From: a virus
IMG/VR virus record: IMGVR_UViG_3300032236_002285
Span: 1 to 64,000 of that record
Length of the DNA: 64,000 nucleotides
Direction: 5' to 3' (one strand)
Both the position numbers and the translations under genes were made by a program. This document shows positions 1-64,000 of this stretch, piece by piece; the first letter of the stretch is position 1; every line of letters starts with the position of its first letter. The notes below the pieces were generated by a model, which was not told the DNA's origin, searched no databases, and was given only the letters and a program-made list of their open reading frames with translations.

Positions 1-1650
1 TCAAGTGGTTCTTCGGGATCATCTGGTAACTCAGGTTCATCTGGATCAAGTGGTACATCAGGTTCTTCTGGATCAAGTGGTACATCAGGATCAAGTGGTT
101 CTTCGGGATCATCTGGTAACTCCGGTTCAAGTGGTTCTTCAGGTTCTTCAGGTTCAAGTGGTAACTCCGGTTCAAGTGGTTCTTCAGGTTCTTCAGGTTC
201 AAGTGGTAACTCAGGTTCATCTGGATCAAGTGGTACATCAGGATCAAGTGGTTCTTCAGGATCATCTGGTAACTCCGGATCAAGTGGTTCTTCAGGATCA
301 TCTGGTACGAGTGGATCTTCGGGATCTTCAGGTTCTTCTGGATCAAGTGGTACATCTGGTACTTCAGGTAGTTCAGGATCAAGTGGTAACTCAGGTTCCT
401 CAGGCTCTAGTGGTGTAAGTGGTTCAAGTGGATCAAGTGGTACATCAGGTTCAAGTGGATCAAGTGGTACATCAGGTAGTTCAGGATCATCTGGTAACTC
501 AGGCTCTTCAGGCTCCTCAGGTACATCAGGATCTTCAGGATCATCTGGTAACTCAGGTTCAAGTGGATCGAGTGGTACATCAGGTTCTTCGGGATCATCT
601 GGTAACTCAGGCTCAAGTGGTTCATCTGGTACATCAGGTTCTTCAGGATCATCTGGTAACTCAGGTTCTTCAGGATCATCTGGTAACTCAGGTTCTTCGG
701 GATCATCTGGTAACTCAGGTTCAAGTGGATCGAGTGGCACATCAGGTTCTTCAGGATCATCTGGTAACTCAGGTTCAAGTGGATCAAGTGGTAACTCAGG
801 TTCAAGTGGATCAAGTGGTACATCAGGTAACTCAGGCTCAAGTGGATCAAGTGGTACATCAGGTTCAAGTGGATCAAGTGGTACATCAGGTAGTTCAGGA
901 TCAAGTGGTAACTCAGGTTCTTCAGGATCATCTGGTAACTCAGGTTCTTCAGGATCATCTGGTAACTCAGGCTCAAGTGGATCAAGTGGTAACTCAGGTT
1001 CTTCAGGATCAAGTGGTACATCTGGTAACTCAGGCTCAAGTGGATCAAGTGGTAACTCAGGTTCAAGTGGATCGAGTGGTAACTCAGGTTCAAGTGGTTC
1101 ATCTGGTACATCAGGTTCTTCAGGATCAAGTGGTAACTCAGGTTCAAGTGGATCGAGTGGTACATCAGGTTCAAGTGGATCAAGTGGTACATCAGGTAGT
1201 TCAGGATCAAGTGGTAACTCAGGTTCTTCAGGATCAAGTGGTAACTCAGGTTCAAGTGGATCGAGTGGTACATCAGGTAGTTCAGGATCAAGTGGTACAT
1301 CAGGTAGTTCAGGATCAAGTGGTACATCAGGCTCACATGGATCAAGTGGATCTTCAGGAACATCAGGATCATCAGGATCATCAGGTGTTAATGGTGCTTC
1401 CGGTTCTTCAGGTTCTTCAGGTGTTAATGGTGCTTCAGGATCAAGTGGATCTTCAGGATCATCAGGATCATCAGGTGTTAATGGTGCTTCCGGTTCTTCA
1501 GGTTCTTCAGGTGTTAATGGTGCTTCAGGATCAAGTGGATCTTCAGGAACATCAGGCTCATCAGGCTCAAGTGGTAATTCAGGTTCAAGTGGATCATCAG
1601 GTACTTCAGGTAGCTCAGGTTCTTCTGGTACAAGTGTTTCAGTTACTTCC
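1..1650 (+). repeat. Short tandem GGTTCAAGTGGATCA-type repeats encoding Gly-Ser-Ser triplets
   Basis: About 1.6 kb of imperfect 9-nt units (GGT/TCA/AGT, GGA/TCA/AGT, GGT/ACA/TCA, GGT/AAC/TCA) arranged in larger 27-45 nt blocks, all in frame 1. Synonymous codons alternate (TCA, TCT, AGT), which limits exact repeats, but long near-identical blocks remain, so recombination could change fibre length. The frame-2 and antisense frames are also open here only because of the repeat. Confidence 0.9.
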
Positions 1651-2679
1651 CCATCAAATAACTCAGTATTAACATCAAATGGTACTGCAAATGGTGCTGT
1701 TGCTCAAGCTAACCTAATATTTAATGGTAGTATATTGAGTGTTACGGGTAGTATTGTTGCTGCAAATGGTTTATATAGTGTTGGTTCATATTCAGGTTCC
1801 TACTCAGATGGTACCGTTGTTGATTATGTTACTGGTAATGGTAGAATATCTGTAGGTCCTGCTGATAATTTAACTTTATATGCTGGTGGTCCGGCAAATA
1901 CATCTATTGGTGTTTTTGCAAGTGGTTCAACTACATTAAACCAACAATTATATTTGACTGGTATAGGTACTCAATCATCTACATTGTATTTAACTATAAG
2001 TACTCCTAGTGGTAAGATTGGCTATGCTACTGCTTCTGGTAGTGGTGGTGGTGGTGCTTCTGGTTCATCAGGTTCATCAGGTACAAGTGGCTCTTCGGGA
2101 TCAAGTGGTACATCAGGCTCACATGGTTCATCTGGATCAAGTGGAACTTCTGGATCAAGTGGTACATCGGGTACTTCTGGTACATCTCCTACTGCTGCTG
2201 TAGTTAGTAGTAGTGGTTCGGCTCTTTTTATTCCTCAGTGGTTAAACTCTACTACTTTACAGAATAGTGCAATGCAACAAGCCGGTTCTTTCCCAACTGC
2301 CAAAATTGGTATTAACCAAGTTCCTACTTCATATGCTTTAGAGGTAACTGGTGATATCTATGCTACAGGTAATATTATAGCATTCTCTGATGAATCAGTA
2401 AAAGATAATGTTAAAACAATTACAAATGCTCTTGATAAAGTCAATAAAATGAGAGGTGTTACCTTTACTAGAAATGACGAACAAGATAAAGATAGAGTGT
2501 ATGCCGGTGTTATAGCACAAGAAATGGCTCAGGCTTTCCCTGAAGTTGTATTCGATAATGCTGATGGTACTAAAGCCGTGGCTTACCCAAGTATTGTATC
2601 TGTCTTAATAGAGGCTATTAAAGAACAACAACTTCAAATAGACCAACTAAAAGAAGAGATTAAAAATCTAAAGAAATAA
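1..2679 (+). CDS. Collagen-like Ser/Thr/Gly-repeat tail fibre with C-terminal S74 chaperone domain (5' partial)
   Basis: Reading frame 1 is open from the first base to the stop at 2677-2679, giving at least 892 residues; the start lies outside the window. Residues 1 to about 550 are almost pure Gly-X-Y triplets with X and Y mostly Ser, Thr or Asn (GSSGSSGTSGSSGNSG type), ending in several GVNGASGSS blocks. A globular part follows, then a second short GSS/GTS block near residues 680-725. The C-terminus has FSDESVKDNV and later GVIAQEMAQAFPEVV and a coiled-coil tail. This matches the Peptidase_S74 intramolecular chaperone, which trimerises fibres and cuts itself off just before the Ser of the SD motif. 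The role is probably host adhesion. It converges on a sugar-transfer cassette and shares its terminator. A TTG at 1735 lies in frame but is not the start, because the frame is open upstream. Confidence 0.9.
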   Translation, partial: SSGSSGSSGNSGSSGSSGTSGSSGSSGTSGSSGSSGSSGNSGSSGSSGSSGSSGNSGSSGSSGSSGSSGNSGSSGSSGTSGSSGSSGSSGNSGSSGSSGSSGTSGSSGSSGSSGSSGTSGTSGSSGSSGNSGSSGSSGVSGSSGSSGTSGSSGSSGTSGSSGSSGNSGSSGSSGTSGSSGSSGNSGSSGSSGTSGSSGSSGNSGSSGSSGTSGSSGSSGNSGSSGSSGNSGSSGSSGNSGSSGSSGTSGSSGSSGNSGSSGSSGNSGSSGSSGTSGNSGSSGSSGTSGSSGSSGTSGSSGSSGNSGSSGSSGNSGSSGSSGNSGSSGSSGNSGSSGSSGTSGNSGSSGSSGNSGSSGSSGNSGSSGSSGTSGSSGSSGNSGSSGSSGTSGSSGSSGTSGSSGSSGNSGSSGSSGNSGSSGSSGTSGSSGSSGTSGSSGSSGTSGSHGSSGSSGTSGSSGSSGVNGASGSSGSSGVNGASGSSGSSGSSGSSGVNGASGSSGSSGVNGASGSSGSSGTSGSSGSSGNSGSSGSSGTSGSSGSSGTSVSVTSPSNNSVLTSNGTANGAVAQANLIFNGSILSVTGSIVAANGLYSVGSYSGSYSDGTVVDYVTGNGRISVGPADNLTLYAGGPANTSIGVFASGSTTLNQQLYLTGIGTQSSTLYLTISTPSGKIGYATASGSGGGGASGSSGSSGTSGSSGSSGTSGSHGSSGSSGTSGSSGTSGTSGTSPTAAVVSSSGSALFIPQWLNSTTLQNSAMQQAGSFPTAKIGINQVPTSYALEVTGDIYATGNIIAFSDESVKDNVKTITNALDKVNKMRGVTFTRNDEQDKDRVYAGVIAQEMAQAFPEVVFDNADGTKAVAYPSIVSVLIEAIKEQQLQIDQLKEEIKNLKK

Positions 2680-2680
2680 A

Positions 2681-2711
2681 AAAAGACCCGTTGTAATTAA
2701 CGGGTCTTTTA
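2681..2711. terminator. Bidirectional hairpin terminator
   Basis: AAAAGACCCGTT and AACGGGTCTTTT form a perfect 12-bp stem with a 6-nt loop. It sits between the stop of the fibre gene and the stop of the convergent sugar-kinase gene, with A/T tails serving both strands. Confidence 0.85.
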
Positions 2712-2714
2712 ATT

Positions 2715-3455
2715 TTAAGGTGTTGCTACACCTCTTTTCGAGACGACAATAGAAGCCATTTCATTTGCCCAAATTATAGATGATTTGATATCACCTGTTT
2801 CTATGTATTTTAAGATAAAAGCTGATGTAAATGTATCACCTGCACCGCTAACATCTATTGTTTCTTGTGGATTAGGACTTGGATATATTATATCTTTGAA
2901 CTTTGTGCCCCTACTACCTAATGTTATTATAATATTATTACACTCTAATAAGTCTGAATTTTGAATAGACTCTTTTTCATTTAATTTTACAAAAGAATAA
3001 CTTTTAACAATTTCCTTACTTAGCCTCCTTTTTGAGTCTAGTATGGATATTTTGCTACTTCTAGCAATTTTACCAAGGTCTTCATCACTTATAAAGCCTT
3101 TATGATAATCACTAACAATAACAATACTATAATTAACTAAAGAAGATAATTTTTCACTTGTTAGTTCTAATTTAGATATACTTGTTTCACCCTCATCTAA
3201 TCTTAAAAACATATGATTACTCTTTTTCTCTACAAATCTTGTTTTTGTAATTATCTCATCTTGATGCCAATGGTCTACCTCAATATTTTTATTCATTGAT
3301 TTTAAGTTTCTAACAACATTACCAGCCATTCCATCATTTTCAACTATTTCCATAGGGTTTAGAACAGGTACTGGTGCTTCAGGACTAAATCTAGAAACAT
3401 CACAATACATGAATCTATCAATACATTTTTCTCCTATTACTAAAATCTTAATCAT
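2715..3455 (-). CDS. PfkB-family sugar kinase, HldE/RfaE-like (heptose-phosphate kinase type)
   Basis: A 246-residue ribokinase-fold protein. Visible family motifs are RFSPEAPVPVL near residues 22-32, which is typical of the kinase domain of HldE/RfaE (D-glycero-D-manno-heptose-7-phosphate kinase), DGMAGNV, and the PfkB signature DVSGAGDTF near residues 197-205 with the catalytic Asp. It is shorter than the roughly 310-residue HldE kinase domain and lacks an adenylyltransferase domain. I start it at the ATG at 3455 (MIKILVIGEK) because the longer reading overlaps the upstream cupin gene and its first 30 residues do not look like the family. It is 10 nt downstream of that cupin gene. The substrate is inferred to be a heptose phosphate or a related sugar. 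The kinase class is secure and the exact sugar is not. Confidence 0.82.
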   Translation of the reverse strand: MIKILVIGEKCIDRFMYCDVSRFSPEAPVPVLNPMEIVENDGMAGNVVRNLKSMNKNIEVDHWHQDEIITKTRFVEKKSNHMFLRLDEGETSISKLELTSEKLSSLVNYSIVIVSDYHKGFISDEDLGKIARSSKISILDSKRRLSKEIVKSYSFVKLNEKESIQNSDLLECNNIIITLGSRGTKFKDIIYPSPNPQETIDVSGAGDTFTSAFILKYIETGDIKSSIIWANEMASIVVSKRGVATP

Positions 3456-3465
3456 TTTATACTTT

Positions 3466-3852
3466 TTATTTTTGAGAGTCACCTTTCCAAACTCTATATG
3501 AATCTGAATCAGAATGTGTTGTTGAAACTTCAAAGATAACACCATCTGTTAAAGCTTCTAATTGGTGAGGTTGACCTGGTCTTTGTCTAACGGTATCACC
3601 TTCAACTAACCTTTGTTCTATAACATCAGCTGTTTCGGTATCTATCCAACGATATAGGAATTCACCTTTATCAACATACCAAGTTTCATCTTTAATCATA
3701 TGATAGTGCATCGAAAATTTTGCACCTTTATTAAAACAAAGTAACTTGCCACAATAAAGTTCATTATTTTCAATAATAACTTCCTTACCCCAACCCTTTG
3801 GTACACAACATCCTTCTGTATGAAGTGCGTTTATAACAATTGGTTTATCCAT
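3466..3852 (-). CDS. Cupin-fold protein, sugar-isomerase-like
   Basis: A 128-residue single-domain cupin. The stretch SMHYHMIKDETWYVDKGEF gives the metal-binding HxH-x(4)-E of cupin motif 1, and RPGQPHQLEAL gives the second-motif His. The PKGWGKEVIIENNELYCGK start resembles mannose-6-phosphate isomerase type II-like cupins. It overlaps the upstream glycosyltransferase by 8 nt and precedes the sugar kinase, so the three are probably one transcript. A role in sugar-phosphate isomerisation or epimerisation is inferred from fold and context. Cupins are too diverse to be more specific. Confidence 0.75.
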   Translation of the reverse strand: MDKPIVINALHTEGCCVPKGWGKEVIIENNELYCGKLLCFNKGAKFSMHYHMIKDETWYVDKGEFLYRWIDTETADVIEQRLVEGDTVRQRPGQPHQLEALTDGVIFEVSTTHSDSDSYRVWKGDSQK

Positions 3853-6025
3853 TTATTACTTGATTTATTTTTTCAATTACCATAGATGATGTAATTTGTT
3901 TAGTACATTCAAATTGCCTCTCAGTGTCTTTATGATCCGGACACCAGTTCCAATCACCTCCATTTAATCTATGTCGATTAAAACATCCTGTACAAACATT
4001 TTTATTTATAACACGATAGGTATTTGATGTAGTTTCACTATACTCTTCACTGAAGCCAGATATAAGTACGGTAGGTAATCCAATTGTCCAAGACAACCAA
4101 CTTAAACCAGAACCTAAACCAACAAAGAATTGACAAGTAGCCATTTCTTCAATTAATCTATCAATTGAGCCAGCTTCAAATTTAGTTATGCCTTTTGGTT
4201 GAAAATTACCCATATAACCATCAGGTTCTTTTGAGTAAAGAACAACTTCATAACCAAGTGATATTAAATAATCAACTACTTCTTGCCAACCATTTGGATT
4301 GTTCCAATATTTAGCTTGACAAGTGGCATGAATTCCAATACCAACTTTCTTTTTCTTTTCAACATTTGGAACTTTTAATAAAGCTCTTGTTTCTTTATAA
4401 TCTAAGCCTAAAATATCAGAGGCTGTTTTTTGTAATGGTTCTTTTCTAAAGTCATTTGGATTTCTCGCTTCATCATATTTACCATCTTTATAGAACCAAC
4501 CTATTTTATACATAGCGTATAGATTATCAACAACGCTGCCTGGTTCAACAAATGTAATATCTGGATATGTTTCTCTAAACAAATAGTTCATAAAACAAGA
4601 TACTACTAATTGACATTCATTTTTATCTTTAAATTCTCTAATAAAAGGAATCCAAGCTAATGTATCACCTAATGAGCTACTTTCTAATGTGATAAATACT
4701 TTCTTATCTTTTAAGTCTAAAGTTTTATCATATAATAAAGTACCACCTTCCCAAATCTTAGTATTCCATTTTGTAAAATATTCTCGATTTAACTTAACCC
4801 AGTGATTTATTGGTAGTATTTCAGAGTAATGACATCTACCTGACTCATCATAGAATTCTATTTTGAATTTACTATCAGAACTTCCAGTTATTTCTAAAAA
4901 TGGATTAACTATAAAATGTTGAGTTACTATTGGTTTAGGTATAAATTTAGTTTGTTCCATTATAGGCATTCTGTGTACTTTTTTATAAAAGTTATAATAA
5001 GTATTTGCGAAAGATTCTGACTCATCAATAACTTCATACTTTTTATCACTTTGTAATAAAGCAATGATTTTATACTTTGTAGAAACAAGATCCTCATTTA
5101 TTTCAGTAATATATGGAGTAAACATACTCATATATTGAGGTAAGTTTCTTGAAATTATTTTAAGACCGTGTGAAGCCGATTCTTTAAGAACTAAAGGATT
5201 ACACTCCCATGTTGAATTAAACATAAAGACATCGGCCGCTTTCATAAAAGTATCTATATCAGATCTTTCACCCCAAACTTTTACATTTGAAGGAATATTT
5301 TGCATAATTGGACTCCAATACTCTGAAAAGTTCATTGCTTGATTTCCTATAAAGTGAAATTGTATATCAGGATTTGATTGTTCCATCAATCTAGCTATTT
5401 CAACACCTTCTCCTTGATTCTTACCAGATGTCCAAAGACCTACATTAATTACATGTTTTTTATTAGGATCCATACCTAATAGTATTTTGGATTCTAATTT
5501 TTCAGCATCTGTTGGTACTTTATTTTCTAAAGGAAATTGTATAACCTCGCTATAAGAAGGCATTTTAGCAAATGTTTTTTCTTTGTGCCATGGTGTACAA
5601 AAAGCGTAAGCATCTGGGTTAAATATTTTACCTGAATCAGGGTTAAACCAAACATTATGACAAGTTTCAACTATTTTCCAAGTTCTATTATTATCATATA
5701 GTTCGTTTAAAAAGTTGCTAGGAAATTGTTGACCAAAACCTTCTAATATCTCATCAACATGTACAACATCTATGTTGTTTTCTTTAATTATATCAAGTAC
5801 TCTATTTTTATCTTCATAAAGAGTAAAGAAGTTTTCAGGTTTTATTAGCTTTTTAATTTGCTCTTTTTGAACAACATACTCATTGCTAAAATTTGAATAT
5901 TCAATTACAAATAACTCCAAATCTTCATAAGATATTAAAGCTTCAATTCTTCTTAAAAGAAATGAAGGCATCCCACCAGTTGAAAGATGTGGTGCTAAAA
6001 ATAAAATCTTTATCTTTTCTTGCAT
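3845..6025 (-). CDS. Two-domain glycosyltransferase: GT4-like N-terminus fused to O-heptosyltransferase-like (GT9/TibC-type) C-terminus
   Basis: A 726-residue protein. Residues 1 to about 340 look like a GT-B enzyme of the GT4 type: LAPHLSTGGMPSFLL at the N-terminus and the E-x7-E motif ECNPLVLKE followed by SASHG. Residues about 440-726 resemble ADP-heptose transferases (GIGIHATCQAKYWNNP, FVGLGSGLSWLSWTIGLP). The C-terminus has four cysteines at about 678, 681, 695 and 707 (CTGC, WNWC, FEC). This arrangement is like the iron-binding finger of TibC/BAHT autotransporter O-heptosyltransferases, which modify Ser residues of surface proteins. It heads the three-gene sugar cassette and ends close to a Ser-rich fibre gene, so that fibre is a plausible acceptor. 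Enzyme class is confident; sugar and acceptor are inferred. Confidence 0.8.
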   Translation of the reverse strand: MQEKIKILFLAPHLSTGGMPSFLLRRIEALISYEDLELFVIEYSNFSNEYVVQKEQIKKLIKPENFFTLYEDKNRVLDIIKENNIDVVHVDEILEGFGQQFPSNFLNELYDNNRTWKIVETCHNVWFNPDSGKIFNPDAYAFCTPWHKEKTFAKMPSYSEVIQFPLENKVPTDAEKLESKILLGMDPNKKHVINVGLWTSGKNQGEGVEIARLMEQSNPDIQFHFIGNQAMNFSEYWSPIMQNIPSNVKVWGERSDIDTFMKAADVFMFNSTWECNPLVLKESASHGLKIISRNLPQYMSMFTPYITEINEDLVSTKYKIIALLQSDKKYEVIDESESFANTYYNFYKKVHRMPIMEQTKFIPKPIVTQHFIVNPFLEITGSSDSKFKIEFYDESGRCHYSEILPINHWVKLNREYFTKWNTKIWEGGTLLYDKTLDLKDKKVFITLESSSLGDTLAWIPFIREFKDKNECQLVVSCFMNYLFRETYPDITFVEPGSVVDNLYAMYKIGWFYKDGKYDEARNPNDFRKEPLQKTASDILGLDYKETRALLKVPNVEKKKKVGIGIHATCQAKYWNNPNGWQEVVDYLISLGYEVVLYSKEPDGYMGNFQPKGITKFEAGSIDRLIEEMATCQFFVGLGSGLSWLSWTIGLPTVLISGFSEEYSETTSNTYRVINKNVCTGCFNRHRLNGGDWNWCPDHKDTERQFECTKQITSSMVIEKINQVING

Positions 6026-6110
6026 AGTTACACTTATATTTTTTCTTATAGTTTATATAAAATTTTGTAATAAAGTTATATTCTTTATTATTAAAAAGTA
6101 TGTATGAAAA

Positions 6111-6120
6111 TTAATATATA
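6111..6120 (+). promoter_or_regulatory. Late-promoter-like TTAATATATA
   Basis: Exact copy of the recurrent motif, ending 5 nt before the ATG at 6126. If it acts as a -10-type element the transcript would be almost leaderless. Confidence 0.5.
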
Positions 6121-6125
6121 CTCAT

Positions 6126-6890
6126 ATGAAACTTGTAAAATATTTTGAATTTAATCAACAAGATTTAGAACCTATTAAATCTTTTTATCTTAAAGAAGAA
6201 TTAAATCCTAGATTATGGGATGATTTTAAGTTAGATGATGAAGTAAGAGAAGAATTACTTACAATTGCTCAAGATTTTTATGAAAATGTTGAGGCTGGTG
6301 CTGATGTAGTTGATATAGTACTTGCTGGATCTTTATGTAACTATAACTGGTCTGAAAAGTATTCAGATTTTGATTTACATATTATTATTGATTTTGATGA
6401 TGTTGATGAAAACTTTGAATTAGTTGAGAAGTTTTGTGATTATGCTAAAAAGATTTGGAATGAACAACATGATATTAAAATCAAAGGCTATGAAGTTGAA
6501 ATAGCTATTCAAGATAATGATGATTTAGATAAAGCTATTGAAGGTGGTAGAATGGGTGGTGTTTTTTCTTTATTGAAAAATAAATGGATTAAAAGACCAG
6601 AAAGAATAGATTTTGAGCCTGATGAAAAGCTAATAGAAGAAAAATCTAAAACTATTATGATGTCTGTTGATGATATCGAAGAACAATCAGAAGAAGATAA
6701 ATATGAAGCTTTTGATGAAAAGATTTCAAAGGTTTGGAAGAAGATTAAAGATTTTAGACAAAGTGGTTTAGATTCTGAATCTGGCGAGTTTTCAGTTGGT
6801 AACTTAGTATTTAAGTTACTAAGAAGAAATGGGTACATTGGTAAAATAATGGAACTAAAGAGAAAAGTTTACGATAAACAATTTAAGTAA
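6126..6890 (+). CDS. Nucleotidyltransferase-fold (MNT-like) protein
   Basis: A 254-residue protein. VLAGSLCNYNWSEKYSDFDLHIIID near residues 66-90 is the pol-beta-type nucleotidyltransferase signature: GS followed after about ten residues by DxD. YEVEIAIQ, some 35 residues later, could supply the third acid. The C-terminal third is charged and helical. The first residues (MKLVKYFEF) loosely resemble the N-terminal peptide shared by other proteins here, but without a clear NE site. It is followed after 1 nt by the next gene, suggesting an operon through 8243. Possible roles are nucleotide transfer to RNA or protein. The substrate cannot be read from the sequence. Confidence 0.6.
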   Translation: MKLVKYFEFNQQDLEPIKSFYLKEELNPRLWDDFKLDDEVREELLTIAQDFYENVEAGADVVDIVLAGSLCNYNWSEKYSDFDLHIIIDFDDVDENFELVEKFCDYAKKIWNEQHDIKIKGYEVEIAIQDNDDLDKAIEGGRMGGVFSLLKNKWIKRPERIDFEPDEKLIEEKSKTIMMSVDDIEEQSEEDKYEAFDEKISKVWKKIKDFRQSGLDSESGEFSVGNLVFKLLRRNGYIGKIMELKRKVYDKQFK

Positions 6891-6891
6891 T

Positions 6892-7587
6892 ATGGAAATT
6901 AAAATATCAGAAATAGAACAAGTATTCAAAGATGTCTTTGTTGCTGAAGAAGGTGTAGTAAATACAGTTGAATCTGTATATGAGATGTCAAGAGATGAAG
7001 ATTTCTACAAACTTGTTATCTCTATACATGGTTTATCAACTCAAGATACTTCAATTATACATACTAAGTTTATATTCAAAACAGACTTAAATAAAAGACA
7101 TCTTATTGAAGATTCTTTTATCTATCTATATGATATCAATTGTGTTTATCATAAGATAGAGTTTACAAATGTTGTAGACATGAAAAAGAAAATAGAAGAT
7201 ATTGTTGAATCAAAAAACTTTGGAGAGGATTTGCAAATTCTTTCTGACTTTATTGAAGCTCCAGCTATGTTCTTAAACTATTACATGAGAAGAGATAAGA
7301 TTACGGATTATTCAATATTTGATGTTGAGTATGAACCTAAGTTTAAAACAACTCCTTGTGATAAAACAACATTTGATTTTAAGATTAACATTAATAATAA
7401 TTATAAAATGGAACTATCTATACATAAAATAGATAGAGTTGATGAGGAAGAACTAGATACTTATAAGTTTCAATTTAAGTTTATGGATGAGATTGAAACA
7501 TTTGAAACAGATACTCTTAAAAACCTACACTTCTTTATTGGAGACCATATTGCTAAAATTTTAGATAGAAAATTAAAGAATAAGTAA
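6892..7587 (+). CDS. Hypothetical protein
   Basis: A 231-residue acidic protein that I do not recognise. It shows no signal peptide, membrane segment or cysteine motif. It begins 1 nt after the nucleotidyltransferase-like gene and its stop overlaps the next start in a TAATG, so it is translationally coupled in a three-gene operon. Hydrophobic and charged residues alternate as in a soluble alpha/beta protein. Confidence 0.75.
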   Translation: MEIKISEIEQVFKDVFVAEEGVVNTVESVYEMSRDEDFYKLVISIHGLSTQDTSIIHTKFIFKTDLNKRHLIEDSFIYLYDINCVYHKIEFTNVVDMKKKIEDIVESKNFGEDLQILSDFIEAPAMFLNYYMRRDKITDYSIFDVEYEPKFKTTPCDKTTFDFKININNNYKMELSIHKIDRVDEEELDTYKFQFKFMDEIETFETDTLKNLHFFIGDHIAKILDRKLKNK

Positions 7588-8243
7588 TGAGATATCTTGA
7601 AAAATTTGTCAATTATTTAAATGAATCAACAGAGGATATAACCGATTTAACTAAAGAAGAGTTAGATGAGTTACTTATTCCTATTACAGATTTAGGTGTT
7701 CAATATACATTTTCACCACCAAGAGTTATCACGGATGGTGAATTTTCTGGATTCAAATCAATGAATATAGTTTTTAGAAACTCTTTTCAATTAGGACCAT
7801 CTGGTGGATATACTGAGCAAATTATTGATGATAAATTCTGGGACTTCTTAGATGAGTTAATAGCTCTTAAAAATCGTTTAGAAAGTTCTAGAGTTTCTAT
7901 TAATACTAACTGGAGACACCACATAGTTGTTACTTTTGTACAAAAAGCCAAAGTTGAAGGTGATTTATTTACAATACAAAAGTTGTATAATGATATGTGT
8001 TTAAGAACTAATGCCGCAAAGAGTGATTTTGTAAATAACATGACTAAGAGTTTAGATAAAGAAAATTTAAAAATTACAGTTAATTGTAATGGTTATAGAG
8101 AGGGTGCTTATACTGATAGAAAGTGGAATGGTCTTTTCAGAGGTATAGATTTTTCTAAATTTAATGTTGAAAAGGATATTACTGAAGATAGATATGGTAT
8201 TAAAAATGCTGTTATTACAATTACTCTTAAAAGTGAATCATAA
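7587..8243 (+). CDS. Hypothetical protein with capsid-targeting-like N-terminus
   Basis: A 218-residue protein of unknown function. It begins MRYLEKFVNYLNESTED, matching the N-terminal peptide shared by many genes here, with a possible prohead-protease site after LNE (residue 13). The rest is a soluble alpha/beta-looking protein without known motifs. The start overlaps the previous stop (TAATG). The packaging inference rests only on the N-terminal peptide. Confidence 0.75.
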   Translation: MRYLEKFVNYLNESTEDITDLTKEELDELLIPITDLGVQYTFSPPRVITDGEFSGFKSMNIVFRNSFQLGPSGGYTEQIIDDKFWDFLDELIALKNRLESSRVSINTNWRHHIVVTFVQKAKVEGDLFTIQKLYNDMCLRTNAAKSDFVNNMTKSLDKENLKITVNCNGYREGAYTDRKWNGLFRGIDFSKFNVEKDITEDRYGIKNAVITITLKSES

Positions 8244-8246
8244 CAT

Positions 8247-8257
8247 TTAATATATAT
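8247..8257 (+). promoter_or_regulatory. Late-promoter-like TTTAATATATA
   Basis: Exact motif copy, 23 nt before the ATG of the fibre-like gene at 8281 and in the gap after an operon end. Confidence 0.6.
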
Positions 8258-8280
8258 GTTAATAAAAATATTATAGTAAG

Positions 8281-9720
8281 ATGTCTCATATATTATTAAA
8301 ACAAGTACCAACTTCAGCGATTACTGCACCTGCATCAACAGATGTTAAATTTTTTAGTAATTTTAACGATGGTGGTCTTTTGTATTATATGGATAGTTCA
8401 GGCAATCCGATGCCTGTTGGTAGTGGAGGGGGTGGTTCTACATATGTTCCAGTTGTATCAACAACATATGCTAGTTTATACTCTTTGTGTACTTCAAGTG
8501 GATTTGCTACAGGTTCTTATTATTTAATTAATGACTTTGAATCAATTTATGAACAGCCAGATTTTTATTGTGATGGTACTCCTAAGTCTTCCTTAGATTT
8601 AAAAGGTAAGCCTTCTGGTTGGGGATACCAACCTATTTTAGTAATGGCCACTTCTAAAAATTCTTTATCAATTGATGCTTATCAACCGCCTATCACTGGT
8701 GGTAGTTATTATGGTTTTAATAATGATAAAATTAAATATGATTTTTCTTTTAATAAAACAGAGTTTAATAATAACACTAAAGGTAGAATAACAGAAAGAA
8801 TAGATCAGTTTGGTAACAGAACTGATTATGACCATAGAGCTATTAGATTTAAAAGATATCAAAATTATACTAAAAATACTATTAAATCGGGCATTATAGA
8901 CTCATATAATTGCACCACTGGTGATTTGACTGGTGTTGGTACTTTTTTCCTATCCGAACTATCAGCTAATGATATTATTATTATAGATTCAATGTCTGAT
9001 TTAGGTTATAATATTGGATTAAAAGTTAGATCCGTAACAAATGATGTCATGGCTACTGTTTTCATCGATAGCTTATACTCTGGTAGTGTTCCAAGTGTTG
9101 TTGCTTTAAATAGTGGTACGACAATTACTCCTGTTGATTACAGCTTTGGTGGTAAAAATTATGATTATTATTCAACAACGGCTACCGGTGTTTATAATCA
9201 ATATAAGGAAGTTTATTTTGGACAAGGTGATAATAATGATTGTAATAAGGAAGTTTATACGTTTCAATTATCATATCCTAATTTAACATCAGGTGCTACT
9301 AATAATAAAATTGGCAATTACTCTCAGATTTACTTATCTGGTTCTACTAATAATGTTTTTATATTACCTAATAATGTTTTTGGTTCATCTTGTAATAACA
9401 ATGTTATTTTAGATAATTGTTATAACAATCATATTGGTGATGGTTTCTTTGATAATAATTTAGGTTATAATTTTAGTAAAAATTTAATAGGTGATAATTT
9501 CTCAAAGAATACTACTATTGATACATTTTCTTCTAATATTATATCTGATAATTTTAGATGGAATATAATACAAACAGGTATTTCAACCTATGATTTTACA
9601 TCATCAACACATGTTTATAGTAACTATACCTGCTATATGTTTTCAAATTCTTCGGGGTTTTCTAGATTGTCATATTATGACCCATCTGATGTATTGACGA
9701 TTGTTAATGTTGATGCTTAA
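8281..9720 (+). CDS. Tail fibre / receptor-binding-like protein
   Basis: A 479-residue protein. The first 50 residues (SHILLKQVPTSAITAPAST, then a GSGGGG linker) resemble the attachment end of phage fibres. Residues about 330-450 consist of short repeats rich in N, D, G, I and F (NNVILDNCYNNHIGDGFFDN type) that look like a beta-helix. Such architecture is usual for tail fibres or tailspikes. No catalytic signature was seen. The stop overlaps the stop of the convergent gene by 3 nt (9717-9720), so there is no room for a terminator hairpin. The structural role is inferred. Confidence 0.6.
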   Translation: MSHILLKQVPTSAITAPASTDVKFFSNFNDGGLLYYMDSSGNPMPVGSGGGGSTYVPVVSTTYASLYSLCTSSGFATGSYYLINDFESIYEQPDFYCDGTPKSSLDLKGKPSGWGYQPILVMATSKNSLSIDAYQPPITGGSYYGFNNDKIKYDFSFNKTEFNNNTKGRITERIDQFGNRTDYDHRAIRFKRYQNYTKNTIKSGIIDSYNCTTGDLTGVGTFFLSELSANDIIIIDSMSDLGYNIGLKVRSVTNDVMATVFIDSLYSGSVPSVVALNSGTTITPVDYSFGGKNYDYYSTTATGVYNQYKEVYFGQGDNNDCNKEVYTFQLSYPNLTSGATNNKIGNYSQIYLSGSTNNVFILPNNVFGSSCNNNVILDNCYNNHIGDGFFDNNLGYNFSKNLIGDNFSKNTTIDTFSSNIISDNFRWNIIQTGISTYDFTSSTHVYSNYTCYMFSNSSGFSRLSYYDPSDVLTIVNVDA

Positions 9721-9986
9721 TTCATAAAAGAAATAACCTTATCTAAGTTTTCTCTGTTGAATCCGTCTAATGGTTTTCCGCCACTTTTTAAGTAGTCTCC
9801 GTATAAGTTATTATACTCATCTATTGTGTAGAATCTATTATCTATCTCTGATAATATTACATTTGTATCATGAAAGGTAACAGTTTTGTTTTGTAATCCC
9901 GTCTCTCCATATGCTGGTCCAATTGGTCCTACCAATTCAGTACCAGATACTTCTTCATTAAACTGTTTAAATGATTTAATCTTCAT
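9717..9986 (-). CDS. Small protein with capsid-targeting-like N-terminus
   Basis: An 89-residue protein beginning MKIKSFKQFNEEVSGTE, one of the clearest copies of the shared N-terminal peptide, with a probable protease site at FNE-E or NEE-V (residues 10-12). The remaining roughly 75 residues, including a Tyr-rich YTIDEYNNLYGDYL segment, match nothing I know. The start overlaps the stop region of the upstream gene (9976-9986). It is probably a small packaged internal protein. Confidence 0.75.
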   Translation of the reverse strand: MKIKSFKQFNEEVSGTELVGPIGPAYGETGLQNKTVTFHDTNVILSEIDNRFYTIDEYNNLYGDYLKSGGKPLDGFNRENLDKVISFMN

Positions 9987-10437
9987 TTTCCTTTTCTATT
10001 TTTTCAAAATATTCATCTTGTTCTTCTAATGAATATTCTCTTTTCTTTGTATTATATATTAAATTATAAAGGAACTTATCATGTAGTTTGTGATGCTCAT
10101 CATGAACCATAGTTATGGTACAAGTTTCATCTTCAAAGTTATTTTCTACTTTTATTATTTCCATTCCAAATTTACCATCTTTGTCATGTAAGTTGCAAAT
10201 AACTTTTATTTTTTTCTCTAATAACTCAAGCACTTTATTAAAAGTGGTGTTTTTGGAAAGATATAAAAAGTCTTTCATATCCTCTTTGTTAGTGGATTGA
10301 TATAACTCTAAGAAATCACGCTCTCTTTTAGTTAGTGACTTTTTTTTATAAACCTTTTCTTTTATCTTATTTAATTCCATCTCTTTAACAGATTCGTTTA
10401 GTAGATAATATTTAATAATTCTTTCAAATTTGTTCAT
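9976..10437 (-). CDS. Hypothetical protein with LLNE N-terminal peptide
   Basis: A 153-residue charged protein beginning MNKFERIIKYYLLNESVKE, a divergent form of the shared N-terminal peptide with a possible cleavage site after LNE. It contains SLTKRERDFLELY, similar to a C-terminal motif in the gene at 34903, and a His-rich VHDEHHKLHDKF segment that could bind metal. An exact TTAATATATA lies 23 nt upstream of its start. Function unknown. Confidence 0.72.
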   Translation of the reverse strand: MNKFERIIKYYLLNESVKEMELNKIKEKVYKKKSLTKRERDFLELYQSTNKEDMKDFLYLSKNTTFNKVLELLEKKIKVICNLHDKDGKFGMEIIKVENNFEDETCTITMVHDEHHKLHDKFLYNLIYNTKKREYSLEEQDEYFEKIEKENED

Positions 10438-10460
10438 ACAAATATAATACTTTCTTACAT

Positions 10461-10470
10461 TATATATTAA
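10461..10470 (-). promoter_or_regulatory. Late-promoter-like TTAATATATA (minus strand)
   Basis: Exact motif on the minus strand, 23 nt before the start at 10437. A TATATTTG also lies 2 nt before that start, so two promoter types may overlap here. Confidence 0.55.
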
Positions 10471-10518
10471 GAAGTATTTACTTATTTTATATATACATTG
10501 TAAAATTACACTAAATTA

Positions 10519-13503
10519 ATGGATAAGAAGTTACTTGACGCTCTGAATAATTTATCTATCGCCCTTGGTGATATAGCACAGGCACTTGCTGATAAAAGTG
10601 AGGCTACTTCTGCAACAGCAAAGGCTATGAAGGGAGGTGATTTTATTAGTGAGATTAAAGAAATTAATGTAGGTGTAAAACAACTACAGAAAGATACTAA
10701 GCAAATTTTAAGTAATCAACAAACGATTATGAAAATGGCTGAAACAAAATCTAAAGATTCTAAAACATCAGATGTTGAGGGTTTAGGAAAAGATAAAACA
10801 TCACAAAAGAACTTCAAAGAAGGTATCGGTGTTATATTACTTATTGCAGTTGCTGTATTAGCTTTGGGTGTTGCCTTTAACTTAGTTGGTAAGGTTAACT
10901 TTCTTTCTGTTGTTGCTTTGTCATTAGCACTTCCGTTACTTGCTATTGGTTTTGCTAAAGTTTTAACGACACTAAAAGAAGTTGGTTTTAATGCTAAAGA
11001 AGATAGTAAGAATTTTCTTATTGCTATAGGTGCTATTGCACTATCTATAACAATGGCATCTTGGATATTACAAATGATTATTCCTTTGTCATTTTCTAAA
11101 GCCATGACTGCCACATTTATTGCTGTTACATTTGCACTATTAGCTCCTTCTATTTCAAGTTTTATGACGGCATTTAAGGGTCTAACCTGGATGGAGATAG
11201 CAAAAGGAGCAGTATCAATGGTTATAATATTACCAGCAATGGCTTTAGGTCTTGCTTTTGCATCTTGGGCATTTCAATTAATTAGACCTATTGGTATTGC
11301 ACAATTTCTTACTGCTGTTGGTATATCAGTTGCCTTTGTTGTTATTTCTTTTGGTTTAAAAAAGATGTTAGAGTCGTTTAAAGATGTAGATCTTAAAACG
11401 GCTGTAAAAGATATTGTACTTCTTCCTTTAGTTTTACCAGCAGTTGCTTTGGGTATAGCTCTATCATCATATGCTTTTCAATTAATAAAACCTGTAGGTT
11501 TATCTCAAATGTTTACCGCTGTTTTTATATCAGTTGCGTTTACTGTTATTGCTTATGGTTTGAATAAAATACTAACTTCATTTAAGGATATTTCTCCAGA
11601 ACAAGCAATTGAAGCCGCTATAATGATACCAATATTATTTGTTGGTATATCATATGCGATAGCCTTTTCATCTATAGCTTTTTCTAAAATAGTTCCAATT
11701 AGTTTTACTCAATTTCTTACCGCTGTTGGTATAGCCGCTGTTTTTGTTGTTATATCACTTGGTTTGAAGCTTATGACTAAAGCGATATCTCAGCTGAATT
11801 GGAAAGATGTTTTACTGATACCTGCTTTATACTCTGTTATATCAGTTGCTATATTTATATCTTCAGCTATTTTATCAAAAACTACAGTTATACCATTGTC
11901 TACATTAACCTCTATATTAGCATTTAGTATTACAATAGCGGGTGCTGTTGTTGCTATGGGAGGTGCTGTTTGGTTACTTACAAAAATGGGACTAGGTATT
12001 AAAGATGCTGTTATAGGTGGTTTACTAACTGTAATTATATCAACTGCTATAATGGTATCATCTCATATATTAGCACTTGGTAATTATAAAGATTACCCAG
12101 ATTGGAAATGGGCACTTGGTGTTGGTTTATCATTATTGGCTTTTGCCCCAGCTATGGTTGCTTTGGGTTTAATTAGTATGAGTGGTGTTGGTGCTCTTGC
12201 TTTATTGGCAGGTGCAGCCGCTGTCTTGGGTGTTGCTGGTACTATAGTTGTGACATCTCATATATTATCATCTGGTAAATATACAGGTGGTCCTCCACTT
12301 TGGTGGTCTATGTCTACTGCACTTTCATTAACTGCTTTTACTGCTGGTATGGTTTTACTTGGTGGTATGATTGTTGCTAGTTTTGGATTAGGTGCTTTGG
12401 CGCTTGCTGCTGGTAGTAAGGCTGTTCTAACTGTTGCTCAAACAATAGTTGATACATCTTTTATATTACAAAAGGGTAAGTATGTGGGTGGTCCTACTAA
12501 AGAATGGGCTGAGGGTATATCATTGGCTTTAGGTGCTTTTTCACCTGTTTATGGTATGTTAATGGCTAATAAAATAATGAGTCTATTTGGTGGTGGTGTT
12601 GGTCCAGATGATTTTACAAAGGCAATAAGAGTTGTTTCACAAGGTATAGTAGATGCTGCTATTTTCTTTGCAAATGTTGATCGTAGCATATTTAAGGGTG
12701 GTCCTACTAAAGAATGGTCGGATGGTGTAGGCGGTGCTATTGGTGCTTTCTCGCCTGTGTTTAAGGCTTTACATGAAGATAGTGGTTGGTTTACATCAAG
12801 TGATGATGTTATTAAAAACATGACAAATGCTGTAAAATCCATATCACAAAGTATAGTTGATGTTGCTACAAATTTTTCATCAGCAGGTAATATATGGACA
12901 AATTATCCTACCGCAGATTGGACTAAGAATATAGGACAAGCCATAACAAGTTTTGCAGATTTAGTTAAAAATCTTAAAGGTTATGAGAATTCAGGATTTA
13001 AATCTCTAATTGGTGCTGATCCTATAACTAATATTTCAAATGGTATGATTAAAATAGCCGGTGCTTATGATAGATTAGCAAGAGCTATAAAAAACTTTGG
13101 TTCAGCTCTTAATGGATTGGATATTGTTAAAGTTAATGCCTTTAGATCACTCACTGCTAACTTAGCTATGTTATCTGCTATGGATTCAACGATGTTTAGT
13201 AACATGTTGAAGGTTATTGAAAGTAGAAGTGGTGTTTTTGCTAACTTATTGAAATCACAAACAGCTGAGATTACTAAAAGACCAGGTGTTAATGTTGCAG
13301 GTGCTGCTGGTGCTGCTGGCCAAGGTAAAAAGGTTGATGAGTCATATATGAGAGATAATAAGGGTGAAACTCAACTACAAAAACTTGATAAAGTTGTTGC
13401 TTTATTAAGTGAATTGAGAAACTCAGCAAGAAGCATTGATGAGCATCTTCAAAATCCTAAAATGAAGAAAAATGAAGATATCGGCGCTAAAGGTGATGAT
13501 TAA
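10519..13503 (+). CDS. Probable tail tape-measure protein, membrane-segment-rich
   Basis: A 994-residue protein. Residues 1-100 are helical and charged. Residues about 103-650 hold a dozen or more hydrophobic segments. Two internal repeat families are visible. One is about 75-80 residues long (four copies, core such as FQLIKPVGLSQMFTAVF followed by a charged SFKD). The other has the core GKYxGGPxxxW followed by an AF segment (about five copies, residues 530-830). The C-terminal 150 residues are soluble and end in a charged coil. Large size, repeats, hydrophobic channel-like segments and a place among tail genes suit a tape-measure protein that inserts into the host membrane. At T4-like spacing, 994 residues would suit a tail somewhat longer than T4's. 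The assignment is inferred. Confidence 0.55.
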   Translation: MDKKLLDALNNLSIALGDIAQALADKSEATSATAKAMKGGDFISEIKEINVGVKQLQKDTKQILSNQQTIMKMAETKSKDSKTSDVEGLGKDKTSQKNFKEGIGVILLIAVAVLALGVAFNLVGKVNFLSVVALSLALPLLAIGFAKVLTTLKEVGFNAKEDSKNFLIAIGAIALSITMASWILQMIIPLSFSKAMTATFIAVTFALLAPSISSFMTAFKGLTWMEIAKGAVSMVIILPAMALGLAFASWAFQLIRPIGIAQFLTAVGISVAFVVISFGLKKMLESFKDVDLKTAVKDIVLLPLVLPAVALGIALSSYAFQLIKPVGLSQMFTAVFISVAFTVIAYGLNKILTSFKDISPEQAIEAAIMIPILFVGISYAIAFSSIAFSKIVPISFTQFLTAVGIAAVFVVISLGLKLMTKAISQLNWKDVLLIPALYSVISVAIFISSAILSKTTVIPLSTLTSILAFSITIAGAVVAMGGAVWLLTKMGLGIKDAVIGGLLTVIISTAIMVSSHILALGNYKDYPDWKWALGVGLSLLAFAPAMVALGLISMSGVGALALLAGAAAVLGVAGTIVVTSHILSSGKYTGGPPLWWSMSTALSLTAFTAGMVLLGGMIVASFGLGALALAAGSKAVLTVAQTIVDTSFILQKGKYVGGPTKEWAEGISLALGAFSPVYGMLMANKIMSLFGGGVGPDDFTKAIRVVSQGIVDAAIFFANVDRSIFKGGPTKEWSDGVGGAIGAFSPVFKALHEDSGWFTSSDDVIKNMTNAVKSISQSIVDVATNFSSAGNIWTNYPTADWTKNIGQAITSFADLVKNLKGYENSGFKSLIGADPITNISNGMIKIAGAYDRLARAIKNFGSALNGLDIVKVNAFRSLTANLAMLSAMDSTMFSNMLKVIESRSGVFANLLKSQTAEITKRPGVNVAGAAGAAGQGKKVDESYMRDNKGETQLQKLDKVVALLSELRNSARSIDEHLQNPKMKKNEDIGAKGDD

Positions 13504-13532
13504 ACATTTTAAACAATTATTATATAATCTAT

Positions 13533-13982
13533 ATGGCAAATAAAATTTCTTTTATTAAAAAACTAAGTATCTTTAGAGATTTCAAAAAAGTATTGAGATT
13601 AAATAAGATAGAAATACAAGAGGTATTTGGTGCTAGAGTTGATAATGCTTATAGAATTTACAATGTTATTAATGTACCAGTTGAAGAGATAGGCGAACCT
13701 TATAATTTAAGAAAGTCAGATATTGATTTAATAGCCGAAAAAACAGTTAGAGAATACTCTTCAGGTATTTCCAAGTATTTAGATTCAAAAGGACTACAAG
13801 AGATGTATGATTTCTATGAGATTAGAAAAGTAGATAAATATTCTTATTTAATAGTTATTGGATTTTCATTACCAAATGATCCTTTCAGAAGTAATATATA
13901 TTATGATAATTTGAGGTATAGAGTTATACCGATTTTATCAGTTATAAGTTTGATAATTTTATCGCTTATTTTATTTCTTTAA
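13533..13982 (+). CDS. Hypothetical protein with C-terminal membrane anchor
   Basis: A 149-residue protein, mostly soluble and basic at the N-terminus, ending in one strong hydrophobic segment (residues about 130-149, VIPILSVISLIILSLILFL). It follows the probable tape-measure gene after 29 nt, with a TATATAAT element between. A tail-anchored topology is likely. Not recognised. Confidence 0.72.
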   Translation: MANKISFIKKLSIFRDFKKVLRLNKIEIQEVFGARVDNAYRIYNVINVPVEEIGEPYNLRKSDIDLIAEKTVREYSSGISKYLDSKGLQEMYDFYEIRKVDKYSYLIVIGFSLPNDPFRSNIYYDNLRYRVIPILSVISLIILSLILFL

Positions 13983-14030
13983 CTAAACTTTTACCACTAC
14001 TCAACTTATAAAATAAAAAATAATTCTAAA

Positions 14031-14462
14031 ATGGATAAATTTTACGAGGTATCTGAAGATGCAATCGCACGCTTTTACGAAATCTTTAACAAAAAAACTT
14101 TCCCAGTAGCTATTGGTTTTCAGTTTATTGGTTGTGAAAAACAAAAAGAACTTATTAAAATTTCAAAAGTTGCAGACCAGTATGCTTTTCTTCTTAAAAA
14201 AGAAATACTAGTTTCTATCAATGATGATTTAATGAGTGTATTTGATGATGAATCAATTGAAATCTTAATCGAACAAGAAATTGATAAGGTAACAATGAAC
14301 ATTGAAACTGGAAAGATTAAATTAATCAAAACAGACTTAAATACTTTCTCAGCTATTGTTAATAAGTATGGTGTTGAAAAAGTAGCAAGAGCTAATAAAG
14401 TTGAAGAACTTTATCAAGAACAAAAGAAAGACGGTAAAGCTGACGAAGAATTTATAGCTTAA
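14031..14462 (+). CDS. Hypothetical protein, possibly a degenerate metallopeptidase fold
   Basis: A 143-residue soluble protein. The core KEILVSINDDLMSVFDDESIEILIEQEID has the spacing seen in a family of phage-encoded metallopeptidase-like proteins (ISVNEEVW...LLDHELCH). The HExxH-type histidines are missing here (EQEID), so any such protein would be inactive. The next gene starts 21 nt downstream and the two are probably co-transcribed. The comparison is from memory and weak. Confidence 0.65.
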   Translation: MDKFYEVSEDAIARFYEIFNKKTFPVAIGFQFIGCEKQKELIKISKVADQYAFLLKKEILVSINDDLMSVFDDESIEILIEQEIDKVTMNIETGKIKLIKTDLNTFSAIVNKYGVEKVARANKVEELYQEQKKDGKADEEFIA

Positions 14463-14483
14463 TAAAATAAAAATAAAATTAAT

Positions 14484-15146
14484 ATGGAAAACATTGAAAC
14501 AAGAGTAGTTAAACCAGCAGTATCATTTTTTGAAAATGAGGAGGTTTATTTAGTTATAGATCCTCAAGAAGAATCTAATTTAGATTCTAAAATTAAAGAT
14601 ATTGAGGATTACATGAAAAATAATACAGGTAAAGGTAAAACTGAACAAGAGAAAGATGACCTTTATAAAAGTGCACAAGATTTGTGGAATAATTATGCTA
14701 CAGCACTTAAAAGTGCTCAGTATAATTTTCAATTAAATAGACCACAACACAGATTTTTAACTGATTTAATTCTCACTAAAATGGAATATGATGTTAATAC
14801 TGTATTTTTTGCTATAGAATTAACAGATATGTTAGGTAGTATGAAAGGTGCTAAATATACAGATGATAAGAATTTAATTTCTTTCCCTGTAAACGCAACA
14901 GAAATCACTTATATTTATCACTTAATCTCTAAGCATAAAGTAAAAGGTCTTTCAAAAGAAGCTTACTTATTTTCACAAATTCTTTATAGAATTGGTGGTA
15001 TCAGTAAGATGTTTAATTACTATGAGGCAGCTCATAAAAATTTATCAAGTGATATCCAAAATTGGGTTCTTACTTTTGATGAAGGTGTTGAGTTAGACAC
15101 TGTTACAACAAAAAAATCTTCTAAGAAAGAAAAAGTAACTGAATAG
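14484..15146 (+). CDS. Hypothetical protein
   Basis: A 220-residue soluble, mainly helical protein with an acidic N-terminal half and a Lys-rich end (KKSSKKEKVTE). No family recognised. It is the last gene of the plus-strand run 10519-15146 and ends at a hairpin shared with the giant baseplate-type gene. Context suggests a tail-related or accessory protein. Confidence 0.72.
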   Translation: MENIETRVVKPAVSFFENEEVYLVIDPQEESNLDSKIKDIEDYMKNNTGKGKTEQEKDDLYKSAQDLWNNYATALKSAQYNFQLNRPQHRFLTDLILTKMEYDVNTVFFAIELTDMLGSMKGAKYTDDKNLISFPVNATEITYIYHLISKHKVKGLSKEAYLFSQILYRIGGISKMFNYYEAAHKNLSSDIQNWVLTFDEGVELDTVTTKKSSKKEKVTE

Positions 15147-15166
15147 TAAATATCGGTTAAAAAATT

Positions 15167-15198
15167 AAAACCTCTGTAAAACTACAGAGGTTTTTTAT
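15167..15198. terminator. Bidirectional hairpin terminator
   Basis: AAAACCTCTGTA and TACAGAGGTTTT form a 12-bp stem with a 4-nt loop followed by T-runs. It lies between two convergent genes. Confidence 0.85.
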
Positions 15199-15199
15199 T

Positions 15200-18100
15200 T
15201 TAATATATTGGTGTTATTGGTTGAAATGGACCTATTAAATCAATATAAGTCACCGGTTGTCTCAAGTCTTTAAGACCTCTTATTTCATAGTTCTTTTTAT
15301 CTTTATAAACCAACCCATACCCATTGTCTGTTGTTATCTCGATAACAATAAAAGGATCTATATTAGAGTCAATTGTAAAATTGAATGGTAATATAGGATT
15401 TGGTGGTGGTAACAACGAAGTAGTTGACTGTGTTGCATATTTAGGAACTTGTCTAAACTCTTTAATAGTCTGAACTGGTTCATAGTTAATTTCTTTCCAC
15501 TCAGTTATTTTTAACCAATTTTGAGTATCAACTACAGGTGTTATAGAGCTAGTTGCTGTTGAAGCCGTTCCTAATCCACTATAAACAAATATATCTCTAT
15601 TATACTCAACAATACTTGTTACACTATAGGATAGTCCAGATACCCATGATTGTACATTTTCGTAAGTTCTTGGGTTATGTACTTTATTATTATCAATTTG
15701 TGACTCATATATCTTACCATAATAGCTTACTTTATCTCCAATATTATAAGTTGTAAATGGATACCACTCTTTATATGTTTTATAAGTTCTAACTAATATA
15801 TCAAAATATTCTGGTAGTTCTAATGGAATACCATTATATGGTTTTGGTGGTGGTGTTAATCCAGTTGGATTTTTATCAGCACCTACTTTATCTATTATTG
15901 AGTAAAAATCAATTACACAATTGTAAACAGTTGAACCACTATTAATTGGCATCAAGTAAGCTTCGTTTAACTTAAATGATATTGGTGTCATATTCTGTCT
16001 AATATTGAATATTTGAACATCATATGATGTGTGTTGTATCTGTGGTTGATCATTAAAATAAGCCTTACCGGTTATATCTAATATCTTATGTGTTAAAGGT
16101 ATGATATTTCTCTTTAACCAATATTTAAGACCTTGTAATTTAATGATTACTTCATCTATTGAATAGTTTAGTACATTGTTACCATCTTTATCAGTAATAG
16201 CATAGGTTAGATTGAATAGATTTGTAGCCTCATAATCATTATTTGGGAAGTTATTTTTGAAGAAATCACTTTCTGTCCAACCTGGAACTGAATTATCAAA
16301 TATATCAGGAATTTCTTGTTTGAACAATTTTAAGAACTTTTCAGATTGTGGGTTAATGTTTCTATAATACTCATTTAATTGTAAATCATTATAACCAAAA
16401 AAGTTAATAGCATTAATAATTGATTTATAAGCACCGATATAAGGATATATCAAATGCTTCATCATTAACATTTCTTTTCTTTTCTTATTTAAGTATGTCC
16501 AGTCGATGCCACCTTCTAGTATATCATACTCCTTGAATATAAATACTTCACTAGGTGCTACCAATTTACCTACATTTCCCAATTCTGTTTTAAATCTTAT
16601 GTCTTCGATTTCAGTTTGACCGTAAGTTATAAATCTACCAATTTCTCTATCAATTACATTGATGTTAACAGTACAATATGTTGTGCTTCCACTAGATGGA
16701 TAATTACTTATTACAGAACTTTCTTGATATAAATAGTCATCAGAGTTAATAAAATCAACAATAATACTTTTGTAGTAAACACTTCTAATTTTAACAATTG
16801 TTCCATTGTTATCGGATATGTATTGTTTTTTATTGTTAGTTGTATCTTTTACATAGATAGTAATAATTTGACCTTCTTTTAACCCAATATCTGTGAAGCT
16901 ATATGGTGAGTTAACATTAAGCTCTATATAACCTCTTCTATCAGGTCCGTAAACATCAAGAGTTTGAAATGACATTATAGAATTATTAGTTGATGTTGAA
17001 TCAAATATAAGAGATATATCTTCTTTTTTATAAAGTTGAAGGATTGATCTTATTGCTCCTTCCTCATCTGCTCTAAAACCTATAAATAATTCTAAAGGTT
17101 CAGGTGAGGTTGATATGTCATTATCATCATCTATGTAACTTAAAGCATAAGAAACCGTTCCAAATATAGTTTGCTGATATTCTGGTGCGCTTAATTTTGT
17201 TAAGTCTTTATTAGGTTTAGTATTTAAAACCGCTGTTGTTAGTGGTTTAGGTCCAACATATGAATAACTACCGGTTGTTGGTAATTGAGTTCCTGAAAAA
17301 TCATACATGAAAAATTCAGGTGATACATCAGAATACCATTTAAAGTAGTATGTAACTTGAGCATCATTTTTGAAGTTTTCTCTTGGTTTTCTTAAATATT
17401 CTTTAGTCTTTAGCCAAAGGTCTACATGTGGTGTATAATCAGGACTTAAAGTTCCATATAAATTATCTTCAGCTATTTGAGTATTTATAACCTCTGGTGT
17501 TATTACACTATTTAATGTGACCTCCATCTCAAGTACTGAGTTTATTGATGGTTGTATAGTCCAAATAGACTTTCTTTCAGGATTGTATATTATTCTTCCT
17601 GAACCAGCTGATAAAGCCTCTGTATGTACTACTGAGCCGTTTGTAGGGTTTATAACTTGTATTACATTACTTAGCTTTGATGATAGATATACATCACCAT
17701 CATATTGATTTAGTGATAAATAACCCCAGTTACCAAGTGCTGTATTAACAACAACAGAGTTAGAATTTAAATCTAGAGCTTTAAATGATGTTGTTGAATC
17801 GGATATATTAACATCTCCTGTTAAATTGTTATAAATGATATCTTCAAATCCGCTTGTTAATACATTTGGTATTGATATTGTTAAACTATTATCTATTTTC
17901 CATAATGATGCTGAGCCATAAACATAAATTGATTCGTTAACTGGCTCATAGAAAATTGAGCCTGTTGCGCCTGGTACACCAAATGTAGTTTGTATAGCTC
18001 TTGTTGAGCCTAAAACTCTTAAAACAGAGCTTGTATTTGAGTTTGTGATGATATACATATCACCTTCAAAATCATTGAATATCATAGTACCCGTAGATGT

Positions 18101-21031
18101 TGCATCAACTGGGAAATTAGTAGAAGATGTTGTTAAAGTTTGTGATAAAACATTATTTAAATTGTATATTTCTACCTTAGCTACATCAGTATAAGAGATA
18201 TAAATATCACCATTGGAATTGTTTATTTGTAAATCCTTAGCCATATTTGGTAATGACCAATAAGTAACTAATGTATTCAATAATGGATCAACAACATATA
18301 CTTTTTGCTTTGATAAGCAATATAAATAATTGTTTATACCGTTGAATCTCATCAAGATACTTTGTGTGTTACCTGGTAGATTTACACTTGATATATAATT
18401 TCCTGAATAAGCATCTAATACAATTACACCATCACCAAATGCGTACATTGAACTTGATAATTGAACATATAATATGTCTACTAGATTAGAAGAACCAGGA
18501 TATGATAATAATGTGTAGTTATTTAAGTTATATGTGTTTGGATTGTATGTTAAACTAAACGCTGAGCTAAATTGTGACTTATTAAAAGGTCCACCAACCG
18601 CACTAGCACCTGTTGGTCCTACTATTGGTCCACATCCAGTTTGTCCAAATCCTACCTCAAATGCTAAGGTAATAAATGGTGATGAGTTACAAAGTTCGTT
18701 ATTAGTTCCCCAAAAAGGTCCTTGATAACTTAAATTCATTACACTTGGGTCAAGATGTTGTATATTATACTCTTGATTATTATAAGAATGGAATGTGTTG
18801 TTTATTGAAAACGCCATTCCGGTTGCAAACCCCGCATCTTCAAATGAGTAAGTTCCAGTTGATGTTGTTGATAGATTTACTTCATTTGAAGATATCAAAA
18901 CACCAAAATTTCCTTTAAGTTTTTTAGTTATAATGTAATCGTTTATACCTGGTAGAGTACTTTTACCAGTACTTATTGTGTAATCCAATCTTTGAATTGC
19001 AGACTTTATATCAAATTTCAATAAATTATTAATATTTGATACTACAATACCATATGTACTTAGATAATCACCATGTTCTTTAACCCAAGCAGATAAAGTA
19101 GATGGTATATCTGGATATTGTGAATATGTTCCTGTTAAATAAATTGTACTTTGGTCATATGTATCACCATTTATATTAAATGATAAATAGTTACCCATGT
19201 CATTGAATAAGACTCTTGAGTGTTCGATATAATAATTAGCAGTTGTACCAACTAAAACATTGTTTATAACCATTTCAACATTTGGATAATCCGTTGTTAA
19301 TTTAATTGAATTATAAAAAGGAGAAACAAAAGAACCAATATATTGTAGATCTGCTACTATACCTAACTTTTGTAAATCTACATAGTTTCTAGTTAGCCAA
19401 GATCTTAAAGTTCTATCAATAGTTCTTTGCATGTCTGGTGCAATACCACTATATACCCAAGCAATTTCCTCTTCAAATACTTGCTTGTTTATTACTATTT
19501 TAAATCCATACTCATCTAAATCAGTAAATACAATATTTACAGAGAAATTAGAAGAAAAATTATAGTTTAATTCTTTATTTACCGACTCAGTTACTTGTAT
19601 AAGTCTTTCATATGTTTCCTTAACATGACCAATAGAATATGTTGGTCCTATTGATGTTTGGTAAAAATTAACCTCAACATATTTAGAAGGGTACATCAAG
19701 TCTGCCTTTAGTTTACTATTTTCATAGTATAATTCAACATTAAATGATTTTAAGTCATTTACATATTTTTGAGCAGCAGATGCTAATGTTACCTCACTAC
19801 TTTGAGTCCAACCATATTGGAAATAAAGTTTATCTGTTGTTAAATATATTTGACAACTTGATAATGTTTCTGGTGTTATTAACTCATCTACTTCTAAATA
19901 TGAAATAACACTTGTCCAGTATGTTGTACTTGATTTTGGTGTTACAAATTGAGTTGTTGGGTCTGCAAAACTCTGAGTATAAGCTTGAATACATTCATAT
20001 ATTACATTTTCATATAATACATGAGATTGTACATCATAGAAAGTTTGTTGTGTATTTCCATTAAACGTAGGAATACTAGCTACCGTGAAAAAGTTTTGAT
20101 TGTTAACTGATCCAGTTATTTTAAATTGTGTTCCAGGTTTCAAAACAGCAGGTACCGTACTACCAAATACTATTTTATTTGTAGATGAATGTGTACTAGA
20201 TATGTATTGAAGCGTTAAAGAACCATCATATATTTTAGGTAGGTCTGTTTTTGTAGCAACTTCAATTATTAAGTCATTATTTAACAAATCAGATGTTGAT
20301 GTGTAATATTCAAAAAACTTATTATCAGTTACTTGTTCTTCTAATACCGTAAATGTTTTATTATTGTTAGTTGTATTTACGACATTTAACTTCTTTTTCT
20401 TGTATAACTTGTCATAAAAGTTTGGTTCATTCCAAGTTGATAAGTTATTCGCATATGACTGATTTATATAATTATAAATACCAATAGCATTTATAGCCGA
20501 TATAGATTTGCCTGTATATGTAGCATCATATATGTATTGACTATAAAAATTAGTCTCAAATGTTGCATTATCAACAGATGATATAATCATGATGGCACCT
20601 TTTTTAACACCAACAACCGTATATGTTTGTAATGGATTTGTAAATTCTAAAAGAGGGTAATCAAATCTTATAATTGTTCCAACAGGAAATGATTTATCTA
20701 AAAGTGTACCATATATCCACTTTGAATAAAAGCCTGGGTCGTTATTAATTGGTTCTATTTTAGTAATAGATTGTGTTGAAAAGTTACCAGCGTAAAAGTC
20801 AAATCCAAACTCATTGAATAATTGAAATTTATTCAAAGTCATTTCACCTGGTGATTCAAATTCAAAAGAAGGAATTCTTTCTAATGTATAAAGACCAGCA
20901 GTCTTGAATGTATCATTTGAGTTTTCATCAAAAAGGATTGTTCCTTCAAATCTATCGTTTGTATCGCTATAATTAAAATTTAAATTATCTCCTTCTTTGT
21001 TGAAAAATAATAAGTTCTTGTGATTAGACAT
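15200..21031 (-). CDS. Giant baseplate-type structural protein with internal beta-propeller
   Basis: A 1943-residue protein, the largest gene here. The N-terminal 800 residues are beta-rich with many short N/S/T/Y strands. Residues about 850-1180 are a run of 40-50 residue blade-like units (GDMYIITNSN, ESIYVYGSASLWKID, GDVYLSSKLSNVIQVI) as in NHL/YVTN beta-propellers. Residues about 1500-1680 (HLIYPYIGAYKSIINAINFF, then YWLKRNIIPLTHKILDITG) recall the helical I-like/wedge baseplate proteins of contractile tails. The C-terminus is again beta. An exact TTAATATATA lies 21 nt upstream. A baseplate-periphery or adhesion role is inferred; the propeller could bind host carbohydrate. Confidence 0.6.
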   Translation of the reverse strand: MSNHKNLLFFNKEGDNLNFNYSDTNDRFEGTILFDENSNDTFKTAGLYTLERIPSFEFESPGEMTLNKFQLFNEFGFDFYAGNFSTQSITKIEPINNDPGFYSKWIYGTLLDKSFPVGTIIRFDYPLLEFTNPLQTYTVVGVKKGAIMIISSVDNATFETNFYSQYIYDATYTGKSISAINAIGIYNYINQSYANNLSTWNEPNFYDKLYKKKKLNVVNTTNNNKTFTVLEEQVTDNKFFEYYTSTSDLLNNDLIIEVATKTDLPKIYDGSLTLQYISSTHSSTNKIVFGSTVPAVLKPGTQFKITGSVNNQNFFTVASIPTFNGNTQQTFYDVQSHVLYENVIYECIQAYTQSFADPTTQFVTPKSSTTYWTSVISYLEVDELITPETLSSCQIYLTTDKLYFQYGWTQSSEVTLASAAQKYVNDLKSFNVELYYENSKLKADLMYPSKYVEVNFYQTSIGPTYSIGHVKETYERLIQVTESVNKELNYNFSSNFSVNIVFTDLDEYGFKIVINKQVFEEEIAWVYSGIAPDMQRTIDRTLRSWLTRNYVDLQKLGIVADLQYIGSFVSPFYNSIKLTTDYPNVEMVINNVLVGTTANYYIEHSRVLFNDMGNYLSFNINGDTYDQSTIYLTGTYSQYPDIPSTLSAWVKEHGDYLSTYGIVVSNINNLLKFDIKSAIQRLDYTISTGKSTLPGINDYIITKKLKGNFGVLISSNEVNLSTTSTGTYSFEDAGFATGMAFSINNTFHSYNNQEYNIQHLDPSVMNLSYQGPFWGTNNELCNSSPFITLAFEVGFGQTGCGPIVGPTGASAVGGPFNKSQFSSAFSLTYNPNTYNLNNYTLLSYPGSSNLVDILYVQLSSSMYAFGDGVIVLDAYSGNYISSVNLPGNTQSILMRFNGINNYLYCLSKQKVYVVDPLLNTLVTYWSLPNMAKDLQINNSNGDIYISYTDVAKVEIYNLNNVLSQTLTTSSTNFPVDATSTGTMIFNDFEGDMYIITNSNTSSVLRVLGSTRAIQTTFGVPGATGSIFYEPVNESIYVYGSASLWKIDNSLTISIPNVLTSGFEDIIYNNLTGDVNISDSTTSFKALDLNSNSVVVNTALGNWGYLSLNQYDGDVYLSSKLSNVIQVINPTNGSVVHTEALSAGSGRIIYNPERKSIWTIQPSINSVLEMEVTLNSVITPEVINTQIAEDNLYGTLSPDYTPHVDLWLKTKEYLRKPRENFKNDAQVTYYFKWYSDVSPEFFMYDFSGTQLPTTGSYSYVGPKPLTTAVLNTKPNKDLTKLSAPEYQQTIFGTVSYALSYIDDDNDISTSPEPLELFIGFRADEEGAIRSILQLYKKEDISLIFDSTSTNNSIMSFQTLDVYGPDRRGYIELNVNSPYSFTDIGLKEGQIITIYVKDTTNNKKQYISDNNGTIVKIRSVYYKSIIVDFINSDDYLYQESSVISNYPSSGSTTYCTVNINVIDREIGRFITYGQTEIEDIRFKTELGNVGKLVAPSEVFIFKEYDILEGGIDWTYLNKKRKEMLMMKHLIYPYIGAYKSIINAINFFGYNDLQLNEYYRNINPQSEKFLKLFKQEIPDIFDNSVPGWTESDFFKNNFPNNDYEATNLFNLTYAITDKDGNNVLNYSIDEVIIKLQGLKYWLKRNIIPLTHKILDITGKAYFNDQPQIQHTSYDVQIFNIRQNMTPISFKLNEAYLMPINSGSTVYNCVIDFYSIIDKVGADKNPTGLTPPPKPYNGIPLELPEYFDILVRTYKTYKEWYPFTTYNIGDKVSYYGKIYESQIDNNKVHNPRTYENVQSWVSGLSYSVTSIVEYNRDIFVYSGLGTASTATSSITPVVDTQNWLKITEWKEINYEPVQTIKEFRQVPKYATQSTTSLLPPPNPILPFNFTIDSNIDPFIVIEITTDNGYGLVYKDKKNYEIRGLKDLRQPVTYIDLIGPFQPITPIY

Positions 21032-21052
21032 CTATGGTTATAAACTTTTACA

Positions 21053-21062
21053 TATATATTAA
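21053..21062 (-). promoter_or_regulatory. Late-promoter-like TTAATATATA (minus strand)
   Basis: Exact motif on the minus strand, 21 nt before the start of the giant baseplate-type gene at 21031. Confidence 0.6.
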
Positions 21063-21086
21063 TTTATCTTTTCTTAGTAAGTGATT

Positions 21087-21096
21087 TTAATATATA
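21087..21096 (+). promoter_or_regulatory. Late-promoter-like TTAATATATA
   Basis: Exact motif 28 nt before the ATG at 21125, divergent to the one at 21053 and only 24 nt from it, so the two face away from each other. Confidence 0.6.
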
Positions 21097-21124
21097 CAAA
21101 TAATGAAAAAATAAACATTTATGT

Positions 21125-22258
21125 ATGAGACATATTAAAAAGTTCAATGAAACAAAAAAGTCAGAAAAAGTAAAAGACCAAGAGGTTCTTTTTAATGCTG
21201 AGGTTTTAGCTGATAAAGATGAGAAACCATCTTTTAAAACAGAAGTTGAAGACCAAGAAGAGGTTAAAAAAGAATTTGATAAGTTAAGAGGTAAAGTTGA
21301 GAAATTTGAAAACTTTATCATCGCTATCGAGATTGAACCTACTGATGAACTTGAAAAAGAAATAGAATCTGAATATGAAGAAGATAATGGTTGTGGTTGT
21401 TGTGATAACTGCACTGGTCAGCCTGGTTGTGATTGCGGTTGTGGTAACTGCACTTGTAGTGATGTTCAACATCCTGAAGAAGTTCAAGTTTTACCTGCTT
21501 CCCAGTTTGTTAACAATATGTTCGTTTTGCAGTTTTCTGAGAGTTTAAAGTTTCATTTAGATAATAATAAACCAATTACTGAAAATATATTCAGACCTGG
21601 TTCAGATGCTTTTTATGAAGTAATCAAAGAAGCAAGACAAATGTTTGATTTAGCTAAAGTTACTTTATGTGATGTTGATAAAGATATCTTTGAATCTACT
21701 GAGATTGGTAACTTTGCTATGTTCAAAGGTGAATTAGTTCCTTTAGATTTACCAATGGAAAGTATAGTTGAGACAAATCAACCAGCATTTTCTATACACG
21801 ATGTAACTCCTGATTTCAATTATGAGGTTATGGGTAAAACCGTTACAAATATTAAACCATTGGCTTGGACTAAAAATAAAGAGGCTTCTTGTATAACATT
21901 TGAAGGTGAGGTTGATGGTCAAACTTGTAAATGTAAATATGATGATGGTCAAGATGGATATGTATTTGAGGCTAAATATCAAGGAAAAGAAGTTAAATTA
22001 AACTACCCTATGAGAGGTGGTGCTAAGAAGTACCATGTTTTTGTGAAGACACCTAAAGGTAATGTTAAAAAGATTTCATTTGGTGATGTTCATGGTGGGT
22101 TAACGGCTAAGGTTAGTGATCCTAAAGCAAGAAAGTCATTTGCTGCCAGACATCAATGTGATATGAAGAAAGATAAAACTAAAGCTGGATATTGGGCTTG
22201 TAGAATTAATAAATATGGTCACCTATGGGGTGGCAAAACTTATCCTGGTTACTGGTAA
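21125..22258 (+). CDS. Cys-rich phage protein with capsid-targeting-like N-terminus
   Basis: A 377-residue protein in four parts. The N-terminal MRHIKKFNETKKSEK matches the shared packaging-type peptide (possible site after FNE). Residues about 30-85 are acidic and helical. Residues about 88-112 form a dense cysteine cluster (GCGCCDNCTGQPGCDCGCG), a likely metal site. The C-terminal 80 residues carry KKISFGD, DPKARKSFAARHQCDMKKDK and YWACRINKYG, a conserved module I recall from many phage proteins of unknown function. The next gene starts 2 nt after the stop. It is probably a packaged internal protein; biochemical role unknown. Confidence 0.75.
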   Translation: MRHIKKFNETKKSEKVKDQEVLFNAEVLADKDEKPSFKTEVEDQEEVKKEFDKLRGKVEKFENFIIAIEIEPTDELEKEIESEYEEDNGCGCCDNCTGQPGCDCGCGNCTCSDVQHPEEVQVLPASQFVNNMFVLQFSESLKFHLDNNKPITENIFRPGSDAFYEVIKEARQMFDLAKVTLCDVDKDIFESTEIGNFAMFKGELVPLDLPMESIVETNQPAFSIHDVTPDFNYEVMGKTVTNIKPLAWTKNKEASCITFEGEVDGQTCKCKYDDGQDGYVFEAKYQGKEVKLNYPMRGGAKKYHVFVKTPKGNVKKISFGDVHGGLTAKVSDPKARKSFAARHQCDMKKDKTKAGYWACRINKYGHLWGGKTYPGYW

Positions 22259-22260
22259 TT

Positions 22261-22677
22261 ATGAAACACTTAAAAACATATCAAATATTTGAATCTGTTG
22301 ATAAAACATTTGTTAAAGATTTTTTAACAGATTTTGGCATACTTATGTCTCTTAATTTTAGTCAAATAACTAGAATGGGTAAAGATGCTGATGCTACAAA
22401 AGAGTTAACTCTTATGATGCAACAACTTAGAAAGCCAATAATAAATGGTCAAAATTATTTTGAATTTATTCAAGATAACATAAATAGTGTTTCAAATAAT
22501 CCTAAGTTACTTTCTACTATTTTAGGTATAGTAAGAGATTATTTAATCTATATAGAACCAAGAATTAAAAAGTTTGTAACTGATGAGCCATCTTCAAATG
22601 GTGTTAATTATAAAGAATCTTGGTTAAAAAGAATTGAAAAAATTAAAAACGACTATAAATTAATAGTAAGTCAATAA
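22261..22677 (+). CDS. Hypothetical protein with capsid-targeting-like N-terminus
   Basis: A 138-residue helical protein beginning MKHLKTYQIFESVDKT. The first residues closely resemble the T4 internal-protein targeting peptide (MKTYQEFIAEA), with a possible protease site after IFE (residue 11). I chose the ATG at 22261 because the longer frame overlaps the upstream gene and would bury the N-terminal peptide. The remainder is a helical bundle-like sequence with no known motif. Confidence 0.78.
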   Translation: MKHLKTYQIFESVDKTFVKDFLTDFGILMSLNFSQITRMGKDADATKELTLMMQQLRKPIINGQNYFEFIQDNINSVSNNPKLLSTILGIVRDYLIYIEPRIKKFVTDEPSSNGVNYKESWLKRIEKIKNDYKLIVSQ

Positions 22678-22678
22678 T

Positions 22679-22948
22679 ATGTCACTGCCATTCAAAGAAA
22701 CTAAATTAGGTGATAATACATTTATCAGAGAGTTCAAACAAGATACTGACTCTGGTGAGTTTATGTGGCATCGTGATAGAGAAGATAGAATAATTGAATC
22801 TATTGGCGAAACAGATTGGTTAATTCAAATTGATAATGAATTACCTAAAGAAATTAATAAAGAAGTGTTTATACCAATGGGTGTTTATCATAGATTGATA
22901 AAAGGTACAAATGATTTAAAGATAAAGTTAATAAAAAACCCATCTTAA
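22679..22948 (+). CDS. Small cupin-like phage protein (WHRDxEDR type)
   Basis: An 89-residue protein. FMWHRDREDRIIES near residues 28-41 and FIPMGVYHRLIKG near residues 65-77 form a pattern I recall from a widespread small phage protein of unknown function, probably a one-domain cupin-like fold with His residues as ligands. It begins 1 nt after the upstream gene. Its stop codon lies inside the terminator hairpin. Confidence 0.72.
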   Translation: MSLPFKETKLGDNTFIREFKQDTDSGEFMWHRDREDRIIESIGETDWLIQIDNELPKEINKEVFIPMGVYHRLIKGTNDLKIKLIKNPS

Positions 22949-22960
22949 AGATGGGTTTTT
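22934..22960. terminator. Bidirectional hairpin terminator
   Basis: AAAAACCCATCTT paired with AAGATGGGTTTTT, followed by GTTTT. It overlaps the last codons of the small cupin-like gene and serves the convergent gp47-like gene. Confidence 0.85.
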
Positions 22961-22963
22961 GTT

Positions 22964-24097
22964 TTAGTCAGCTTTGACTTTATAATTTTCATTGTATATT
23001 TTAATAACTTCATCAAATTCATTTACAATTCCTGATTTGAACTTATCATTATCATAAGATTGTTTTAAGATATACTCTTTGATATAATCTTCATATTCTA
23101 ATTGAACTGATATTTCCATTCCATTCTCATCAAATTCAACTTCATTAGATTCATTTACTTCTTCACCATCTACTAACTCTTTAGTAATGTCATCAATATA
23201 CTCTACTGAAGCAAAGTTACCTTTCTCTAACATAACTTCTAACTTTCTACGAAGCTTTCTGTTGTTGATTAATAAGTTATTTGAAATAGCCAAATCAATA
23301 TAATCTTTAGTATCTCTTAACTCATCTAAGTTATCAACATCTTCTTCTGTAACAACTCTAAATTTTCTAAATACAGGAGAAACATTATTTGGAAAAAATT
23401 CTTCAGTGTCATCATCTGTGTTTATTACAAAAATACCTTTTTGGTCACCTATGTCATTTCTGTCCATTTGAAATATAGAACCTACGAATGTAAATTGTTT
23501 ATTTGATTGAATTAAATGTATATGACCTGACCTAACTTTTTTGAATGATATGAAGTCGCTTATGTCTATTTTATCAGCATTTTTATGAGCAACTGATGTT
23601 AGGTGCATTTTACAACCATTTAGATCAGAGTGACAGAATAGATAATCACAGTTTTTATTATCATCTATGGCTTTTATTTGATCTAATCTTTTTTCAAAGA
23701 AAGGCATCATAAGTATTTTTAAACCATTGTATTCTATTACTTCGGTAGAGTTATAAACTTTAACATTTGGTATGTATCTAAATGGTCTTACTGAGTTAAT
23801 TTCGGAAGCACTTTTTGACCATAAGTCGTGATTTCCAATAATAATATGAAGAGGAGCAATTTTAGATATCTCTTCTACAACATCCATTCCATAATTAAGT
23901 AAGTTAATTGGAATAATGTTTCTATTATCAAAAAGGTCACCTAAGTGAACTATTATATCACCTGGTTTTACTTCTTTTTTAAGAAGGGGTATTAAAAATT
24001 TACTAAAGTATTCTTGGTGTACTTTGAACCATTTATCAACACTGTTTGGGTAGCCAAGACCTATATGTGTGTCACCTATTAGAAATATTTTACTCAT
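22964..24097 (-). CDS. 47: Recombination endonuclease subunit, T4 gp47 / SbcD / Mre11-like
   Basis: A 377-residue calcineurin-like phosphoesterase. The full metal-binding series is present: GDTHIG (residues 8-13), HLGDLFDNR (about 51-59), IIGNHDLW (about 86-93), CHSDLNG and SGHIHLI. This order and the domain size match T4 gp47, which with gp46 forms the Mre11/Rad50-type complex that resects DNA ends in phage recombination-dependent replication. A gp46 partner is not in this window. An acidic insertion near residues 310-335 (VDGEEVNESNEVEFDENG) is a small oddity. It is followed upstream by a homing-endonuclease gene in the divergent direction. Confidence 0.92.
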   Translation of the reverse strand: MSKIFLIGDTHIGLGYPNSVDKWFKVHQEYFSKFLIPLLKKEVKPGDIIVHLGDLFDNRNIIPINLLNYGMDVVEEISKIAPLHIIIGNHDLWSKSASEINSVRPFRYIPNVKVYNSTEVIEYNGLKILMMPFFEKRLDQIKAIDDNKNCDYLFCHSDLNGCKMHLTSVAHKNADKIDISDFISFKKVRSGHIHLIQSNKQFTFVGSIFQMDRNDIGDQKGIFVINTDDDTEEFFPNNVSPVFRKFRVVTEEDVDNLDELRDTKDYIDLAISNNLLINNRKLRRKLEVMLEKGNFASVEYIDDITKELVDGEEVNESNEVEFDENGMEISVQLEYEDYIKEYILKQSYDNDKFKSGIVNEFDEVIKIYNENYKVKAD

Positions 24098-24120
24098 GTG
24101 TAAAAGGACGGAATTATTTT

Positions 24121-24130
24121 TTAATATATA
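24121..24130 (+). promoter_or_regulatory. Late-promoter-like TTAATATATA
   Basis: Exact motif, 36 nt before the ATG at 24167. It lies in the divergent gap between the gp47-like and endonuclease genes; the spacing is longer than for the other copies. Confidence 0.4.
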
Positions 24131-24166
24131 GATATATTAGTTTATATTAAAAAAATAAGAATAGTT

Positions 24167-24967
24167 ATGATATATGATAAGAATTTCGTTTATTTCCTTG
24201 GATTCCTTTGGTCCGATGGTAATATTGAGAGATATAGAACAGTTTTGGAAATAGTTGAGGATGATGCTCTAGATATAGTTGAAGATATAAAGCTTATAAG
24301 TTTTCTAAATATTAAAACTATGAACCGTGTTAGAAAAAATAGAAGACCTCAGATGTCCATTTATTTTTGTGACTCTAAGTTCTATGATAGTTATCAATCA
24401 AAATATTTTATTGATAAAAGTGTAAAGGCACCGCTTGATTTACTATCTGATATACCCGTTGATTTGGTTAGGTATTTTTATCTTGGTCTTATTGATGGTG
24501 ATGGATGTTTTTATTTTAATGAGAAGAATAAATCAAGACAATTTTATATCACATCTTGTTATGATCAAGATTGGTCACATATAGAAGACTTATTTATATC
24601 ATTGAATATTAAACAATATGAGATTAGAAGAACAATTAATAAAAATGGAAATAGTAGTTCATATATAAGAATAAAAAAACATCAAGAAATAGAAATTCTA
24701 TATGAATATTTATATCCTATTGGATATGAGATAGGTTTAAAAAGAAAGTATAATAAGTGTAAAAGTATTGTTGATAATAAGCCTAAAAATTCATCTAATA
24801 AATCCAATATAGATACTGATTTGTTAATATCAAAAATAAACGAAGGTTTGGATATAATAGATATTGCCAACCATTTTGAGTGTAATTGGAGAAAGATATA
24901 CAATTGTTGTAAGAAAAACAATATATCTTATAATAGAGGTTTCTTTAAAAGAACTAGAAAAGTTTAA
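24167..24967 (+). CDS. LAGLIDADG-type homing endonuclease-like protein
   Basis: A 266-residue protein. Two LAGLIDADG helices are visible: FLGFLWSDGNI (residues 10-20) and FYLGLIDGDGCF (about 104-115), each with the acidic catalytic position. The C-terminal 50 residues form a small helix-turn-helix (IIDIANHFECNWRKIYNCC), as often appended to such enzymes. This is a free-standing endonuclease: no split host gene is seen around it. It probably spreads by cutting cognate sites lacking it. It overlaps the convergent zinc-ribbon gene by 4 nt, forming an inserted island between gp47 and the tail tube. Confidence 0.8.
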   Translation: MIYDKNFVYFLGFLWSDGNIERYRTVLEIVEDDALDIVEDIKLISFLNIKTMNRVRKNRRPQMSIYFCDSKFYDSYQSKYFIDKSVKAPLDLLSDIPVDLVRYFYLGLIDGDGCFYFNEKNKSRQFYITSCYDQDWSHIEDLFISLNIKQYEIRRTINKNGNSSSYIRIKKHQEIEILYEYLYPIGYEIGLKRKYNKCKSIVDNKPKNSSNKSNIDTDLLISKINEGLDIIDIANHFECNWRKIYNCCKKNNISYNRGFFKRTRKV

Positions 24968-25299
24968 TCTTTTCTTCTGGCTTCTCTAGCACATTTCTCA
25001 CATCCACTACCTGCATATAAGTGAGCATTTGGTGTTTGTTCAAACTCACCATGTATAGGACATATTATTTTGACTTTAGTTCTACAGTTCTCATAAAGAA
25101 CTAAGTCGTAGTTATACTTATAGTTATGTTTAATATTTGACTTTTCAACAAATTCTTTACTCTTTTTACTTCTTCTATTAAGAGCTTTTAATTCTTTTGA
25201 TATGGCTTTTTCTTTAGACTTGCAATTTTTATTACAAAACTTTCTATCGGGTCTACCCCAAATAATCTCTTTATTGCAATATCTATAGTTACAGTTCAT
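24964..25299 (-). CDS. Zinc-ribbon protein, homing-endonuclease-associated type
   Basis: A 111-residue protein with three cysteine pairs: CNYRYC (residues 3-8), FCNKNC (about 21-26) and a C-terminal GCEKC, plus KIICPIHGEFEQTPNAHL. This last motif recurs as a DNA-reading zinc module beside or within phage homing endonucleases. No nuclease core (HNH, GIY-YIG) is present, so it may be a truncated endonuclease or a stand-alone DNA-binding remnant. It is antiparallel to the LAGLIDADG gene and overlaps it by 4 nt. Confidence 0.68.
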   Translation of the reverse strand: MNCNYRYCNKEIIWGRPDRKFCNKNCKSKEKAISKELKALNRRSKKSKEFVEKSNIKHNYKYNYDLVLYENCRTKVKIICPIHGEFEQTPNAHLYAGSGCEKCAREARRKD

Positions 25300-25412
25300 A
25301 TACTATTTATTAAATAGTGGAAATGGCATTTTTTACAACATAATATTTTAAAATAGAGCTAAAGAGAGAAAGAAGAAAAATATATAATTTATAAAAAATA
25401 ATTTAAAAAAAT

Positions 25413-26033
25413 ATGCCATTACCACACTTCACTCAACTTTTAAACACCGGTTCACCGGGTGGACCAGGTACGTTACCTGATGAAGTAGTATATACAAATT
25501 TGTTTGAGACGACATTTGTATTACCTGTAATTTTACAGGCTCAAGGTAGAAACCCTATCTTACTTCTTCAAAATGCGTTGAATATAGATTTTAACTTAAC
25601 AGAATTTGATGTTGCGGTTAAAGAACAAAGATTTAAATATTCAACAAGAGCGTTTTTAACAACTCCTACAAAAACTTCTGGTTCATTTAACATTAAGTTT
25701 AATGTTAACGTAAATCAACAAGGTTCTATGGAGACTTGGAACGCAATGAAAGCTTGGTACGATTTAGTATTTAACTCACAAAATGGTACACTTCACTATA
25801 AATCTGATATCATTGGTACAATTATTGTTAACCAACATGATAAAAAAGGTGTTGTTTTAAGACGTGTAACATTCCAAAACTGCCAAATCAGTAAGTTACA
25901 AGGTTATTCACTTGATTGGTCATCTAATAATATTATTGAATCAGTTCAAGCAGACTTTATCTATGATTACTTCATTGATGAATATATTGATAACAACTTT
26001 ACTATTAATCCTCCGATTGTATCTGGATACTAA
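25413..26033 (+). CDS. 19: Tail tube protein (T4 gp19-like)
   Basis: A 206-residue protein. The pattern of a beta-sandwich subunit with TNLFETTFVLP, FDVAVKEQRFKYSTRAF and GTLHYKSDIIGTIIVNQHDK, and the length (T4 gp19 is 163 residues), match myovirus tail tube proteins. It polymerises on the tape measure to form the inner tube through which DNA passes. It is a single-gene unit between an upstream AT-rich gap with AATATATAA and two tandem terminators. The sheath gene lies nearby on the other strand. Confidence 0.85.
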   Translation: MPLPHFTQLLNTGSPGGPGTLPDEVVYTNLFETTFVLPVILQAQGRNPILLLQNALNIDFNLTEFDVAVKEQRFKYSTRAFLTTPTKTSGSFNIKFNVNVNQQGSMETWNAMKAWYDLVFNSQNGTLHYKSDIIGTIIVNQHDKKGVVLRRVTFQNCQISKLQGYSLDWSSNNIIESVQADFIYDYFIDEYIDNNFTINPPIVSGY

Positions 26034-26050
26034 GAATAGTGTTAAAAATA

Positions 26051-26078
26051 AAAACCCATCTTTTAGATGGGTTTTTTT
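26051..26078. terminator. Hairpin terminator 1 of a tandem pair
   Basis: AAAACCCATCT and AGATGGGTTTT stem with a 3-nt loop and T-run, just after the tail tube gene. Strong readout control fits a highly expressed gene. Confidence 0.85.
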
Positions 26079-26084
26079 ATGCAC

Positions 26085-26110
26085 TAAAAAACCCACTTTT
26101 CAGTGGGTTT
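26085..26110. terminator. Hairpin terminator 2 of a tandem pair
   Basis: AAACCCACT and AGTGGGTTT stem with a short loop, 7 nt after the first hairpin. Its A-run side serves the minus-strand gene ending at 26118. Confidence 0.8.
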
Positions 26111-26117
26111 AATTATT

Positions 26118-26369
26118 TTAGAATTTTGGAATATTATTTGTCATATTTGAAGCATTTTTCATCATTGAATTAGCATCAAAGTTAGGCATTCCTTTTTGTT
26201 GTTCTTGCTCTTGTTTCTTTCTACTTGTTTCTTCTTCCTCAACAATTTCATTTACTAACTTAATGTTTTCTTCAAACATCCAGAAAGGCCACTCATCCAT
26301 AGCCATTTCTTGAGTGTGAAAATGCTTTTGTAAAAGAAGCTTATTCTTTAATATATGCTTCAAAGGCAT
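26118..26369 (-). CDS. Small protein overlapping the hub gene, possible gp51-like/tail-chaperone-type
   Basis: Read from the ATG at 26369, 83 residues (MPLKHILKNK start), overlapping the 3' end of the upstream hub-type gene by 29 nt in the +1 frame. A shorter start at 26306 is possible. The visible core DEWPFWMFEENIKLVNEIV is followed by a Glu/Gln-rich helix. Small genes in this position (after gp26 in T4 order, or as frameshift extensions of tail-chaperone genes) assist baseplate or tail assembly. The assignment and the start are both uncertain; a frameshift fusion with the upstream gene is an alternative. Confidence 0.5.
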   Translation of the reverse strand: MPLKHILKNKLLLQKHFHTQEMAMDEWPFWMFEENIKLVNEIVEEEETSRKKQEQEQQKGMPNFDANSMMKNASNMTNNIPKF

Positions 26370-27279
26370 CGTGAATAACGAAAATACCTGACGCTCCGTT
26401 GGGAAATTGCATATCTGTGTGGACCTCCTCACCACACGAACAAGTTTTCTTCAATTCTTTGATACCAAATGTCATTTTACTAACTGCTGCATTTAAGAAT
26501 TGGAATGAAATATCATCAATCTCTTCAAACTCTTTCAATTTAGATTTAATACCTTCGTATGTTATTGAAGATCTACCTGTTAGCATGAAAGGAATAATCT
26601 TTAAGAAAGATAAGTTTGGAGTTCTTTTCTCGTTATTTTCTTTTAAGATATAATCTGTGAATGCTTTTTGTAGACCGATGTTCGGTGGAGTTAATTCAAA
26701 CTCTTTTCCATTTACTGTTCTAAAGTGATAAGATCTTGTAGAAGCACTGAAGTACTTGTCAAGTTTCTCATCAATTTCATGAAATGAAAAGTTTTCTCTT
26801 TTTAATTCCAATTGTAATTCATTTCCACAACCGCATCTTGTAGTTACTGTTAATGAATTGCCTTGTTGGAATGTTAATTCTCTAACTAAGAATATTAAGA
26901 ATAATCTATCTTGGTCTTTTATTTCAAGGTAAGAACTCATTCTACCATCTGAGTATTTAATTCTAACACAAGATTGTAGAATATCATTCATTTTTTCAAC
27001 AATATCATAGAAGTTTTGATCATCAACCATTGAATATGCTTGAATTTCTTTTACCTGAGCTGGTCTCACCATAAATATAGTACCTGCTGGATAAAAATCA
27101 CCACAAGGTAATTCTTTAATATCAAAATTAAAAAACTGAAGATCTGTAGTTCTTGTGTTGTCAATTTTTGGTTGTTCTACAAATGGAATATCAGAGTTAC
27201 TTTGACTCTTAGAAGCTTCTAAATTACCAAGATGTTTCTTTAAGTAATCTTCTTCGCTCATATTATTTTGTTCAGACAT
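26341..27279 (-). CDS. Baseplate hub-type protein with zinc motif (T4 gp26-like family)
   Basis: A 312-residue soluble protein. RCGCGNE (residues about 156-162) and TCSCGEEVHTDMQF (about 286-299) provide four cysteines for a zinc site. The order of a charged N-terminus, ELPCGDFYPAGT, a central helical part and these cysteines is what I recall for T4_baseplate (gp26-type) hub proteins in marine and related T4-like phages. It lies between sheath and tube genes, consistent with baseplate assembly. An AATATATA element is about 25 nt upstream. Confidence is moderate because T4 gp26 itself is shorter (208 residues). Confidence 0.6.
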   Translation of the reverse strand: MSEQNNMSEEDYLKKHLGNLEASKSQSNSDIPFVEQPKIDNTRTTDLQFFNFDIKELPCGDFYPAGTIFMVRPAQVKEIQAYSMVDDQNFYDIVEKMNDILQSCVRIKYSDGRMSSYLEIKDQDRLFLIFLVRELTFQQGNSLTVTTRCGCGNELQLELKRENFSFHEIDEKLDKYFSASTRSYHFRTVNGKEFELTPPNIGLQKAFTDYILKENNEKRTPNLSFLKIIPFMLTGRSSITYEGIKSKLKEFEEIDDISFQFLNAAVSKMTFGIKELKKTCSCGEEVHTDMQFPNGASGIFVIHDAFEAYIKE

Positions 27280-27350
27280 ATTAATTATTTATTTTTTATT
27301 ATATATTCGTGGGTTTATTATCCCTTGAATTCACCTTATGGTTATAATAA

Positions 27351-27383
27351 AAAAAAGAGGAAAGTTTTCACTTTCCTCTTTTT
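27351..27383 (-). terminator. Terminator of the sheath gene
   Basis: Minus-strand AAAAAGAGGAAAG and CTTTCCTCTTTTT stem (13 bp) with a 6-nt loop, 20 nt after the sheath stop codon. Confidence 0.85.
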
Positions 27384-27402
27384 AGTATAAATTTAATGTT
27401 TA

Positions 27403-30400
27403 TTATCCGTTTATGAATCCACCTGCTGAGATAGCACCTGTTCTCAAGATTGTAATATTATTTACAATAATACCCATACCCTTGATTGGTTCAACATAAG
27501 TATCAAGAACACCAATTTGGTTGTCAATGATTTCACTTGTGTTATTTTCTTCATCCATTTTGTTAAAGTAGTTATATAAACCATTCTTACTTACATAAGT
27601 TTCACAGATAACGTCTGCTCTAAGTTTAATTTCTGATCTAACATCAGGTGTATTAAATTTCCATTGGAAGTCTAATAACATTCTTGATAATTCTCTCTCA
27701 AGTTCAATCAACACCTCTCTAACGTGTAAGTATGAAAGAGCTGATTTGTAAAGTGTTTGAGCTGTATTTTCAGTTTCAATTACATTTCCTCTGTTTCTCT
27801 TGAACACAATTGGGTTCATTTGAGCACCATTTATGTATTCGATATCAGTTGGAGTGAAATCCATTTCAGTTTTTGTAATGTTAGTGATTCTACCATTAGT
27901 AACACCTGCTGCGATTGTCCAAGGAGTAACACCACTTACATTAGAGATGTGTTTTCTCATATAAGTTGAAGCTACCCAAGCTGCTGGTGGTACATCTATT
28001 GGTCTACCATTGTCATCAACTGTAACATAAGGCATAAAGTAACCTACTGAAGTTGAACCTAATCCATCACCAAAAGAGTAAAGGAATGCAGGAGAGCTTG
28101 TTGGGTCACCGCCTTCTGCTACATAGTCAAGTCTAAGAGTACCATATGTAGGAGATGTTGGGTCATTGTCCATAAATGATGGAGATGTTGAGTTCTTGAA
28201 CTCCTTCATAGAAGGCATATTAATAATTCCAAGAGCGTCTAATCTTTCACCACAAATATCTACTAATTGTTGTTTAGATCTTTCAGTTAAACCAAGACCG
28301 AATGAGTCGATTAAATATCTAAAGTCAATAGCTTCTTTGTTAGTTATTGCTTTGAATAAAGGAGTTCCTTTAGCAACAATATTTAATATTGTATTTTGTC
28401 TTGATTCAGTACCGTCAGGTAAAGAAGCTGTTCTGATTCTAAATCCTTTCATAGCAATACCTTTGTAAGTAAGAGCATAGTCTTCAATTGCTGTATATCT
28501 AGTTGTTTCTAAACGTCCACCATAGTTAACTTTATAAATCTTATCATCACAAGTGATTTCAGATAATGTTGAGTCACCACTGTAAGCTTTCTTAGTTAGA
28601 ATTCTTGTAAGTTTTCTAGGTACACCAGCTTCAGGTGTTGTATTCCAACCTTCTGCTAATAAGAAGTTACCAGGAACGATTTCAGTATATCTACTTGACT
28701 TAACAAGTATTTTATTAGCCACTTGAACATATCCAGAAGGAACTTCAATTTCAACTGTTTGAGTGAAGTTTGATTTTTCTGATTGAATATAGATAGTATT
28801 ATTAGCTATTATATCAAGAGCTGTATTACCACTGAATGCAGCATCATCAAAGAATCCAACATAAAGATCTCCACTATTTAGATACATTTTAATAAATTTC
28901 TTATTAATGTAGTCATAAATTTCAGAAACATTCATAACTTCTTCATATACTACAGCCTCACTAACTTCATAAGCAAAATAACCACTATAACCTAAGTGAG
29001 TTGCTAAAGTTGCAGGTGCAGTATTTGATGCTATTATAAATGAACCAGTATTTTTTGTAGAATCTGGAACAATAAATTGTTCATATACATTGAAGGCTGG
29101 GTCAACAGCACCATCAAATATAACATAATTATGACCAGCATATGCAGATGTTGCACCTGTAGCTGTTTCACCATCAATGAATATAATAGTGTAAGTTTCG
29201 CCGTTTTGTATCATTGACTGAGGAACTCTATTAGTATAGAAGAAATCACCAGTGTTGATAATACCATCATAGTAGTTTGTGTAGTATTTAGAGTATAAAC
29301 CTACGACACCATCTGAAGTTGTAGCAGCTTCCATTTTAGTAGTCATAGAATCTTCACCCATTATAAGTTCATTATCTACTGTGTAAACTACAAAGAAACC
29401 AGCAAGTATATCAGATAATTGACCACTTGATAATCCTGTATTTAATACAAATGATTTGTTAGCAGTTGTTGTAGTAACAATATTTGTTATTGTCATTCCT
29501 GATAAGCTAACTTTATCAAAGTTATTAGCTGGACCAAGATTTAATACCATTTTGTCTTTGTTAACTGAACTAATAAGACTTACCAACTTGTTGAATAATT
29601 TAATTCTTCTATATTGTTGGTAGTTAGCACTTGTAGGTGTTGCGTTAGTGTTCATAAATTCTACCTTGATAGAACCAGAACCTAAGTTAGTGATATGATA
29701 ATCATCAGAACCACCTGTACCATAACTAAGATCTACAAAACTATTTAAGTCTACGTTTACATCTGTTATAGTAAGTGAGTTAGGTATAATTTGACCGTTA
29801 ATCATTCTAAAGTTAGCATAACCTAGAACGATATCAGTTGCTGGAACTGATGGGTGTGTAGTATTTACACCCGATGTTGAACCAGTTGTGTTAGAAACCA
29901 TTGTTATAGCTCCTGTGCTATCCAATACAAATGTAGATACAAATGATAATGTAGCTGAAGAAACTGAATAGTCAGTTGCACTTATAGTTAATGATGTTGT
30001 TGCAGAAACCGGAACTTGAACATCACCTATCATAGCAAAGGCATTATCTGCTACATTGTAGGTAACTACGATAGAAGCAGAAGCTGATGATGTAGCACCA
30101 TTTCTTGTTACGTTATACACATAACCTTCACCAAACCAGAATGTTCTGTTTTCACCATATGCGATTACACCAGTGCTTTCAGGGCCATTACCATTATCAA
30201 ATGCGTGGTATGGTTGTCCATTATAGTTGTATGTTACGTTTGTTAAAGCTGTAACGTTACCTGGTAAGTCTAATGGAGTATTTGTAATTTCAATAGACTC
30301 TGCGATTGTTTCTTTATAAGACAAGAACTCAATTGATGATTCATCAATACCTGCAGTTGTTTGACCTACTAAGTCTAATAAACCGTTGTAGTAATCTGTT

Positions 30401-31293
30401 TCAACTAAATCTGAGTTAAAAGCGCAGAATAAACCAGTTTTATCTGTATCTCTGTTAATTGTTGTTTCAATAAAAATATTAGTACCGTTGGCATCTCTAA
30501 AATATGGAATTAATGACAATCCTTGATAATAAGCTAATAAAGTAACATTTCTATCATTAGCGAAGTTTCCAATCTGTTCTTTAATAAGACCAGATGTGTT
30601 GAAGTAAGATTTCCATCTATTGTCAACTGCTAAAGTTTGGTAATCAGTCCAATCACCACCTACAACTAAAACATCTACTAAGTAGTCAGATGCCCAGTCA
30701 TTAGCATTTACATATGGCGGAAGTTTTTCTTGAGAACCATACCATTCGATAAGAGTTCTGTCGAAACCAGTTCTAGCACTTTTAATGATAAATGTAGTAA
30801 TATATTTATCAGAAAGATTAGTGATATTGAAAGCTCTCTCAGTATAACCAGTATTACCTTTAGTTAAATTGATGAAAGATTCTGTATCTCTTTTCCAGAA
30901 GCCAGTAGTGTCAAAGAATCTTCTGTATGCACCACTTCTTTCGATGTCGTTCATATATCCAGCAGAAGCTGATAATGATTTATAATCAATAACATCAAGA
31001 GTATCATCTGTACTTAAAAGATTGATAGCGTATACCGGAGCAGATTCTAACATTTTTTGGATAGTTCTGTGGAAAAATGAACCTTTTCTTTCCAAGCCTC
31101 TGTCAAGTTGACCAAATATCGACTCTAGGTCGCTAAGAGTTGTAAGTCTAATAGGTGTGTTTACTGGTCCTTTTTTAGAAACACCAATAACCATATTAGT
31201 AATACCCTCAACAACAGGAGATGTTATAATTGAATTATCATACTCTTCTATGAAGATTCCTGGTCTTTTGTATTTTCCAATTTGAATTGCCAT
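27403..31293 (-). CDS. 18: Tail sheath protein, greatly enlarged (T4 gp18-like)
   Basis: A 1296-residue protein, about twice T4 gp18 (659). The N-terminus (KYKRPGIFIEEYDNS) and the C-terminal 350 residues (GVTPWTIAAGVTNGRI, LVDICGERLDALGIINMP earlier, then the helical LSRMLLDFQWKFNTPDVRSEIKLRA and final beta strands) are typical of contractile sheath subunits. The excess lies in the middle, about residues 320-880, which is beta-rich with many T, S, G and N and probably forms extra surface domains. The C-terminal part is the polymerising core. A TTTATATATA-type element is upstream. The identity is secure; the function of the insertions is unknown. Confidence 0.93.
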   Translation of the reverse strand: MAIQIGKYKRPGIFIEEYDNSIITSPVVEGITNMVIGVSKKGPVNTPIRLTTLSDLESIFGQLDRGLERKGSFFHRTIQKMLESAPVYAINLLSTDDTLDVIDYKSLSASAGYMNDIERSGAYRRFFDTTGFWKRDTESFINLTKGNTGYTERAFNITNLSDKYITTFIIKSARTGFDRTLIEWYGSQEKLPPYVNANDWASDYLVDVLVVGGDWTDYQTLAVDNRWKSYFNTSGLIKEQIGNFANDRNVTLLAYYQGLSLIPYFRDANGTNIFIETTINRDTDKTGLFCAFNSDLVETDYYNGLLDLVGQTTAGIDESSIEFLSYKETIAESIEITNTPLDLPGNVTALTNVTYNYNGQPYHAFDNGNGPESTGVIAYGENRTFWFGEGYVYNVTRNGATSSASASIVVTYNVADNAFAMIGDVQVPVSATTSLTISATDYSVSSATLSFVSTFVLDSTGAITMVSNTTGSTSGVNTTHPSVPATDIVLGYANFRMINGQIIPNSLTITDVNVDLNSFVDLSYGTGGSDDYHITNLGSGSIKVEFMNTNATPTSANYQQYRRIKLFNKLVSLISSVNKDKMVLNLGPANNFDKVSLSGMTITNIVTTTTANKSFVLNTGLSSGQLSDILAGFFVVYTVDNELIMGEDSMTTKMEAATTSDGVVGLYSKYYTNYYDGIINTGDFFYTNRVPQSMIQNGETYTIIFIDGETATGATSAYAGHNYVIFDGAVDPAFNVYEQFIVPDSTKNTGSFIIASNTAPATLATHLGYSGYFAYEVSEAVVYEEVMNVSEIYDYINKKFIKMYLNSGDLYVGFFDDAAFSGNTALDIIANNTIYIQSEKSNFTQTVEIEVPSGYVQVANKILVKSSRYTEIVPGNFLLAEGWNTTPEAGVPRKLTRILTKKAYSGDSTLSEITCDDKIYKVNYGGRLETTRYTAIEDYALTYKGIAMKGFRIRTASLPDGTESRQNTILNIVAKGTPLFKAITNKEAIDFRYLIDSFGLGLTERSKQQLVDICGERLDALGIINMPSMKEFKNSTSPSFMDNDPTSPTYGTLRLDYVAEGGDPTSSPAFLYSFGDGLGSTSVGYFMPYVTVDDNGRPIDVPPAAWVASTYMRKHISNVSGVTPWTIAAGVTNGRITNITKTEMDFTPTDIEYINGAQMNPIVFKRNRGNVIETENTAQTLYKSALSYLHVREVLIELERELSRMLLDFQWKFNTPDVRSEIKLRADVICETYVSKNGLYNYFNKMDEENNTSEIIDNQIGVLDTYVEPIKGMGIIVNNITILRTGAISAGGFING

Positions 31294-31354
31294 ATTTTTA
31301 ATATTTTTTTTTATGTTATAGAGTATATATAAAATGTAAAAAATGATATTTTTT

Positions 31355-31915
31355 CTATTTTGATGTCTGACTTGACATCTTCTTGATATTATCCATCATA
31401 TTTTTTTCTACATCTTTCATTTTATCATCTAATGACTTTTGTGCTTCTGCTATATCTTTAACTAAAGAAGCTATAGTTGTCGTATTTGTCGATATTCTGT
31501 TGGTTATATCAGTGATTTTACCATTTACAGATTGTTTTGTACTGTCGTCGGTTATACTTTGTAGTTGACTACTAAAATCATCTTTTTTAACTTTATCATC
31601 AGCAATACTATTTTGAAGATTATCAACTTTTCTTTTAAGATTAGCAACATGTAAGTATTCAACTAAAAAAGGATTTTTAGGTGTTTTTTCATCGGCCTTG
31701 CCTATAATCTCATCAACCTTTATTTGTAAGTCAGCATCTGATTTTATTTTAAGATAAGCATTGTCTAACAAAGGTTTCTTTGTTTTGTATTCAGCCAATT
31801 GCTTTTGAGTTATTGATAACTCATCTTTAGCCATTTTAACATCAGGTTCGTCTGTTAGATTAATATCAAAGTCTGCTTCTTCTATAAAGAGTTTATATGT
31901 TTTAAGAGTTCTCAT
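31355..31915 (-). CDS. Coiled-coil protein with capsid-targeting-like N-terminus
   Basis: A 186-residue, almost wholly helical, highly charged protein beginning MRTLKTYKLFIEEADFD. The start is very close to the T4 targeting peptide (KTYQEFIAEA), with a probable protease site at IEE-A (residue 13). The rest has long heptad-like stretches. It overlaps the stop of the upstream 960-residue gene by TAATG and is therefore translationally coupled to it. It is probably a prohead core component or packaged internal protein. Confidence 0.75.
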   Translation of the reverse strand: MRTLKTYKLFIEEADFDINLTDEPDVKMAKDELSITQKQLAEYKTKKPLLDNAYLKIKSDADLQIKVDEIIGKADEKTPKNPFLVEYLHVANLKRKVDNLQNSIADDKVKKDDFSSQLQSITDDSTKQSVNGKITDITNRISTNTTTIASLVKDIAEAQKSLDDKMKDVEKNMMDNIKKMSSQTSK

Positions 31916-34797
31916 TATTTTTTAACTATTGATGTTTTGTTAGCATCGTTTGATGCTGCAATATTTACAAAGCCGCCATTTTTTGTTATTGAATTTGAGG
32001 CATTTGTTAATACAAATCTCCTAACTATATCTTTACCCTCTTTATCTTTTAATTTTTCCTGTAAAGTAAATATTGACTTAATATCAATTTCAGCCTCTTC
32101 TGATAATTTTGAAGATGCTGCTTTATTTTTACCCTCATCAAACTTAGTTATGGCTTTAATTGAATATTTACCACTTAACTTAAACTTACCATCTTTATCA
32201 ATAAGAGATTCTGGTTTTATTCTAAAAGCTGATATTATAAATTCCTTACCATCTTTATTTTTTTGATTTTTATTTAAACCAAATGGTAGATTACCACCTT
32301 CTAACTTAATAGAATTTCCCGATTCTGTTATGTATTTGTCAAAAAAGTACATACTTCTACAATATGAGATGTATAACTCACCATTTTGCAAGTCTTGTAT
32401 GTAGAAATATAATACTTTATTGTCATTTGTACTTGTTGCAAAGAAAGTACCTTTTAATTGTTCGTAGTTATCAAACTTTAATGGTTTTTCTGTAAAATTT
32501 AAGTTTCTAACCTTTATAGAATCTGCAATTTTACCATTTTCATTCATTTCTTTTTCTCCACCGATAGCCAACTTTTCGTTATCTACGGATGTACCAAAGT
32601 ATTTTTCAATAAATTCGGCTTGTTTGCCTTTCCCGGATTTATCAGTTTTGTATAAGGTATCACCATCAATCATATCATTCATGAATCTTAAAAGGTTCTT
32701 ACCCGCATCTTTTATTATGTTACCTTCTTCGGTTTTTAGTGTAGTCTCTTGTCTAAATATTTTTTGATATTTTGTATCTTTTTTAATATTAAGAACCGCA
32801 TCTTCCCATTGGTCAAAAATCGCATTATTTCTATATGGACCACCAGTAGAACCCGCGTTGTCTGGTGACCCACCGCCAAATGTTGTGTACTCTCTAAATG
32901 TTTTATTAGATACCCTTCCTCCTTGTCTGCCTGTTGGTATAACTTGAGTTGTATGTAATTTATATGCTCTATTAAAAACTTTAACTATTTCAATAATAGG
33001 ATCCATTCCTTGTATCACAATAGAATCGCTTTTACTAGCCTTGTCAAATGCTATACGAGCTTTTTCCATTTCACTCTTTGTCATTACAAAGCTTTTGATA
33101 TCTACATTTTTATCCCAATAATCTTTTATCTTTTGAGACATGATCATTTGAGTTGGTTCTGAAACCTCTTCAGTTTTATCGGTTGTTATTTTTTCCTCTT
33201 TAGAATCTACATCCTCGTCAGCTTCATTTATAAAGTCAAAATATCTAAATATTGATTTAGATTCTTTTTTTAATTGATTGGGTCTAACAGCAAATGTTCC
33301 ATTTGATTTGTCAGTTGCTACTGATAAAAGGTCTTTATTATCTAATTCTTTTCCTTTTTTATCATCAGATGTTAGATATTTTTTATCATCACCTGGATAA
33401 ACAACTTTATCCTTATCTACTGCAATAACATCTTTAGTCTCGCCTTTTTTATTGGTGTATTTATAATGCTTACCTAATTCAATATCATCTTCTGTTTTAA
33501 CCTCTGATTCAGTATTGGAATCTTTAGTTTCTTGAGACGATTTTAACTTTGGTAATAGTTCTTTTAATTTATCATATGAACTAATAAAATCTTTAATAGG
33601 TTGATTAGCTTCTGTTAGTTGAGCTGATAAGCCCATATCACCTTTGAATGCTAAAATAACATTACCAAATAATGAAATAGCCTTAGGTATGTCATTATCA
33701 GAATCTGGATTTAATTCTTCTTTAACAAGATCATCATGGCTTAATAGGTTCTTACCAATAGTTTGCTCATTCATAACTACTTGGTATCCTATTTTACTTA
33801 TAGTTTTTTTATATAGTTCTGCATTCTCACCGGATTCAGAGTTCTTAATAAGATCTTGAATTCTAGTAACCATATTAGAAATACCTGACTTAGTGTAAGC
33901 ACTTTCAACTTTTTTCCAAGCATTAATAGCTTTAGTTTCATTTGATGCTAACTCTGACTCAAATATTGGAAGAGACTCATTTTCATAAAAAAATCTTTCA
34001 GTTGTTACCTCTGCTTTTACAGGTTCTTTTGTATCAACTTTAGTTGTTTCTTTTTCATTTGGTTTAGCCTGAGTTGTTGATTTTGGATAAGTTATTTTAC
34101 CATCTTTTACAACATCGCATAAAGAAATAACAGATTTTAGTAAAGTAACTGATGTTTTGTAAAATAATTCAGATGTTTCACTTGATACCTCTGGCTTTTC
34201 TTCACTTTTTTCTTCACCTTCTGTTTCTACAGGCTTTTCTTCTTCTCCTTTTTTAAACTCATTTAAGAATTCTCTAAACTTTTTTAATTCTTTTATTAAT
34301 TTATCTAAATCACTCTTATCAATTGTTAATTCATCCGCTGGTGTTTTATTTTCAAAGTCTGTAATTTCTTTGATAGCGGTATCGGTTAGATTTTTTAACC
34401 CTTCTATTTCTTTAAGTGTCTCATCATCACTTTTACCTTCAAGTTCCTCAACTGAATTCTTTAACTCTTCTAAAAAAGCATATAGTGAAACTTTATTATA
34501 TCTAGCTTTATCTTCTTTTGATAAGCCAGATGCGTATGATCTACTTAATAAATCATCAAAAGCTTCTTGCAATCTTTTACCAACTTGCTTTATTTTAACT
34601 AGATTTGCACCTATTTTTGCTTTTCTGATGGCAGAGTTTATCAATCTACCAAGTAATGAGTCATTCCAAGGTATATCATTGGCAAATGGACCAGATTCAA
34701 TTTCTTCATTGATTGAATCATCTTTTATAGATATATGTTCATCGATCTTGATTATACTTCTTTTAAGGAATTCATCTCTATTACTAAGATACTTCAT
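31915..34797 (-). CDS. Large charged multi-domain protein, unknown; possible internal virion protein
   Basis: A 960-residue protein, Lys/Glu-rich. Residues about 150-550 are low-complexity acidic/basic helix (KEETTKVDTKEPVKAEV type). The C-terminal 420 residues look globular (VIPTGRQGGRVSNKTFREY, YTTFGGGSPDNAG, KNLLRFMNDMIDGDTLY). The ATG at 34797 was chosen over a TTG seven codons upstream because it sits 23 nt after an exact TTAATATATA, the usual spacing here. It begins MKYLSNRDEFLKRS, a poor match to the targeting peptide. Coupled to the downstream coiled-coil gene with such a peptide. No known family recognised. Confidence 0.7.
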   Translation of the reverse strand: MKYLSNRDEFLKRSIIKIDEHISIKDDSINEEIESGPFANDIPWNDSLLGRLINSAIRKAKIGANLVKIKQVGKRLQEAFDDLLSRSYASGLSKEDKARYNKVSLYAFLEELKNSVEELEGKSDDETLKEIEGLKNLTDTAIKEITDFENKTPADELTIDKSDLDKLIKELKKFREFLNEFKKGEEEKPVETEGEEKSEEKPEVSSETSELFYKTSVTLLKSVISLCDVVKDGKITYPKSTTQAKPNEKETTKVDTKEPVKAEVTTERFFYENESLPIFESELASNETKAINAWKKVESAYTKSGISNMVTRIQDLIKNSESGENAELYKKTISKIGYQVVMNEQTIGKNLLSHDDLVKEELNPDSDNDIPKAISLFGNVILAFKGDMGLSAQLTEANQPIKDFISSYDKLKELLPKLKSSQETKDSNTESEVKTEDDIELGKHYKYTNKKGETKDVIAVDKDKVVYPGDDKKYLTSDDKKGKELDNKDLLSVATDKSNGTFAVRPNQLKKESKSIFRYFDFINEADEDVDSKEEKITTDKTEEVSEPTQMIMSQKIKDYWDKNVDIKSFVMTKSEMEKARIAFDKASKSDSIVIQGMDPIIEIVKVFNRAYKLHTTQVIPTGRQGGRVSNKTFREYTTFGGGSPDNAGSTGGPYRNNAIFDQWEDAVLNIKKDTKYQKIFRQETTLKTEEGNIIKDAGKNLLRFMNDMIDGDTLYKTDKSGKGKQAEFIEKYFGTSVDNEKLAIGGEKEMNENGKIADSIKVRNLNFTEKPLKFDNYEQLKGTFFATSTNDNKVLYFYIQDLQNGELYISYCRSMYFFDKYITESGNSIKLEGGNLPFGLNKNQKNKDGKEFIISAFRIKPESLIDKDGKFKLSGKYSIKAITKFDEGKNKAASSKLSEEAEIDIKSIFTLQEKLKDKEGKDIVRRFVLTNASNSITKNGGFVNIAASNDANKTSIVKK

Positions 34798-34820
34798 AAA
34801 TTTATGTAATTTTTTCAACT

Positions 34821-34830
34821 TATATATTAA
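34821..34830 (-). promoter_or_regulatory. Late-promoter-like TTAATATATA (minus strand)
   Basis: Exact motif on the minus strand, 23 nt before the ATG at 34797. It supports that start codon. Confidence 0.6.
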
Positions 34831-34847
34831 AAACTATTTACTTAAAA

Positions 34848-34878
34848 TTGGTAAATTAGATAATAATGCTTATATTTG
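34848..34878 (+). promoter_or_regulatory. Bacteroidota-type promoter (TTG-N20-TATATTTG)
   Basis: TTG at 34848-34850 and TATATTTG at 34871-34878 with 20 nt between them match the known Bacteroidota housekeeping consensus (TTG, 19-21 nt, TAnnTTTG). The gene starts 24 nt downstream at 34903. This is the clearest host-type promoter in the window and suggests expression by unmodified host polymerase. Confidence 0.65.
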
Positions 34879-34902
34879 TATAACAAATTAACCACTACAA
34901 CA

Positions 34903-35370
34903 ATGAAATCTATGAATATTGACATCAACAAAATTGTTCACTTAGAATTGAGAAACAAACACGGTAAAAAGTTTTCTAACACAAGACTTAAATTTATTGC
35001 TGAATTTCTATCAATTAACTCTGATTTTTTGGTTGATTTAAGTGATAAGTATGACAATATCTGGTTTATCAATACTGGTGTTACAACTATGGTATTCGCT
35101 ACCTGTGGTGTATCTTCTTATTCTTTTGAGCCTTTTAGTGTTGGATATGATGTTGTTAGAGATATAAAAGCCATTGAAGTTCCAAAAACTCCACCTCAAA
35201 CTAAAAAATCTAAAGTTGTTAAAACTAATGAAGTTGGTAACGTCTTTATTGAAGATTTGATTGGTGATTTAGATTTAGACGTGGATACTATTCTTGATAA
35301 GATTTCTGCTACTGGTATGGCATCTTTGACCAAGAGAGAATTAGAGTTTTTGAACAGCCTTAATAAATAA
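34903..35370 (+). CDS. Hypothetical protein with Bacteroidota-type C-terminal DKIS...SLT motif
   Basis: A 155-residue protein from the ATG at 34903; a TTG nine codons upstream lies close to the promoter and is unlikely. Residues 1-85 look globular. A Lys/Pro linker follows, and the end is ILDKISATGMASLTKRELEF. That C-terminal helix pair (DKIS...G..SLT..E..FL) is common at the ends of Bacteroidota proteins such as rhomboid-family proteins. It has its own host-type promoter and terminator, so it may be expressed before late genes. Function unknown. Confidence 0.7.
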   Translation: MKSMNIDINKIVHLELRNKHGKKFSNTRLKFIAEFLSINSDFLVDLSDKYDNIWFINTGVTTMVFATCGVSSYSFEPFSVGYDVVRDIKAIEVPKTPPQTKKSKVVKTNEVGNVFIEDLIGDLDLDVDTILDKISATGMASLTKRELEFLNSLNK

Positions 35371-35395
35371 AAAAAATCATTTTTTTCCACTTCTT

Positions 35396-35425
35396 AAAAA
35401 ACCAGGCATATGTCTGGTTTTTTTT
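35396..35425 (+). terminator. Hairpin terminator
   Basis: AAAAACCAG and CTGGTTTTT stem with an 8-nt loop and a T-run, 25 nt after the stop at 35370. Confidence 0.82.
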
Positions 35426-35536
35426 ATTTTAAAATATATTTTTTTTATCCACCTTTGAAATTTTTGTAAATTCCACGATTGTCTTTTTAATAATAAAAAA
35501 ATAGAATATATAAGTCATACAAATTCATATTTTATT

Positions 35537-35830
35537 ATGAGATATACAGAGTTAAATTATCGTGGTAAAACTTACACAAGTACAAATGAAATACACGATA
35601 TTCTTCTTAAAGAAAAATTCTACTGGCTTATTGACTCAGAGATTGAGAATGCTCAGTTAGAAATAAAAAACAACACACTTATATGGAAAAAAGGTAGTTT
35701 CTATAATGGAGACTGGTACTATGGTATTTTTAAAGACGGTAGCTTTTATGGAAACTGGGAAAACGGTATATGGGAAAACGGCAATTTTGGCGGTAAATGG
35801 CAAAGCGGCATTAATCTTACAAAGATATAA
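35537..35830 (+). CDS. Small MORN-like / W-x-x-G repeat protein
   Basis: A 97-residue protein. Residues about 48-90 are a run of short beta-hairpin repeats with the pattern GxWxxGxFxxGxWxxG (GSFYNGDWYYGIF, GSFYGNWENGIW, GNFGGKWQSG), similar to MORN repeats. Such repeats usually mediate protein or surface contacts. A TATATAA element lies about 25 nt upstream, and the next gene starts 17 nt after the stop. Precise role unknown. Confidence 0.72.
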   Translation: MRYTELNYRGKTYTSTNEIHDILLKEKFYWLIDSEIENAQLEIKNNTLIWKKGSFYNGDWYYGIFKDGSFYGNWENGIWENGNFGGKWQSGINLTKI

Positions 35831-35847
35831 AAAAAAACTAAATTACC

Positions 35848-36321
35848 ATGAAGAGAAAAAGAATTGCTCTTGAAACTAAAGAAAAGAAACAAGAAGCTAA
35901 TGAAATTTTGAATCAGAGAGAATTAAGAGTAACAAAAGAAGGAACTGAGTACTTCTTTGAGATTGGTCCAGAAATGACATCAGATTTAGCAGAGGCGGTG
36001 TCAATATTAATGAGAAAGGCTGACTGGAATGATCCGATTTGGAATACGGCAATAGATAAAAAAATGATTTATGAAGATATAACCCCTGAAAAAGCACTAT
36101 ATTGGTTATCTGGTGGACACAAAGAATGGGACTCACTAGATCATTATAATAGACCTTGGTGTGATTGTTATTTAGAATTTCAAGAAGAATTTGGGTTTTT
36201 AATAATAAACATAGTTAAAAAGTCAAAAACGTTATTAGATATAAGAAATGGCTTTATGAAATACTTAAATTTACCAACATTATATAACTTCGCAATAGGC
36301 AAAAGCATGGTAAGAAACTAA
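35848..36321 (+). CDS. Hypothetical protein
   Basis: A 157-residue soluble protein with a basic first 25 residues, then a compact-looking domain with several Trp residues and two Cys (WCDCYLEF). No signal peptide or membrane segment. Not recognised. It is the second gene of a two-gene unit after the MORN-like gene and is followed by a terminator. Confidence 0.7.
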   Translation: MKRKRIALETKEKKQEANEILNQRELRVTKEGTEYFFEIGPEMTSDLAEAVSILMRKADWNDPIWNTAIDKKMIYEDITPEKALYWLSGGHKEWDSLDHYNRPWCDCYLEFQEEFGFLIINIVKKSKTLLDIRNGFMKYLNLPTLYNFAIGKSMVRN

Positions 36322-36337
36322 AAATAATATATTTAAG

Positions 36338-36366
36338 AAATCCCGTTAGAAATGACGGGATTTTTT
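36338..36366 (+). terminator. Hairpin terminator
   Basis: AAATCCCGT and ACGGGATTT stem with an 8-nt loop and TTTT, 17 nt after the stop at 36321. Confidence 0.82.
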
Positions 36367-36368
36367 AT

Positions 36369-36378
36369 TTAATATATA
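36369..36378 (+). promoter_or_regulatory. Late-promoter-like TTAATATATA
   Basis: Exact motif immediately after a terminator and only 4 nt before the ATG at 36383, an example of the close-spaced class. Confidence 0.5.
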
Positions 36379-36382
36379 CATT

Positions 36383-36664
36383 ATGGAAAAAATGAAAAAG
36401 GTTTGTAGCAACCCCTGGTGTAAAGCACATTTCTATTACACAGAAGATGATATGGTGGAAGTTAAAAACGACCATAGAATATCTAAGATAGATAATGTTT
36501 TGAGGGAAGTTCAAAAAATTGCACCAAGTGAGTGTCCAAAGTGTAGAAGCTTTGCTACTGAACTAAGTGGTGGTGTTGAATGGAAAGATAAAGAATATGA
36601 GGGTCCAAGATTTGATGGTACTCCACATGAATTTAGATATAAAGTAACAAATTATAAATTATAA
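36383..36664 (+). CDS. Small zinc-ribbon protein
   Basis: A 93-residue protein with CSNPWC (residues 8-13) and CPKC (about 51-54), a four-cysteine zinc site. The end of the coding sequence overlaps the start of the next gene by 1 nt (TAATG), so the two are coupled. Small zinc-ribbon proteins often bind nucleic acid or RNA polymerase, but nothing here decides between these. Not recognised as a named family. Confidence 0.7.
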   Translation: MEKMKKVCSNPWCKAHFYYTEDDMVEVKNDHRISKIDNVLREVQKIAPSECPKCRSFATELSGGVEWKDKEYEGPRFDGTPHEFRYKVTNYKL

Positions 36665-37509
36665 TGAAATCACATTTTTTTGACTTAGATGTAATATTGA
36701 CTACTAATAGTTCTGTTTGGATTGTTGATAAAACAAAACCTAATATTCCTATTATGAAAATATCTGAATCAGATTTTAATTTGATTAAAAGAGGTATTTA
36801 TAAAAGCCAAGGAAACTCAATTAATTTTGGTGGTCATATTTACTGGATTCCAACAGAAATGTTTGAAACACTGAAGATAAAAGCAAAAAACTATAAAGCT
36901 GATATTTCAAATCTTGCTTTTTCTATGCAAGAATTCATGAATAAAGAATTAATAGAAAATTTAGAATATACTATTAATTTAGATAACATTTTACATTTAA
37001 AAAATACCAACGATGATATTTACGTTATTTGTTCTAGAAATAATAAAAGAAATTATGAGTTAATGATTTCTAAGATAGAAGATAAATTAAAAGAGAATGG
37101 ATTGGTTATAAAGAAGTTTTACTATATTTCTGAAACTTTTTATAATAGAAACTCTGACGATATATCACATAAAAAAGTAAGATTATTATTACAACATATT
37201 ATTGGTCTAAAAACAGATGGTGAAAAATTCACTGATGAGAAATTAGAACAATATGATGAGTTATTCTATTATGATGATGAAGATAGTGCTATAAAATTAG
37301 CAAAAGATTCTAACAAATTATTAACAGTTTTATTATCAAATACTGAATCAGATCTAAAAGACAATATTAAAGAAGAATTAAAATCTAAAGAACATACACT
37401 ATATGTTAATTATGCAACTGGTAATAAAGTAAATAGATTTATAATCACAAAAGTTGATATTCAATTTAGTAATTTAATAACTGTATTTGAAAGTTTTAAG
37501 TGGAGATAA
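36664..37509 (+). CDS. Hypothetical protein, possible HAD-like N-terminal motif
   Basis: A 281-residue soluble protein. The N-terminal FFDLDVILTTNSSVWIVDK has a DxD in a hydrophobic strand, loosely like HAD motif I, and later VICSRNNKRNY could be a motif II-like Ser. FYYDDEDSAIKLA could be the acidic motif IV. The pattern is suggestive of a HAD phosphatase but not convincing. Coupled to the upstream zinc-ribbon gene; converges with the gene ending at 37510 with no gap and no hairpin. Confidence 0.55.
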   Translation: MKSHFFDLDVILTTNSSVWIVDKTKPNIPIMKISESDFNLIKRGIYKSQGNSINFGGHIYWIPTEMFETLKIKAKNYKADISNLAFSMQEFMNKELIENLEYTINLDNILHLKNTNDDIYVICSRNNKRNYELMISKIEDKLKENGLVIKKFYYISETFYNRNSDDISHKKVRLLLQHIIGLKTDGEKFTDEKLEQYDELFYYDDEDSAIKLAKDSNKLLTVLLSNTESDLKDNIKEELKSKEHTLYVNYATGNKVNRFIITKVDIQFSNLITVFESFKWR

Positions 37510-38145
37510 TTATTTATCCTTATCTTTATTTATCATAGCATTCTTAATCAAATCATTCAACTTTCTATTATCCATAATAGCACCTGATGCGTCTTCACTT
37601 GCTGCTTCTTCTGATGCTGCATTTTGAGCTTTAATAACATCTGGATTTTCAATTTCGTTAAGACCTAAGTCTTTTCTCAATCCTTTATAAAACTTTTCAA
37701 GTTCGGTTCTTTGTGTAGATGAGAATTTAGAATTTTCTCTAATTTGACCAATTGTTTGATTGACAACCTCGTGCATTCTAGCAGAGTTATCACCATTATC
37801 AACTTGTCTTAATTGTGATAAGAAGTTCTTTCTTGTCATTTTTTGTAAGAAGATAGTCTCAGCATATACTTTAGCATCTTCTTTCATTTTATTTCTAATA
37901 TAAGGGTGTTCTTTTAATTGAGGTACATCACTTAAATATAAATCAATAAGTGATTCTAATACGTCCATAGACTGTTGTGTTGCAACTGTCATATCTGAGT
38001 CGTAATCATATATTTCTATCTCACCTAAATCTGGTAAATCTTCAGGTCTGGCAAGGTGTTTACTAATATCAAATTCACCACTCTCTGATTGGATTTCATC
38101 GAATTCGTCTTTGATTCTATTTCTTTCATTCTCTGTTTTTGACAT
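37510..38145 (-). CDS. Hypothetical helical protein beside large terminase, candidate small terminase subunit
   Basis: A 211-residue acidic helical protein from the ATG at 38145 (MSKTENERN), chosen because it lies 20 nt after an exact TTAATATATA. The longer reading would overlap the divergent terminase gene. No DNA-binding motif is obvious. Size and position next to the large terminase fit a small terminase subunit (T4 gp16, 164 residues), but it is on the opposite strand, which is unusual. The C-terminus is Ala/Glu/Asp-rich. Confidence 0.5.
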   Translation of the reverse strand: MSKTENERNRIKDEFDEIQSESGEFDISKHLARPEDLPDLGEIEIYDYDSDMTVATQQSMDVLESLIDLYLSDVPQLKEHPYIRNKMKEDAKVYAETIFLQKMTRKNFLSQLRQVDNGDNSARMHEVVNQTIGQIRENSKFSSTQRTELEKFYKGLRKDLGLNEIENPDVIKAQNAASEEAASEDASGAIMDNRKLNDLIKNAMINKDKDK

Positions 38146-38165
38146 AAGAAGGCGGTTTTTTACAA

Positions 38166-38175
38166 TATATATTAA
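38166..38175 (-). promoter_or_regulatory. Late-promoter-like TTAATATATA (minus strand)
   Basis: Exact motif on the minus strand, 20 nt before the start at 38145. It lies in the short divergent gap before the terminase gene. Confidence 0.58.
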
Positions 38176-38195
38176 AAAATATCTTTTCCTAAAAT

Positions 38196-40340
38196 ATGGC
38201 GTTTGCTCCACAACAAGAAAGACAAATGGTTTTCACAACCAAATTGGTAGATGATGCTACAGATAAGATTAATGACGGTGTTGTTGTTAAGAGATATCAA
38301 AATCCTTGGTTAAAGTCTGAAGTAGGACTTAGAAGAGCCGGTGTTACATTTAAAATGACCGCTGATGAACAATCAGAATATGTTAGGTGTGCTTTAGATG
38401 TTCATTACTTTACTGAAAAGTATTGTAAGGTTAAAACCGAAGATGGTTCTATTAATAATATAAAACTAAGAGATTATCAAGAAGAGATATTAGATAACTT
38501 TGTAAACAACAGATTTAATATTTTAATGGCATCTCGTCAGGTTGGTAAAACAATCTCATCATCTATTTTCATGTTGCATACAATTTTATTTAATAATGAT
38601 AAAAATATAATGATTGTAGCCAACAAAGGTGATACAGCAGTAGAGATTGTTGATAAGATTAAATCAATTTATTCATTATTACCTTTCTTCTTAAAACCAG
38701 GTATTAAAACTTGGAATCAAAAGTCATTAACATTTGAAAATGGTTGTAGAATTAAAACATCTGCTAGAACAAAGACTCCAGCCATCGGTTTTACCATTGA
38801 CGTACTTTATTTAGATGAGTTTGCTCATATTCCTTCAAATATTATTGAGCCTTATTATACCGCGGCTTTTCCAACTGTATCAGCCGTTCAGAATTCAAAA
38901 ATTATTATTACATCTACTCCAAATGGTATGAATTTATTTCATAGATTATTGATAGATGCGGAAAGACCTGAGGGTGATCCTTTAAAAAATAACTATAAAC
39001 CAATGAGGGTTTATTGGTATCAAGTACCTGGTCGTTTCGTTACTTATATAAGGTTAAATGCTCATAAATTGTATGAACATGGTGTCACTAAAGAAGACAT
39101 TTTTAATACTGTTAGTGATGCTTGGTCTTCTGTTACTAAGGTTGAGATGAAGTTTATCACAGATACAATGAAAGATGTCATTTATGTTTATAATAATGAT
39201 AAGTGTACTGATGAAGATGTTAGAAAAATGACATTTATTGATAGTAAAGGACACGAGGTTCCTATTTTAGCAATATCAGAAATGACAACCTGGAAAGAAG
39301 AAGCCATTAAGGACATTGGTGGTGAAGATGCGTTTAACCAAGAATATGGTTTAAGATTTATTAATGCTTCTAAGTCATTATTAAACGAAGCAATTATTGA
39401 TGAGTTATTAAGAAATAAAAAGCATTATGTTCATGAGCCTATAATGGAATTTGATAAAAGACTAAAATTTAGTTATGCCGATTTAAAATGGGTAGATGAT
39501 GATGAGGTTTTTATACCTATCATGAGAAAAGATTATAAATATGTAATATCGGTCGATATATCAGAAGGACTTGGTCAGGATTACTCTATTATAAATATAT
39601 TTAAGATATCTGAAAAACCAAGAGATTTAATAGAAATTCAAAAACCATCTTATAAGTCAATAGTTGATTTCTTTAGGTTAGAACAGATTGGTATTTATAG
39701 AAATAATTACATATCTGTCAAGCAGTTGGCTGAGTTACTTTATATGATAGTATTTGAATATTTAAACCCGGATAACTGTAAGGTGGTTGTTGAGTTAAAT
39801 AATTATGGCAACACTTTATTTGCTGAATTGCCACATGTATTTGATGGTAATAATAATTATGGTTCTTCGGTATTTGTTAGATATAAACACAGAGCAGACG
39901 CTACTGAAGAAAAGGTCGGATTAAAAGTGGGTGAGAATAAAAATCTTATGGTTAAAGATTATCAAGATTTGATGCAAAGTAAGGGTTTTGTTATTACCAA
40001 TGAAGAAAACATAAGAGAGATTACAACATTTGTTAAACACACTACATCAGCAGGTAATACTAGATATGCCGCTGACGTTGGACATGATGATACCGTAATG
40101 ACAATTGTCAATGCTACCACTGTGTTTGGTAGACATGACTTTAGTGAGATGATTGAAGAGTGGTCAAGTAAGTTTGTTGATAAGGAGTTTATGAGTTATG
40201 TTCAAGAAACATTAAAAAATATGGACTATGTAGAAGGTTTAGACTATGGTCAAGTCTTAAAAATAAGAAAACAGCAAATGAATCGATTTAAGGCTAATAA
40301 TAATGGATTTGGTACGGGTACTAATTGGTTTGGTAAATAA
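38196..40340 (+). CDS. 17: Terminase large subunit (T4 gp17-like)
   Basis: A 714-residue DNA-packaging motor. The ATPase has Walker A SRQVGKT (residues 113-119), Walker B LYLDEFAH (204-211) and the coupling motif TSTPNG (about 239-244). The RNase H-type nuclease starts with VDISEGLGQDYSII (catalytic Asp about 453) and has further acids near VVELNNYG and DVGHDD. It is longer than T4 gp17 (610), with an extra stretch at about residues 285-365. It cuts concatemeric DNA and drives it through the portal into the prohead. It ends at a terminator shared with the ClpS gene. Confidence 0.95.
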   Translation: MAFAPQQERQMVFTTKLVDDATDKINDGVVVKRYQNPWLKSEVGLRRAGVTFKMTADEQSEYVRCALDVHYFTEKYCKVKTEDGSINNIKLRDYQEEILDNFVNNRFNILMASRQVGKTISSSIFMLHTILFNNDKNIMIVANKGDTAVEIVDKIKSIYSLLPFFLKPGIKTWNQKSLTFENGCRIKTSARTKTPAIGFTIDVLYLDEFAHIPSNIIEPYYTAAFPTVSAVQNSKIIITSTPNGMNLFHRLLIDAERPEGDPLKNNYKPMRVYWYQVPGRFVTYIRLNAHKLYEHGVTKEDIFNTVSDAWSSVTKVEMKFITDTMKDVIYVYNNDKCTDEDVRKMTFIDSKGHEVPILAISEMTTWKEEAIKDIGGEDAFNQEYGLRFINASKSLLNEAIIDELLRNKKHYVHEPIMEFDKRLKFSYADLKWVDDDEVFIPIMRKDYKYVISVDISEGLGQDYSIINIFKISEKPRDLIEIQKPSYKSIVDFFRLEQIGIYRNNYISVKQLAELLYMIVFEYLNPDNCKVVVELNNYGNTLFAELPHVFDGNNNYGSSVFVRYKHRADATEEKVGLKVGENKNLMVKDYQDLMQSKGFVITNEENIREITTFVKHTTSAGNTRYAADVGHDDTVMTIVNATTVFGRHDFSEMIEEWSSKFVDKEFMSYVQETLKNMDYVEGLDYGQVLKIRKQQMNRFKANNNGFGTGTNWFGK

Positions 40341-40369
40341 AAAAAAGACACATTTCTGTGTCTTTTTTA
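40341..40369. terminator. Bidirectional hairpin terminator
   Basis: AAAAAAGACACA and TGTGTCTTTTTT stem of 12 bp with a 4-nt loop between the terminase stop and the ClpS stop. Confidence 0.87.
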
Positions 40370-40654
40370 TTAATTATTTGCTTCCATTGTCGCACTTAGT
40401 CCAGCACTTCTTAGTTTATCCTTCATTGTTGAGATTGTTTCTATATCACCATATTTAACATCACAAAATCCGTTATAGTGAACTATGTGAGCACACTGAG
40501 TTGCTTGCTCTTGCTCGTGTTTACAAACTTTCATTAAACAAGTGATAACCCAATCAAACGTATTGTGATCATCATTGTGAAGTATTAACTTATAAGGTTT
40601 TGATAAAATCTCATCTACCTTTGATTCAGTTTTCTTTTTGGTAATTGTCGCCAT
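40370..40654 (-). CDS. clpS: ClpS-like adaptor of the Clp protease
   Basis: A 94-residue protein of full ClpS length. PYKLILHNDDHNTFDWVI (residues about 20-37) is the ClpS core, with the NDD-x-NT residues that hold N-terminal amino groups of substrates, followed by CKHEQEQATQCAHIVHYNG, typical of Bacteroidota ClpS. Cellular ClpS delivers N-degron substrates to ClpA/ClpC with ClpP. A phage copy could redirect host proteolysis. The short helical N-terminal extension needed for delivery is present (ITKKKTESKVDEIL). It starts 6 nt after the HAD phosphatase gene stop, so both are co-transcribed. Identity is secure; purpose is inferred. Confidence 0.88.
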   Translation of the reverse strand: MATITKKKTESKVDEILSKPYKLILHNDDHNTFDWVITCLMKVCKHEQEQATQCAHIVHYNGFCDVKYGDIETISTMKDKLRSAGLSATMEANN

Positions 40655-40660
40655 AATTTA

Positions 40661-41191
40661 TTATATATTATTTGAGAAAATAGTTTCTTTTTTGTTAACA
40701 ACATCAACTACTGTAACTTTCACATGATGTTCTTCAGCCCATTCTTCAAACTTAATTAAATGTTCATGTCTATCGTCAAAAAGTATAAACTCATGGACTC
40801 CTAGTTCTTCAATCTTTTCTTCAAATAGTTTAGTTTTGAAGTTATATGTATCACCACCCCAGTTTAAATGTACTTCATCAAATGATAGATTATGTTGGTT
40901 TAGAATACTCATAACATTTTCAAGCATTCCTGTTTTTTTTCTAAGACGACCTGTTGCCAAAATAACATAGTTATCTGGATCTGATACGGCTTCTAAGTAT
41001 TTTTTATAAACCCATTGATTTAATGGTACATAAAATATTTCAGGGTCTATACTTTCTGGTCTACCCCACCAACCACCAAACGGCCAATCAGTTCCAGTTT
41101 TTTCTTTCCAAATTTTTTGACCTTCTTCAGGCTTTGGGGTGTGACAAATTGTATCGTCAAAGTCAAATGATATCAGCCTTTTATAACTCAT
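40661..41191 (-). CDS. HAD phosphatase-like protein (Swiss-army-knife RNA-repair type)
   Basis: A 176-residue HAD-superfamily protein. ISFDFDDTICHTP (residues 7-19) is HAD motif I with DxDxT, VILATGR (about 75-81) is motif II, a Lys follows in NFKTKLFEE, and FILFDDRHEH (about 134-143) is motif IV. The overall layout matches the HAD domain of Swiss-army-knife RNA-repair proteins and small phage HAD phosphatases. It is the first gene of a unit with clpS. It may act on nucleotide or RNA ends; no substrate can be read. Confidence 0.78.
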   Translation of the reverse strand: MSYKRLISFDFDDTICHTPKPEEGQKIWKEKTGTDWPFGGWWGRPESIDPEIFYVPLNQWVYKKYLEAVSDPDNYVILATGRLRKKTGMLENVMSILNQHNLSFDEVHLNWGGDTYNFKTKLFEEKIEELGVHEFILFDDRHEHLIKFEEWAEEHHVKVTVVDVVNKKETIFSNNI

Positions 41192-41292
41192 TATTGTAGT
41201 TTATTTTTAAATATTTACAAATATATATAAAATTTTTGAAAATTAAAAGGGTAAATTGAAAAATAATATATATTGCAAAAATAATAAGTTTT

Positions 41293-41709
41293 ATGAAATT
41301 AGACATTAAGTCAATTTTGATACTTGTTTTACTTGGACTAACAATTTTATTTGGTTTCAAATGGTTTTTATCTGGTGATTCAGCATCAAAAGAAAGAGTT
41401 AAACAATTAGAGTTACAATTCGACTCATTACAAAAACAAAAAGCAGCGGTTGATATTGAAATAAACTCCTGGAAAGCAAAATCTGATAGTCTTAAACAAT
41501 TGGATATTAAATTACAATCAGAATTAGTTAAGCAAGAGGCTCAAACAAAAAAAGCAGAAATTGAAGCTAATAAATCTAAAGCTAATTTAGATAAGTTAAG
41601 ACATGATATGGCTGAAACTAAAAGTAAAATAAATGATTTTAAGAACCATCCACCTAATAGAACAGGAGATTCACTCTTGCAGTCACTAAAAAATAAACTA
41701 TCACACTAA
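41293..41709 (+). CDS. Membrane-anchored coiled-coil protein, spanin-like (inner component)
   Basis: A 138-residue protein with one N-terminal membrane segment (residues 7-28, SILILVLLGLTILFGFKWFL) and then a long, charged coiled coil (about 33-120). This is the shape of an i-spanin (Rz-type) which links the inner membrane to an outer-membrane partner for lysis. Its stop overlaps the start of the next exported coiled-coil gene (TAATG). The pair organisation supports, but does not prove, a spanin role. Confidence 0.55.
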   Translation: MKLDIKSILILVLLGLTILFGFKWFLSGDSASKERVKQLELQFDSLQKQKAAVDIEINSWKAKSDSLKQLDIKLQSELVKQEAQTKKAEIEANKSKANLDKLRHDMAETKSKINDFKNHPPNRTGDSLLQSLKNKLSH

Positions 41710-42221
41710 TGAAAAAACTTTTATCAATAATTATAGGAATGACTTTAAGTTTAACAGCTTTTTGTCAATATTCAAATCCTATAGAATACCCAAGATATGA
41801 AAAGGATTCAAATGGTCAAGATGTTGTTGTTATAACTATACAACAAGCTCAAACTCTTGATAATAATATGGAGCTATTAGGACTTTTAGAACAACTTAAT
41901 TCTCAATTGCAAAATTCAGATTCAGTTTGTATTAAAGTTATTAACGATAAAGACCAGGTAATTTCTTCACAAAAAATGGAAATTCAAAAATTAAAAGAGT
42001 CTTTAGATAATAAAGATCAACAAATTTCAGCATTACAAGGTGAGATTGCTGGTTATCTTAAAAAGATTATGGTTTTAGAGGACCAAGTAGAAAATAGACA
42101 AAATGTTATAGATGAGAAGAATTTACAATTAAGAAAAGCAAAGACTAAAATGGTCATAGGTGGTATAGGCGGTACTGCCATTATTATTGGCTTAATAGTA
42201 AGTATTATAACACATCATTAA
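41709..42221 (+). CDS. Exported coiled-coil protein with C-terminal membrane segment
   Basis: A 170-residue protein. Residues 1-20 are a signal peptide ending SLTAFCQ, a form common in Bacteroidota proteins; the Cys could be a lipobox, though Phe precedes it. A Gln/Lys/Asp-rich coiled coil spans about 45-140, and the C-terminus has a hydrophobic segment (about 148-166, VIGGIGGTAIIIGLIVSII). It is coupled to the previous membrane coiled-coil gene. Together they may form an envelope-spanning lysis complex or a tether. Function is inferred from architecture only. Confidence 0.55.
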   Translation: MKKLLSIIIGMTLSLTAFCQYSNPIEYPRYEKDSNGQDVVVITIQQAQTLDNNMELLGLLEQLNSQLQNSDSVCIKVINDKDQVISSQKMEIQKLKESLDNKDQQISALQGEIAGYLKKIMVLEDQVENRQNVIDEKNLQLRKAKTKMVIGGIGGTAIIIGLIVSIITHH

Positions 42222-42245
42222 TGTGAAAAAAATGACTTTTTATAC

Positions 42246-42255
42246 TTAATATATA
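42246..42255 (+). promoter_or_regulatory. Late-promoter-like TTAATATATA
   Basis: Exact motif, 25 nt before the ATG at 42281 and after the coiled-coil pair. Confidence 0.6.
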
Positions 42256-42280
42256 ATCTATAAAAAATATTCAAATACAA

Positions 42281-42847
42281 ATGAAGCATATTAGAACATA
42301 TGAAAGTTATCGTGTTAAAAAGAATAGAGAAGAAATTATTAGAGAATCTGTTCTTCAAGTTAACGATATTTACAAAGTAAAGACAATGATTGATATTCCT
42401 CAATCTTTAATCAATGCTTATGTAAAAAAAGTAAAAGATACTACTGGTAAAAACTTACGCACGTTCTTTGGTGATGTTGATATTGCTGAAGAAATTGTAA
42501 AGTTTATTAATATGGATAACTTAGATGTTGATAAAATCCCTGGTGGTGCTTTAATGGGTGGTGGTCAATCACAAACTCAAACACAATCACAGGCTCAACC
42601 TCAAGTTCAAGTAGAAGCACAACCTCAAGCTCAAACTCAAGAAGCTCCTCAGGCACAAGCTCAACCAGCTCAAACTGAAGAAGCTCCTCAAGCTCAAGCA
42701 CCTGCACAAGGTGAATTTGAAGAACCTGCACAAGGACAAGCTCAAGCACCTGCACAAGGACAAGCTCAGGCTCCTGCTGAAGAGGAAGAAGCTCCAGCAC
42801 AAGGTGAAGAAGAAAAAGAAGAAGGTGAAGAAGAATTACCTCTTTAA
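42281..42847 (+). CDS. Packaged-type protein with Gln/Ala-rich and acidic C-terminal half
   Basis: A 188-residue protein beginning MKHIRTYESYRVKKNREEI, a good copy of the shared N-terminal peptide; a possible site is after IRE (residue 22). Residues about 25-85 look globular and about 88-160 are a Q/A/P repeat (QAQAPAQGQ, QAQTQEAPQA). The end is strongly acidic (EEEEAPAQGEEEKEEGEE). Acidic low-complexity tails occur in prohead core proteins such as T4 gp67/gp68, so a core or internal protein role is plausible. Single-gene unit with its own promoter motif and terminator. Confidence 0.75.
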   Translation: MKHIRTYESYRVKKNREEIIRESVLQVNDIYKVKTMIDIPQSLINAYVKKVKDTTGKNLRTFFGDVDIAEEIVKFINMDNLDVDKIPGGALMGGGQSQTQTQSQAQPQVQVEAQPQAQTQEAPQAQAQPAQTEEAPQAQAPAQGEFEEPAQGQAQAPAQGQAQAPAEEEEAPAQGEEEKEEGEEELPL

Positions 42848-42869
42848 TTAATAAAATATTAAAAGAATT

Positions 42870-42899
42870 AAAACCCATCAAATATTTGATGGGTTTTTT
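42870..42899 (+). terminator. Hairpin terminator
   Basis: AAACCCATCAAA and TTTGATGGGTTT stem of 12 bp with a 2-nt loop and T-run, 23 nt after the stop at 42847. Confidence 0.85.
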
Positions 42900-42935
42900 A
42901 TTTAATAAAATTACCATCAATGTGATTATCAATTT

Positions 42936-42945
42936 TTAATATATA
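42936..42945 (+). promoter_or_regulatory. Late-promoter-like TTAATATATA
   Basis: Exact motif, 19 nt before the ATG of the HNH gene at 42965. Confidence 0.5.
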
Positions 42946-42964
42946 TAATAAAAATAAGTTATTT

Positions 42965-43654
42965 ATGAAAGTTTGTTGTTCATGTAAACAGGTAAAAACA
43001 CTTGATTCATTTGGTAAATTAAAATCAAGTAAAGATGGCTATAGACATAATTGTAAAGATTGTAGAAAAATATACTCTATAGATAATAAAGATAAAATTA
43101 AAGAATATAGAAAAGGTTATTATTTATCAAATAAAGAAAAGTGTAATTATAAAAGTAAGCAGTGGTACATAGAAAATATAGAATTCAAAAAAGAATATGA
43201 CAAAGAATATGCTTTAGTAAATAAAGATAAAAGAAGTGAAACTTATAAGAAGTGGAGAAATGATAATATTGATAAAATAAGAGAATATAAAAAAAATTAT
43301 TATCATAATGTTACTACAAAAGATCCTGATAAACTAATTAAAGTTTCTGCTAGGTCTTTAGTTAAGAGATTTATGAAGGTTAAAAATCACAAAACAAATG
43401 AGATAATTGGGTGTTCTTATGAGTATCTAAGATTTTATTTAGAATCTAAATTTGAAAAATGGATGACTTGGGATAATTATGGTTTATATAATGGTGAATT
43501 AAATCATGGGTGGGATATTGATCACATAATACCACTATCGTCTGCTAAAACAGACGAAGAATTAATTAGATTAAATCACTATACTAACTTACAACCTCTT
43601 TGTAGTAAAGTGAATAGAGATATTAAAAATGATAAAATTGATTTTTATATATAG
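42965..43654 (+). CDS. HNH homing endonuclease-like protein
   Basis: A 229-residue protein. The N-terminus has a zinc motif (CCSCKQ, then NCKDCRK), the middle is a very charged Lys/Tyr-rich helix, and the end has the HNH core WDIDHIIPLSS (about residues 182-192) followed by NHYTNLQPLCSKVNRDIK. This architecture is typical of free-standing phage HNH enzymes (NUMOD/Zn plus HNH). It stands between two cargo-type genes without splitting a gene. Its layout resembles that of the HNH gene at 59059, so they may be distant relatives. Confidence 0.85.
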   Translation: MKVCCSCKQVKTLDSFGKLKSSKDGYRHNCKDCRKIYSIDNKDKIKEYRKGYYLSNKEKCNYKSKQWYIENIEFKKEYDKEYALVNKDKRSETYKKWRNDNIDKIREYKKNYYHNVTTKDPDKLIKVSARSLVKRFMKVKNHKTNEIIGCSYEYLRFYLESKFEKWMTWDNYGLYNGELNHGWDIDHIIPLSSAKTDEELIRLNHYTNLQPLCSKVNRDIKNDKIDFYI

Positions 43655-43657
43655 TTA

Positions 43658-44272
43658 ATGGCTTATATTAAAAAATTTGAGAGTTTTCAAAGTCAATCTA
43701 TATTGGTTATAGTTGATGTTCAGAAAAGCTTTCGTAAGTTTTTTTCAGAAATGTATCTGAATGAATTAAAGAAGTATTGTAAACAATTTGATATTGTTTA
43801 TCAAATTTTTGATAATCACATAGATGGTAAGAATGTGGATAAAGATTATTTATATGATGATGAGCCGATTATTCCTATTCATAAAGATCTTTATCATTTC
43901 CCTAATCAAAAAGAACTTATTGAAAAAAGATACAATTATAAAGTAGATGCTGACTTTTATAAGAAAATTCTAGATAAAGAAGTATATAATGATATTTCTG
44001 ATAAAGAAGATAAGAAATTATTAAAGAAAGGTGATATATTTCCTACTAAAGAATATACATACATAGTTTATATTGGTAATAACCATCAGTGGTATCACTG
44101 CCCTAAGAAGTTATATGAGTTATTAACATCATTAAAAGATAAAGAAGTTACAATAGTTGGTGGTGCTGATGGTGAATGTCTTGAAGACATTGTAACCACC
44201 GCTGAAAGTTTAGGCGTTAAAATTAAAAGAAATTACAAGTATATCTATACTGCTAGTAGTTGTCCGATTTAA
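43658..44272 (+). CDS. Cysteine hydrolase (isochorismatase/nicotinamidase-like) with capsid-targeting-like N-terminus
   Basis: A 204-residue protein beginning MAYIKKFESFQSQS, a weaker copy of the shared peptide, directly followed by ILVIVDVQKSF, the DxQ of isochorismatase/nicotinamidase enzymes. A Lys may lie in the central part, and VTIVGGADGECLEDIVTTAES near the C-terminus carries the candidate nucleophilic Cys with a following helix, as in this fold. Catalytic Asp and Cys positions fit; the cis-peptide motif is weaker. It starts 3 nt after the HNH gene. The substrate is unknown. If active it could act on NAD-related or isochorismate-like amides. The packaging inference rests on the first 10-13 residues. 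Confidence 0.62.
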   Translation: MAYIKKFESFQSQSILVIVDVQKSFRKFFSEMYLNELKKYCKQFDIVYQIFDNHIDGKNVDKDYLYDDEPIIPIHKDLYHFPNQKELIEKRYNYKVDADFYKKILDKEVYNDISDKEDKKLLKKGDIFPTKEYTYIVYIGNNHQWYHCPKKLYELLTSLKDKEVTIVGGADGECLEDIVTTAESLGVKIKRNYKYIYTASSCPI

Positions 44273-44760
44273 CCCTCGTCAGGCATATCAAAACAAATTC
44301 TTAAAACATCACCGTCAAATCCAACCGAACATTGTTCAAAGTTAGAAAAAGCTTGAAACCTCGGAACAATTTCTTCTTGAAGTAGTTTAAATATTTTTTT
44401 AATTTTATTATTATTTGCCATAATAATGTTCTTTAATTTTTCTAGATTTTCGATCTGATTGTCAACTGAATAGCCAAGTGGTGTATAAAGTAACTCTATA
44501 TTACCTGGTTCATCTGTTGGTGGTATTACTTCAAGTAAATATTTAGCTGTTAAGTAAGTTCCTTCTTCATCAACTTCCTCATCATTTATTTGAGGTATCG
44601 TTAATTCACAATCGTAAAAATAGTCGTTCTCTTTTGTATAGTCGTGAAATTCGCAGTGGAAATAATCAGATAATTCCATCATAATCTCTTTGAATGTTTC
44701 AAAATCACATTCTTCTCCTGAAGCTTCGTTGAACTTTTTTAAGTAAGTCATCTTTTTCAT
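44269..44760 (-). CDS. Hypothetical protein with capsid-targeting-like N-terminus
   Basis: A 163-residue acidic protein beginning MKKMTYLKKFNEASGEE. The internal MTYLKKFNEASG is one of the best matches to the T4-type targeting peptide, with cleavage expected after FNE. No known fold recognised; cysteines and Asp/Glu patches are scattered. It overlaps the upstream amidoligase-like gene by 4 nt (ATGA type) and its stop overlaps the convergent cysteine-hydrolase gene. It is probably co-produced and co-packaged with the amidoligase-like protein. Confidence 0.75.
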   Translation of the reverse strand: MKKMTYLKKFNEASGEECDFETFKEIMMELSDYFHCEFHDYTKENDYFYDCELTIPQINDEEVDEEGTYLTAKYLLEVIPPTDEPGNIELLYTPLGYSVDNQIENLEKLKNIIMANNNKIKKIFKLLQEEIVPRFQAFSNFEQCSVGFDGDVLRICFDMPDEG

Positions 44761-45845
44761 AGTGTATCTATAAATTTATATAGTTTTTTAGTATATTCTT
44801 TTCTTTTGTATTCTGCATTTGTCATACAATAAGCAACAAAAGCAAAGTACTTAACTTTCTCTATTAGTACTTCTCTTGATAGTACACCACCAGCATATCT
44901 AAACTCAACATAATTATTGGATAGTTTTGTTATATTGAAGCCAAGATTCTTAAATCCGATATCAGTAACTTTTTTACTTATGAATTGATTTAATACAACT
45001 TCAGCTTCTTTTAAATTATGTAGGTCTAAAGATTTTAGCTTTAACTTTTCTTTATCAGTTAGTTTTCTCAAATATGGTATTAAAGAACCACAAAACTTGT
45101 TATTCATTCTCCAAGTCATGTCTTTGAATGTGTAGGGTGTTGTTTCTTTTTCTGAGAAGTCATTTAACAACATTAAACCTTTAATTGGATTCCACTCTAC
45201 TGGTTGGTTTGAACCAATGTTTATGTGTATACCAGTTCTTTCTGAGAAGTACCAATAATCTTGTTTTTCTAAATCATTATAAAAGTCATTTATCATCTCA
45301 ATTGATTCTGATAAACTTGGTATGTAAGTTTTTGGTTTAATTTCAATACCTCTATCTAAAGTAGAATCACCCACAAAATCAATCTTTCTATACCATTTTC
45401 TTGTAAAGTTAGGCATATGTTGTTTAACCATCCTTTTTAGATGTGAATAATTCTCCTCGTAAATAAATGATTTAATTGAGTTTTTAAGATGATCTATTAT
45501 TTCTTTTTCTCTTTCAGTTTCGTATTTATTAATATCAAACATCTCTTCAAATGTATTTAAATCAATAGATTTATCTTCAACATGATCATATAATTTATAC
45601 ATTAAATCATAAACTAAATCTTTTTCGGATTTCTTTCTTATTCTCATGTCTTTGTAAACAATATCTATAATATCTTCTACCGCATCTTCGTCAATATCTT
45701 TAAATTTAACCTTAATATTACTTCTATCTAATGTTTCTATTTCAAACTCAAATGCCACCGTGAAGTAATCGCTGAAGCTTTCAATCATTGCGATATCTTT
45801 AGGGTTTACTTCTTCAAATAAAGAGAATTTAATTAGATGTTTCAT
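44757..45845 (-). CDS. Amidoligase-like protein (GS-fold COOH-NH2 ligase) with capsid-targeting-like N-terminus
   Basis: A 362-residue protein beginning MKHLIKFSLFEEVNPKD, the shared N-terminal peptide with a probable site after LFE. The body shows the layout of the amidoligase family: FEFEIET near residue 34, DSTLDRGIEIKPKTY (about 162-176), ERTGIHINIG (about 204-213), a central NNKFCGSL and late VEFRYAGG (about 319-326). These enzymes form amide bonds between carboxylates and amines using ATP. Some catalytic positions are altered relative to my memory of the family, so activity is uncertain. It is coupled to the next gene downstream. Confidence 0.6.
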   Translation of the reverse strand: MKHLIKFSLFEEVNPKDIAMIESFSDYFTVAFEFEIETLDRSNIKVKFKDIDEDAVEDIIDIVYKDMRIRKKSEKDLVYDLMYKLYDHVEDKSIDLNTFEEMFDINKYETEREKEIIDHLKNSIKSFIYEENYSHLKRMVKQHMPNFTRKWYRKIDFVGDSTLDRGIEIKPKTYIPSLSESIEMINDFYNDLEKQDYWYFSERTGIHINIGSNQPVEWNPIKGLMLLNDFSEKETTPYTFKDMTWRMNNKFCGSLIPYLRKLTDKEKLKLKSLDLHNLKEAEVVLNQFISKKVTDIGFKNLGFNITKLSNNYVEFRYAGGVLSREVLIEKVKYFAFVAYCMTNAEYKRKEYTKKLYKFIDTL

Positions 45846-45864
45846 ATTGTCTATATATATAAAA

Positions 45865-45874
45865 TTAATATATA
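45865..45874 (+). promoter_or_regulatory. Late-promoter-like TTAATATATA
   Basis: Exact motif, 19 nt before the ATG at 45894. A minus-strand TTTATATATA-like element for the divergent amidoligase-like gene lies beside it. Confidence 0.55.
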
Positions 45875-45893
45875 CTAAAAATTAATGTGAATT

Positions 45894-46340
45894 ATGCCAG
45901 CTCGTTCAAAAACACAACAAAGATTAATGGGTCAAGCTTATGCTTACAAAACAGGTGAGTTAAAGTCAAAAGATATGGATCCAGAGTATGCTGATGAGAT
46001 AAAGAAATTAGCTAAGTCAATGACTGAGAAACAGCTAAGAGATTTTGCTAAGACAAAACATAAAAATCTTCCTGAGAAAGTAGAAGAAAAAATAAAAAGA
46101 TTTGATTCTTTTAATGAATCTATTGAAGATGGTATGAATGATAGAGTTGTCTATATAATAATAGACCAAGATATGCACAGTTATGAAGCTATTCTAGGTA
46201 TATATGACACATTTGAAAAGGCAATGAACTCTAATGTGTGGTCAAATAGAGGTATAACTCCTAATGAAGAAGGTGAAGGAGATTCTCTATTCATCTATAA
46301 AGAGTATGTGAACAAAGAACTACAACCAAAATATAATTAA
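45894..46340 (+). CDS. DUF3008-like domain joined to a second domain through an internal targeting-like peptide
   Basis: A 148-residue protein. Residues 1-62 (PARSKTQQRLMGQAYAYKTG, later RDFAKTKHKNLP) match the small DUF3008 family found in phages. Residues 66-76 are KIKRFDSFNES, which is the packaging-type peptide that elsewhere stands at the N-terminus. A separate small domain follows (about 80-148, VVYIIIDQDMHSYEA). The layout suggests a cargo domain following a cleavable joint, or a fusion. Function unknown. Confidence 0.75.
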   Translation: MPARSKTQQRLMGQAYAYKTGELKSKDMDPEYADEIKKLAKSMTEKQLRDFAKTKHKNLPEKVEEKIKRFDSFNESIEDGMNDRVVYIIIDQDMHSYEAILGIYDTFEKAMNSNVWSNRGITPNEEGEGDSLFIYKEYVNKELQPKYN

Positions 46341-46344
46341 AAAC

Positions 46345-46371
46345 AAAAACCAGTCATTTGACTGGTTTTTA
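46345..46371. terminator. Bidirectional hairpin terminator
   Basis: AAAAACCAGT and ACTGGTTTTT stem with a 6-nt loop between the DUF3008-like gene and the convergent gp25-like gene, whose stop it overlaps. Confidence 0.85.
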
Positions 46372-46743
46372 TGTTATAACTGCATATACATTATAGTCTG
46401 CTATTTGAAATAGTATCTCCATATATTCCTGATATCTTTCGGGGTCTTCATAAAAGTTAACTTGTAATTGATAAGATATTGAATCTAATTCAGGTATATA
46501 ATTTTTTACTTGATTTCTTAATTCCGCTTCAATTGTTTCGGCTGATAATCTTGTCTCATGTAAATATCTTGGTAAATCTCCGCCAAAATTTGGCTCACAT
46601 AATAATTCACCTCTATTGGTGAATATCATCATCTCCCATTTTTGCACGACAACTTTAACAAGATCATCTTCAATGATTTGAGAATCATTAAATCTTGGGT
46701 GTCCAGTGTATTCAATATAAAAATCTGTAAAGTCAAAAGCCAT
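46369..46743 (-). CDS. 25: Baseplate wedge protein gp25-like
   Basis: A 124-residue protein of the GPW/gp25 family (T4 gp25 is 132). VQKWEMMIFTNRGELLCEPNFGGDL (about residues 33-57) contains the conserved EPxFG-type (EPR) core that helps start sheath assembly on the baseplate. The helical SAETIEAELRNQVKNYIPEL segment and C-terminal strands also match. An exact TTAATATATA lies 4 nt before the start. The fold and role are well established for contractile tails. Confidence 0.9.
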   Translation of the reverse strand: MAFDFTDFYIEYTGHPRFNDSQIIEDDLVKVVVQKWEMMIFTNRGELLCEPNFGGDLPRYLHETRLSAETIEAELRNQVKNYIPELDSISYQLQVNFYEDPERYQEYMEILFQIADYNVYAVIT

Positions 46744-46747
46744 AACA

Positions 46748-46757
46748 TATATATTAA
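46748..46757 (-). promoter_or_regulatory. Late-promoter-like TTAATATATA (minus strand)
   Basis: Exact motif on the minus strand, 4 nt before the ATG of the gp25-like gene, another close-spaced copy. It is between the gp25 and clamp-loader genes. Confidence 0.5.
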
Positions 46758-46775
46758 TATATTATGGCTCTTTTG

Positions 46776-47738
46776 TTATAGTAAAATCTCTCTGAATTTA
46801 CCAACTATTGTTAAACCTAAAACAATAGGGTCAGTGTTGGTTTCTAGCTTGGAAGAATAATCAGCAATAATAAAATTACATTCAAATAATTTATCTATAT
46901 TCTTACTCTCTGAGATAGACCAATCAATAAATGGCCTGCCTAATAGTTTAATCATGACATCAATCTTTTCAGCGCCAAAGTTAGTCATTAAAAAGTGATA
47001 TATTTTCTCATAATCTAAAGATTTATCATAGATACAATTGTATAAGTCTGTTTTTACTTTATTAGATACATTTGAAGTATTATCACCAAGACTACCTGTT
47101 TCTAAGTAGTTTTGAACTTCAACCATTATAGACCTAAAGTCTGGAAACTTCTTAGTAATAATAGAAATTAAATCTTCTTTAGGTATTTGTTTACCTTCTT
47201 TAGGTAGAATTACATTATTAATTCTTTTATAAATCTCTTGTTTAAGATATTTCTCTTCTTCAACACCTTGACAATCAAAGTTTATTTGAGGAATTCTTGA
47301 TTTGATTCCATCAGAAATCTTATTTAAGTGATTGGTGGTAATAATGAATCTAACATTCTTATTGTACTTTTCTATAAAAGCTTTGAATGCGTCTTGGAAT
47401 TGAGCAGATACTCTTTCAAACTCATCTAAGAAGATATATTTAATATCAGAATCTGTCTCCATCATTGGTTTGAATTTACAAAAATCTTCTATTTCACTTC
47501 TTAAAACATCAATAGATGTGTATAAAGATGAGTTTAGTTCTAAGTAAGGCTTATCTTTTGTGTACTTACCAACAAGTATTCTAGCTAAGCTAGTTTTACC
47601 AGTTCCAAAGTGACCGTAAAATATAAAGTTTTGATTTATACCATTTTCAAAGTGTTTCTTGATTCTTGGTAAAAGAATAACATCGTCCATATTCTTTGGA
47701 CGCCATTTTTCCCATAAAAGTAAAGATTTAACTGACAT
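46776..47738 (-). CDS. 44: Sliding-clamp loader large subunit (T4 gp44-like)
   Basis: A 320-residue AAA+ protein, the same size as T4 gp44 (319). Walker A is GHFGTGKTS (about residues 42-50), the DExx box is FLDEFER, sensor 1 is IITTNH and the SRC-like box is SRIPQINF. The start WEKWRPKNMDDVILLP matches the typical RFC/gp44 opening (KYRP...). It loads the phage sliding clamp for DNA replication and, in T4, late transcription. The small subunit gp62 and clamp gp45 are not in this window. Ends 32 nt before the gp25-like gene start. Confidence 0.93.
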   Translation of the reverse strand: MSVKSLLLWEKWRPKNMDDVILLPRIKKHFENGINQNFIFYGHFGTGKTSLARILVGKYTKDKPYLELNSSLYTSIDVLRSEIEDFCKFKPMMETDSDIKYIFLDEFERVSAQFQDAFKAFIEKYNKNVRFIITTNHLNKISDGIKSRIPQINFDCQGVEEEKYLKQEIYKRINNVILPKEGKQIPKEDLISIITKKFPDFRSIMVEVQNYLETGSLGDNTSNVSNKVKTDLYNCIYDKSLDYEKIYHFLMTNFGAEKIDVMIKLLGRPFIDWSISESKNIDKLFECNFIIADYSSKLETNTDPIVLGLTIVGKFREILL

Positions 47739-47773
47739 ATTAGGTATATAAATTATTAAGAGAAAGTTTATAT

Positions 47774-47783
47774 TTAATATATA
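47774..47783 (+). promoter_or_regulatory. Late-promoter-like TTAATATATA
   Basis: Exact motif, 5 nt before the ATG at 47789, close-spaced class. Divergent from the clamp-loader gene. Confidence 0.5.
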
Positions 47784-47788
47784 CTCGT

Positions 47789-48736
47789 ATGATAGGTGAA
47801 AGATTTAATTTTGAAGATGTATTTTTTAGAGATTTAACCGTTTGTGTTTTAGATACTTTAGAGGGACAAGTTAAATGGATCAACAGGTTTTCATCTGGTG
47901 ATGTTTTTGTTGAGGTTCCCTTTTATTATTCACTTACGGGTGACGAGAGATTTCTATTAGATTCATTTGCGGATGATATAGTATCAGAAAACAGATTTGT
48001 TGAGTTAAATACAGATATGATTCCAAGAGGTCATTTAACAATGACTGGTTTTAATATCAAGTCTGATGAATTTGCTAACCCAAATGTTTGGCTAAGAATG
48101 GTTGTTGAGAATGAAGTAGAGATTAGAAAAATAATAGCTAAAGTTAGAGCTGTTCCAATTACCGTAAACTATGATTTAGAAATATTACTAAACTCTGAAA
48201 TTGACACATTCAAGTGTTCTCAGGCTATTATGGATACTCTTTGGTTATATAAGTTTATGTACTTTGAGTATAACTTCATGAATATAGATGCTGTTATTTT
48301 AATGCCTGATTCAAATCAAATTGAAATGTCAAGAGAGAAAAATCTAACATCAGATAATAGTATTAAATTAAAAGTTTCTTTTACGGTTGATACTTATTAT
48401 CCAGCTTTTAGAAGTGATAGAGTTAATGGTACTGGTTACCCTCAACAATATGGTTCAGGTATGAAAGATAGTAATGGTTTTGCATTTTCTGGTGGATATT
48501 CAGAGTATTTTGACCAACCTAAGCAAGCAACACCTTATGGTGCTACTACTAGTTTTTATAATACGCAATCAGCTTCACCAAATAGTGCTTATGGTCAGTT
48601 TGCTAACTCTGATTATATGATAATATCACCTAAAAGAACTAGATGGTTTAACAACATCTTAAAAGCAAGAGAAAAGGCAACCGGTAATATAATTAACCCT
48701 AATGGTAAGGATCCAGGTGGTCCTCCAAATCATTAA
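47789..48736 (+). CDS. Neck/tail-completion protein, T4 gp15-like tail sheath stabiliser (probable)
   Basis: A 315-residue protein. The central segment KVRAVPITVNYDLEILLNSE through ILMPDSN and IKLKVSFTVDTYYPAF has the beta-rich pattern I associate with the T4-like tail sheath stabiliser/terminator family (gp15), including a Pro-x-x-x-x-Tyr strand and a TYYPAF end. The C-terminus from about residue 225 is Gly/Tyr/Ser/Gln-rich and probably disordered, with a final GKDPGGPP. It sits among structural genes. The alternative is another neck or tail-completion protein. Confidence 0.55.
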   Translation: MIGERFNFEDVFFRDLTVCVLDTLEGQVKWINRFSSGDVFVEVPFYYSLTGDERFLLDSFADDIVSENRFVELNTDMIPRGHLTMTGFNIKSDEFANPNVWLRMVVENEVEIRKIIAKVRAVPITVNYDLEILLNSEIDTFKCSQAIMDTLWLYKFMYFEYNFMNIDAVILMPDSNQIEMSREKNLTSDNSIKLKVSFTVDTYYPAFRSDRVNGTGYPQQYGSGMKDSNGFAFSGGYSEYFDQPKQATPYGATTSFYNTQSASPNSAYGQFANSDYMIISPKRTRWFNNILKAREKATGNIINPNGKDPGGPPNH

Positions 48737-48815
48737 TACAACTAATTTAAAAAATGGTAAAAAATGACTTTTTATCTATAATATATAGAGTATATAAAAA
48801 AAAATATTTTAAAAT

Positions 48816-50099
48816 ATGAAGAATCTTAAACTTGAGTTATTTAACTTCAAAAAGGATCTTACTCTAGACCAGGAGGAAGTTTCTGTGATAGTTGAGGGAC
48901 ATATGAATGCTTGTAATCAGTTATCTGAGAAGCAAATCATAGTTTCTCTTAACGAAAGACTTAAACCATACACTTATGATAAAAGCGTTAAATCTTTATT
49001 AGAAAGTCTTAACGATGATATGAAGAATTATGAGTTGTTATATGAATTGAAGAATTTATATAATGTTCTTAACTCTAAGAATCAAGGAGAGCTTTACAGA
49101 CAACCTTTGAATGTTGTTCTTCAAACAATTAATTTAGAAACTGATCAAGATAGAATGTCTAAAATTCTTAATGAATTAGCAGTTTATGACTGGGTTCCAG
49201 AAGTTAAATTATTCGTTCATAATTTAACAAAATCACCTGAAAAGAAAACAAACCTTTTAAGTGGCGGTAAAGCGGAATCAACATTTACTATTGTTGAGCA
49301 AGTTGAAGATGGTCACATCGCTTTAGTTAAAGATTCATGGTTCTTATTATCTGAAAATACAATTGAAAAAACATTATTAGAAACTCATGTTAAAGATGAA
49401 GAGTCTTTGAAGTCTTTAAGAATGTTAGAAACAGCAATGAAATATGCTCAAGTTACAGAAGATAGAGTTAATTTCAGAATTTCTGAATATTTAACAATCG
49501 GTCTTGCAGTTGGTAAAAAATCTGGTCTTTTTATCAATGATGACGAAATGAACGAAGAAACAACATTAGAAAGTTTATTCTCTTCTCCTATTGTTCCTAT
49601 CGTTAACAAAAATTTCTACCCTATTTTATTAGAAGTTTCTAAAAACTTAGATAAATTCGTAGAATTAGATGTTGTTAAAAGAGTTAACAACTTAATCAAT
49701 CCTTATTTGGAATTATTTGCTTTCAATTACAAAAACAATACTTTTGTTTACAGATGTGATGAGAGATATGGTAATTCATTCTTCAAATACGAATCTGCTT
49801 TAGAATTAGTAAACGAAGTAAGAAACGAATTAAACTATGATTTAACTTATTTCTTTGAAAATAAATTAGATAAAGAATTAATCGTTAAAAGAAAATTAGA
49901 AGATAAAGAAAGAGAAATCACTTTGAAACTTGAAGATGTTAACTTTAACATCGCTAAAGTTAAAGGTTCTATCCAAATGATTGGTGAATCTGAAGTTTTA
50001 ACTACTGCTCTTAAAAACTTAGAAAAGAGAAAAGATAACTTAGATGTTGAATTACAAGCTACTAAGGAACTTCAATACAAAGAAAGAATTAAACTTTAA
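48816..50099 (+). CDS. Hypothetical, probably abundant virion-associated helical protein
   Basis: A 427-residue acidic protein, mainly helical, ending in a long coiled coil (residues about 355-427). No family recognised. Features of high expression: a TAATATATA element about 25 nt upstream, a strong terminator directly after it, and more C-ending codons than its neighbours, similar to the capsid gene. The context between neck protein and late sigma is structural or late. A role in the particle or in assembly is an inference. Confidence 0.7.
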   Translation: MKNLKLELFNFKKDLTLDQEEVSVIVEGHMNACNQLSEKQIIVSLNERLKPYTYDKSVKSLLESLNDDMKNYELLYELKNLYNVLNSKNQGELYRQPLNVVLQTINLETDQDRMSKILNELAVYDWVPEVKLFVHNLTKSPEKKTNLLSGGKAESTFTIVEQVEDGHIALVKDSWFLLSENTIEKTLLETHVKDEESLKSLRMLETAMKYAQVTEDRVNFRISEYLTIGLAVGKKSGLFINDDEMNEETTLESLFSSPIVPIVNKNFYPILLEVSKNLDKFVELDVVKRVNNLINPYLELFAFNYKNNTFVYRCDERYGNSFFKYESALELVNEVRNELNYDLTYFFENKLDKELIVKRKLEDKEREITLKLEDVNFNIAKVKGSIQMIGESEVLTTALKNLEKRKDNLDVELQATKELQYKERIKL

Positions 50100-50113
50100 T
50101 ATCAAATATTAAT

Positions 50114-50146
50114 AAAATCCTCAAAGAAATTTGAGGATTTTTTATT
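50114..50146 (+). terminator. Hairpin terminator
   Basis: AAAATCCTCAAA and TTTGAGGATTTT stem of 12 bp with a 4-nt loop and T-run, 14 nt after the stop at 50099. Confidence 0.85.
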
Positions 50147-50156
50147 TTAAAATAAA

Positions 50157-50188
50157 CTTTCATGTTGCATGTATGTATAACATGAAAG
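50157..50188. promoter_or_regulatory. 10-bp inverted repeat upstream of the late sigma gene
   Basis: CTTTCATGTT and AACATGAAAG are perfect arms around a 12-nt spacer, 51 nt before the sigma-like gene start. It is not followed by a T-run. It could be an operator or an mRNA hairpin controlling that gene. Confidence 0.5.
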
Positions 50189-50239
50189 CATGAAAAAAAG
50201 GCTCTACTCTTTAGAGACTTAAAAAATAAGTACTTATGA

Positions 50240-50605
50240 ATGTATTTAAATAATAAAGACCTTTATATTGAGGTAATCGTATCAAAAGCACAAGGCAAAC
50301 TAACAAGAAATGCTGAAAAAATGTTAGAACTACTTGCCAAAAAAACAATCAAAAAAATGAGATATTGGTCTAATGATGATAAATTAGACTGCTACCAATC
50401 AGGACTATTAGATATGTTCCAAAACTGGTATAACTTTAATGAAGATAAATCCGTAAATGCTTTCGCATACTTTACAGAGGTATTCAAAAGAGGAATCGCC
50501 AAAGGTTATAACGAACTTTATAAGAAGAAAGGTGATAACGAACACTTAATCAAATTAATTTCAATTGAAGGTTCAAACGATGGACAAGGACTTCACTCAC
50601 TCTAA
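50240..50605 (+). CDS. 55: Late-transcription sigma factor, T4 gp55-like
   Basis: A 121-residue protein (T4 gp55 is 185). The opening YLNNKDLYIEVIVSKA parallels the T4 gp55 start (YVNNKELLQAI). The helix pair DCYQSGLLDMFQNWYNFNEDKSVNAFAYFTEVFKRGI has the sigma-region-2 pattern seen in gp55, for core RNA polymerase and -10 binding. The usual gp55 C-terminal clamp-binding tail is not in this frame. A second small frame begins inside its last codons. In T4, gp55 directs polymerase to late promoters (TATAAATA); the TTAATATATA motif here is the likely counterpart. Confidence 0.78.
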   Translation: MYLNNKDLYIEVIVSKAQGKLTRNAEKMLELLAKKTIKKMRYWSNDDKLDCYQSGLLDMFQNWYNFNEDKSVNAFAYFTEVFKRGIAKGYNELYKKKGDNEHLIKLISIEGSNDGQGLHSL

Positions 50606-50747
50606 TATTAATATCAAAACATTTGATATAGTTATGGAACCCGCCTTTGGTGTGAGTTCTATACCTATAACTATACTTCCCTCTCGACAGAAAAGAATAA
50701 AGCAAAAAATTGAAAACATCTTTAAAATAAAAAATCCACTCAATTGA
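50580..50747 (+). CDS. Small overlapping frame after the late sigma gene
   Basis: A 55-residue basic-ended frame from the ATG at 50580, overlapping the sigma gene end by 26 nt in the +1 frame. The sequence (NINIKTFDIVMEPAFGVSSI, then KRIKQKIENIFKIK) is not recognised. It could be an independent small gene or the missing C-terminus of the sigma factor reached by frameshift. Its stop lies in the terminator stem. Confidence 0.45.
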   Translation: MDKDFTHSNINIKTFDIVMEPAFGVSSIPITILPSRQKRIKQKIENIFKIKNPLN

Positions 50748-50757
50748 GTGGATTTTT
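50730..50757. terminator. Bidirectional hairpin terminator
   Basis: AAAAATCCACTCAA and TTGAGTGGATTTTT are directly abutting 14-nt arms between the sigma unit and the convergent glutamine synthetase gene. Confidence 0.85.
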
Positions 50758-50773
50758 ACTTTATAATCATTTA

Positions 50774-51865
50774 TTATGCTTCTGTTGAAACTTCAACTTC
50801 TGAGTAAACCGTTTGTAACATTCTGAGTGATACTTGATAAGGGTCGCAGTTAGAAGCAGGTCTTCTATCTTCAAAATATCCTTTGTTTTCTACAATTGCT
50901 TGAGCTGGAATTCTTATAGAAGTGTCTCTTGTAGAGAATCCATAACTAAAATCGTTGATACTTGATGTTTCATGAGCACCAGTTAATCTTTGGTCGTTGT
51001 ATAATCCATAAACTTCAATGTGTTCTTTTTGATATTTTTCCAATCTACTCATAGTATCTTTGATAATATCTAAACCACCTTCTTCTCTCATTTCTTTAGT
51101 AGAGAAGTTAACGTGACAACCTGTTCCGTTCCAATCACCTTTAATTGGTTTTGGGTGAAGTGATACATTTACGTTATGTTTCTCCGCAACTCTATCAAGA
51201 ATATATCTTGAAACCCATAGTTGATCAGAGCCATTTAAAGCGGTAACTGGTCCAATTTGATATTCCCATTGTCCTAAAAGAACTTCCGCATTTATACCAG
51301 AGATATCTAAACCAATTTCCATACACATATTCATATGTTCTTCGACAATTTCTCTACCAATTACATTGTCAGCGCCTATACCACAATAGTAATCACCTTG
51401 AGGTCTTGGAGCGATGTTTTCTTGAAAGCCTAATGGTAAACCAATACCTTCACCAAAAGGTGAACCTGACTTGTGCATTAATGTGTATTCTTGTTCCCAA
51501 CCAAACCAAGGAAGTTCATTTTTAACATAATTTTCGTTTAACTTTAATGCTTTTAATTTTTCGGATAATGCTTTTCTGTGATTTGTTTTGTGTGGTGTTC
51601 CATCTGGGTTTAAAACTTCACAAAAAACTAATTTATTTGTTCCTTTTCTGAAAGGATCATAGGTTACAAATACAGGCTTTAGTAAACAATCTGTATTTTT
51701 ACCTTTACCTGATTGAGCTTGTAGTGTTGAACTCCCATCAAAAGACCATACCGGAAAATCATTAGGACTCATTGAGTCGATTTCATTAGTAATTTTAGTT
51801 TTACTTCTAAGTCTTTGTGGATTTGAACCATCAAGCCAAATGTACTCTAATTTGATATTACTCAT
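50774..51865 (-). CDS. glnA: Glutamine synthetase, type II (GSII)
   Basis: A 363-residue protein, full length for the eukaryote-like GSII class. Visible signatures are VWSFDGSST (residues 39-47), WFGWEQEYTL (about 120-129), GINAEVLLGQWEYQIGP (about 190-206), GDWNGTGCHVNFST (243-256), and RRPASNCDPYQV near the C-terminus. The metal- and ATP-binding acidic residues and the GAHET/ R-binding stretch (GAHETSSINDF) are intact, so it should be active in making glutamine from glutamate and ammonia with ATP. A metabolic gene of this kind is unusual in a phage. It stands alone between terminators and has no TTAATATATA, suggesting separate, perhaps early, expression. Confidence 0.95.
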   Translation of the reverse strand: MSNIKLEYIWLDGSNPQRLRSKTKITNEIDSMSPNDFPVWSFDGSSTLQAQSGKGKNTDCLLKPVFVTYDPFRKGTNKLVFCEVLNPDGTPHKTNHRKALSEKLKALKLNENYVKNELPWFGWEQEYTLMHKSGSPFGEGIGLPLGFQENIAPRPQGDYYCGIGADNVIGREIVEEHMNMCMEIGLDISGINAEVLLGQWEYQIGPVTALNGSDQLWVSRYILDRVAEKHNVNVSLHPKPIKGDWNGTGCHVNFSTKEMREEGGLDIIKDTMSRLEKYQKEHIEVYGLYNDQRLTGAHETSSINDFSYGFSTRDTSIRIPAQAIVENKGYFEDRRPASNCDPYQVSLRMLQTVYSEVEVSTEA

Positions 51866-51947
51866 ATGTTATTGTTTTTTTTTATTTTATATCAATTATT
51901 AAACTTTGTTTAATTTAATTCCTAAAATATGTACAAAATTTAAAATA

Positions 51948-52253
51948 ATGAATAAGGTAATTTTACAACTTTGGGAGGAATCTAACACCAAAGAAGGTTT
52001 TCTTAGTAATGGGTGCTCATTACATATAAATTTAAAAGAAAGAGGTGACTACGTTGCCGATGTTTATAAAGATAGAGTAGATTCATCTATCCCTAATGAA
52101 TATGATAGAATAGTAGGTGAATGTGTTGAGGTCTTTGTAGATGATAGATTATACAATATGATTGTTGAGGAAAAATCAGTTAAAATAAATGAGGCTTCTT
52201 TTCAAAATCTACTAAATTTTCAAGAGATAATTTTTAACAGAAATAATATATGA
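51948..52253 (+). CDS. Hypothetical small protein
   Basis: A 101-residue soluble protein from the ATG at 51948 (MNKVILQLWEESN). A longer reading from 51906 adds 14 residues without support. It contains GCSLHINLKERGDYV, followed by a mostly beta segment. Its last codons overlap the start of the next gene by 4 nt (ATGA type). Not recognised. Confidence 0.7.
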   Translation: MNKVILQLWEESNTKEGFLSNGCSLHINLKERGDYVADVYKDRVDSSIPNEYDRIVGECVEVFVDDRLYNMIVEEKSVKINEASFQNLLNFQEIIFNRNNI

Positions 52254-52597
52254 TAACTTTTTTATTTTACATAGTATCAATTCTTTTTGCCTGTAACGAA
52301 GTTTATTATGTACTTAATAAGCTACGATTAGATACTAATTTTAAGAACTTGGATCTTACATCATCTAGTAAGGTAGATATAGCACATTATTTATTTAGAA
52401 TTATGTTTTGGGTTTGGATGATTATTGGTATTTGGTCATCTCAATCTGGCTTATTTATATTTCTGTGTATATTACACGCTGTTAGATTTCCTTTTTATCA
52501 TCTTAGTAGAAGACTTTATATAATTTGGACTAATATCTTACCAAGTATATCCTTTATCTTTATACTTATAATATTAGTTTATAAAATTAAAGGTTAA
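52250..52597 (+). CDS. Small integral membrane protein
   Basis: A 115-residue protein with about four hydrophobic segments (residues 2-20, 47-65, 67-84 and 92-111), positively charged short loops (RRLYIIW) and no signal peptidase site. It is coupled to the upstream gene by a 4-nt overlap and converges with the gp4-like gene, overlapping it by 11 nt. It could be a holin-type or membrane-modifying protein; nothing decides this. Confidence 0.68.
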   Translation: MITFLFYIVSILFACNEVYYVLNKLRLDTNFKNLDLTSSSKVDIAHYLFRIMFWVWMIIGIWSSQSGLFIFLCILHAVRFPFYHLSRRLYIIWTNILPSISFIFILIILVYKIKG

Positions 52598-53114
52598 ACT
52601 TTTTTAGATGTTGTTCAGTTATGATAATAAATTCATAGCCTTTCTTATTACACCAATTTATCATAGTCTCCCATTTTTGCTTATTTTTATAAGCCATTTT
52701 AAGGTCATATTCAAAGTTTTTTAACTTCTTCATTCCAGACTCTGGTACGTTAAGGTTGCCTTCATTTAAGTCTTGAACCATCTTATACTCTTTGAATGGT
52801 TTAACCTCTACAACGACTTGTTTAAGTACTCCATCTGAATTTCTCATCTCATAGTAGAAGTCAGGATAATAACAATGTTCTTTTATCTTAGTATCACCGT
52901 TATCAAAGTGTGTCATTTGATATGGTATTCTCATACACTCAGCACCCCACTTTGTAATGGTTTTATTATTATCTAACCAAGTCATTATTTTCTTTTCCCA
53001 AGAACTTCTGTAATAAACACCACCTTGTGTATTTAATTTAATTACTTTGTCTTTGTACTTTGGTATATAGTTGCCTTGATTATAGTTAGTGTTATTTGGT
53101 TTTGAATTTAACAT
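52587..53114 (-). CDS. 4: Head completion nuclease-type protein (T4 gp4-like)
   Basis: A 175-residue protein. VYYRSSWEKKIMTWLDNN (residues about 33-50), WGAECMRIPY, CYYPDFYYEM and VVVEVKPFKEY (about 99-109) are the conserved blocks of the T4 gp4 (gp50/65) head completion family, including the restriction-enzyme-like D...E-x-K core. Length is near T4 gp4 (150). It acts in finishing DNA-filled heads before tail joining. The last codons overlap the convergent membrane-protein gene. A TTTATATATA element lies about 20 nt upstream. Confidence 0.88.
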   Translation of the reverse strand: MLNSKPNNTNYNQGNYIPKYKDKVIKLNTQGGVYYRSSWEKKIMTWLDNNKTITKWGAECMRIPYQMTHFDNGDTKIKEHCYYPDFYYEMRNSDGVLKQVVVEVKPFKEYKMVQDLNEGNLNVPESGMKKLKNFEYDLKMAYKNKQKWETMINWCNKKGYEFIIITEQHLKKFNL

Positions 53115-53158
53115 ACCTTGGATTAGTTTATTTTATATATAAAAGAAAATAGATTTCC

Positions 53159-53854
53159 ATGGGTGAATTAGTAGATAGAGTCGGACTAAGAATGTTAGTT
53201 GATGGTGATGGGTTAGTAGATAACTTCAAAAACAATTCATTATACTTCTATGATAAATATCAAAAATCAGATAAAGATGTTAAAGCTGTTGATGTTAAAG
53301 ATATTTATCCAGGTGGCTTTTATCACTTTCATTATTTAGATGATTCTAATTGGATGAAATATTCACCGGTATTTATTACCAACTTTAAGAAGATATCAAA
53401 TCAAATAATAATATTTGGTGTAAATTTTAATTTTATTCCACTAGAGATAAGAGCTTACTTATTTGATAAATTTATAAAAGAAGAAGATTTTGATAAAGAT
53501 AATTTATTAAAAGTTAACTACGAGGGAATGTATTCTGAATTAATTAAATATGGCTTTGAATATGCTTTAGTTGAGTATAATGCTATACAAATAAGATTAG
53601 TACATAAAATAAGTATGAATCTTGTTCCTAGATTTATAATGTCAGCACACCCTAAGAATAAATACGACCCTGCTAAGTTATTTGATATATGGAAAGCTAA
53701 AATAGGTGATAAGAGTAAGAGAAATCAAGAGATAATGAAATCAATGATAGATGATTTTTATGACGTTAAAGGTGAGATTAATGAGAAGTATGTTTTATTA
53801 AAAGACCATATACAAAGAATACAGAATAGTATGAAAAAATATGGTGGTGGATAA
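53159..53854 (+). CDS. Phage structural-type protein, possible T4 gp2-like DNA-end protector
   Basis: A 231-residue soluble protein. PGGFYHFHYLDDSNWMKYSPVFI (residues about 51-73) followed by IIIFGVNFNFIPLEIRAYLFD (about 82-102) is a pattern I recall from conserved T4-like proteins annotated as DNA-end protectors or unknown virion proteins. In T4, genes 2, 50 and 4 are neighbours, and the gp4-like gene is adjacent here in divergent orientation. The identification is from memory of motif patterns and remains tentative. The C-terminus is charged and helical. Confidence 0.45.
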   Translation: MGELVDRVGLRMLVDGDGLVDNFKNNSLYFYDKYQKSDKDVKAVDVKDIYPGGFYHFHYLDDSNWMKYSPVFITNFKKISNQIIIFGVNFNFIPLEIRAYLFDKFIKEEDFDKDNLLKVNYEGMYSELIKYGFEYALVEYNAIQIRLVHKISMNLVPRFIMSAHPKNKYDPAKLFDIWKAKIGDKSKRNQEIMKSMIDDFYDVKGEINEKYVLLKDHIQRIQNSMKKYGGG

Positions 53855-53887
53855 TAATATATACACTATAAAAAATTAAAACTCTAA

Positions 53888-54361
53888 ATGAAACATTTAA
53901 GAAAATTTGAAGAACTTCAGTATTCTACATATATGAAAGCGGCTGATAAGATGCAGTCTTATGGTCAAACTGGTAAATCAGAGGTAATGAGAAAACATGC
54001 TAAAGATATCTCTAGAAAAGAGATAGATGAGATGACATTTGGTATATTAGTTGGTAATGTAAAAGAGTTTCCAAATGCTAAGCTTCAAACAGCTAGACTT
54101 TTTAAATCAGCTTCTTCTTGGGTTTTACAAGCTATTTTTAATTCTAATGAAAATACACATAGTATAACTTGTAGTGTTTCAAATAAAGGTGAAATTACCT
54201 GGTCAAGTGGTAATAAGTTCATCAATAGAAAATCAGTTGCTAAATTTCAACATTTAGTTTTATTACTTGCTAACTACCAACCAGATTTTTTAACATTCTT
54301 AAAAGATAATAACCTTAAATCTGAAGATTTAAAATTAGTGTCAAGAACATTTTATATCTAA
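53888..54361 (+). CDS. Hypothetical protein with capsid-targeting-like N-terminus
   Basis: A 157-residue basic protein beginning MKHLRKFEELQYSTYMK, the shared N-terminal peptide with a possible site after FEE (residue 9). The rest is a small alpha/beta domain (SSWVLQAIFNSNENTHSITC, then GEITWSSGNKF) with no known match. An AATAATATATA element is about 25 nt upstream. It lies between virion genes, immediately before the portal gene. Likely packaged. Confidence 0.75.
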   Translation: MKHLRKFEELQYSTYMKAADKMQSYGQTGKSEVMRKHAKDISRKEIDEMTFGILVGNVKEFPNAKLQTARLFKSASSWVLQAIFNSNENTHSITCSVSNKGEITWSSGNKFINRKSVAKFQHLVLLLANYQPDFLTFLKDNNLKSEDLKLVSRTFYI

Positions 54362-54400
54362 CACCTAATCTGGTTCTGACTTTAGAGGAAGGTTAGAAAT

Positions 54401-54410
54401 TTAATATATA
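54401..54410 (+). promoter_or_regulatory. Late-promoter-like TTAATATATA
   Basis: Exact motif, 24 nt before the ATG of the portal gene at 54435. Confidence 0.62.
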
Positions 54411-54434
54411 AACGAAATAGTTATTTTAAAATAA

Positions 54435-56162
54435 ATGGCATCTTATAATCAATTTCAAGCCGGCTCAGGTCAATCAAATTTCACTTATACAAATAGTGCT
54501 GTTGAAAATAAAGGACTTTTTAGTAGAATTTTAAGAAGTTTGTCATCATACGGTATGAACTATGATGATATGATTGTTAGAAACCAAGTTGGTATTGGTA
54601 TCAACGAAGATCCATTTGCTGCTAGAGGAAACTCAATGTATGATTTCTTTTCACAAAGAGCAGTGGCTTCTGTTTTAAACAGAAAATCAATTCCTTATTT
54701 AGATAAAGCATACGCTGATAAAAGAAGAATTCTAAGAGAATATTCAATTAAAGATGAAATCAGAGATTTCGTTAGTTCTATTACAGATGAAAGTATTGTT
54801 TATAATGATGAAAGAGATTTTTGCTCACCTGCTGCTTTAGGTAATGACTATTCTCAAGAAATTAAAGATAAATACCAAGAATATTTTGAAAAAATTTATA
54901 ATAAATATGGCTTTGGTGATAACATCACAGCTTGGAATATGATGAGAGATTTCTTAATTGATGGTTATCTAGCATTGGAAGTTATTTATGATGATAAGAA
55001 AAAGAATATTATTGGTTTTAATAGATTAAGACCTGAAACATTAGTTCCCGCATTTGAACCAACAATTGGTCACTTGTGGATCCAGTTTCCAGAAGATCCT
55101 CAATTAAGAAGAATCTTCTTAGACTCTCAAATTGTTTATATCTCATATTCAACTCAAAATGATTATTCAGAAACATCTTATGTAGAGGGTTTAATTAAAC
55201 CTTATAACCAATTAAAGATTCTTGAACAAACAAGAGTAATGTTTAACATTATTAATGCTACGGTTTATCAAAAGTTTACTATTCCTATTAAGGGTTTATC
55301 AAGACAAAGAGCCGAAGAACAAATCGGTCAATTGATTAATGACTATTCGGAAGAAGTTGAATGGGATGATTCATTAGGTACATTAACTATTAATGGTGCT
55401 AAACACTTACCTTATAATAAACAAATTTGGTTCCCTGAAGGAGATGCTGGTACTCCAGCTATGGAATTGGTTTCACCTGAAGGACATAATTTGAATGAGT
55501 CAGATATGTTGACTTGGTTCTACAATGCTCTAAAAAGAGCTTCTAAAATTCCTTTCCAACGTTTTGATAAAGAAAATGGTGGTGGTAACTTAATCAATGA
55601 CTCATCAGATATGACAAGAGATGAGATTAAATTTTATAACTTTATTAATAGATTAAGAGCTAACTTCAAAGAGATTATCGTTAAGCCGTTAAAACTTCAA
55701 ATGTTAATTGAGTTTCCTGAATTAAAAGAAGATGAGGTTCTTATGAACCAAATTGATATTATCTTTAACTCAAATCAAGTATTTGAAGAATGGAAAAAAT
55801 TAAATAATTTGGCTAAGAAAGCTGAAATATTTGGTACTTTAGTTGGTATTATGAATGGTGAAAAACCTTACTTCCATATTGAGTATTTAATTGATAACGT
55901 ATTCAAATTAACTCCAGAAGAAAAAGCAGAAAACCAAAAATATTGGGCTAAAGATGCCGCTGGTGCTCCTGGTGGAGGCGGTGGTGCTGGTGCTCCAGGT
56001 GGTGAAGGCGGTGGTGAAGGCGTTGTTCCTGGTGAAGGCGGTGAAGCCGGTGGTGGTGAGGCTCCTGAAGCTGGTGGTGCTCAAGCTGCTCCTGAAGCTC
56101 AGGCGGCTCCTGAAAATCCTCCTCCAGCCGAAGGTGGTGGTGAAACCGAATTTGAATTCTAA
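54435..56162 (+). CDS. 20: Portal protein (T4 gp20-like)
   Basis: A 575-residue protein. The conserved portal blocks include FDAR-like DPFAARGNSMYDFF, FVSSITDESIVYND (residues about 112-125), MMRDFLIDGYLALEVIYD, IVYISYSTQND, and the stem/wing segment YNALKRASKIPFQRFD followed by SDMTRDEIKFYNFINRL, which is highly typical of gp20. It forms the dodecameric entry ring for DNA and docks the terminase. The last 65 residues are a Gly/Ala/Glu/Pro-rich tail (GGGGGAGAPGGEGGGEG type), absent in T4 and probably disordered. Terminated by a strong bidirectional hairpin. Confidence 0.93.
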   Translation: MASYNQFQAGSGQSNFTYTNSAVENKGLFSRILRSLSSYGMNYDDMIVRNQVGIGINEDPFAARGNSMYDFFSQRAVASVLNRKSIPYLDKAYADKRRILREYSIKDEIRDFVSSITDESIVYNDERDFCSPAALGNDYSQEIKDKYQEYFEKIYNKYGFGDNITAWNMMRDFLIDGYLALEVIYDDKKKNIIGFNRLRPETLVPAFEPTIGHLWIQFPEDPQLRRIFLDSQIVYISYSTQNDYSETSYVEGLIKPYNQLKILEQTRVMFNIINATVYQKFTIPIKGLSRQRAEEQIGQLINDYSEEVEWDDSLGTLTINGAKHLPYNKQIWFPEGDAGTPAMELVSPEGHNLNESDMLTWFYNALKRASKIPFQRFDKENGGGNLINDSSDMTRDEIKFYNFINRLRANFKEIIVKPLKLQMLIEFPELKEDEVLMNQIDIIFNSNQVFEEWKKLNNLAKKAEIFGTLVGIMNGEKPYFHIEYLIDNVFKLTPEEKAENQKYWAKDAAGAPGGGGGAGAPGGEGGGEGVVPGEGGEAGGGEAPEAGGAQAAPEAQAAPENPPPAEGGGETEFEF

Positions 56163-56172
56163 AACATATTAT

Positions 56173-56206
56173 AAAAAAAGCCTCTCAAAATTGAGAGGCT
56201 TTTTTA
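56173..56206. terminator. Bidirectional hairpin terminator
   Basis: AAAAAAGCCTCTCAA and TTGAGAGGCTTTTTT form a 15-bp stem with a 2-nt loop between the portal gene and the convergent gene ending at 56204. Confidence 0.88.
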
Positions 56207-56656
56207 TGCTGCTTGTTTTGGATAATCTATATAAAAGTATTTTATATTATTGTCAATGATTAATTGATTAATTTCAATCTCTACATTTGATTCTATCAAT
56301 GATTTTAACAAATCACCCATATCAGTACTTAATGGCTTTATACCTAATGTTAGTTTTTCAACTAAGTCGTCTTTTATTATAAAGTGCATAGACTTTACAT
56401 CAAAACAAGCTTCTTTTATTTTTGCTTCTTCTTTAATATTTGGTGTCATCATACCCCAAATCATTCCTTTGTTGTATATTTCTTCAATATCAAACTGAAC
56501 TCTTCTTCCTTCTAATAAGTTAGTTAGTTTAATCTCTCTTTTAAATGAAATCCAGTCGCTAAAATTTTTAAGTATATCTTCATAATACTCTAATTTAGCA
56601 TCTTTTAAAATGACATCATATTTATATGTTTCACTATTTAATGATAAAAGTCCCAT
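56204..56656 (-). CDS. Hypothetical protein coupled to RNase R
   Basis: A 150-residue soluble protein beginning MGLLSLNSETYKYDVILKD, with mixed alpha/beta character. Its ATG overlaps the stop of the RNase R gene (TAATG), so expression depends on that gene. No recognised motifs or cysteine sites. It may be an accessory factor for the nuclease or unrelated. Confidence 0.7.
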   Translation of the reverse strand: MGLLSLNSETYKYDVILKDAKLEYYEDILKNFSDWISFKREIKLTNLLEGRRVQFDIEEIYNKGMIWGMMTPNIKEEAKIKEACFDVKSMHFIIKDDLVEKLTLGIKPLSTDMGDLLKSLIESNVEIEINQLIIDNNIKYFYIDYPKQAA

Positions 56657-58536
56657 TACAATAAAGTAAAATCTATTTGTTTTCTTTCTAAATCTACAGA
56701 CTTAACCACAACTTTAAGAGCATCTCCTAATCTAATTTTATCACCAGATTCATTAGTTATTGTGTAGTTATTTGTATCAACTGACCAAGTTCCTTCTAAA
56801 GATTGATATCTAACCATTCCTTCGCACTTACTTTCAATCAATTCAACATACATACCCCAGTCAGTTACACCTGAAACAATACCATCAAATACATTACCTA
56901 TCTTATCTAAAAGATATTCAGCTTGTTTATATTTAATTGAATCTCTTTGAGCCTTAGCCGCAACCAATTCTCTAGCAGAACACCATTTAGCTTGCTCTTC
57001 AATCTTACCTGGATTTCCTTGACCTGCTTTGTTTAAGAAATCAAACAAAATTCTATGTGTAATTAAGTCCGGGTATCTACGAATTGGAGAAGTAAAGTGA
57101 GAATAGTGAGTAAATCCTAAACCATAGTGTCCGATGTTCTTAATTGTATAAGTTGCTTTAGACATACATCTAGTAACTAAAGTCTCAATCATATTTTCTT
57201 CAGGAGTGTCTTTAATCTCTTTTAGTAAGTTATTAAGTGATTTTTTAATTTCAGCTGGATCATCAAAGATTTCCACATCATATCCAAAAGTTTTACAAAC
57301 TCCAACTAAAGCATTTAACTTGTCTATATTTGGTGTGTCGTGAACACGATAAACATTTGCCCAAATAGCATCAGATAAAGTTTTAGCAACTGACTTATTA
57401 GCAAGTAACATAAACTCTTCAATTAACTTGTTGGCTTCTTTTTGTTCTTTGAAATAAACTCCAATTGGCTTTTTATTATCTTCAGCTAATTTGAATCTTA
57501 CTTCAATGCCTCCCATTTCAATGGAACCTTCATTAATTCTTTTCTTTCTAATCTTTTTTGCTAGTGTGTCAAGTAATCTAATTTCTTTAGAATAATCACC
57601 ATCTTTGCCTTCAATGATTTCTTGTGCTTCTTCATAAGCATATCTTCTATCAGAATGAATAACGGTTTTACCCATCCAAGTATTTAATATCTCACCATTA
57701 CTATTCAAAGTAAATACAACAGAAAATGCTAATCTGTCTTCGTGTGGTTTAAGTGAACATATACCATTACTTAAACGTTCTGGTAACATTGGAACACATC
57801 TATCAACTAGATAAACAGAGGTAGCTCTTTTGAAAGCTTCATCGTCTAATTTAGTTCCTGGTTTAACATAGTGACCTACGTCAGCAATGTGAACACCTAC
57901 TTCAATTTTATTATCACTAATAATATTAACTGATAAGGCATCATCAAAGTCTTTAGCATCAACTGGGTCAATGGTTAAAGTAGTAACACTTCTCATATCT
58001 TTACGAGACTTTATTTCTTTTTCAGTGATAGTCTCAGGAACTAATTGAGATTCATCAATAACTTCTTGTGGAAACTCAACAGGTAAACCATACTCAATCA
58101 TAATTGAGTTCATTTCTGTATTGTTGTCACCTGAATTTCCTAGTATTTTTGTGATTTTTCCTTGTGGTGATTTAGAATCTTCCCACTTTGTTAGTTCAAC
58201 TACAACCTTTTGGTCGTGTTCGGCTTTTAATCCGCCTTTAATATAAAAGTCAACTGGTACTTTATAACTATCAGGTACAACAAATATTGTTTTTTTACCT
58301 ATTTGTACTCTACCGACATATTCAGTTTTAAATCTTGAAACAACTTCAATGACTTTCCCTTCTAATTTTCTTTCGGCTTGAAATATTTGAATTTTTACTT
58401 TATCTAAGTGTAAAGCCTTACCTGTGTTTTTCTTGTAGATAAAGATTTCTTTATCTTCTACTAATAAGGATGCGTTACCACTTGTCGCAAATTCTATCTG
58501 ACCTTCAAATACATCCCCTTCTTTTAATTTTATCAT
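56656..58536 (-). CDS. rnr: RNase R-like 3'-5' exoribonuclease (RNase II/RNB family)
   Basis: A 626-residue protein. Residues about 1-160 hold cold-shock-type beta domains. The RNB catalytic core starts near residue 180 with TLTIDPVDAKDFDDALS, giving the metal-binding Asp series at 190, 196, 198 and 199. It includes DRCVPMLPERLSN, and HYSHFTSPIRRYPDLITHR near residues 473-491. An S1-like domain ends the protein (about 545-626, GIVSGVTDWGMYVELIES). It is shorter than cellular RNase R (about 700-810). A phage copy may degrade host or structured RNA. It is coupled to a small downstream gene and ends near a homing-endonuclease island. Confidence 0.92.
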   Translation of the reverse strand: MIKLKEGDVFEGQIEFATSGNASLLVEDKEIFIYKKNTGKALHLDKVKIQIFQAERKLEGKVIEVVSRFKTEYVGRVQIGKKTIFVVPDSYKVPVDFYIKGGLKAEHDQKVVVELTKWEDSKSPQGKITKILGNSGDNNTEMNSIMIEYGLPVEFPQEVIDESQLVPETITEKEIKSRKDMRSVTTLTIDPVDAKDFDDALSVNIISDNKIEVGVHIADVGHYVKPGTKLDDEAFKRATSVYLVDRCVPMLPERLSNGICSLKPHEDRLAFSVVFTLNSNGEILNTWMGKTVIHSDRRYAYEEAQEIIEGKDGDYSKEIRLLDTLAKKIRKKRINEGSIEMGGIEVRFKLAEDNKKPIGVYFKEQKEANKLIEEFMLLANKSVAKTLSDAIWANVYRVHDTPNIDKLNALVGVCKTFGYDVEIFDDPAEIKKSLNNLLKEIKDTPEENMIETLVTRCMSKATYTIKNIGHYGLGFTHYSHFTSPIRRYPDLITHRILFDFLNKAGQGNPGKIEEQAKWCSARELVAAKAQRDSIKYKQAEYLLDKIGNVFDGIVSGVTDWGMYVELIESKCEGMVRYQSLEGTWSVDTNNYTITNESGDKIRLGDALKVVVKSVDLERKQIDFTLL

Positions 58537-58551
58537 ATATGAGTATTCTAT

Positions 58552-58947
58552 TTAAGAAACCTCATTTTGTTTATCTCTTTTTGATATATTATCTACACCA
58601 TATTTCTCAATAAGTGTATTCTTCATCTTATTAAGTACTTTTTTATTTTGTATTGGGTAGTCAACTCCAAAGTTTTTTCTTAGGGTTTCTTTTCTTTTTA
58701 CCTCTGAGCATTTTCTACAATAGTATTCTCCAAACTTGTTATCATATTTAACATAGTTCTTAAATATTACTTCTTTCTCAACTCCACATCCATCACACTT
58801 ACATTTTATTTTATAATGTGATCCTTTTGACATTAATTCAATTGGTATTTTAATTATTTCACCAATTGCTACATCATATCCTAAATCATCATAATACTGA
58901 TAATTTGATTCATTAATTTTTATCTCTATCTCTCTTGTTAGGATCAT
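58552..58947 (-). CDS. Zinc-ribbon protein resembling a truncated homing endonuclease
   Basis: A 131-residue protein. It has CKCDGC (about residues 49-54) and YCRKC (about 75-79) zinc pairs, then KETLRKNFGVDYPIQ and TLIEKYGVDNISK. These YGV repeats are typical of DNA-contact modules in Vsr-like and related phage homing endonucleases, where a nuclease domain would follow. Here the protein stops after DKQNEVS without a nuclease core, so it may be a truncated or degraded endonuclease, or a DNA-binding remnant. It is immediately upstream of RNase R on the same strand. Confidence 0.65.
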   Translation of the reverse strand: MILTREIEIKINESNYQYYDDLGYDVAIGEIIKIPIELMSKGSHYKIKCKCDGCGVEKEVIFKNYVKYDNKFGEYYCRKCSEVKRKETLRKNFGVDYPIQNKKVLNKMKNTLIEKYGVDNISKRDKQNEVS

Positions 58948-59058
58948 AAAAAACCGCTCAATTTCTTTTATTTATTAAATTTTATTCCTTTCCTCTTGAA
59001 TCTATCTATAAATAATCCTAACTTTTATAAATATGGTTTTCCTTTTAATAAATAGTGT

Positions 59059-59691
59059 ATGGCTTTTAAAAGAAAATGTACTAATTGTTTTTTTATTGGA
59101 ATGGATGATCAATACTTTACAAATAATAAAAAAATTTGTAATACTTGTTTTGATTTAAAATCTGAAGTTAAAATAAAGAAAAAATTAGAATCAAAAATAA
59201 AAAAGAGTGAGTATCTAAAATCTTGGCGATTAAAAAATAAAGAATATCTGAAAAAATATTCAGATAAGTGGATAAGTGAGAATCCTGAGAAAGTTAAAAA
59301 GTACTCAAAAAAAGCGTATTTAAAGAACAAAGAGTCTATAAATGAATATCAAAAATTTTATGTAAAAAAAAGAAGATTGAGTGATCCACTATTTAAATTG
59401 AAAACCAATCTAAGAAATCTAATAAAGAATAGTTTACAAAAACAAGGTTATACTAAAAAATCTAAAACCTATGATATAGTTGGGATATCTTATGATGAAT
59501 TTAGAGAGTATATAGAGAGTCAGTTTACAGATGGTATGTGTTGGGATAATTATGGAGAATGGCACTTAGATCATATAATTCCTATATGTTCTGCTGACTC
59601 TGAATCATCAGCTATTGATTTATGTTATTATAAAAATTTTCAACCATTATGGGCGGTTGATAATCAAACTAAAAGTGGTAAAATTTTATAG
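59059..59691 (+). CDS. HNH homing endonuclease-like protein
   Basis: A 210-residue protein with an N-terminal zinc pair (CTNCFF, then KICNTCFD), a Lys/Tyr-rich charged helix (residues about 45-130), and the HNH core near the C-terminus: WHLDHIIPICSADS (about 171-184) with a final FQPLWAVDNQTKSGK. Its layout matches the HNH gene at 42965. It is free-standing, between RNase R and the capsid-assembly genes, and with the zinc-ribbon gene at 58552 forms an endonuclease island. Followed by a long perfect inverted repeat. Confidence 0.85.
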   Translation: MAFKRKCTNCFFIGMDDQYFTNNKKICNTCFDLKSEVKIKKKLESKIKKSEYLKSWRLKNKEYLKKYSDKWISENPEKVKKYSKKAYLKNKESINEYQKFYVKKRRLSDPLFKLKTNLRNLIKNSLQKQGYTKKSKTYDIVGISYDEFREYIESQFTDGMCWDNYGEWHLDHIIPICSADSESSAIDLCYYKNFQPLWAVDNQTKSGKIL

Positions 59692-59697
59692 GTTGGA

Positions 59698-59749
59698 ACG
59701 TCTAAAATGTTGATTTTTATTTAAAAAATCAACATTTTAGACGTTTTAT
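59698..59749 (+). terminator. Long perfect inverted repeat, terminator-like
   Basis: AACGTCTAAAATGTTGATTTT (59698-59718) is perfectly repeated in inverse at 59725-59745, giving a 21-bp stem with a 6-nt loop followed by T-rich sequence. It is longer and less GC-rich than the other terminators here and follows the HNH gene. It may be a terminator or a palindromic recognition site. Confidence 0.7.
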
Positions 59750-59875
59750 TTTTACACACTCTTGAAACAAAATGCCCTGATAGATTACACTCGGTCTGTA
59801 AATAATCCACCTTTGATTTTTTTGAATAAATAAGGTCTTATATATACTCTATATTTTAAAAAATAATAAACTTAA
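59750..59875 (+). other. Leader region of the protease-scaffold gene
   Basis: About 125 nt without a convincing open frame. It holds TTATATATA-type AT motifs near 59839-59850 (a variant of the late-promoter motif) about 25-35 nt before the ATG at 59876. No tRNA-like cloverleaf or riboswitch was seen. Confidence 0.45.
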
Positions 59876-62038
59876 ATGAAACCAGTATTAATTATAGAAA
59901 ATTCAACAAACTCTCTTATTAGAGAGAATAATGGTTCACAAAAGAAGGATTATATTTTAGGTGGTACATTCACAGAATTTGGTGTTAAAAACCGTAATGA
60001 AAGAATTTACACTGCTGAGAAATTTCTTCCAGCGTTACAAGAACTAAATGAAAGAATGAGCAGCTTAGGTGTTGTTTATGGTGAGTTTGATCATCCAGAT
60101 GTTTTCGATACATCTCTTTCTAGAGCATCACACATCATTACAAAAGCTAATTATGTTAAAGAGTCAAATCTTGTTAGTGGTGAAATCAGATTATTAAATA
60201 CTTATTGGGGTAGAGAAGCTAAGGCATTGGTCGATGACGGATGTCCTGTTTTTGTTTCTTCAAGAGCAGCTGGTATCACTGAATCAGATGGTACTGTTTC
60301 GTTAAAAAAATTATTCACTTATGATATCGTTGCTGATCCGGGTTTTGCTTCAGCTAAAATGTCTATCAAGACGCTTAATGAATCATTAGGATATAATGAA
60401 AACTCTAACTTTAGGATATATGAAATGTCCGATGAGTCCAAAATAAATCAACTATTTGATATGAACAAAAATGAATTTGTTACAAAGCAACAGTTAACTG
60501 AATATTCTCAGTATTTAGTTAAGGAATTAGCTTCTACTAAAAAAGAAGTTAAAGGTGCTCTTACTAAAGGTAACTTATCTCCAAAGAAAATGGAGCAACT
60601 TTTAGAGTACTATGAAGAGTTAAATTCAACAAATGCTCAAGTTGTTAAATATCTAGATTATTTGGCTGAAAAAGTACAAGTTATGGTTAATGAGAACAAG
60701 TCGTTAAAAGAAACAACTGACAAACTTATTAAGCACAATGACTATTTAGCTGAAAATTTAGAGAAAGCTGTTAACTACTCTGAATATTTAGCTGAAAACT
60801 TAGACAAAAATATTGAGTATTCTGAATACTTAGCTGAGAACTTAGATAAGAACATTTCTTACTCTGAATACATTGCTGAAAACTTAGATAAGAACATTTC
60901 TTACTCTGAATATTTAGCTGAAAACTTAGACAAAAATATCGAATACTCTGAATACTTAGCAGAAAATCTTGATAAGAATATTGCTTATTCAGAATATATC
61001 GCTGAAAACTTAGACAAAAATATTGCATACGCTGAATACATTGCTGAGCACGTTGATAATTCAATTGCTTACTCTGAATACTTAGCAGAACATGTTGAAG
61101 GTAACATTGCTTACTCTGAATACATTGCTGAACATTTAGATGATAACATTGCTTATTCAGAATATATTGCTGAAAATCTTGACAAATCAATTTCATATCA
61201 AGGTTTAATCGTTGAAAAGTTAAATTCTAAAAAATTAAACGAATCAATGAATGAAGAAGATGAGGAAGCTTTCCCATCATTACATGATGCTGGTTTTGAA
61301 GATGCTCACGAAGAAGAAGGTCATGAAGATGCTCACGAAGATGACGAAGAAGATTGTGGTCCAATGGGTCATGAAGAAGAAGGTCATGAAGAAGAAGCTC
61401 ACGAAGACGTTCACGAAAATAAAGAAGAAGATGACGAAGAAGATTGCGGTCCAATGAGTCATGAAGAAGAAGGACATGAAGATGAAGAAGAAGAAAACTG
61501 GGAAGTTAAAGGTAACAGCGATTCTGAATTATCTGAGTCAATAAATAAATTAATTGAAGAAGCTAAAAAACGTAAAGTTTCTGAAAATAGTGATTTGAAT
61601 TTCTTAAAATTCTTAAACAAATCACAAGTAGATAGTTTCTATGCTTTGTCTGATGAAGACCAAGAGGCTGTTAAATTTCACATAAGCGAAAGAAATTACT
61701 TCACATCTAAAGATGTGTTAAGCCTAATCGCAGAAGCACTATCATCTAAGAATGAATCTCTTGAAGAAAGAGTTATCAGATTAATGCCTGAAAACACTAA
61801 GGCTATCTGGAGTCAAATGAATGAATCTGCTAAAAAATCTATCTTATCACAAGCTAGACTTTACCCAGCTGAAGTTTTAATGACTGAATCACAAATTGAA
61901 CATTTCTGGTTAACTAGAAATTTCAAGAAAAACGAATCTGTAACTAAAAAGTTAGTAGCTCATGAAAGTTTAATACAAGAAGATAAACTTTCTGATAATG
62001 ACGTTACTGCGATTATGGAAAGATTCAAAAACATCTAA
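59876..62038 (+). CDS. Prohead protease fused to scaffold (T4 gp21-gp22 type fusion)
   Basis: A 720-residue protein. Residues 1 to about 170 are a gp21-type prohead core protease: FGVKNRNERIYTAEKF (about 35-50), VYGEFDHPDVF with catalytic His 73, and VFVSSRAAG with catalytic Ser 128/129, then LFTYDIVADPGFASA with an Asp. Residues about 287-440 are eleven 14-residue tandem repeats (YSEYLAENLDKNIE type). An acidic His/Glu-rich segment follows (about 460-545), then a helical C-terminus resembling a scaffold. T4 makes the protease and scaffold from separate genes. An internal ATG at 60425 (MSDESKINQ) could give scaffold alone. Precedes the capsid gene as gp21-gp22 precede gp23 in T4. Confidence 0.87.
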   Translation: MKPVLIIENSTNSLIRENNGSQKKDYILGGTFTEFGVKNRNERIYTAEKFLPALQELNERMSSLGVVYGEFDHPDVFDTSLSRASHIITKANYVKESNLVSGEIRLLNTYWGREAKALVDDGCPVFVSSRAAGITESDGTVSLKKLFTYDIVADPGFASAKMSIKTLNESLGYNENSNFRIYEMSDESKINQLFDMNKNEFVTKQQLTEYSQYLVKELASTKKEVKGALTKGNLSPKKMEQLLEYYEELNSTNAQVVKYLDYLAEKVQVMVNENKSLKETTDKLIKHNDYLAENLEKAVNYSEYLAENLDKNIEYSEYLAENLDKNISYSEYIAENLDKNISYSEYLAENLDKNIEYSEYLAENLDKNIAYSEYIAENLDKNIAYAEYIAEHVDNSIAYSEYLAEHVEGNIAYSEYIAEHLDDNIAYSEYIAENLDKSISYQGLIVEKLNSKKLNESMNEEDEEAFPSLHDAGFEDAHEEEGHEDAHEDDEEDCGPMGHEEEGHEEEAHEDVHENKEEDDEEDCGPMSHEEEGHEDEEEENWEVKGNSDSELSESINKLIEEAKKRKVSENSDLNFLKFLNKSQVDSFYALSDEDQEAVKFHISERNYFTSKDVLSLIAEALSSKNESLEERVIRLMPENTKAIWSQMNESAKKSILSQARLYPAEVLMTESQIEHFWLTRNFKKNESVTKKLVAHESLIQEDKLSDNDVTAIMERFKNI
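60734..61195 (+). repeat. Eleven 42-nt coding repeats (14-residue units) in the scaffold
   Basis: Eleven successive in-frame units of 14 residues with consensus Y-S-E-Y-[LI]-A-E-[NH]-[LV]-[DE]-x-[NS]-I-x. Each contains [LI]-A-E, which resembles the cleavage consensus of the T4 prohead protease ([LI]-x-E). Two heptads per unit suggest a coiled-coil rod. Near-identical units at the DNA level could recombine. Confidence 0.85.
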
Positions 62039-62114
62039 TCTATAAAAAATCCACACTTACGAAAATCAAGTAAATAAAGGGTTATATATAGATCATAAAA
62101 AAAAATAAAAAATT

Positions 62115-63809
62115 ATGTCACACATTAGAATAGACAAAACAAAAGCAGTTAAGAAATGGGCTCCTGTATTGGAGAACATGGGCGTTGCTGCTGATAGAGT
62201 TGAATGGATGTCAGAAATGGCTGAGTATCACTCAATCAATGAAAACGCATATGTAAATGCTTCTAACGTAGCAGGTATGGGTAGTGTATTGAATCCAGTT
62301 GTTGGTTCATTAGCTGGTAACCCAGGTAACTACACAAATGCTTACGGTAACGTAGCAGGTTCTGGCGACGTAGGTCAAAACTTACTTCCAGTAGCTATGA
62401 AAATCGCGGGTCAAACTATCGGTTTAGACTTAGTAGCTGTTAAACCAACTCCTGGTCCAAAAATCGATTTGTTATATATCGACTTCCAATATGACGATAT
62501 TAACACATCATCAAATGAAAGACCACAAGTTTTCAAATTGACTTGTGATAACGTAGCAGCTATCGAAGCAGCTATTACTTCTGATCTTTCTGGTTATTCA
62601 ATTAATCAAAGTCAAGGTGGTTTACAAGGTGGTAGAGTATTCTACGGTATTACTGCATCTAGCGTTTATAAAACAACAACTGAACCAGGTACTAAAACAA
62701 ACATCGTTGAGTTCTTAGGTTTCTCTCGTGTTGATGGTTTACCAATGTTCAGAGCTTACAGACAAAATAACTCTACAGCAGTAGGTGCTTATAATAACAC
62801 TTTTGACGCAACTAAAAACACTTTTGACCAAACTAGTCCAATAGTTTCTCAAATTTTAAGTATCTCTGGTGTAACTCCAACAGCTAACTCTAATAAAGCA
62901 GTTCAATTAGTATCTGCTCTTGAAGATCATCTTCCTGGTTTCTCTGCAAACTGGACATCTTCTACAGGTGCTGCTTCTGGTAACTACCCAATGGGTCGTC
63001 AAGCAGATGATGACAGCTATGCTGGTGTTATCGGTCCAAAAATTTCTTCTAAAACTGTTGCAGTTGGTACTATTGAAGTATCTTCAGCTCTTAGAAGAAC
63101 TGAAATTGAAGATATCAAAGCTAATACAGGTATGGATATCGTTCAAAAAATGGAATCAATCCTTGTTAACGAACTTTCTCAAACAATCTCTAAACAAATT
63201 GTTGCTAAAGTATTCGAAATGGGTGATTTGAACAGAACAGGCGCTCCTGCTTCTTCTGCAACTGCTAACCCTAACTCACTTTCAGGTTGGACAATTTTTG
63301 ACTTGGATACTGCATACGCATCTAACCAAGTTGGTGGTGAAACAACTCACGCTGTTCAACGTAAGTTGATCACTAAGATTGCTCACGCTTCTAACTATAT
63401 CGCAACTGAAGGTCGTGTTGGTCCTGCTCAATACCTTATCACAAACGGAGGTCTTGCTGCCGCTTTACAAGATATCGCTGGTTATACAATTAACCCAGTT
63501 AAATCTAAATTAAACGGTCAAGGTCAACTTTATCCAGTTGGTTCAATCGGAGATATCTCTATCTATGTAGATCCATATCAAAGATACAACGATAATAGAA
63601 TCGTTCTTGGTAGAAAAAACAACCCAGATCAACCAGGTATCATTTTCGTACCTTACTTGATGGCTCAGTCTATCTCAGTTATCTCTGAAGCTACATTCGC
63701 TCCACGTATGTTACTTCGTTCAAGATACGCTGTAACTGAAGTTGGTTGGTACCCACACAAGCAATACATGACTATTAAAGTTAATGATGCTGCTCAATTA
63801 CTTAACTAA
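62115..63809 (+). CDS. 23: Major capsid protein (T4 gp23-like)
   Basis: A 564-residue protein (T4 gp23 is 521). The N-terminal propeptide (KKWAPVLENMGVAADRVEWM) and INE at about residues 41-43 give a likely prohead-protease site before NAYVNASNVAG. The HK97-fold body is seen in LLPVAMKIAGQTIGLDLVAV, RRTEIEDIKANTGMDIVQKM with LVNELSQTISKQIVAKVFEMG, YLITNGGLAAALQDIAGY, and the C-terminal RMLLRSRYAVTEVGWYPH block. Codons end in C and in A/T-light forms more often than in neighbours, as expected for a very abundant protein. Preceded by a TTATATATA-type promoter element and followed by a terminator. Confidence 0.95.
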   Translation: MSHIRIDKTKAVKKWAPVLENMGVAADRVEWMSEMAEYHSINENAYVNASNVAGMGSVLNPVVGSLAGNPGNYTNAYGNVAGSGDVGQNLLPVAMKIAGQTIGLDLVAVKPTPGPKIDLLYIDFQYDDINTSSNERPQVFKLTCDNVAAIEAAITSDLSGYSINQSQGGLQGGRVFYGITASSVYKTTTEPGTKTNIVEFLGFSRVDGLPMFRAYRQNNSTAVGAYNNTFDATKNTFDQTSPIVSQILSISGVTPTANSNKAVQLVSALEDHLPGFSANWTSSTGAASGNYPMGRQADDDSYAGVIGPKISSKTVAVGTIEVSSALRRTEIEDIKANTGMDIVQKMESILVNELSQTISKQIVAKVFEMGDLNRTGAPASSATANPNSLSGWTIFDLDTAYASNQVGGETTHAVQRKLITKIAHASNYIATEGRVGPAQYLITNGGLAAALQDIAGYTINPVKSKLNGQGQLYPVGSIGDISIYVDPYQRYNDNRIVLGRKNNPDQPGIIFVPYLMAQSISVISEATFAPRMLLRSRYAVTEVGWYPHKQYMTIKVNDAAQLLN

Positions 63810-63828
63810 TTTGAGTTACCAAATATTG

Positions 63829-63857
63829 AAAAAAGACCCTTTATGGGTCTTTTTTCT
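63829..63857 (+). terminator. Hairpin terminator after the capsid gene
   Basis: AAAAAAGACCC and GGGTCTTTTTT stem of 11 bp with a 5-nt loop and T-run, 19 nt after the capsid stop. Confidence 0.87.
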
Positions 63858-63875
63858 TTTTAAACAATTTTGAAT

Positions 63876-63885
63876 TTAATATATA
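63876..63885 (+). promoter_or_regulatory. Late-promoter-like TTAATATATA
   Basis: Exact motif, 4 nt before the ATG at 63890, again the close-spaced class, directly after the capsid terminator. Confidence 0.5.
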
Positions 63886-63889
63886 CTTT

Positions 63890-64000
63890 ATGAAAAAATA
63901 CTTACTTATTGAGGTAAATTCTGATGATGATATCATTGTTAAGTACTTTGATGATTTAACTGATGTACATTCTTATGTTTGTCATGAGTTAATGTACGAG
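63890..64000 (+). CDS. Start of a hypothetical gene (3' partial)
   Basis: An open frame of 37 codons from the ATG at 63890 to the window end, beginning MKKYLLIEVNSDDDIIVKY. It is acidic with alternating hydrophobic residues as in a small alpha/beta protein. The promoter motif 4 nt upstream supports it as a real gene. The remainder lies outside the window, so no family can be named. Confidence 0.6.
   Translation, partial: MKKYLLIEVNSDDDIIVKYFDDLTDVHSYVCHELMYE

What the first reader, a model, noticed from the sequence alone, without database searches (positions are those of the whole stretch)
50774..51865. Complete GSII glutamine synthetase in a phage
All signature blocks of the GSII class appear intact. 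Nitrogen-assimilation enzymes are rare in phage genomes; a T4-type phage with an apparently active GSII is noteworthy. It may raise glutamine for nucleotide and amino-acid synthesis, or be repurposed. It is isolated from the late motif, so probably expressed early.
Basis: partly seen in the sequence, partly recalled or inferred. Interest (0 to 1): 0.75.

Follow-up and report, generated by a model that had tools for sequence, protein, structure and literature searches.

The report
Phage-borne type II glutamine synthetase
A giant bacterial virus carries a complete, well-preserved enzyme gene for making glutamine from ammonia, and most close relatives keep it at the same genome position, so it is an old working part of this virus lineage rather than a stray piece of host DNA.

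Summary
Confirmed: window 50774-51865, minus strand, encodes an intact 363-residue class II glutamine synthetase (GSII). Of 26 human GS positions compared, 23 are identical, including all those labelled as ligands; three others differ. The model folds like GSII (TM 0.84-0.89). The window opens a 476-kb virus record related to the 635- and 642-kb Mahaphages; it is no chimera. The gene keeps its place between gp55-like and gp4-like genes in relatives from dozens of metagenomes. It forms a phage-only clade (support 100, long stem), at most ~54% identical to sampled bacterial GSII, under purifying selection (dN/dS 0.06-0.10 in close pairs). A backbone tree fits one gain and two losses; empty sites exist. 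The 735-kb phage probably acquired GSII separately. The gene has its own terminator and a conserved upstream inverted repeat, and lacks the late-like TAATATA motif found before 31/31 portal genes. Best reading: a genuine glutamine-forming enzyme, expressed apart from virion genes, feeding host glutamine users. Activity and timing are inferred. Phage GS is already reported (moraphages 2025, jumbo phages 2026), so this is a well-resolved member of a known kind.

The parts
50774..51865 (-). class II glutamine synthetase (GSII/GlnII), 363 aa
   Evidence: ORF; NF041605 416 bits; PDB GSII hits; active-site residues; AlphaFold model matches GSII structures
50730..50757 (.). bidirectional intrinsic-terminator-like hairpin between the convergent gp55-side genes and GS
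   Evidence: 12-bp stem with T tracts on both strands; terminator-like hairpin downstream of GS in 81 of 83 relatives
51899..51913 (.). 15-bp inverted repeat TTAAAC-TTT-GTTTAA, midway between the divergent starts of GS and the 51948 ORF; candidate operator or promoter element of the GS cassette
   Evidence: AAACAAAGTTTA occurs once in the 476-kb record; AAAC-n-GTTT in 30 of 41 distinct GS upstreams and almost never upstream of the other genes tested except the divergent ORF, which shares it
51948..52253 (+). small unknown ORF divergent from GS (ATG start at 51948 preferred over the TTG at 51906), conserved neighbour
   Evidence: neighbour of GS in most relatives; no Pfam or PHROG match
50240..50605 (+). 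gp55-like late sigma factor (weak family match), conserved flank of the GS site
   Evidence: phrog_234 E = 4e-6, no Pfam match; 80-100% identical neighbour in GS-bearing relatives of the clade
52587..53114 (-). gp4-like head closure protein, conserved flank of the GS site
   Evidence: phrog_218 E = 3e-32; synteny
54435..56162 (+). portal protein, lineage marker
   Evidence: phrog_213; relatives LR745206 84%, LR756502 82%

Best explanation
The gene encodes a catalytically competent GSII that makes glutamine from glutamate, ammonia and ATP in the infected cell. It was acquired once, early in one Mahaphage lineage, kept at one locus under purifying selection, and is transcribed from its own unit rather than from the virion-gene promoters. 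Shown: intact gene, residues, fold, clade, synteny, selection, separate cis-elements. Inferred: activity, decamer assembly, timing, escape from host control, benefit.
For: One search compared 26 human GS positions with the window: 23 are identical, including the positions labelled beforehand as metal, glutamate, ammonium or ATP ligands (D63, E134, E136, E196, E203, H253, R299, E305, R324, E338) and others such as N248, R319, Y336, R340; 3 differ (P160 to D, N246 to D, T328 to Q). Key residues are invariant across 15 phage proteins. AlphaFold model pLDDT 83, pTM 0.88, the 50 PDB rows shown all GSII. dN/dS 0.057-0.104 in the 12 closest pairs. Conserved synteny and GS in 48 of 60 relatives that hold both flanks. 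Backbone tree: three changes, one gain plus two losses if rooted on the 636- and 735-kb phages. Phage-only clade, SH-aLRT 100. Codon usage and GC3 like the rest of the genome. Own terminator and upstream repeat. No match in G000 to PF13522, PF00117, PF00733, PF13507, PF00543, PF00909, PF01645 or PF00478.
Against: No activity, expression or oligomer data. Score is below the NCBIfam equivalog cut-off of 500 (416), though bacterial GSII such as L092, L106 and L110 also fall below it (402-408). Two phage sublineages lack GS at the site, so it is dispensable there. Clade-specific inserts near residues 53-55, 107-117 and 133-142 might alter kinetics or regulation. The record is a linear fragment, so partner genes may lie elsewhere, and not every glutamine-using family was searched.
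Confidence: 0.78

Rival explanations
1. The protein keeps the GSII fold but has been repurposed, for example as a ligase for another amine, or as a protein that binds a host regulator.
For: Long stem branch separating the phage clade; three clade-specific inserts, the one at 133-142 in a lower-confidence loop.
Against: Residues for ammonium (D43, E299), glutamate, metals and ATP are kept; low dN/dS.
Confidence: 0.12
2. It is host DNA: an assembly chimera or a very recent transfer.
For: Opposite strand to its immediate neighbours; GC 34% against a genome gene mean of 30%.
Against: Same gene order in contigs from many metagenomes, a 99% identical contig under another sample id (L005), closest sampled cellular protein only about 54% identical, GC3 and codon usage typical of the phage.
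Confidence: 0.01
3. It is a neutral passenger held only by its position among essential head genes.
For: Lost in two sublineages, with clean empty sites.
Against: Purifying selection and conserved residues; own conserved terminator and upstream element; GSII reached phages more than once.
Confidence: 0.05
4. It serves mainly to take up ammonia released by phage-driven nucleotide salvage, for example by a GMP reductase.
For: IMPDH/GMP-reductase-like ORF in 4 of 6 GS-bearing records.
Against: Not found in the window's own record or in the 735-kb phage; the ORF scores far below the GMP reductase cut-offs; co-occurrence was not tested.
Confidence: 0.1

Closest known systems
Cellular class II glutamine synthetase (GlnII/GSII; human GLUL, yeast 3fky, Streptomyces 4bax, maize 2d3a)
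   Same: fold, catalytic residues, length class, full-length homology
   Different: phage-only clade on a long stem, three short inserts, below the NCBIfam equivalog cut-off
Glutamine synthetase genes reported in moraphages (PMC12619734) and jumbo phages (PMC13037316)
   Same: large phages carrying GS; Bacteroidota hosts predicted for most moraphages
   Different: the passages read give no class, locus, phylogeny or cis-elements for GS; whether moraphage GS falls in this clade was not tested
GSII of the 735-kb phage LR756501/LR756503
   Same: GSII in a Mahaphage-clade genome
   Different: 50% identical, groups with Bacteroidota GSII at modest support, other genome position: probably a separate acquisition

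Membership tests
Class II glutamine synthetase | beta-grasp plus catalytic domain over the full length | tested here: met
   Pfam PF03951 and PF00120; PDB GSII over residues 4-357; Foldseek
Class II glutamine synthetase | conserved metal, glutamate, ammonium and ATP residues | tested here: met
   26 human positions compared, 23 identical; the 3 that differ (P160D, N246D, T328Q) were not among those labelled as ligands
Class II glutamine synthetase | score over the NCBIfam NF041605 equivalog cut-off | tested here: not met
   416 bits against 500; three of six cellular GSII tested also fall short at 402-408, so this curated threshold is not a defining feature of the class
Class II glutamine synthetase | decamer of two pentameric rings | not testable with these tools
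   only a monomer was predicted
Class II glutamine synthetase | ATP- and ammonia-dependent glutamine formation | not testable with these tools
   needs an enzyme assay
Phage auxiliary metabolic gene | host-type metabolic gene stably resident in a phage genome | tested here: met
   synteny with head genes, clade, selection
Phage auxiliary metabolic gene | changes host metabolism during infection | not testable with these tools
   no infection data

The most novel reading that the evidence does not exclude
Probability: 0.2. Interest if true: 0.65.

Novelty: new member of a known kind. Interest (0 to 1): 0.42.

Why it matters
It turns an anecdotal phage GS gene into a defined, old, selected trait of one huge-phage lineage, with natural GS-less relatives as controls. 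That makes the question of whether phages take over host nitrogen assimilation testable by comparing sister phages with and without the gene.

Tried and rejected
One alignment call failed on a stop codon in L060 and was rerun with shorter ends. Rfam found nothing at the locus. Sigma-70 promoter matches were no more frequent than in shuffles. T4-like TATAAATA was not clearly enriched upstream of genes (11 against 6 on the other strand). A dedicated phage glutamine pathway was sought and not found in this record. GS elsewhere in contigs that lack it at the site was sought without success, but those contigs are fragments. Assembly chimera was considered and rejected.

Full report
Observation. Window 50774-51865 on the minus strand is an uninterrupted 363-residue ORF with an ATG start. 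It matches the two Pfam glutamine synthetase domains, NCBIfam GlnII at 416 bits and solved GSII structures with E near 1e-100 over residues 4-357. The window is bases 1-64000 of a 476,236-base linear virus record that holds one copy of the gene.

Catalytic residues. 23 are identical in the window. Three differ: P160 is D158, N246 is D244 and T328 is Q322. None of these three was among the positions I had labelled as metal, glutamate, ammonium or ATP ligands; N246 was listed as a loop position, and D at that place is also seen in Streptomyces GSII (alignment) and in every row of the 24-sequence alignment. The labelled ligand positions are all kept, and their equivalents are invariant across 15 phage proteins. 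The labels rest on my knowledge of human GS, not on a structure read here.

Fold. AlphaFold2 on a 24-row alignment gave pLDDT 83 and pTM 0.88. The 50 Foldseek rows shown are all GSII chains, TM 0.84-0.89 by query length. Short inserts relative to cellular GSII lie near residues 53-55, 107-117 and 133-142; the last is in a lower-confidence loop.

Family calibration. The score is below the NF041605 equivalog cut-off of 500. Of six cellular GSII tested, three pass it (500-544 bits) and three from Bacteroidota and Planctomycetota do not (402-408 bits), so failing it does not argue against GSII.

Distribution. In 50,697 phage records only four hold a homolog: LR756502 (642 kb, 72%), LR745206 (635 kb, 72%) and the two 735-kb records LR756501 and LR756503 (50%). 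Al-Shayeb et al. 2020 place their genomes over 634 kb in the Mahaphage clade with Bacteroidetes as predicted hosts; their main text does not mention glutamine (PMC7162821). In IMG/VR, 260 and 451 stretches encode relatives, with different search patterns. The 80 best come from 68 metagenome ids by my own count of the names.

Phylogeny. With 42 phage and 31 cellular representatives plus human GS, the window falls in a clade of 17 phage-only rows (SH-aLRT 100) on a stem of 0.64. Its highest identity to a sampled cellular protein is 53%, and 54% for any row of the clade. Starred branches force at least four changes between phage and cell labels, so phages probably acquired GSII more than once; the 735-kb phage sits with Bacteroidota sequences at modest support. 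Limits: quick search, long branches, and cellular rows restricted to the 80 closest hits of a capped scan, so the donor is not resolved.

Locus. In GS-bearing relatives of this clade the order gp55-like gene, GS, small ORFs, gp4-like gene is kept, with the portal usually next. Among portal-bearing contigs that hold both flanks, 48 of 60 have GS and 12 do not. In several of the 12 the gap is about 160 bases, a clean empty site; in L282, L294 and L307 another ORF, cyclase-like to the eye, fills it. The contigs of the 12 show no GS elsewhere, but they are fragments. A five-gene backbone tree with the 636-kb and 735-kb phages as outgroup needs three changes, most simply one gain and two losses; the outgroup branches are long. 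GS and backbone distances correlate (Mantel r = 0.53, 0 of 2000 permutations as high), which fits mainly vertical descent with some exchange.

Selection. Nei-Gojobori dN/dS is 0.057-0.104 in the 12 closest pairs and 0.157 at the median of the 184 pairs with pS under 0.6; synonymous changes near saturation in the wider pairs inflate the ratio. GC is 34% (genome genes 30%), GC3 and codon usage are typical of the genome.

Expression signals. TAATATA occurs upstream of 31 of 31 distinct portal starts and 2 of 41 GS starts. Other structural genes vary: 7 of 21 for the major head protein and 1 of 34 for gp4, which carry other TATATA variants, so the motif as written is not a complete late-gene marker. 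30 of 41 GS upstreams carry AAAC-n-GTTT, in the window as TTAAAC-TTT-GTTTAA at 51899-51913; the core AAACAAAGTTTA occurs once in the record. I arrived at these motifs by looking at enriched words and aligned upstreams first, so the counts describe motifs chosen after looking, partly on the same sequences. That TAATATA marks late genes is inferred from its place before structural genes. A terminator-like hairpin follows GS in 81 of 83 relatives and in the window at 50730-50757. None of this shows timing.

Metabolic context. G000 has no match to GATase_6, GATase, Asn_synthase, GATase_5, P-II, ammonium transporter, Glu_synthase or IMPDH; control genomes ring for each. Other glutamine-using families were not searched. 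Related records do hold some: a GATase match in the 735-kb phage and in G002, a Glu_synthase-domain protein in the 642-kb phage and an IMPDH/GMP-reductase-like ORF in four records.

Known or new. GS genes in large phages were reported in moraphages (PMC12619734) and jumbo phages (PMC13037316). What is added here is the class, the phage-only clade, the fixed locus with empty sites, the selection estimate and the cis-elements.

Noticed in passing
L324:1039-2559 (LR756502): Stand-alone 506-aa protein with the FMN/Glu_synthase domain of GltB in the 642-kb phage.
   Followed up: partly
L325:1108-2190; also LR756502, LR745206, G002: IMPDH/GMP-reductase-like ORF in 4 of 6 GS-bearing phage records, not in the window's record; best family GMP reductase at 119 bits, far below its cut-off.
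   Followed up: partly
L282:1780-2436, L294:6748-7440, L307:6752-7408: GS-less relatives carry a nucleotide-cyclase-like ORF at the GS site; identity judged by eye only.
   Followed up: no
window:56656-58536 (-): Phage-encoded RNase II/R-type exoribonuclease (RNB domain).
   Followed up: no
window:51906-52253 (+): The listed TTG start is probably wrong; the ATG at 51948 fits better.
   Followed up: partly

Follow-up and report, generated by a model that had tools for sequence, protein, structure and literature searches.

In lambda (C/Nu3), P2 (gpO) and the herpesviruses (UL26/UL26.5), protease and scaffold are encoded in one frame, and in several of these systems free scaffold comes from an internal start or transcript. 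In T4, gp21 cuts the scaffold and the capsid protein after [LI]xE, and the protease itself has an N-terminal site of this kind, LIE-9 (PMC9026906). The proteases of SPN3US (gp245) and phiKZ trim their own C-termini (PMC5694885). Separate protease and scaffold genes were found in T4, 121Q, BF, GAP32, MIJ3, PA5oct, cyanophage P-RSM6, a Rhizobium phage and a Campylobacter phage. The locus described here lies in a window that spans the opening 64 kb of a viral record of 476 kb, and its protease and putative scaffold form a single ORF.

Results

Head Gene Locus and Protease Domain

The head gene locus comprises the following features.

54435..56162, + strand: portal protein, gp20-like, upstream head gene (Pfam PF07230, 4.7e-59)
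59876..62038, + strand: fused S77 prohead protease and scaffold ORF, ATG start, 720 aa; one ORF in all full-length relatives examined
59876..60382, + strand: predicted protease domain, residues 1-169 (PHROG 207, 1.2e-31; model matches T4 gp21, 5JBL)
59891..59899, + strand: N-terminal [LI]xE site IIE-8 (50/50 near relatives and distant ones; cf. T4 LIE-9)
60092..60094, + strand: predicted catalytic His73 (aligns with T4 H85)
60257..60262, + strand: Ser128/Ser129 (align with T4 S140/S141)
60374..60382, + strand: post-protease [LI]xE site LNE-169, where the protease is predicted to cut itself off from the scaffold (50/50 near relatives)
60408..60437, + strand: candidate RNA hairpin within the coding sequence (synonymous constraint, pairing kept, stability versus recodings)
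60425..60427, + strand: ATG184, poorly conserved (41/50 near relatives)
60461..60463, + strand: ATG196, stronger candidate for an internal start yielding free scaffold (66/66 plus L008, L009, L010)
60725..61186, + strand: eleven contiguous 14-residue repeats, residues 284-437, LAE/IAE in each (profile; inside predicted helix 277-449)
61220..61522, + strand: acidic His-rich segment, residues 449-549, predicted disordered, length-variable
61526..62029, + strand: C-terminal helical domain, residues 551-718, IWxxL...FWxTR motif (common to other fused proteins; hmmsearch and model)
62115..63809, + strand: major capsid protein, gp23-like (Pfam PF07068, 4.5e-27)
62235..62243, + strand: predicted capsid protein propeptide cut site INE-43 (hydrophobic-x-E kept in relatives and Tenacibaculum phages)

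The gene order is portal, protease-scaffold, capsid, with the fused ORF adjoining the major capsid gene. An RNase R-like gene (RNB domain, E 1.3e-110; 56656-58536, - strand) lies between the portal and protease genes, beside small genes without known function. The C-terminal tail of the portal protein (55950-56162) is of Gly/Pro/Ala/Glu low complexity.

The first part of the fused protein matched PHROG 207, head maturation protease. The 720-aa protein scored 20.2 bits against Pfam S77, i.e., under the cut-off of 27, and 36/37 relatives matched this family (best 1.3e-15). An AlphaFold model made separately for residues 1-175 had a mean pLDDT of 82. Its top Foldseek match was T4 gp21 (5JBL; E 3.8e-6, TM 0.61-0.66), with the herpesvirus proteases far behind (next match VZV, weak). 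The gp21-type catalytic blocks named in the first-pass annotation (H73, S128/129) are present and align with those of T4. As judged from sequence and predicted fold, residues 1-169 are a T4 gp21-type (S77) serine protease.

Distribution of the Fusion

Protease and scaffold form one ORF in every full-length relative examined, i.e., in about 85 IMG/VR contigs of the same clade and in about 15 contigs of a second clade around LR756500. Thus, the earlier claim that both are encoded as one polypeptide was borne out. The closest database matches of the fused gene were LR745206, LR756502, LR756501 and LR756504, phages of 634-735 kb. The fusion was also found in the cultured Tenacibaculum phages pT24 and PTm1, in the Prevotella Lak phage Lak-B3 when TAG is read as Gln, and in a contig binned as Psychroflexus (L154). 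L154, which is 4.5 kb long and belongs to a Psychroflexus MAG, carries a fused gene of 48% identity and reflects either a possible host link or a binning error. The carriers of the fusion are giant phages of Bacteroidota, among them the largest phage genomes known, and the Mahaphage clade is predicted to infect Bacteroidetes (PMC7162821). Searches of the open literature returned no published description of the fusion. Plain gp21 proteins also bear the GenBank name 'prohead core scaffold and protease', which is therefore not evidence of fusion.

The ORF is read here as a head-assembly precursor (probability of about 0.74) in which a gp21-type protease and an in-frame scaffold would be cut apart after assembly. 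First, the fusion would carry the protease into the prohead core along with the scaffold. Second, after assembly, the protease would cut [LI]xE near its own N-terminus (IIE8) and after LNE169, and would thereby be freed from the scaffold. Third, cuts would follow in the scaffold (about 25 sites, repeats included) and in the capsid propeptide (after INE43). Extra protease-free scaffold would probably come from the internal ATG at 60461. Against this mechanism, cut sites inside a continuous helix may be poor substrates.

Scaffold Region and the 14-Residue Repeat

The scaffold (about residues 196-720) is probably a long coiled-coil rod of 14-residue repeats followed by a flexible acidic segment and, at the C-terminus, a small helical domain. 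Because the C-terminal part is without sequence similarity to gp22 (homology was not detected; profile-profile probability 0.3%), the label 'scaffold' rests on position, composition and helicity: the region between the protease and capsid is helical and rich in [LI]xE, as is gp22. The C-terminal domain is common to the fused proteins tested (hmmsearch: PTm1 6.5e-13, pT24 1e-9, Lak 6.9e-9) and absent from the gp22 proteins tested. Patches of synonymous constraint were seen in the scaffold C-terminus (61556-61594 and 61769-61807) and in the capsid gene (codons 311-323 and 339-351). Within the acidic His-rich stretch, 61290-61500 encodes recurring copies of DDEEDCGPM-HEEEGHE and differs greatly from one relative to another.

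The eleven repeats, each with [LI]-A-E, that had been noticed at first reading proved real, with LAE or IAE in 11/11 contiguous units; two weaker units (207 and 256) and one degenerate unit (438) were also seen. They do not follow the protease straight, as had been stated; about 115 residues separate the array from it. The array goes beyond chance expectation and recurs in about 50 non-redundant relatives, usually with 13 scored units. Tyr at unit position 7 is nearly invariant and the most constant residue, followed by Tyr4, Ala9 and Glu10. [LI]xE occurs 7.1 times per 100 residues, compared with 3.2 ± 1.2 in shuffles. Since the mirror motif Ex[LI] is even more frequent in the repeat (12.3 per 100), part of this enrichment is that of a mere amphipathic repeat.

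The repeat may instead be a coiled-coil rod of nearly fixed length that sets core geometry, with [LI]xE arising from the amphipathic pattern and cleavage occurring mainly outside the rod, and the chance of this is little short of even. AlphaFold predicted one continuous helix over the repeats (277-449, moderate confidence with pLDDT about 70; whole-chain pTM 0.28), the copy number is nearly constant (13 scored units in 35/53), and the 14-residue period is retained in a sister clade at about 35% identity. The enrichment of Ex[LI] points the same way. However, the P1-like Glu is the best conserved polar residue after Tyr, which goes beyond the needs of a pure rod.

Candidate Internal Start for Free Scaffold

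For the precursor reading, an internal start yielding free scaffold is plausible from the conservation pattern. The ATG at 60425, proposed earlier as the second start, exists, but it is missing in 9/50 near relatives and three distant ones, where TTA/CTA, ATA or ATT replaces it; 60461 is the better candidate. Met196 is kept amid a variable linker, and Met occupies the equivalent position in L154 and the remaining members of the L010 clade. The A fraction upstream of ATG196 was 0.51, i.e., above the background of 0.38, with 0.60 for the true start. The junctions of PTm1 and pT24 showed no obvious internal Met, and the internal start may therefore be confined to particular clades. Thus, the supposed likeness to nested protease/scaffold genes holds for the single frame and shared C-terminus; an internal start, more probably at 60461 than at 60425, would be a further likeness.

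Shine-Dalgarno-like sites were found in 0/149 ORFs of the window and contigs L103-L106, and the AGGA before ATG184 is therefore probably meaningless. This result and the loss of ATG184 in many relatives led to the rejection of a Shine-Dalgarno-driven start at 60425. Anti-SD sequestration by the Bacteroidetes ribosome, reported in a reference cited in PMC9723584, agrees with the absence of such sites. In the same ORF set, TATATA[CG] is enriched, chiefly at 10-13 or 24-42 nt ahead of start codons, and AAAATAA chiefly at 13-25 nt. A promoter at the junction was rejected, the motif there being essentially unique in the genome and dissimilar to the TATATA[CG] motif found upstream of genes.

Production of the 1:1 protease-scaffold fusion only, with the internal Met and the hairpin starting no translation, has a real chance of being correct but is the less probable case. 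The lack of Shine-Dalgarno sites, with the AGGA probably void, would fit it, as would the further constrained patches in the fused gene and the capsid gene. Retention of Met196 across lineages in a variable linker with A-rich DNA upstream argues against it, as do the copy numbers of T4, i.e., about 100 protease versus 576 scaffold copies (PMC5694885).

The candidate hairpin lies just upstream of the ATG at 60461, at the protease/scaffold boundary, and is conserved at the nucleotide level. Codons 178-187, one of several constrained patches in the fused gene and the capsid gene, include rare codons that are kept throughout the clade and also in the 735 kb phage (AGG 63/66, ATA 63/66, TCC 59/66). 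Constrained third positions are mostly paired in the predicted hairpin, and loop positions vary more. Pairing was kept in 96.7% of cells; since all changes were one-sided and no two-sided (compensatory) change was seen, the hairpin is a candidate only. Its stability exceeded that of synonymous recodings (p 0.004 to 0.07 depending on sequence), and folding energy alone did not single it out within the gene. All database matches to the motif (118/118) lay in fused-gene context. The element is a sub-clade feature, because the model found none in L009 or L010 and L154 folds differently. A known structured RNA was rejected (no Rfam match), as was a programmed frameshift at the junction, with no slippery site seen upstream on informal inspection. 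It is an unlikely, speculative extension that the hairpin controls free-scaffold initiation at ATG196 versus the fusion, with no SD, while the near-fixed rod serves as a ruler for a very large head. If so, one gene would set the protease:scaffold ratio in the largest phages without Shine-Dalgarno signals.

Predicted Cleavage Motifs

IIE8 and LNE169 are kept in all near relatives, IIE8 in distant ones too. E169 is invariant even among the separate-gene proteases in alignment A5, and the T4 counterpart of this site is ITE-187. The residue following LNE169 is Ser, and that following capsid INE43 is Asn. At the capsid propeptide boundary, the megaphages of both clades carry the hydrophobic-x-E motifs INE, MNE, IHE, IKE, LYE and LNE, the Tenacibaculum phages ILE and INE, and T4 LTE, the position of the T4 cut. 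Since the capsid proteins keep hydrophobic-x-E at this boundary, the T4 rule L/I-x-E is probably valid here, with [LI]xE as the likely recognition motif for cutting. Because [LI]xE is conserved at the N-terminus, after the protease and in the capsid propeptides, the protease could credibly be released from the scaffold, and self-cleavage just after the protease domain is likely. The conservation of IIE8, LNE169 and the capsid site is, at the level of sequence, the best evidence for self-release, and these sites are located outside the repeat. Support falls on the sites at the protease ends and in the capsid propeptide, and not on the first suggestion that the repeat is specially a chain of cut sites.

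A purpose-built array, with an obligatory cut at every LAE/IAE and digestion of the scaffold to 14-mers, appears rather unlikely. All 11 units match, conservation of the unit Glu reaches 92-100% across near relatives, L008 and L009, level with Ala9 and Tyr4, and P1' in the repeat is mostly Asn/His/Ser, with Asn at the capsid sites. However, [LI]xE is scarcely denser here (7.1 per 100 aa) than in T4 gp22 (5.95) or 121Q (6.5), the mirror motif is commoner, the predicted helix is continuous, and the most constant unit residue is Tyr7. The sister clade keeps the period, yet 41% of its units match strict [LI]xE and 59% do not (70% match if V/M is allowed), while its capsid site stays L-x-E. From sequence and model, the array looks mainly like a coiled-coil rod able to be cut rather than an array shaped by cutting alone.

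Ancestry of the Fusion

An origin of the frame fusion in sequencing or assembly error is practically excluded and already refuted, because independent sequences, i.e., all full-length contigs of two clades, the cultured Tenacibaculum phages and Lak, carry the identical fusion. In the protease tree, the fused rows form one clade (support 100/99), with phage PAU as the sole exception; PAU has split genes and nests with the Tenacibaculum phages. The tree, inferred from sequence, fits either a single fusion plus a fission or fusion on two occasions, so that the PAU split is a probable fission unless the other fusions are separate. PAU gp152, annotated 'scaffolding', did not match the C-terminal domain and was rejected. 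PAU gp155 (L155 6390-7136), acidic, of 248 aa, without function note and with 16 [LI]xE, looks like a better scaffold candidate than gp152. Ancestry by readthrough was also rejected: protease and scaffold are in-frame in 121Q, BF, GAP32 and MIJ3, but single-piece tblastn selects for that, and further stops lie between them in these phages.

Discussion

The precursor reading supplies a concrete scaffold candidate for the clade that has the largest genomes among phages. The physical link of this candidate to the protease would be a simple way to bring the enzyme into the core. The reading also offers a map of cut sites that can be tested and, in phages showing no Shine-Dalgarno signals, one particular candidate internal start.

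T4 gp21 and gp22 share with this locus the protease fold, the His/Ser residues, [LI]xE at both protease ends, the gene order and an [LI]xE-dense scaffold, but they are two genes, and the scaffolds have no detectable sequence similarity. Lambda C/Nu3 resembles the fused ORF in its one frame and shared C-terminus, whereas its protease belongs to another family; the protease of herpesvirus UL26/UL26.5 is a distant fold relative. In Sphingomonas phage PAU (gp151 onward), the protease nests in the fused clade but is a separate gene. Tenacibaculum phages PTm1 and pT24 ('prohead core scaffold(ing protein and protease)') differ in the scaffold middle, which has no 14-residue LAE array, and share one ORF, the protease, an acidic scaffold and the C-terminal FW motif. 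Likewise, the Prevotella Lak phages have an acidic middle and no repeat rod, but they combine the protease and a related C-terminal domain in one ORF (TAG = Gln).
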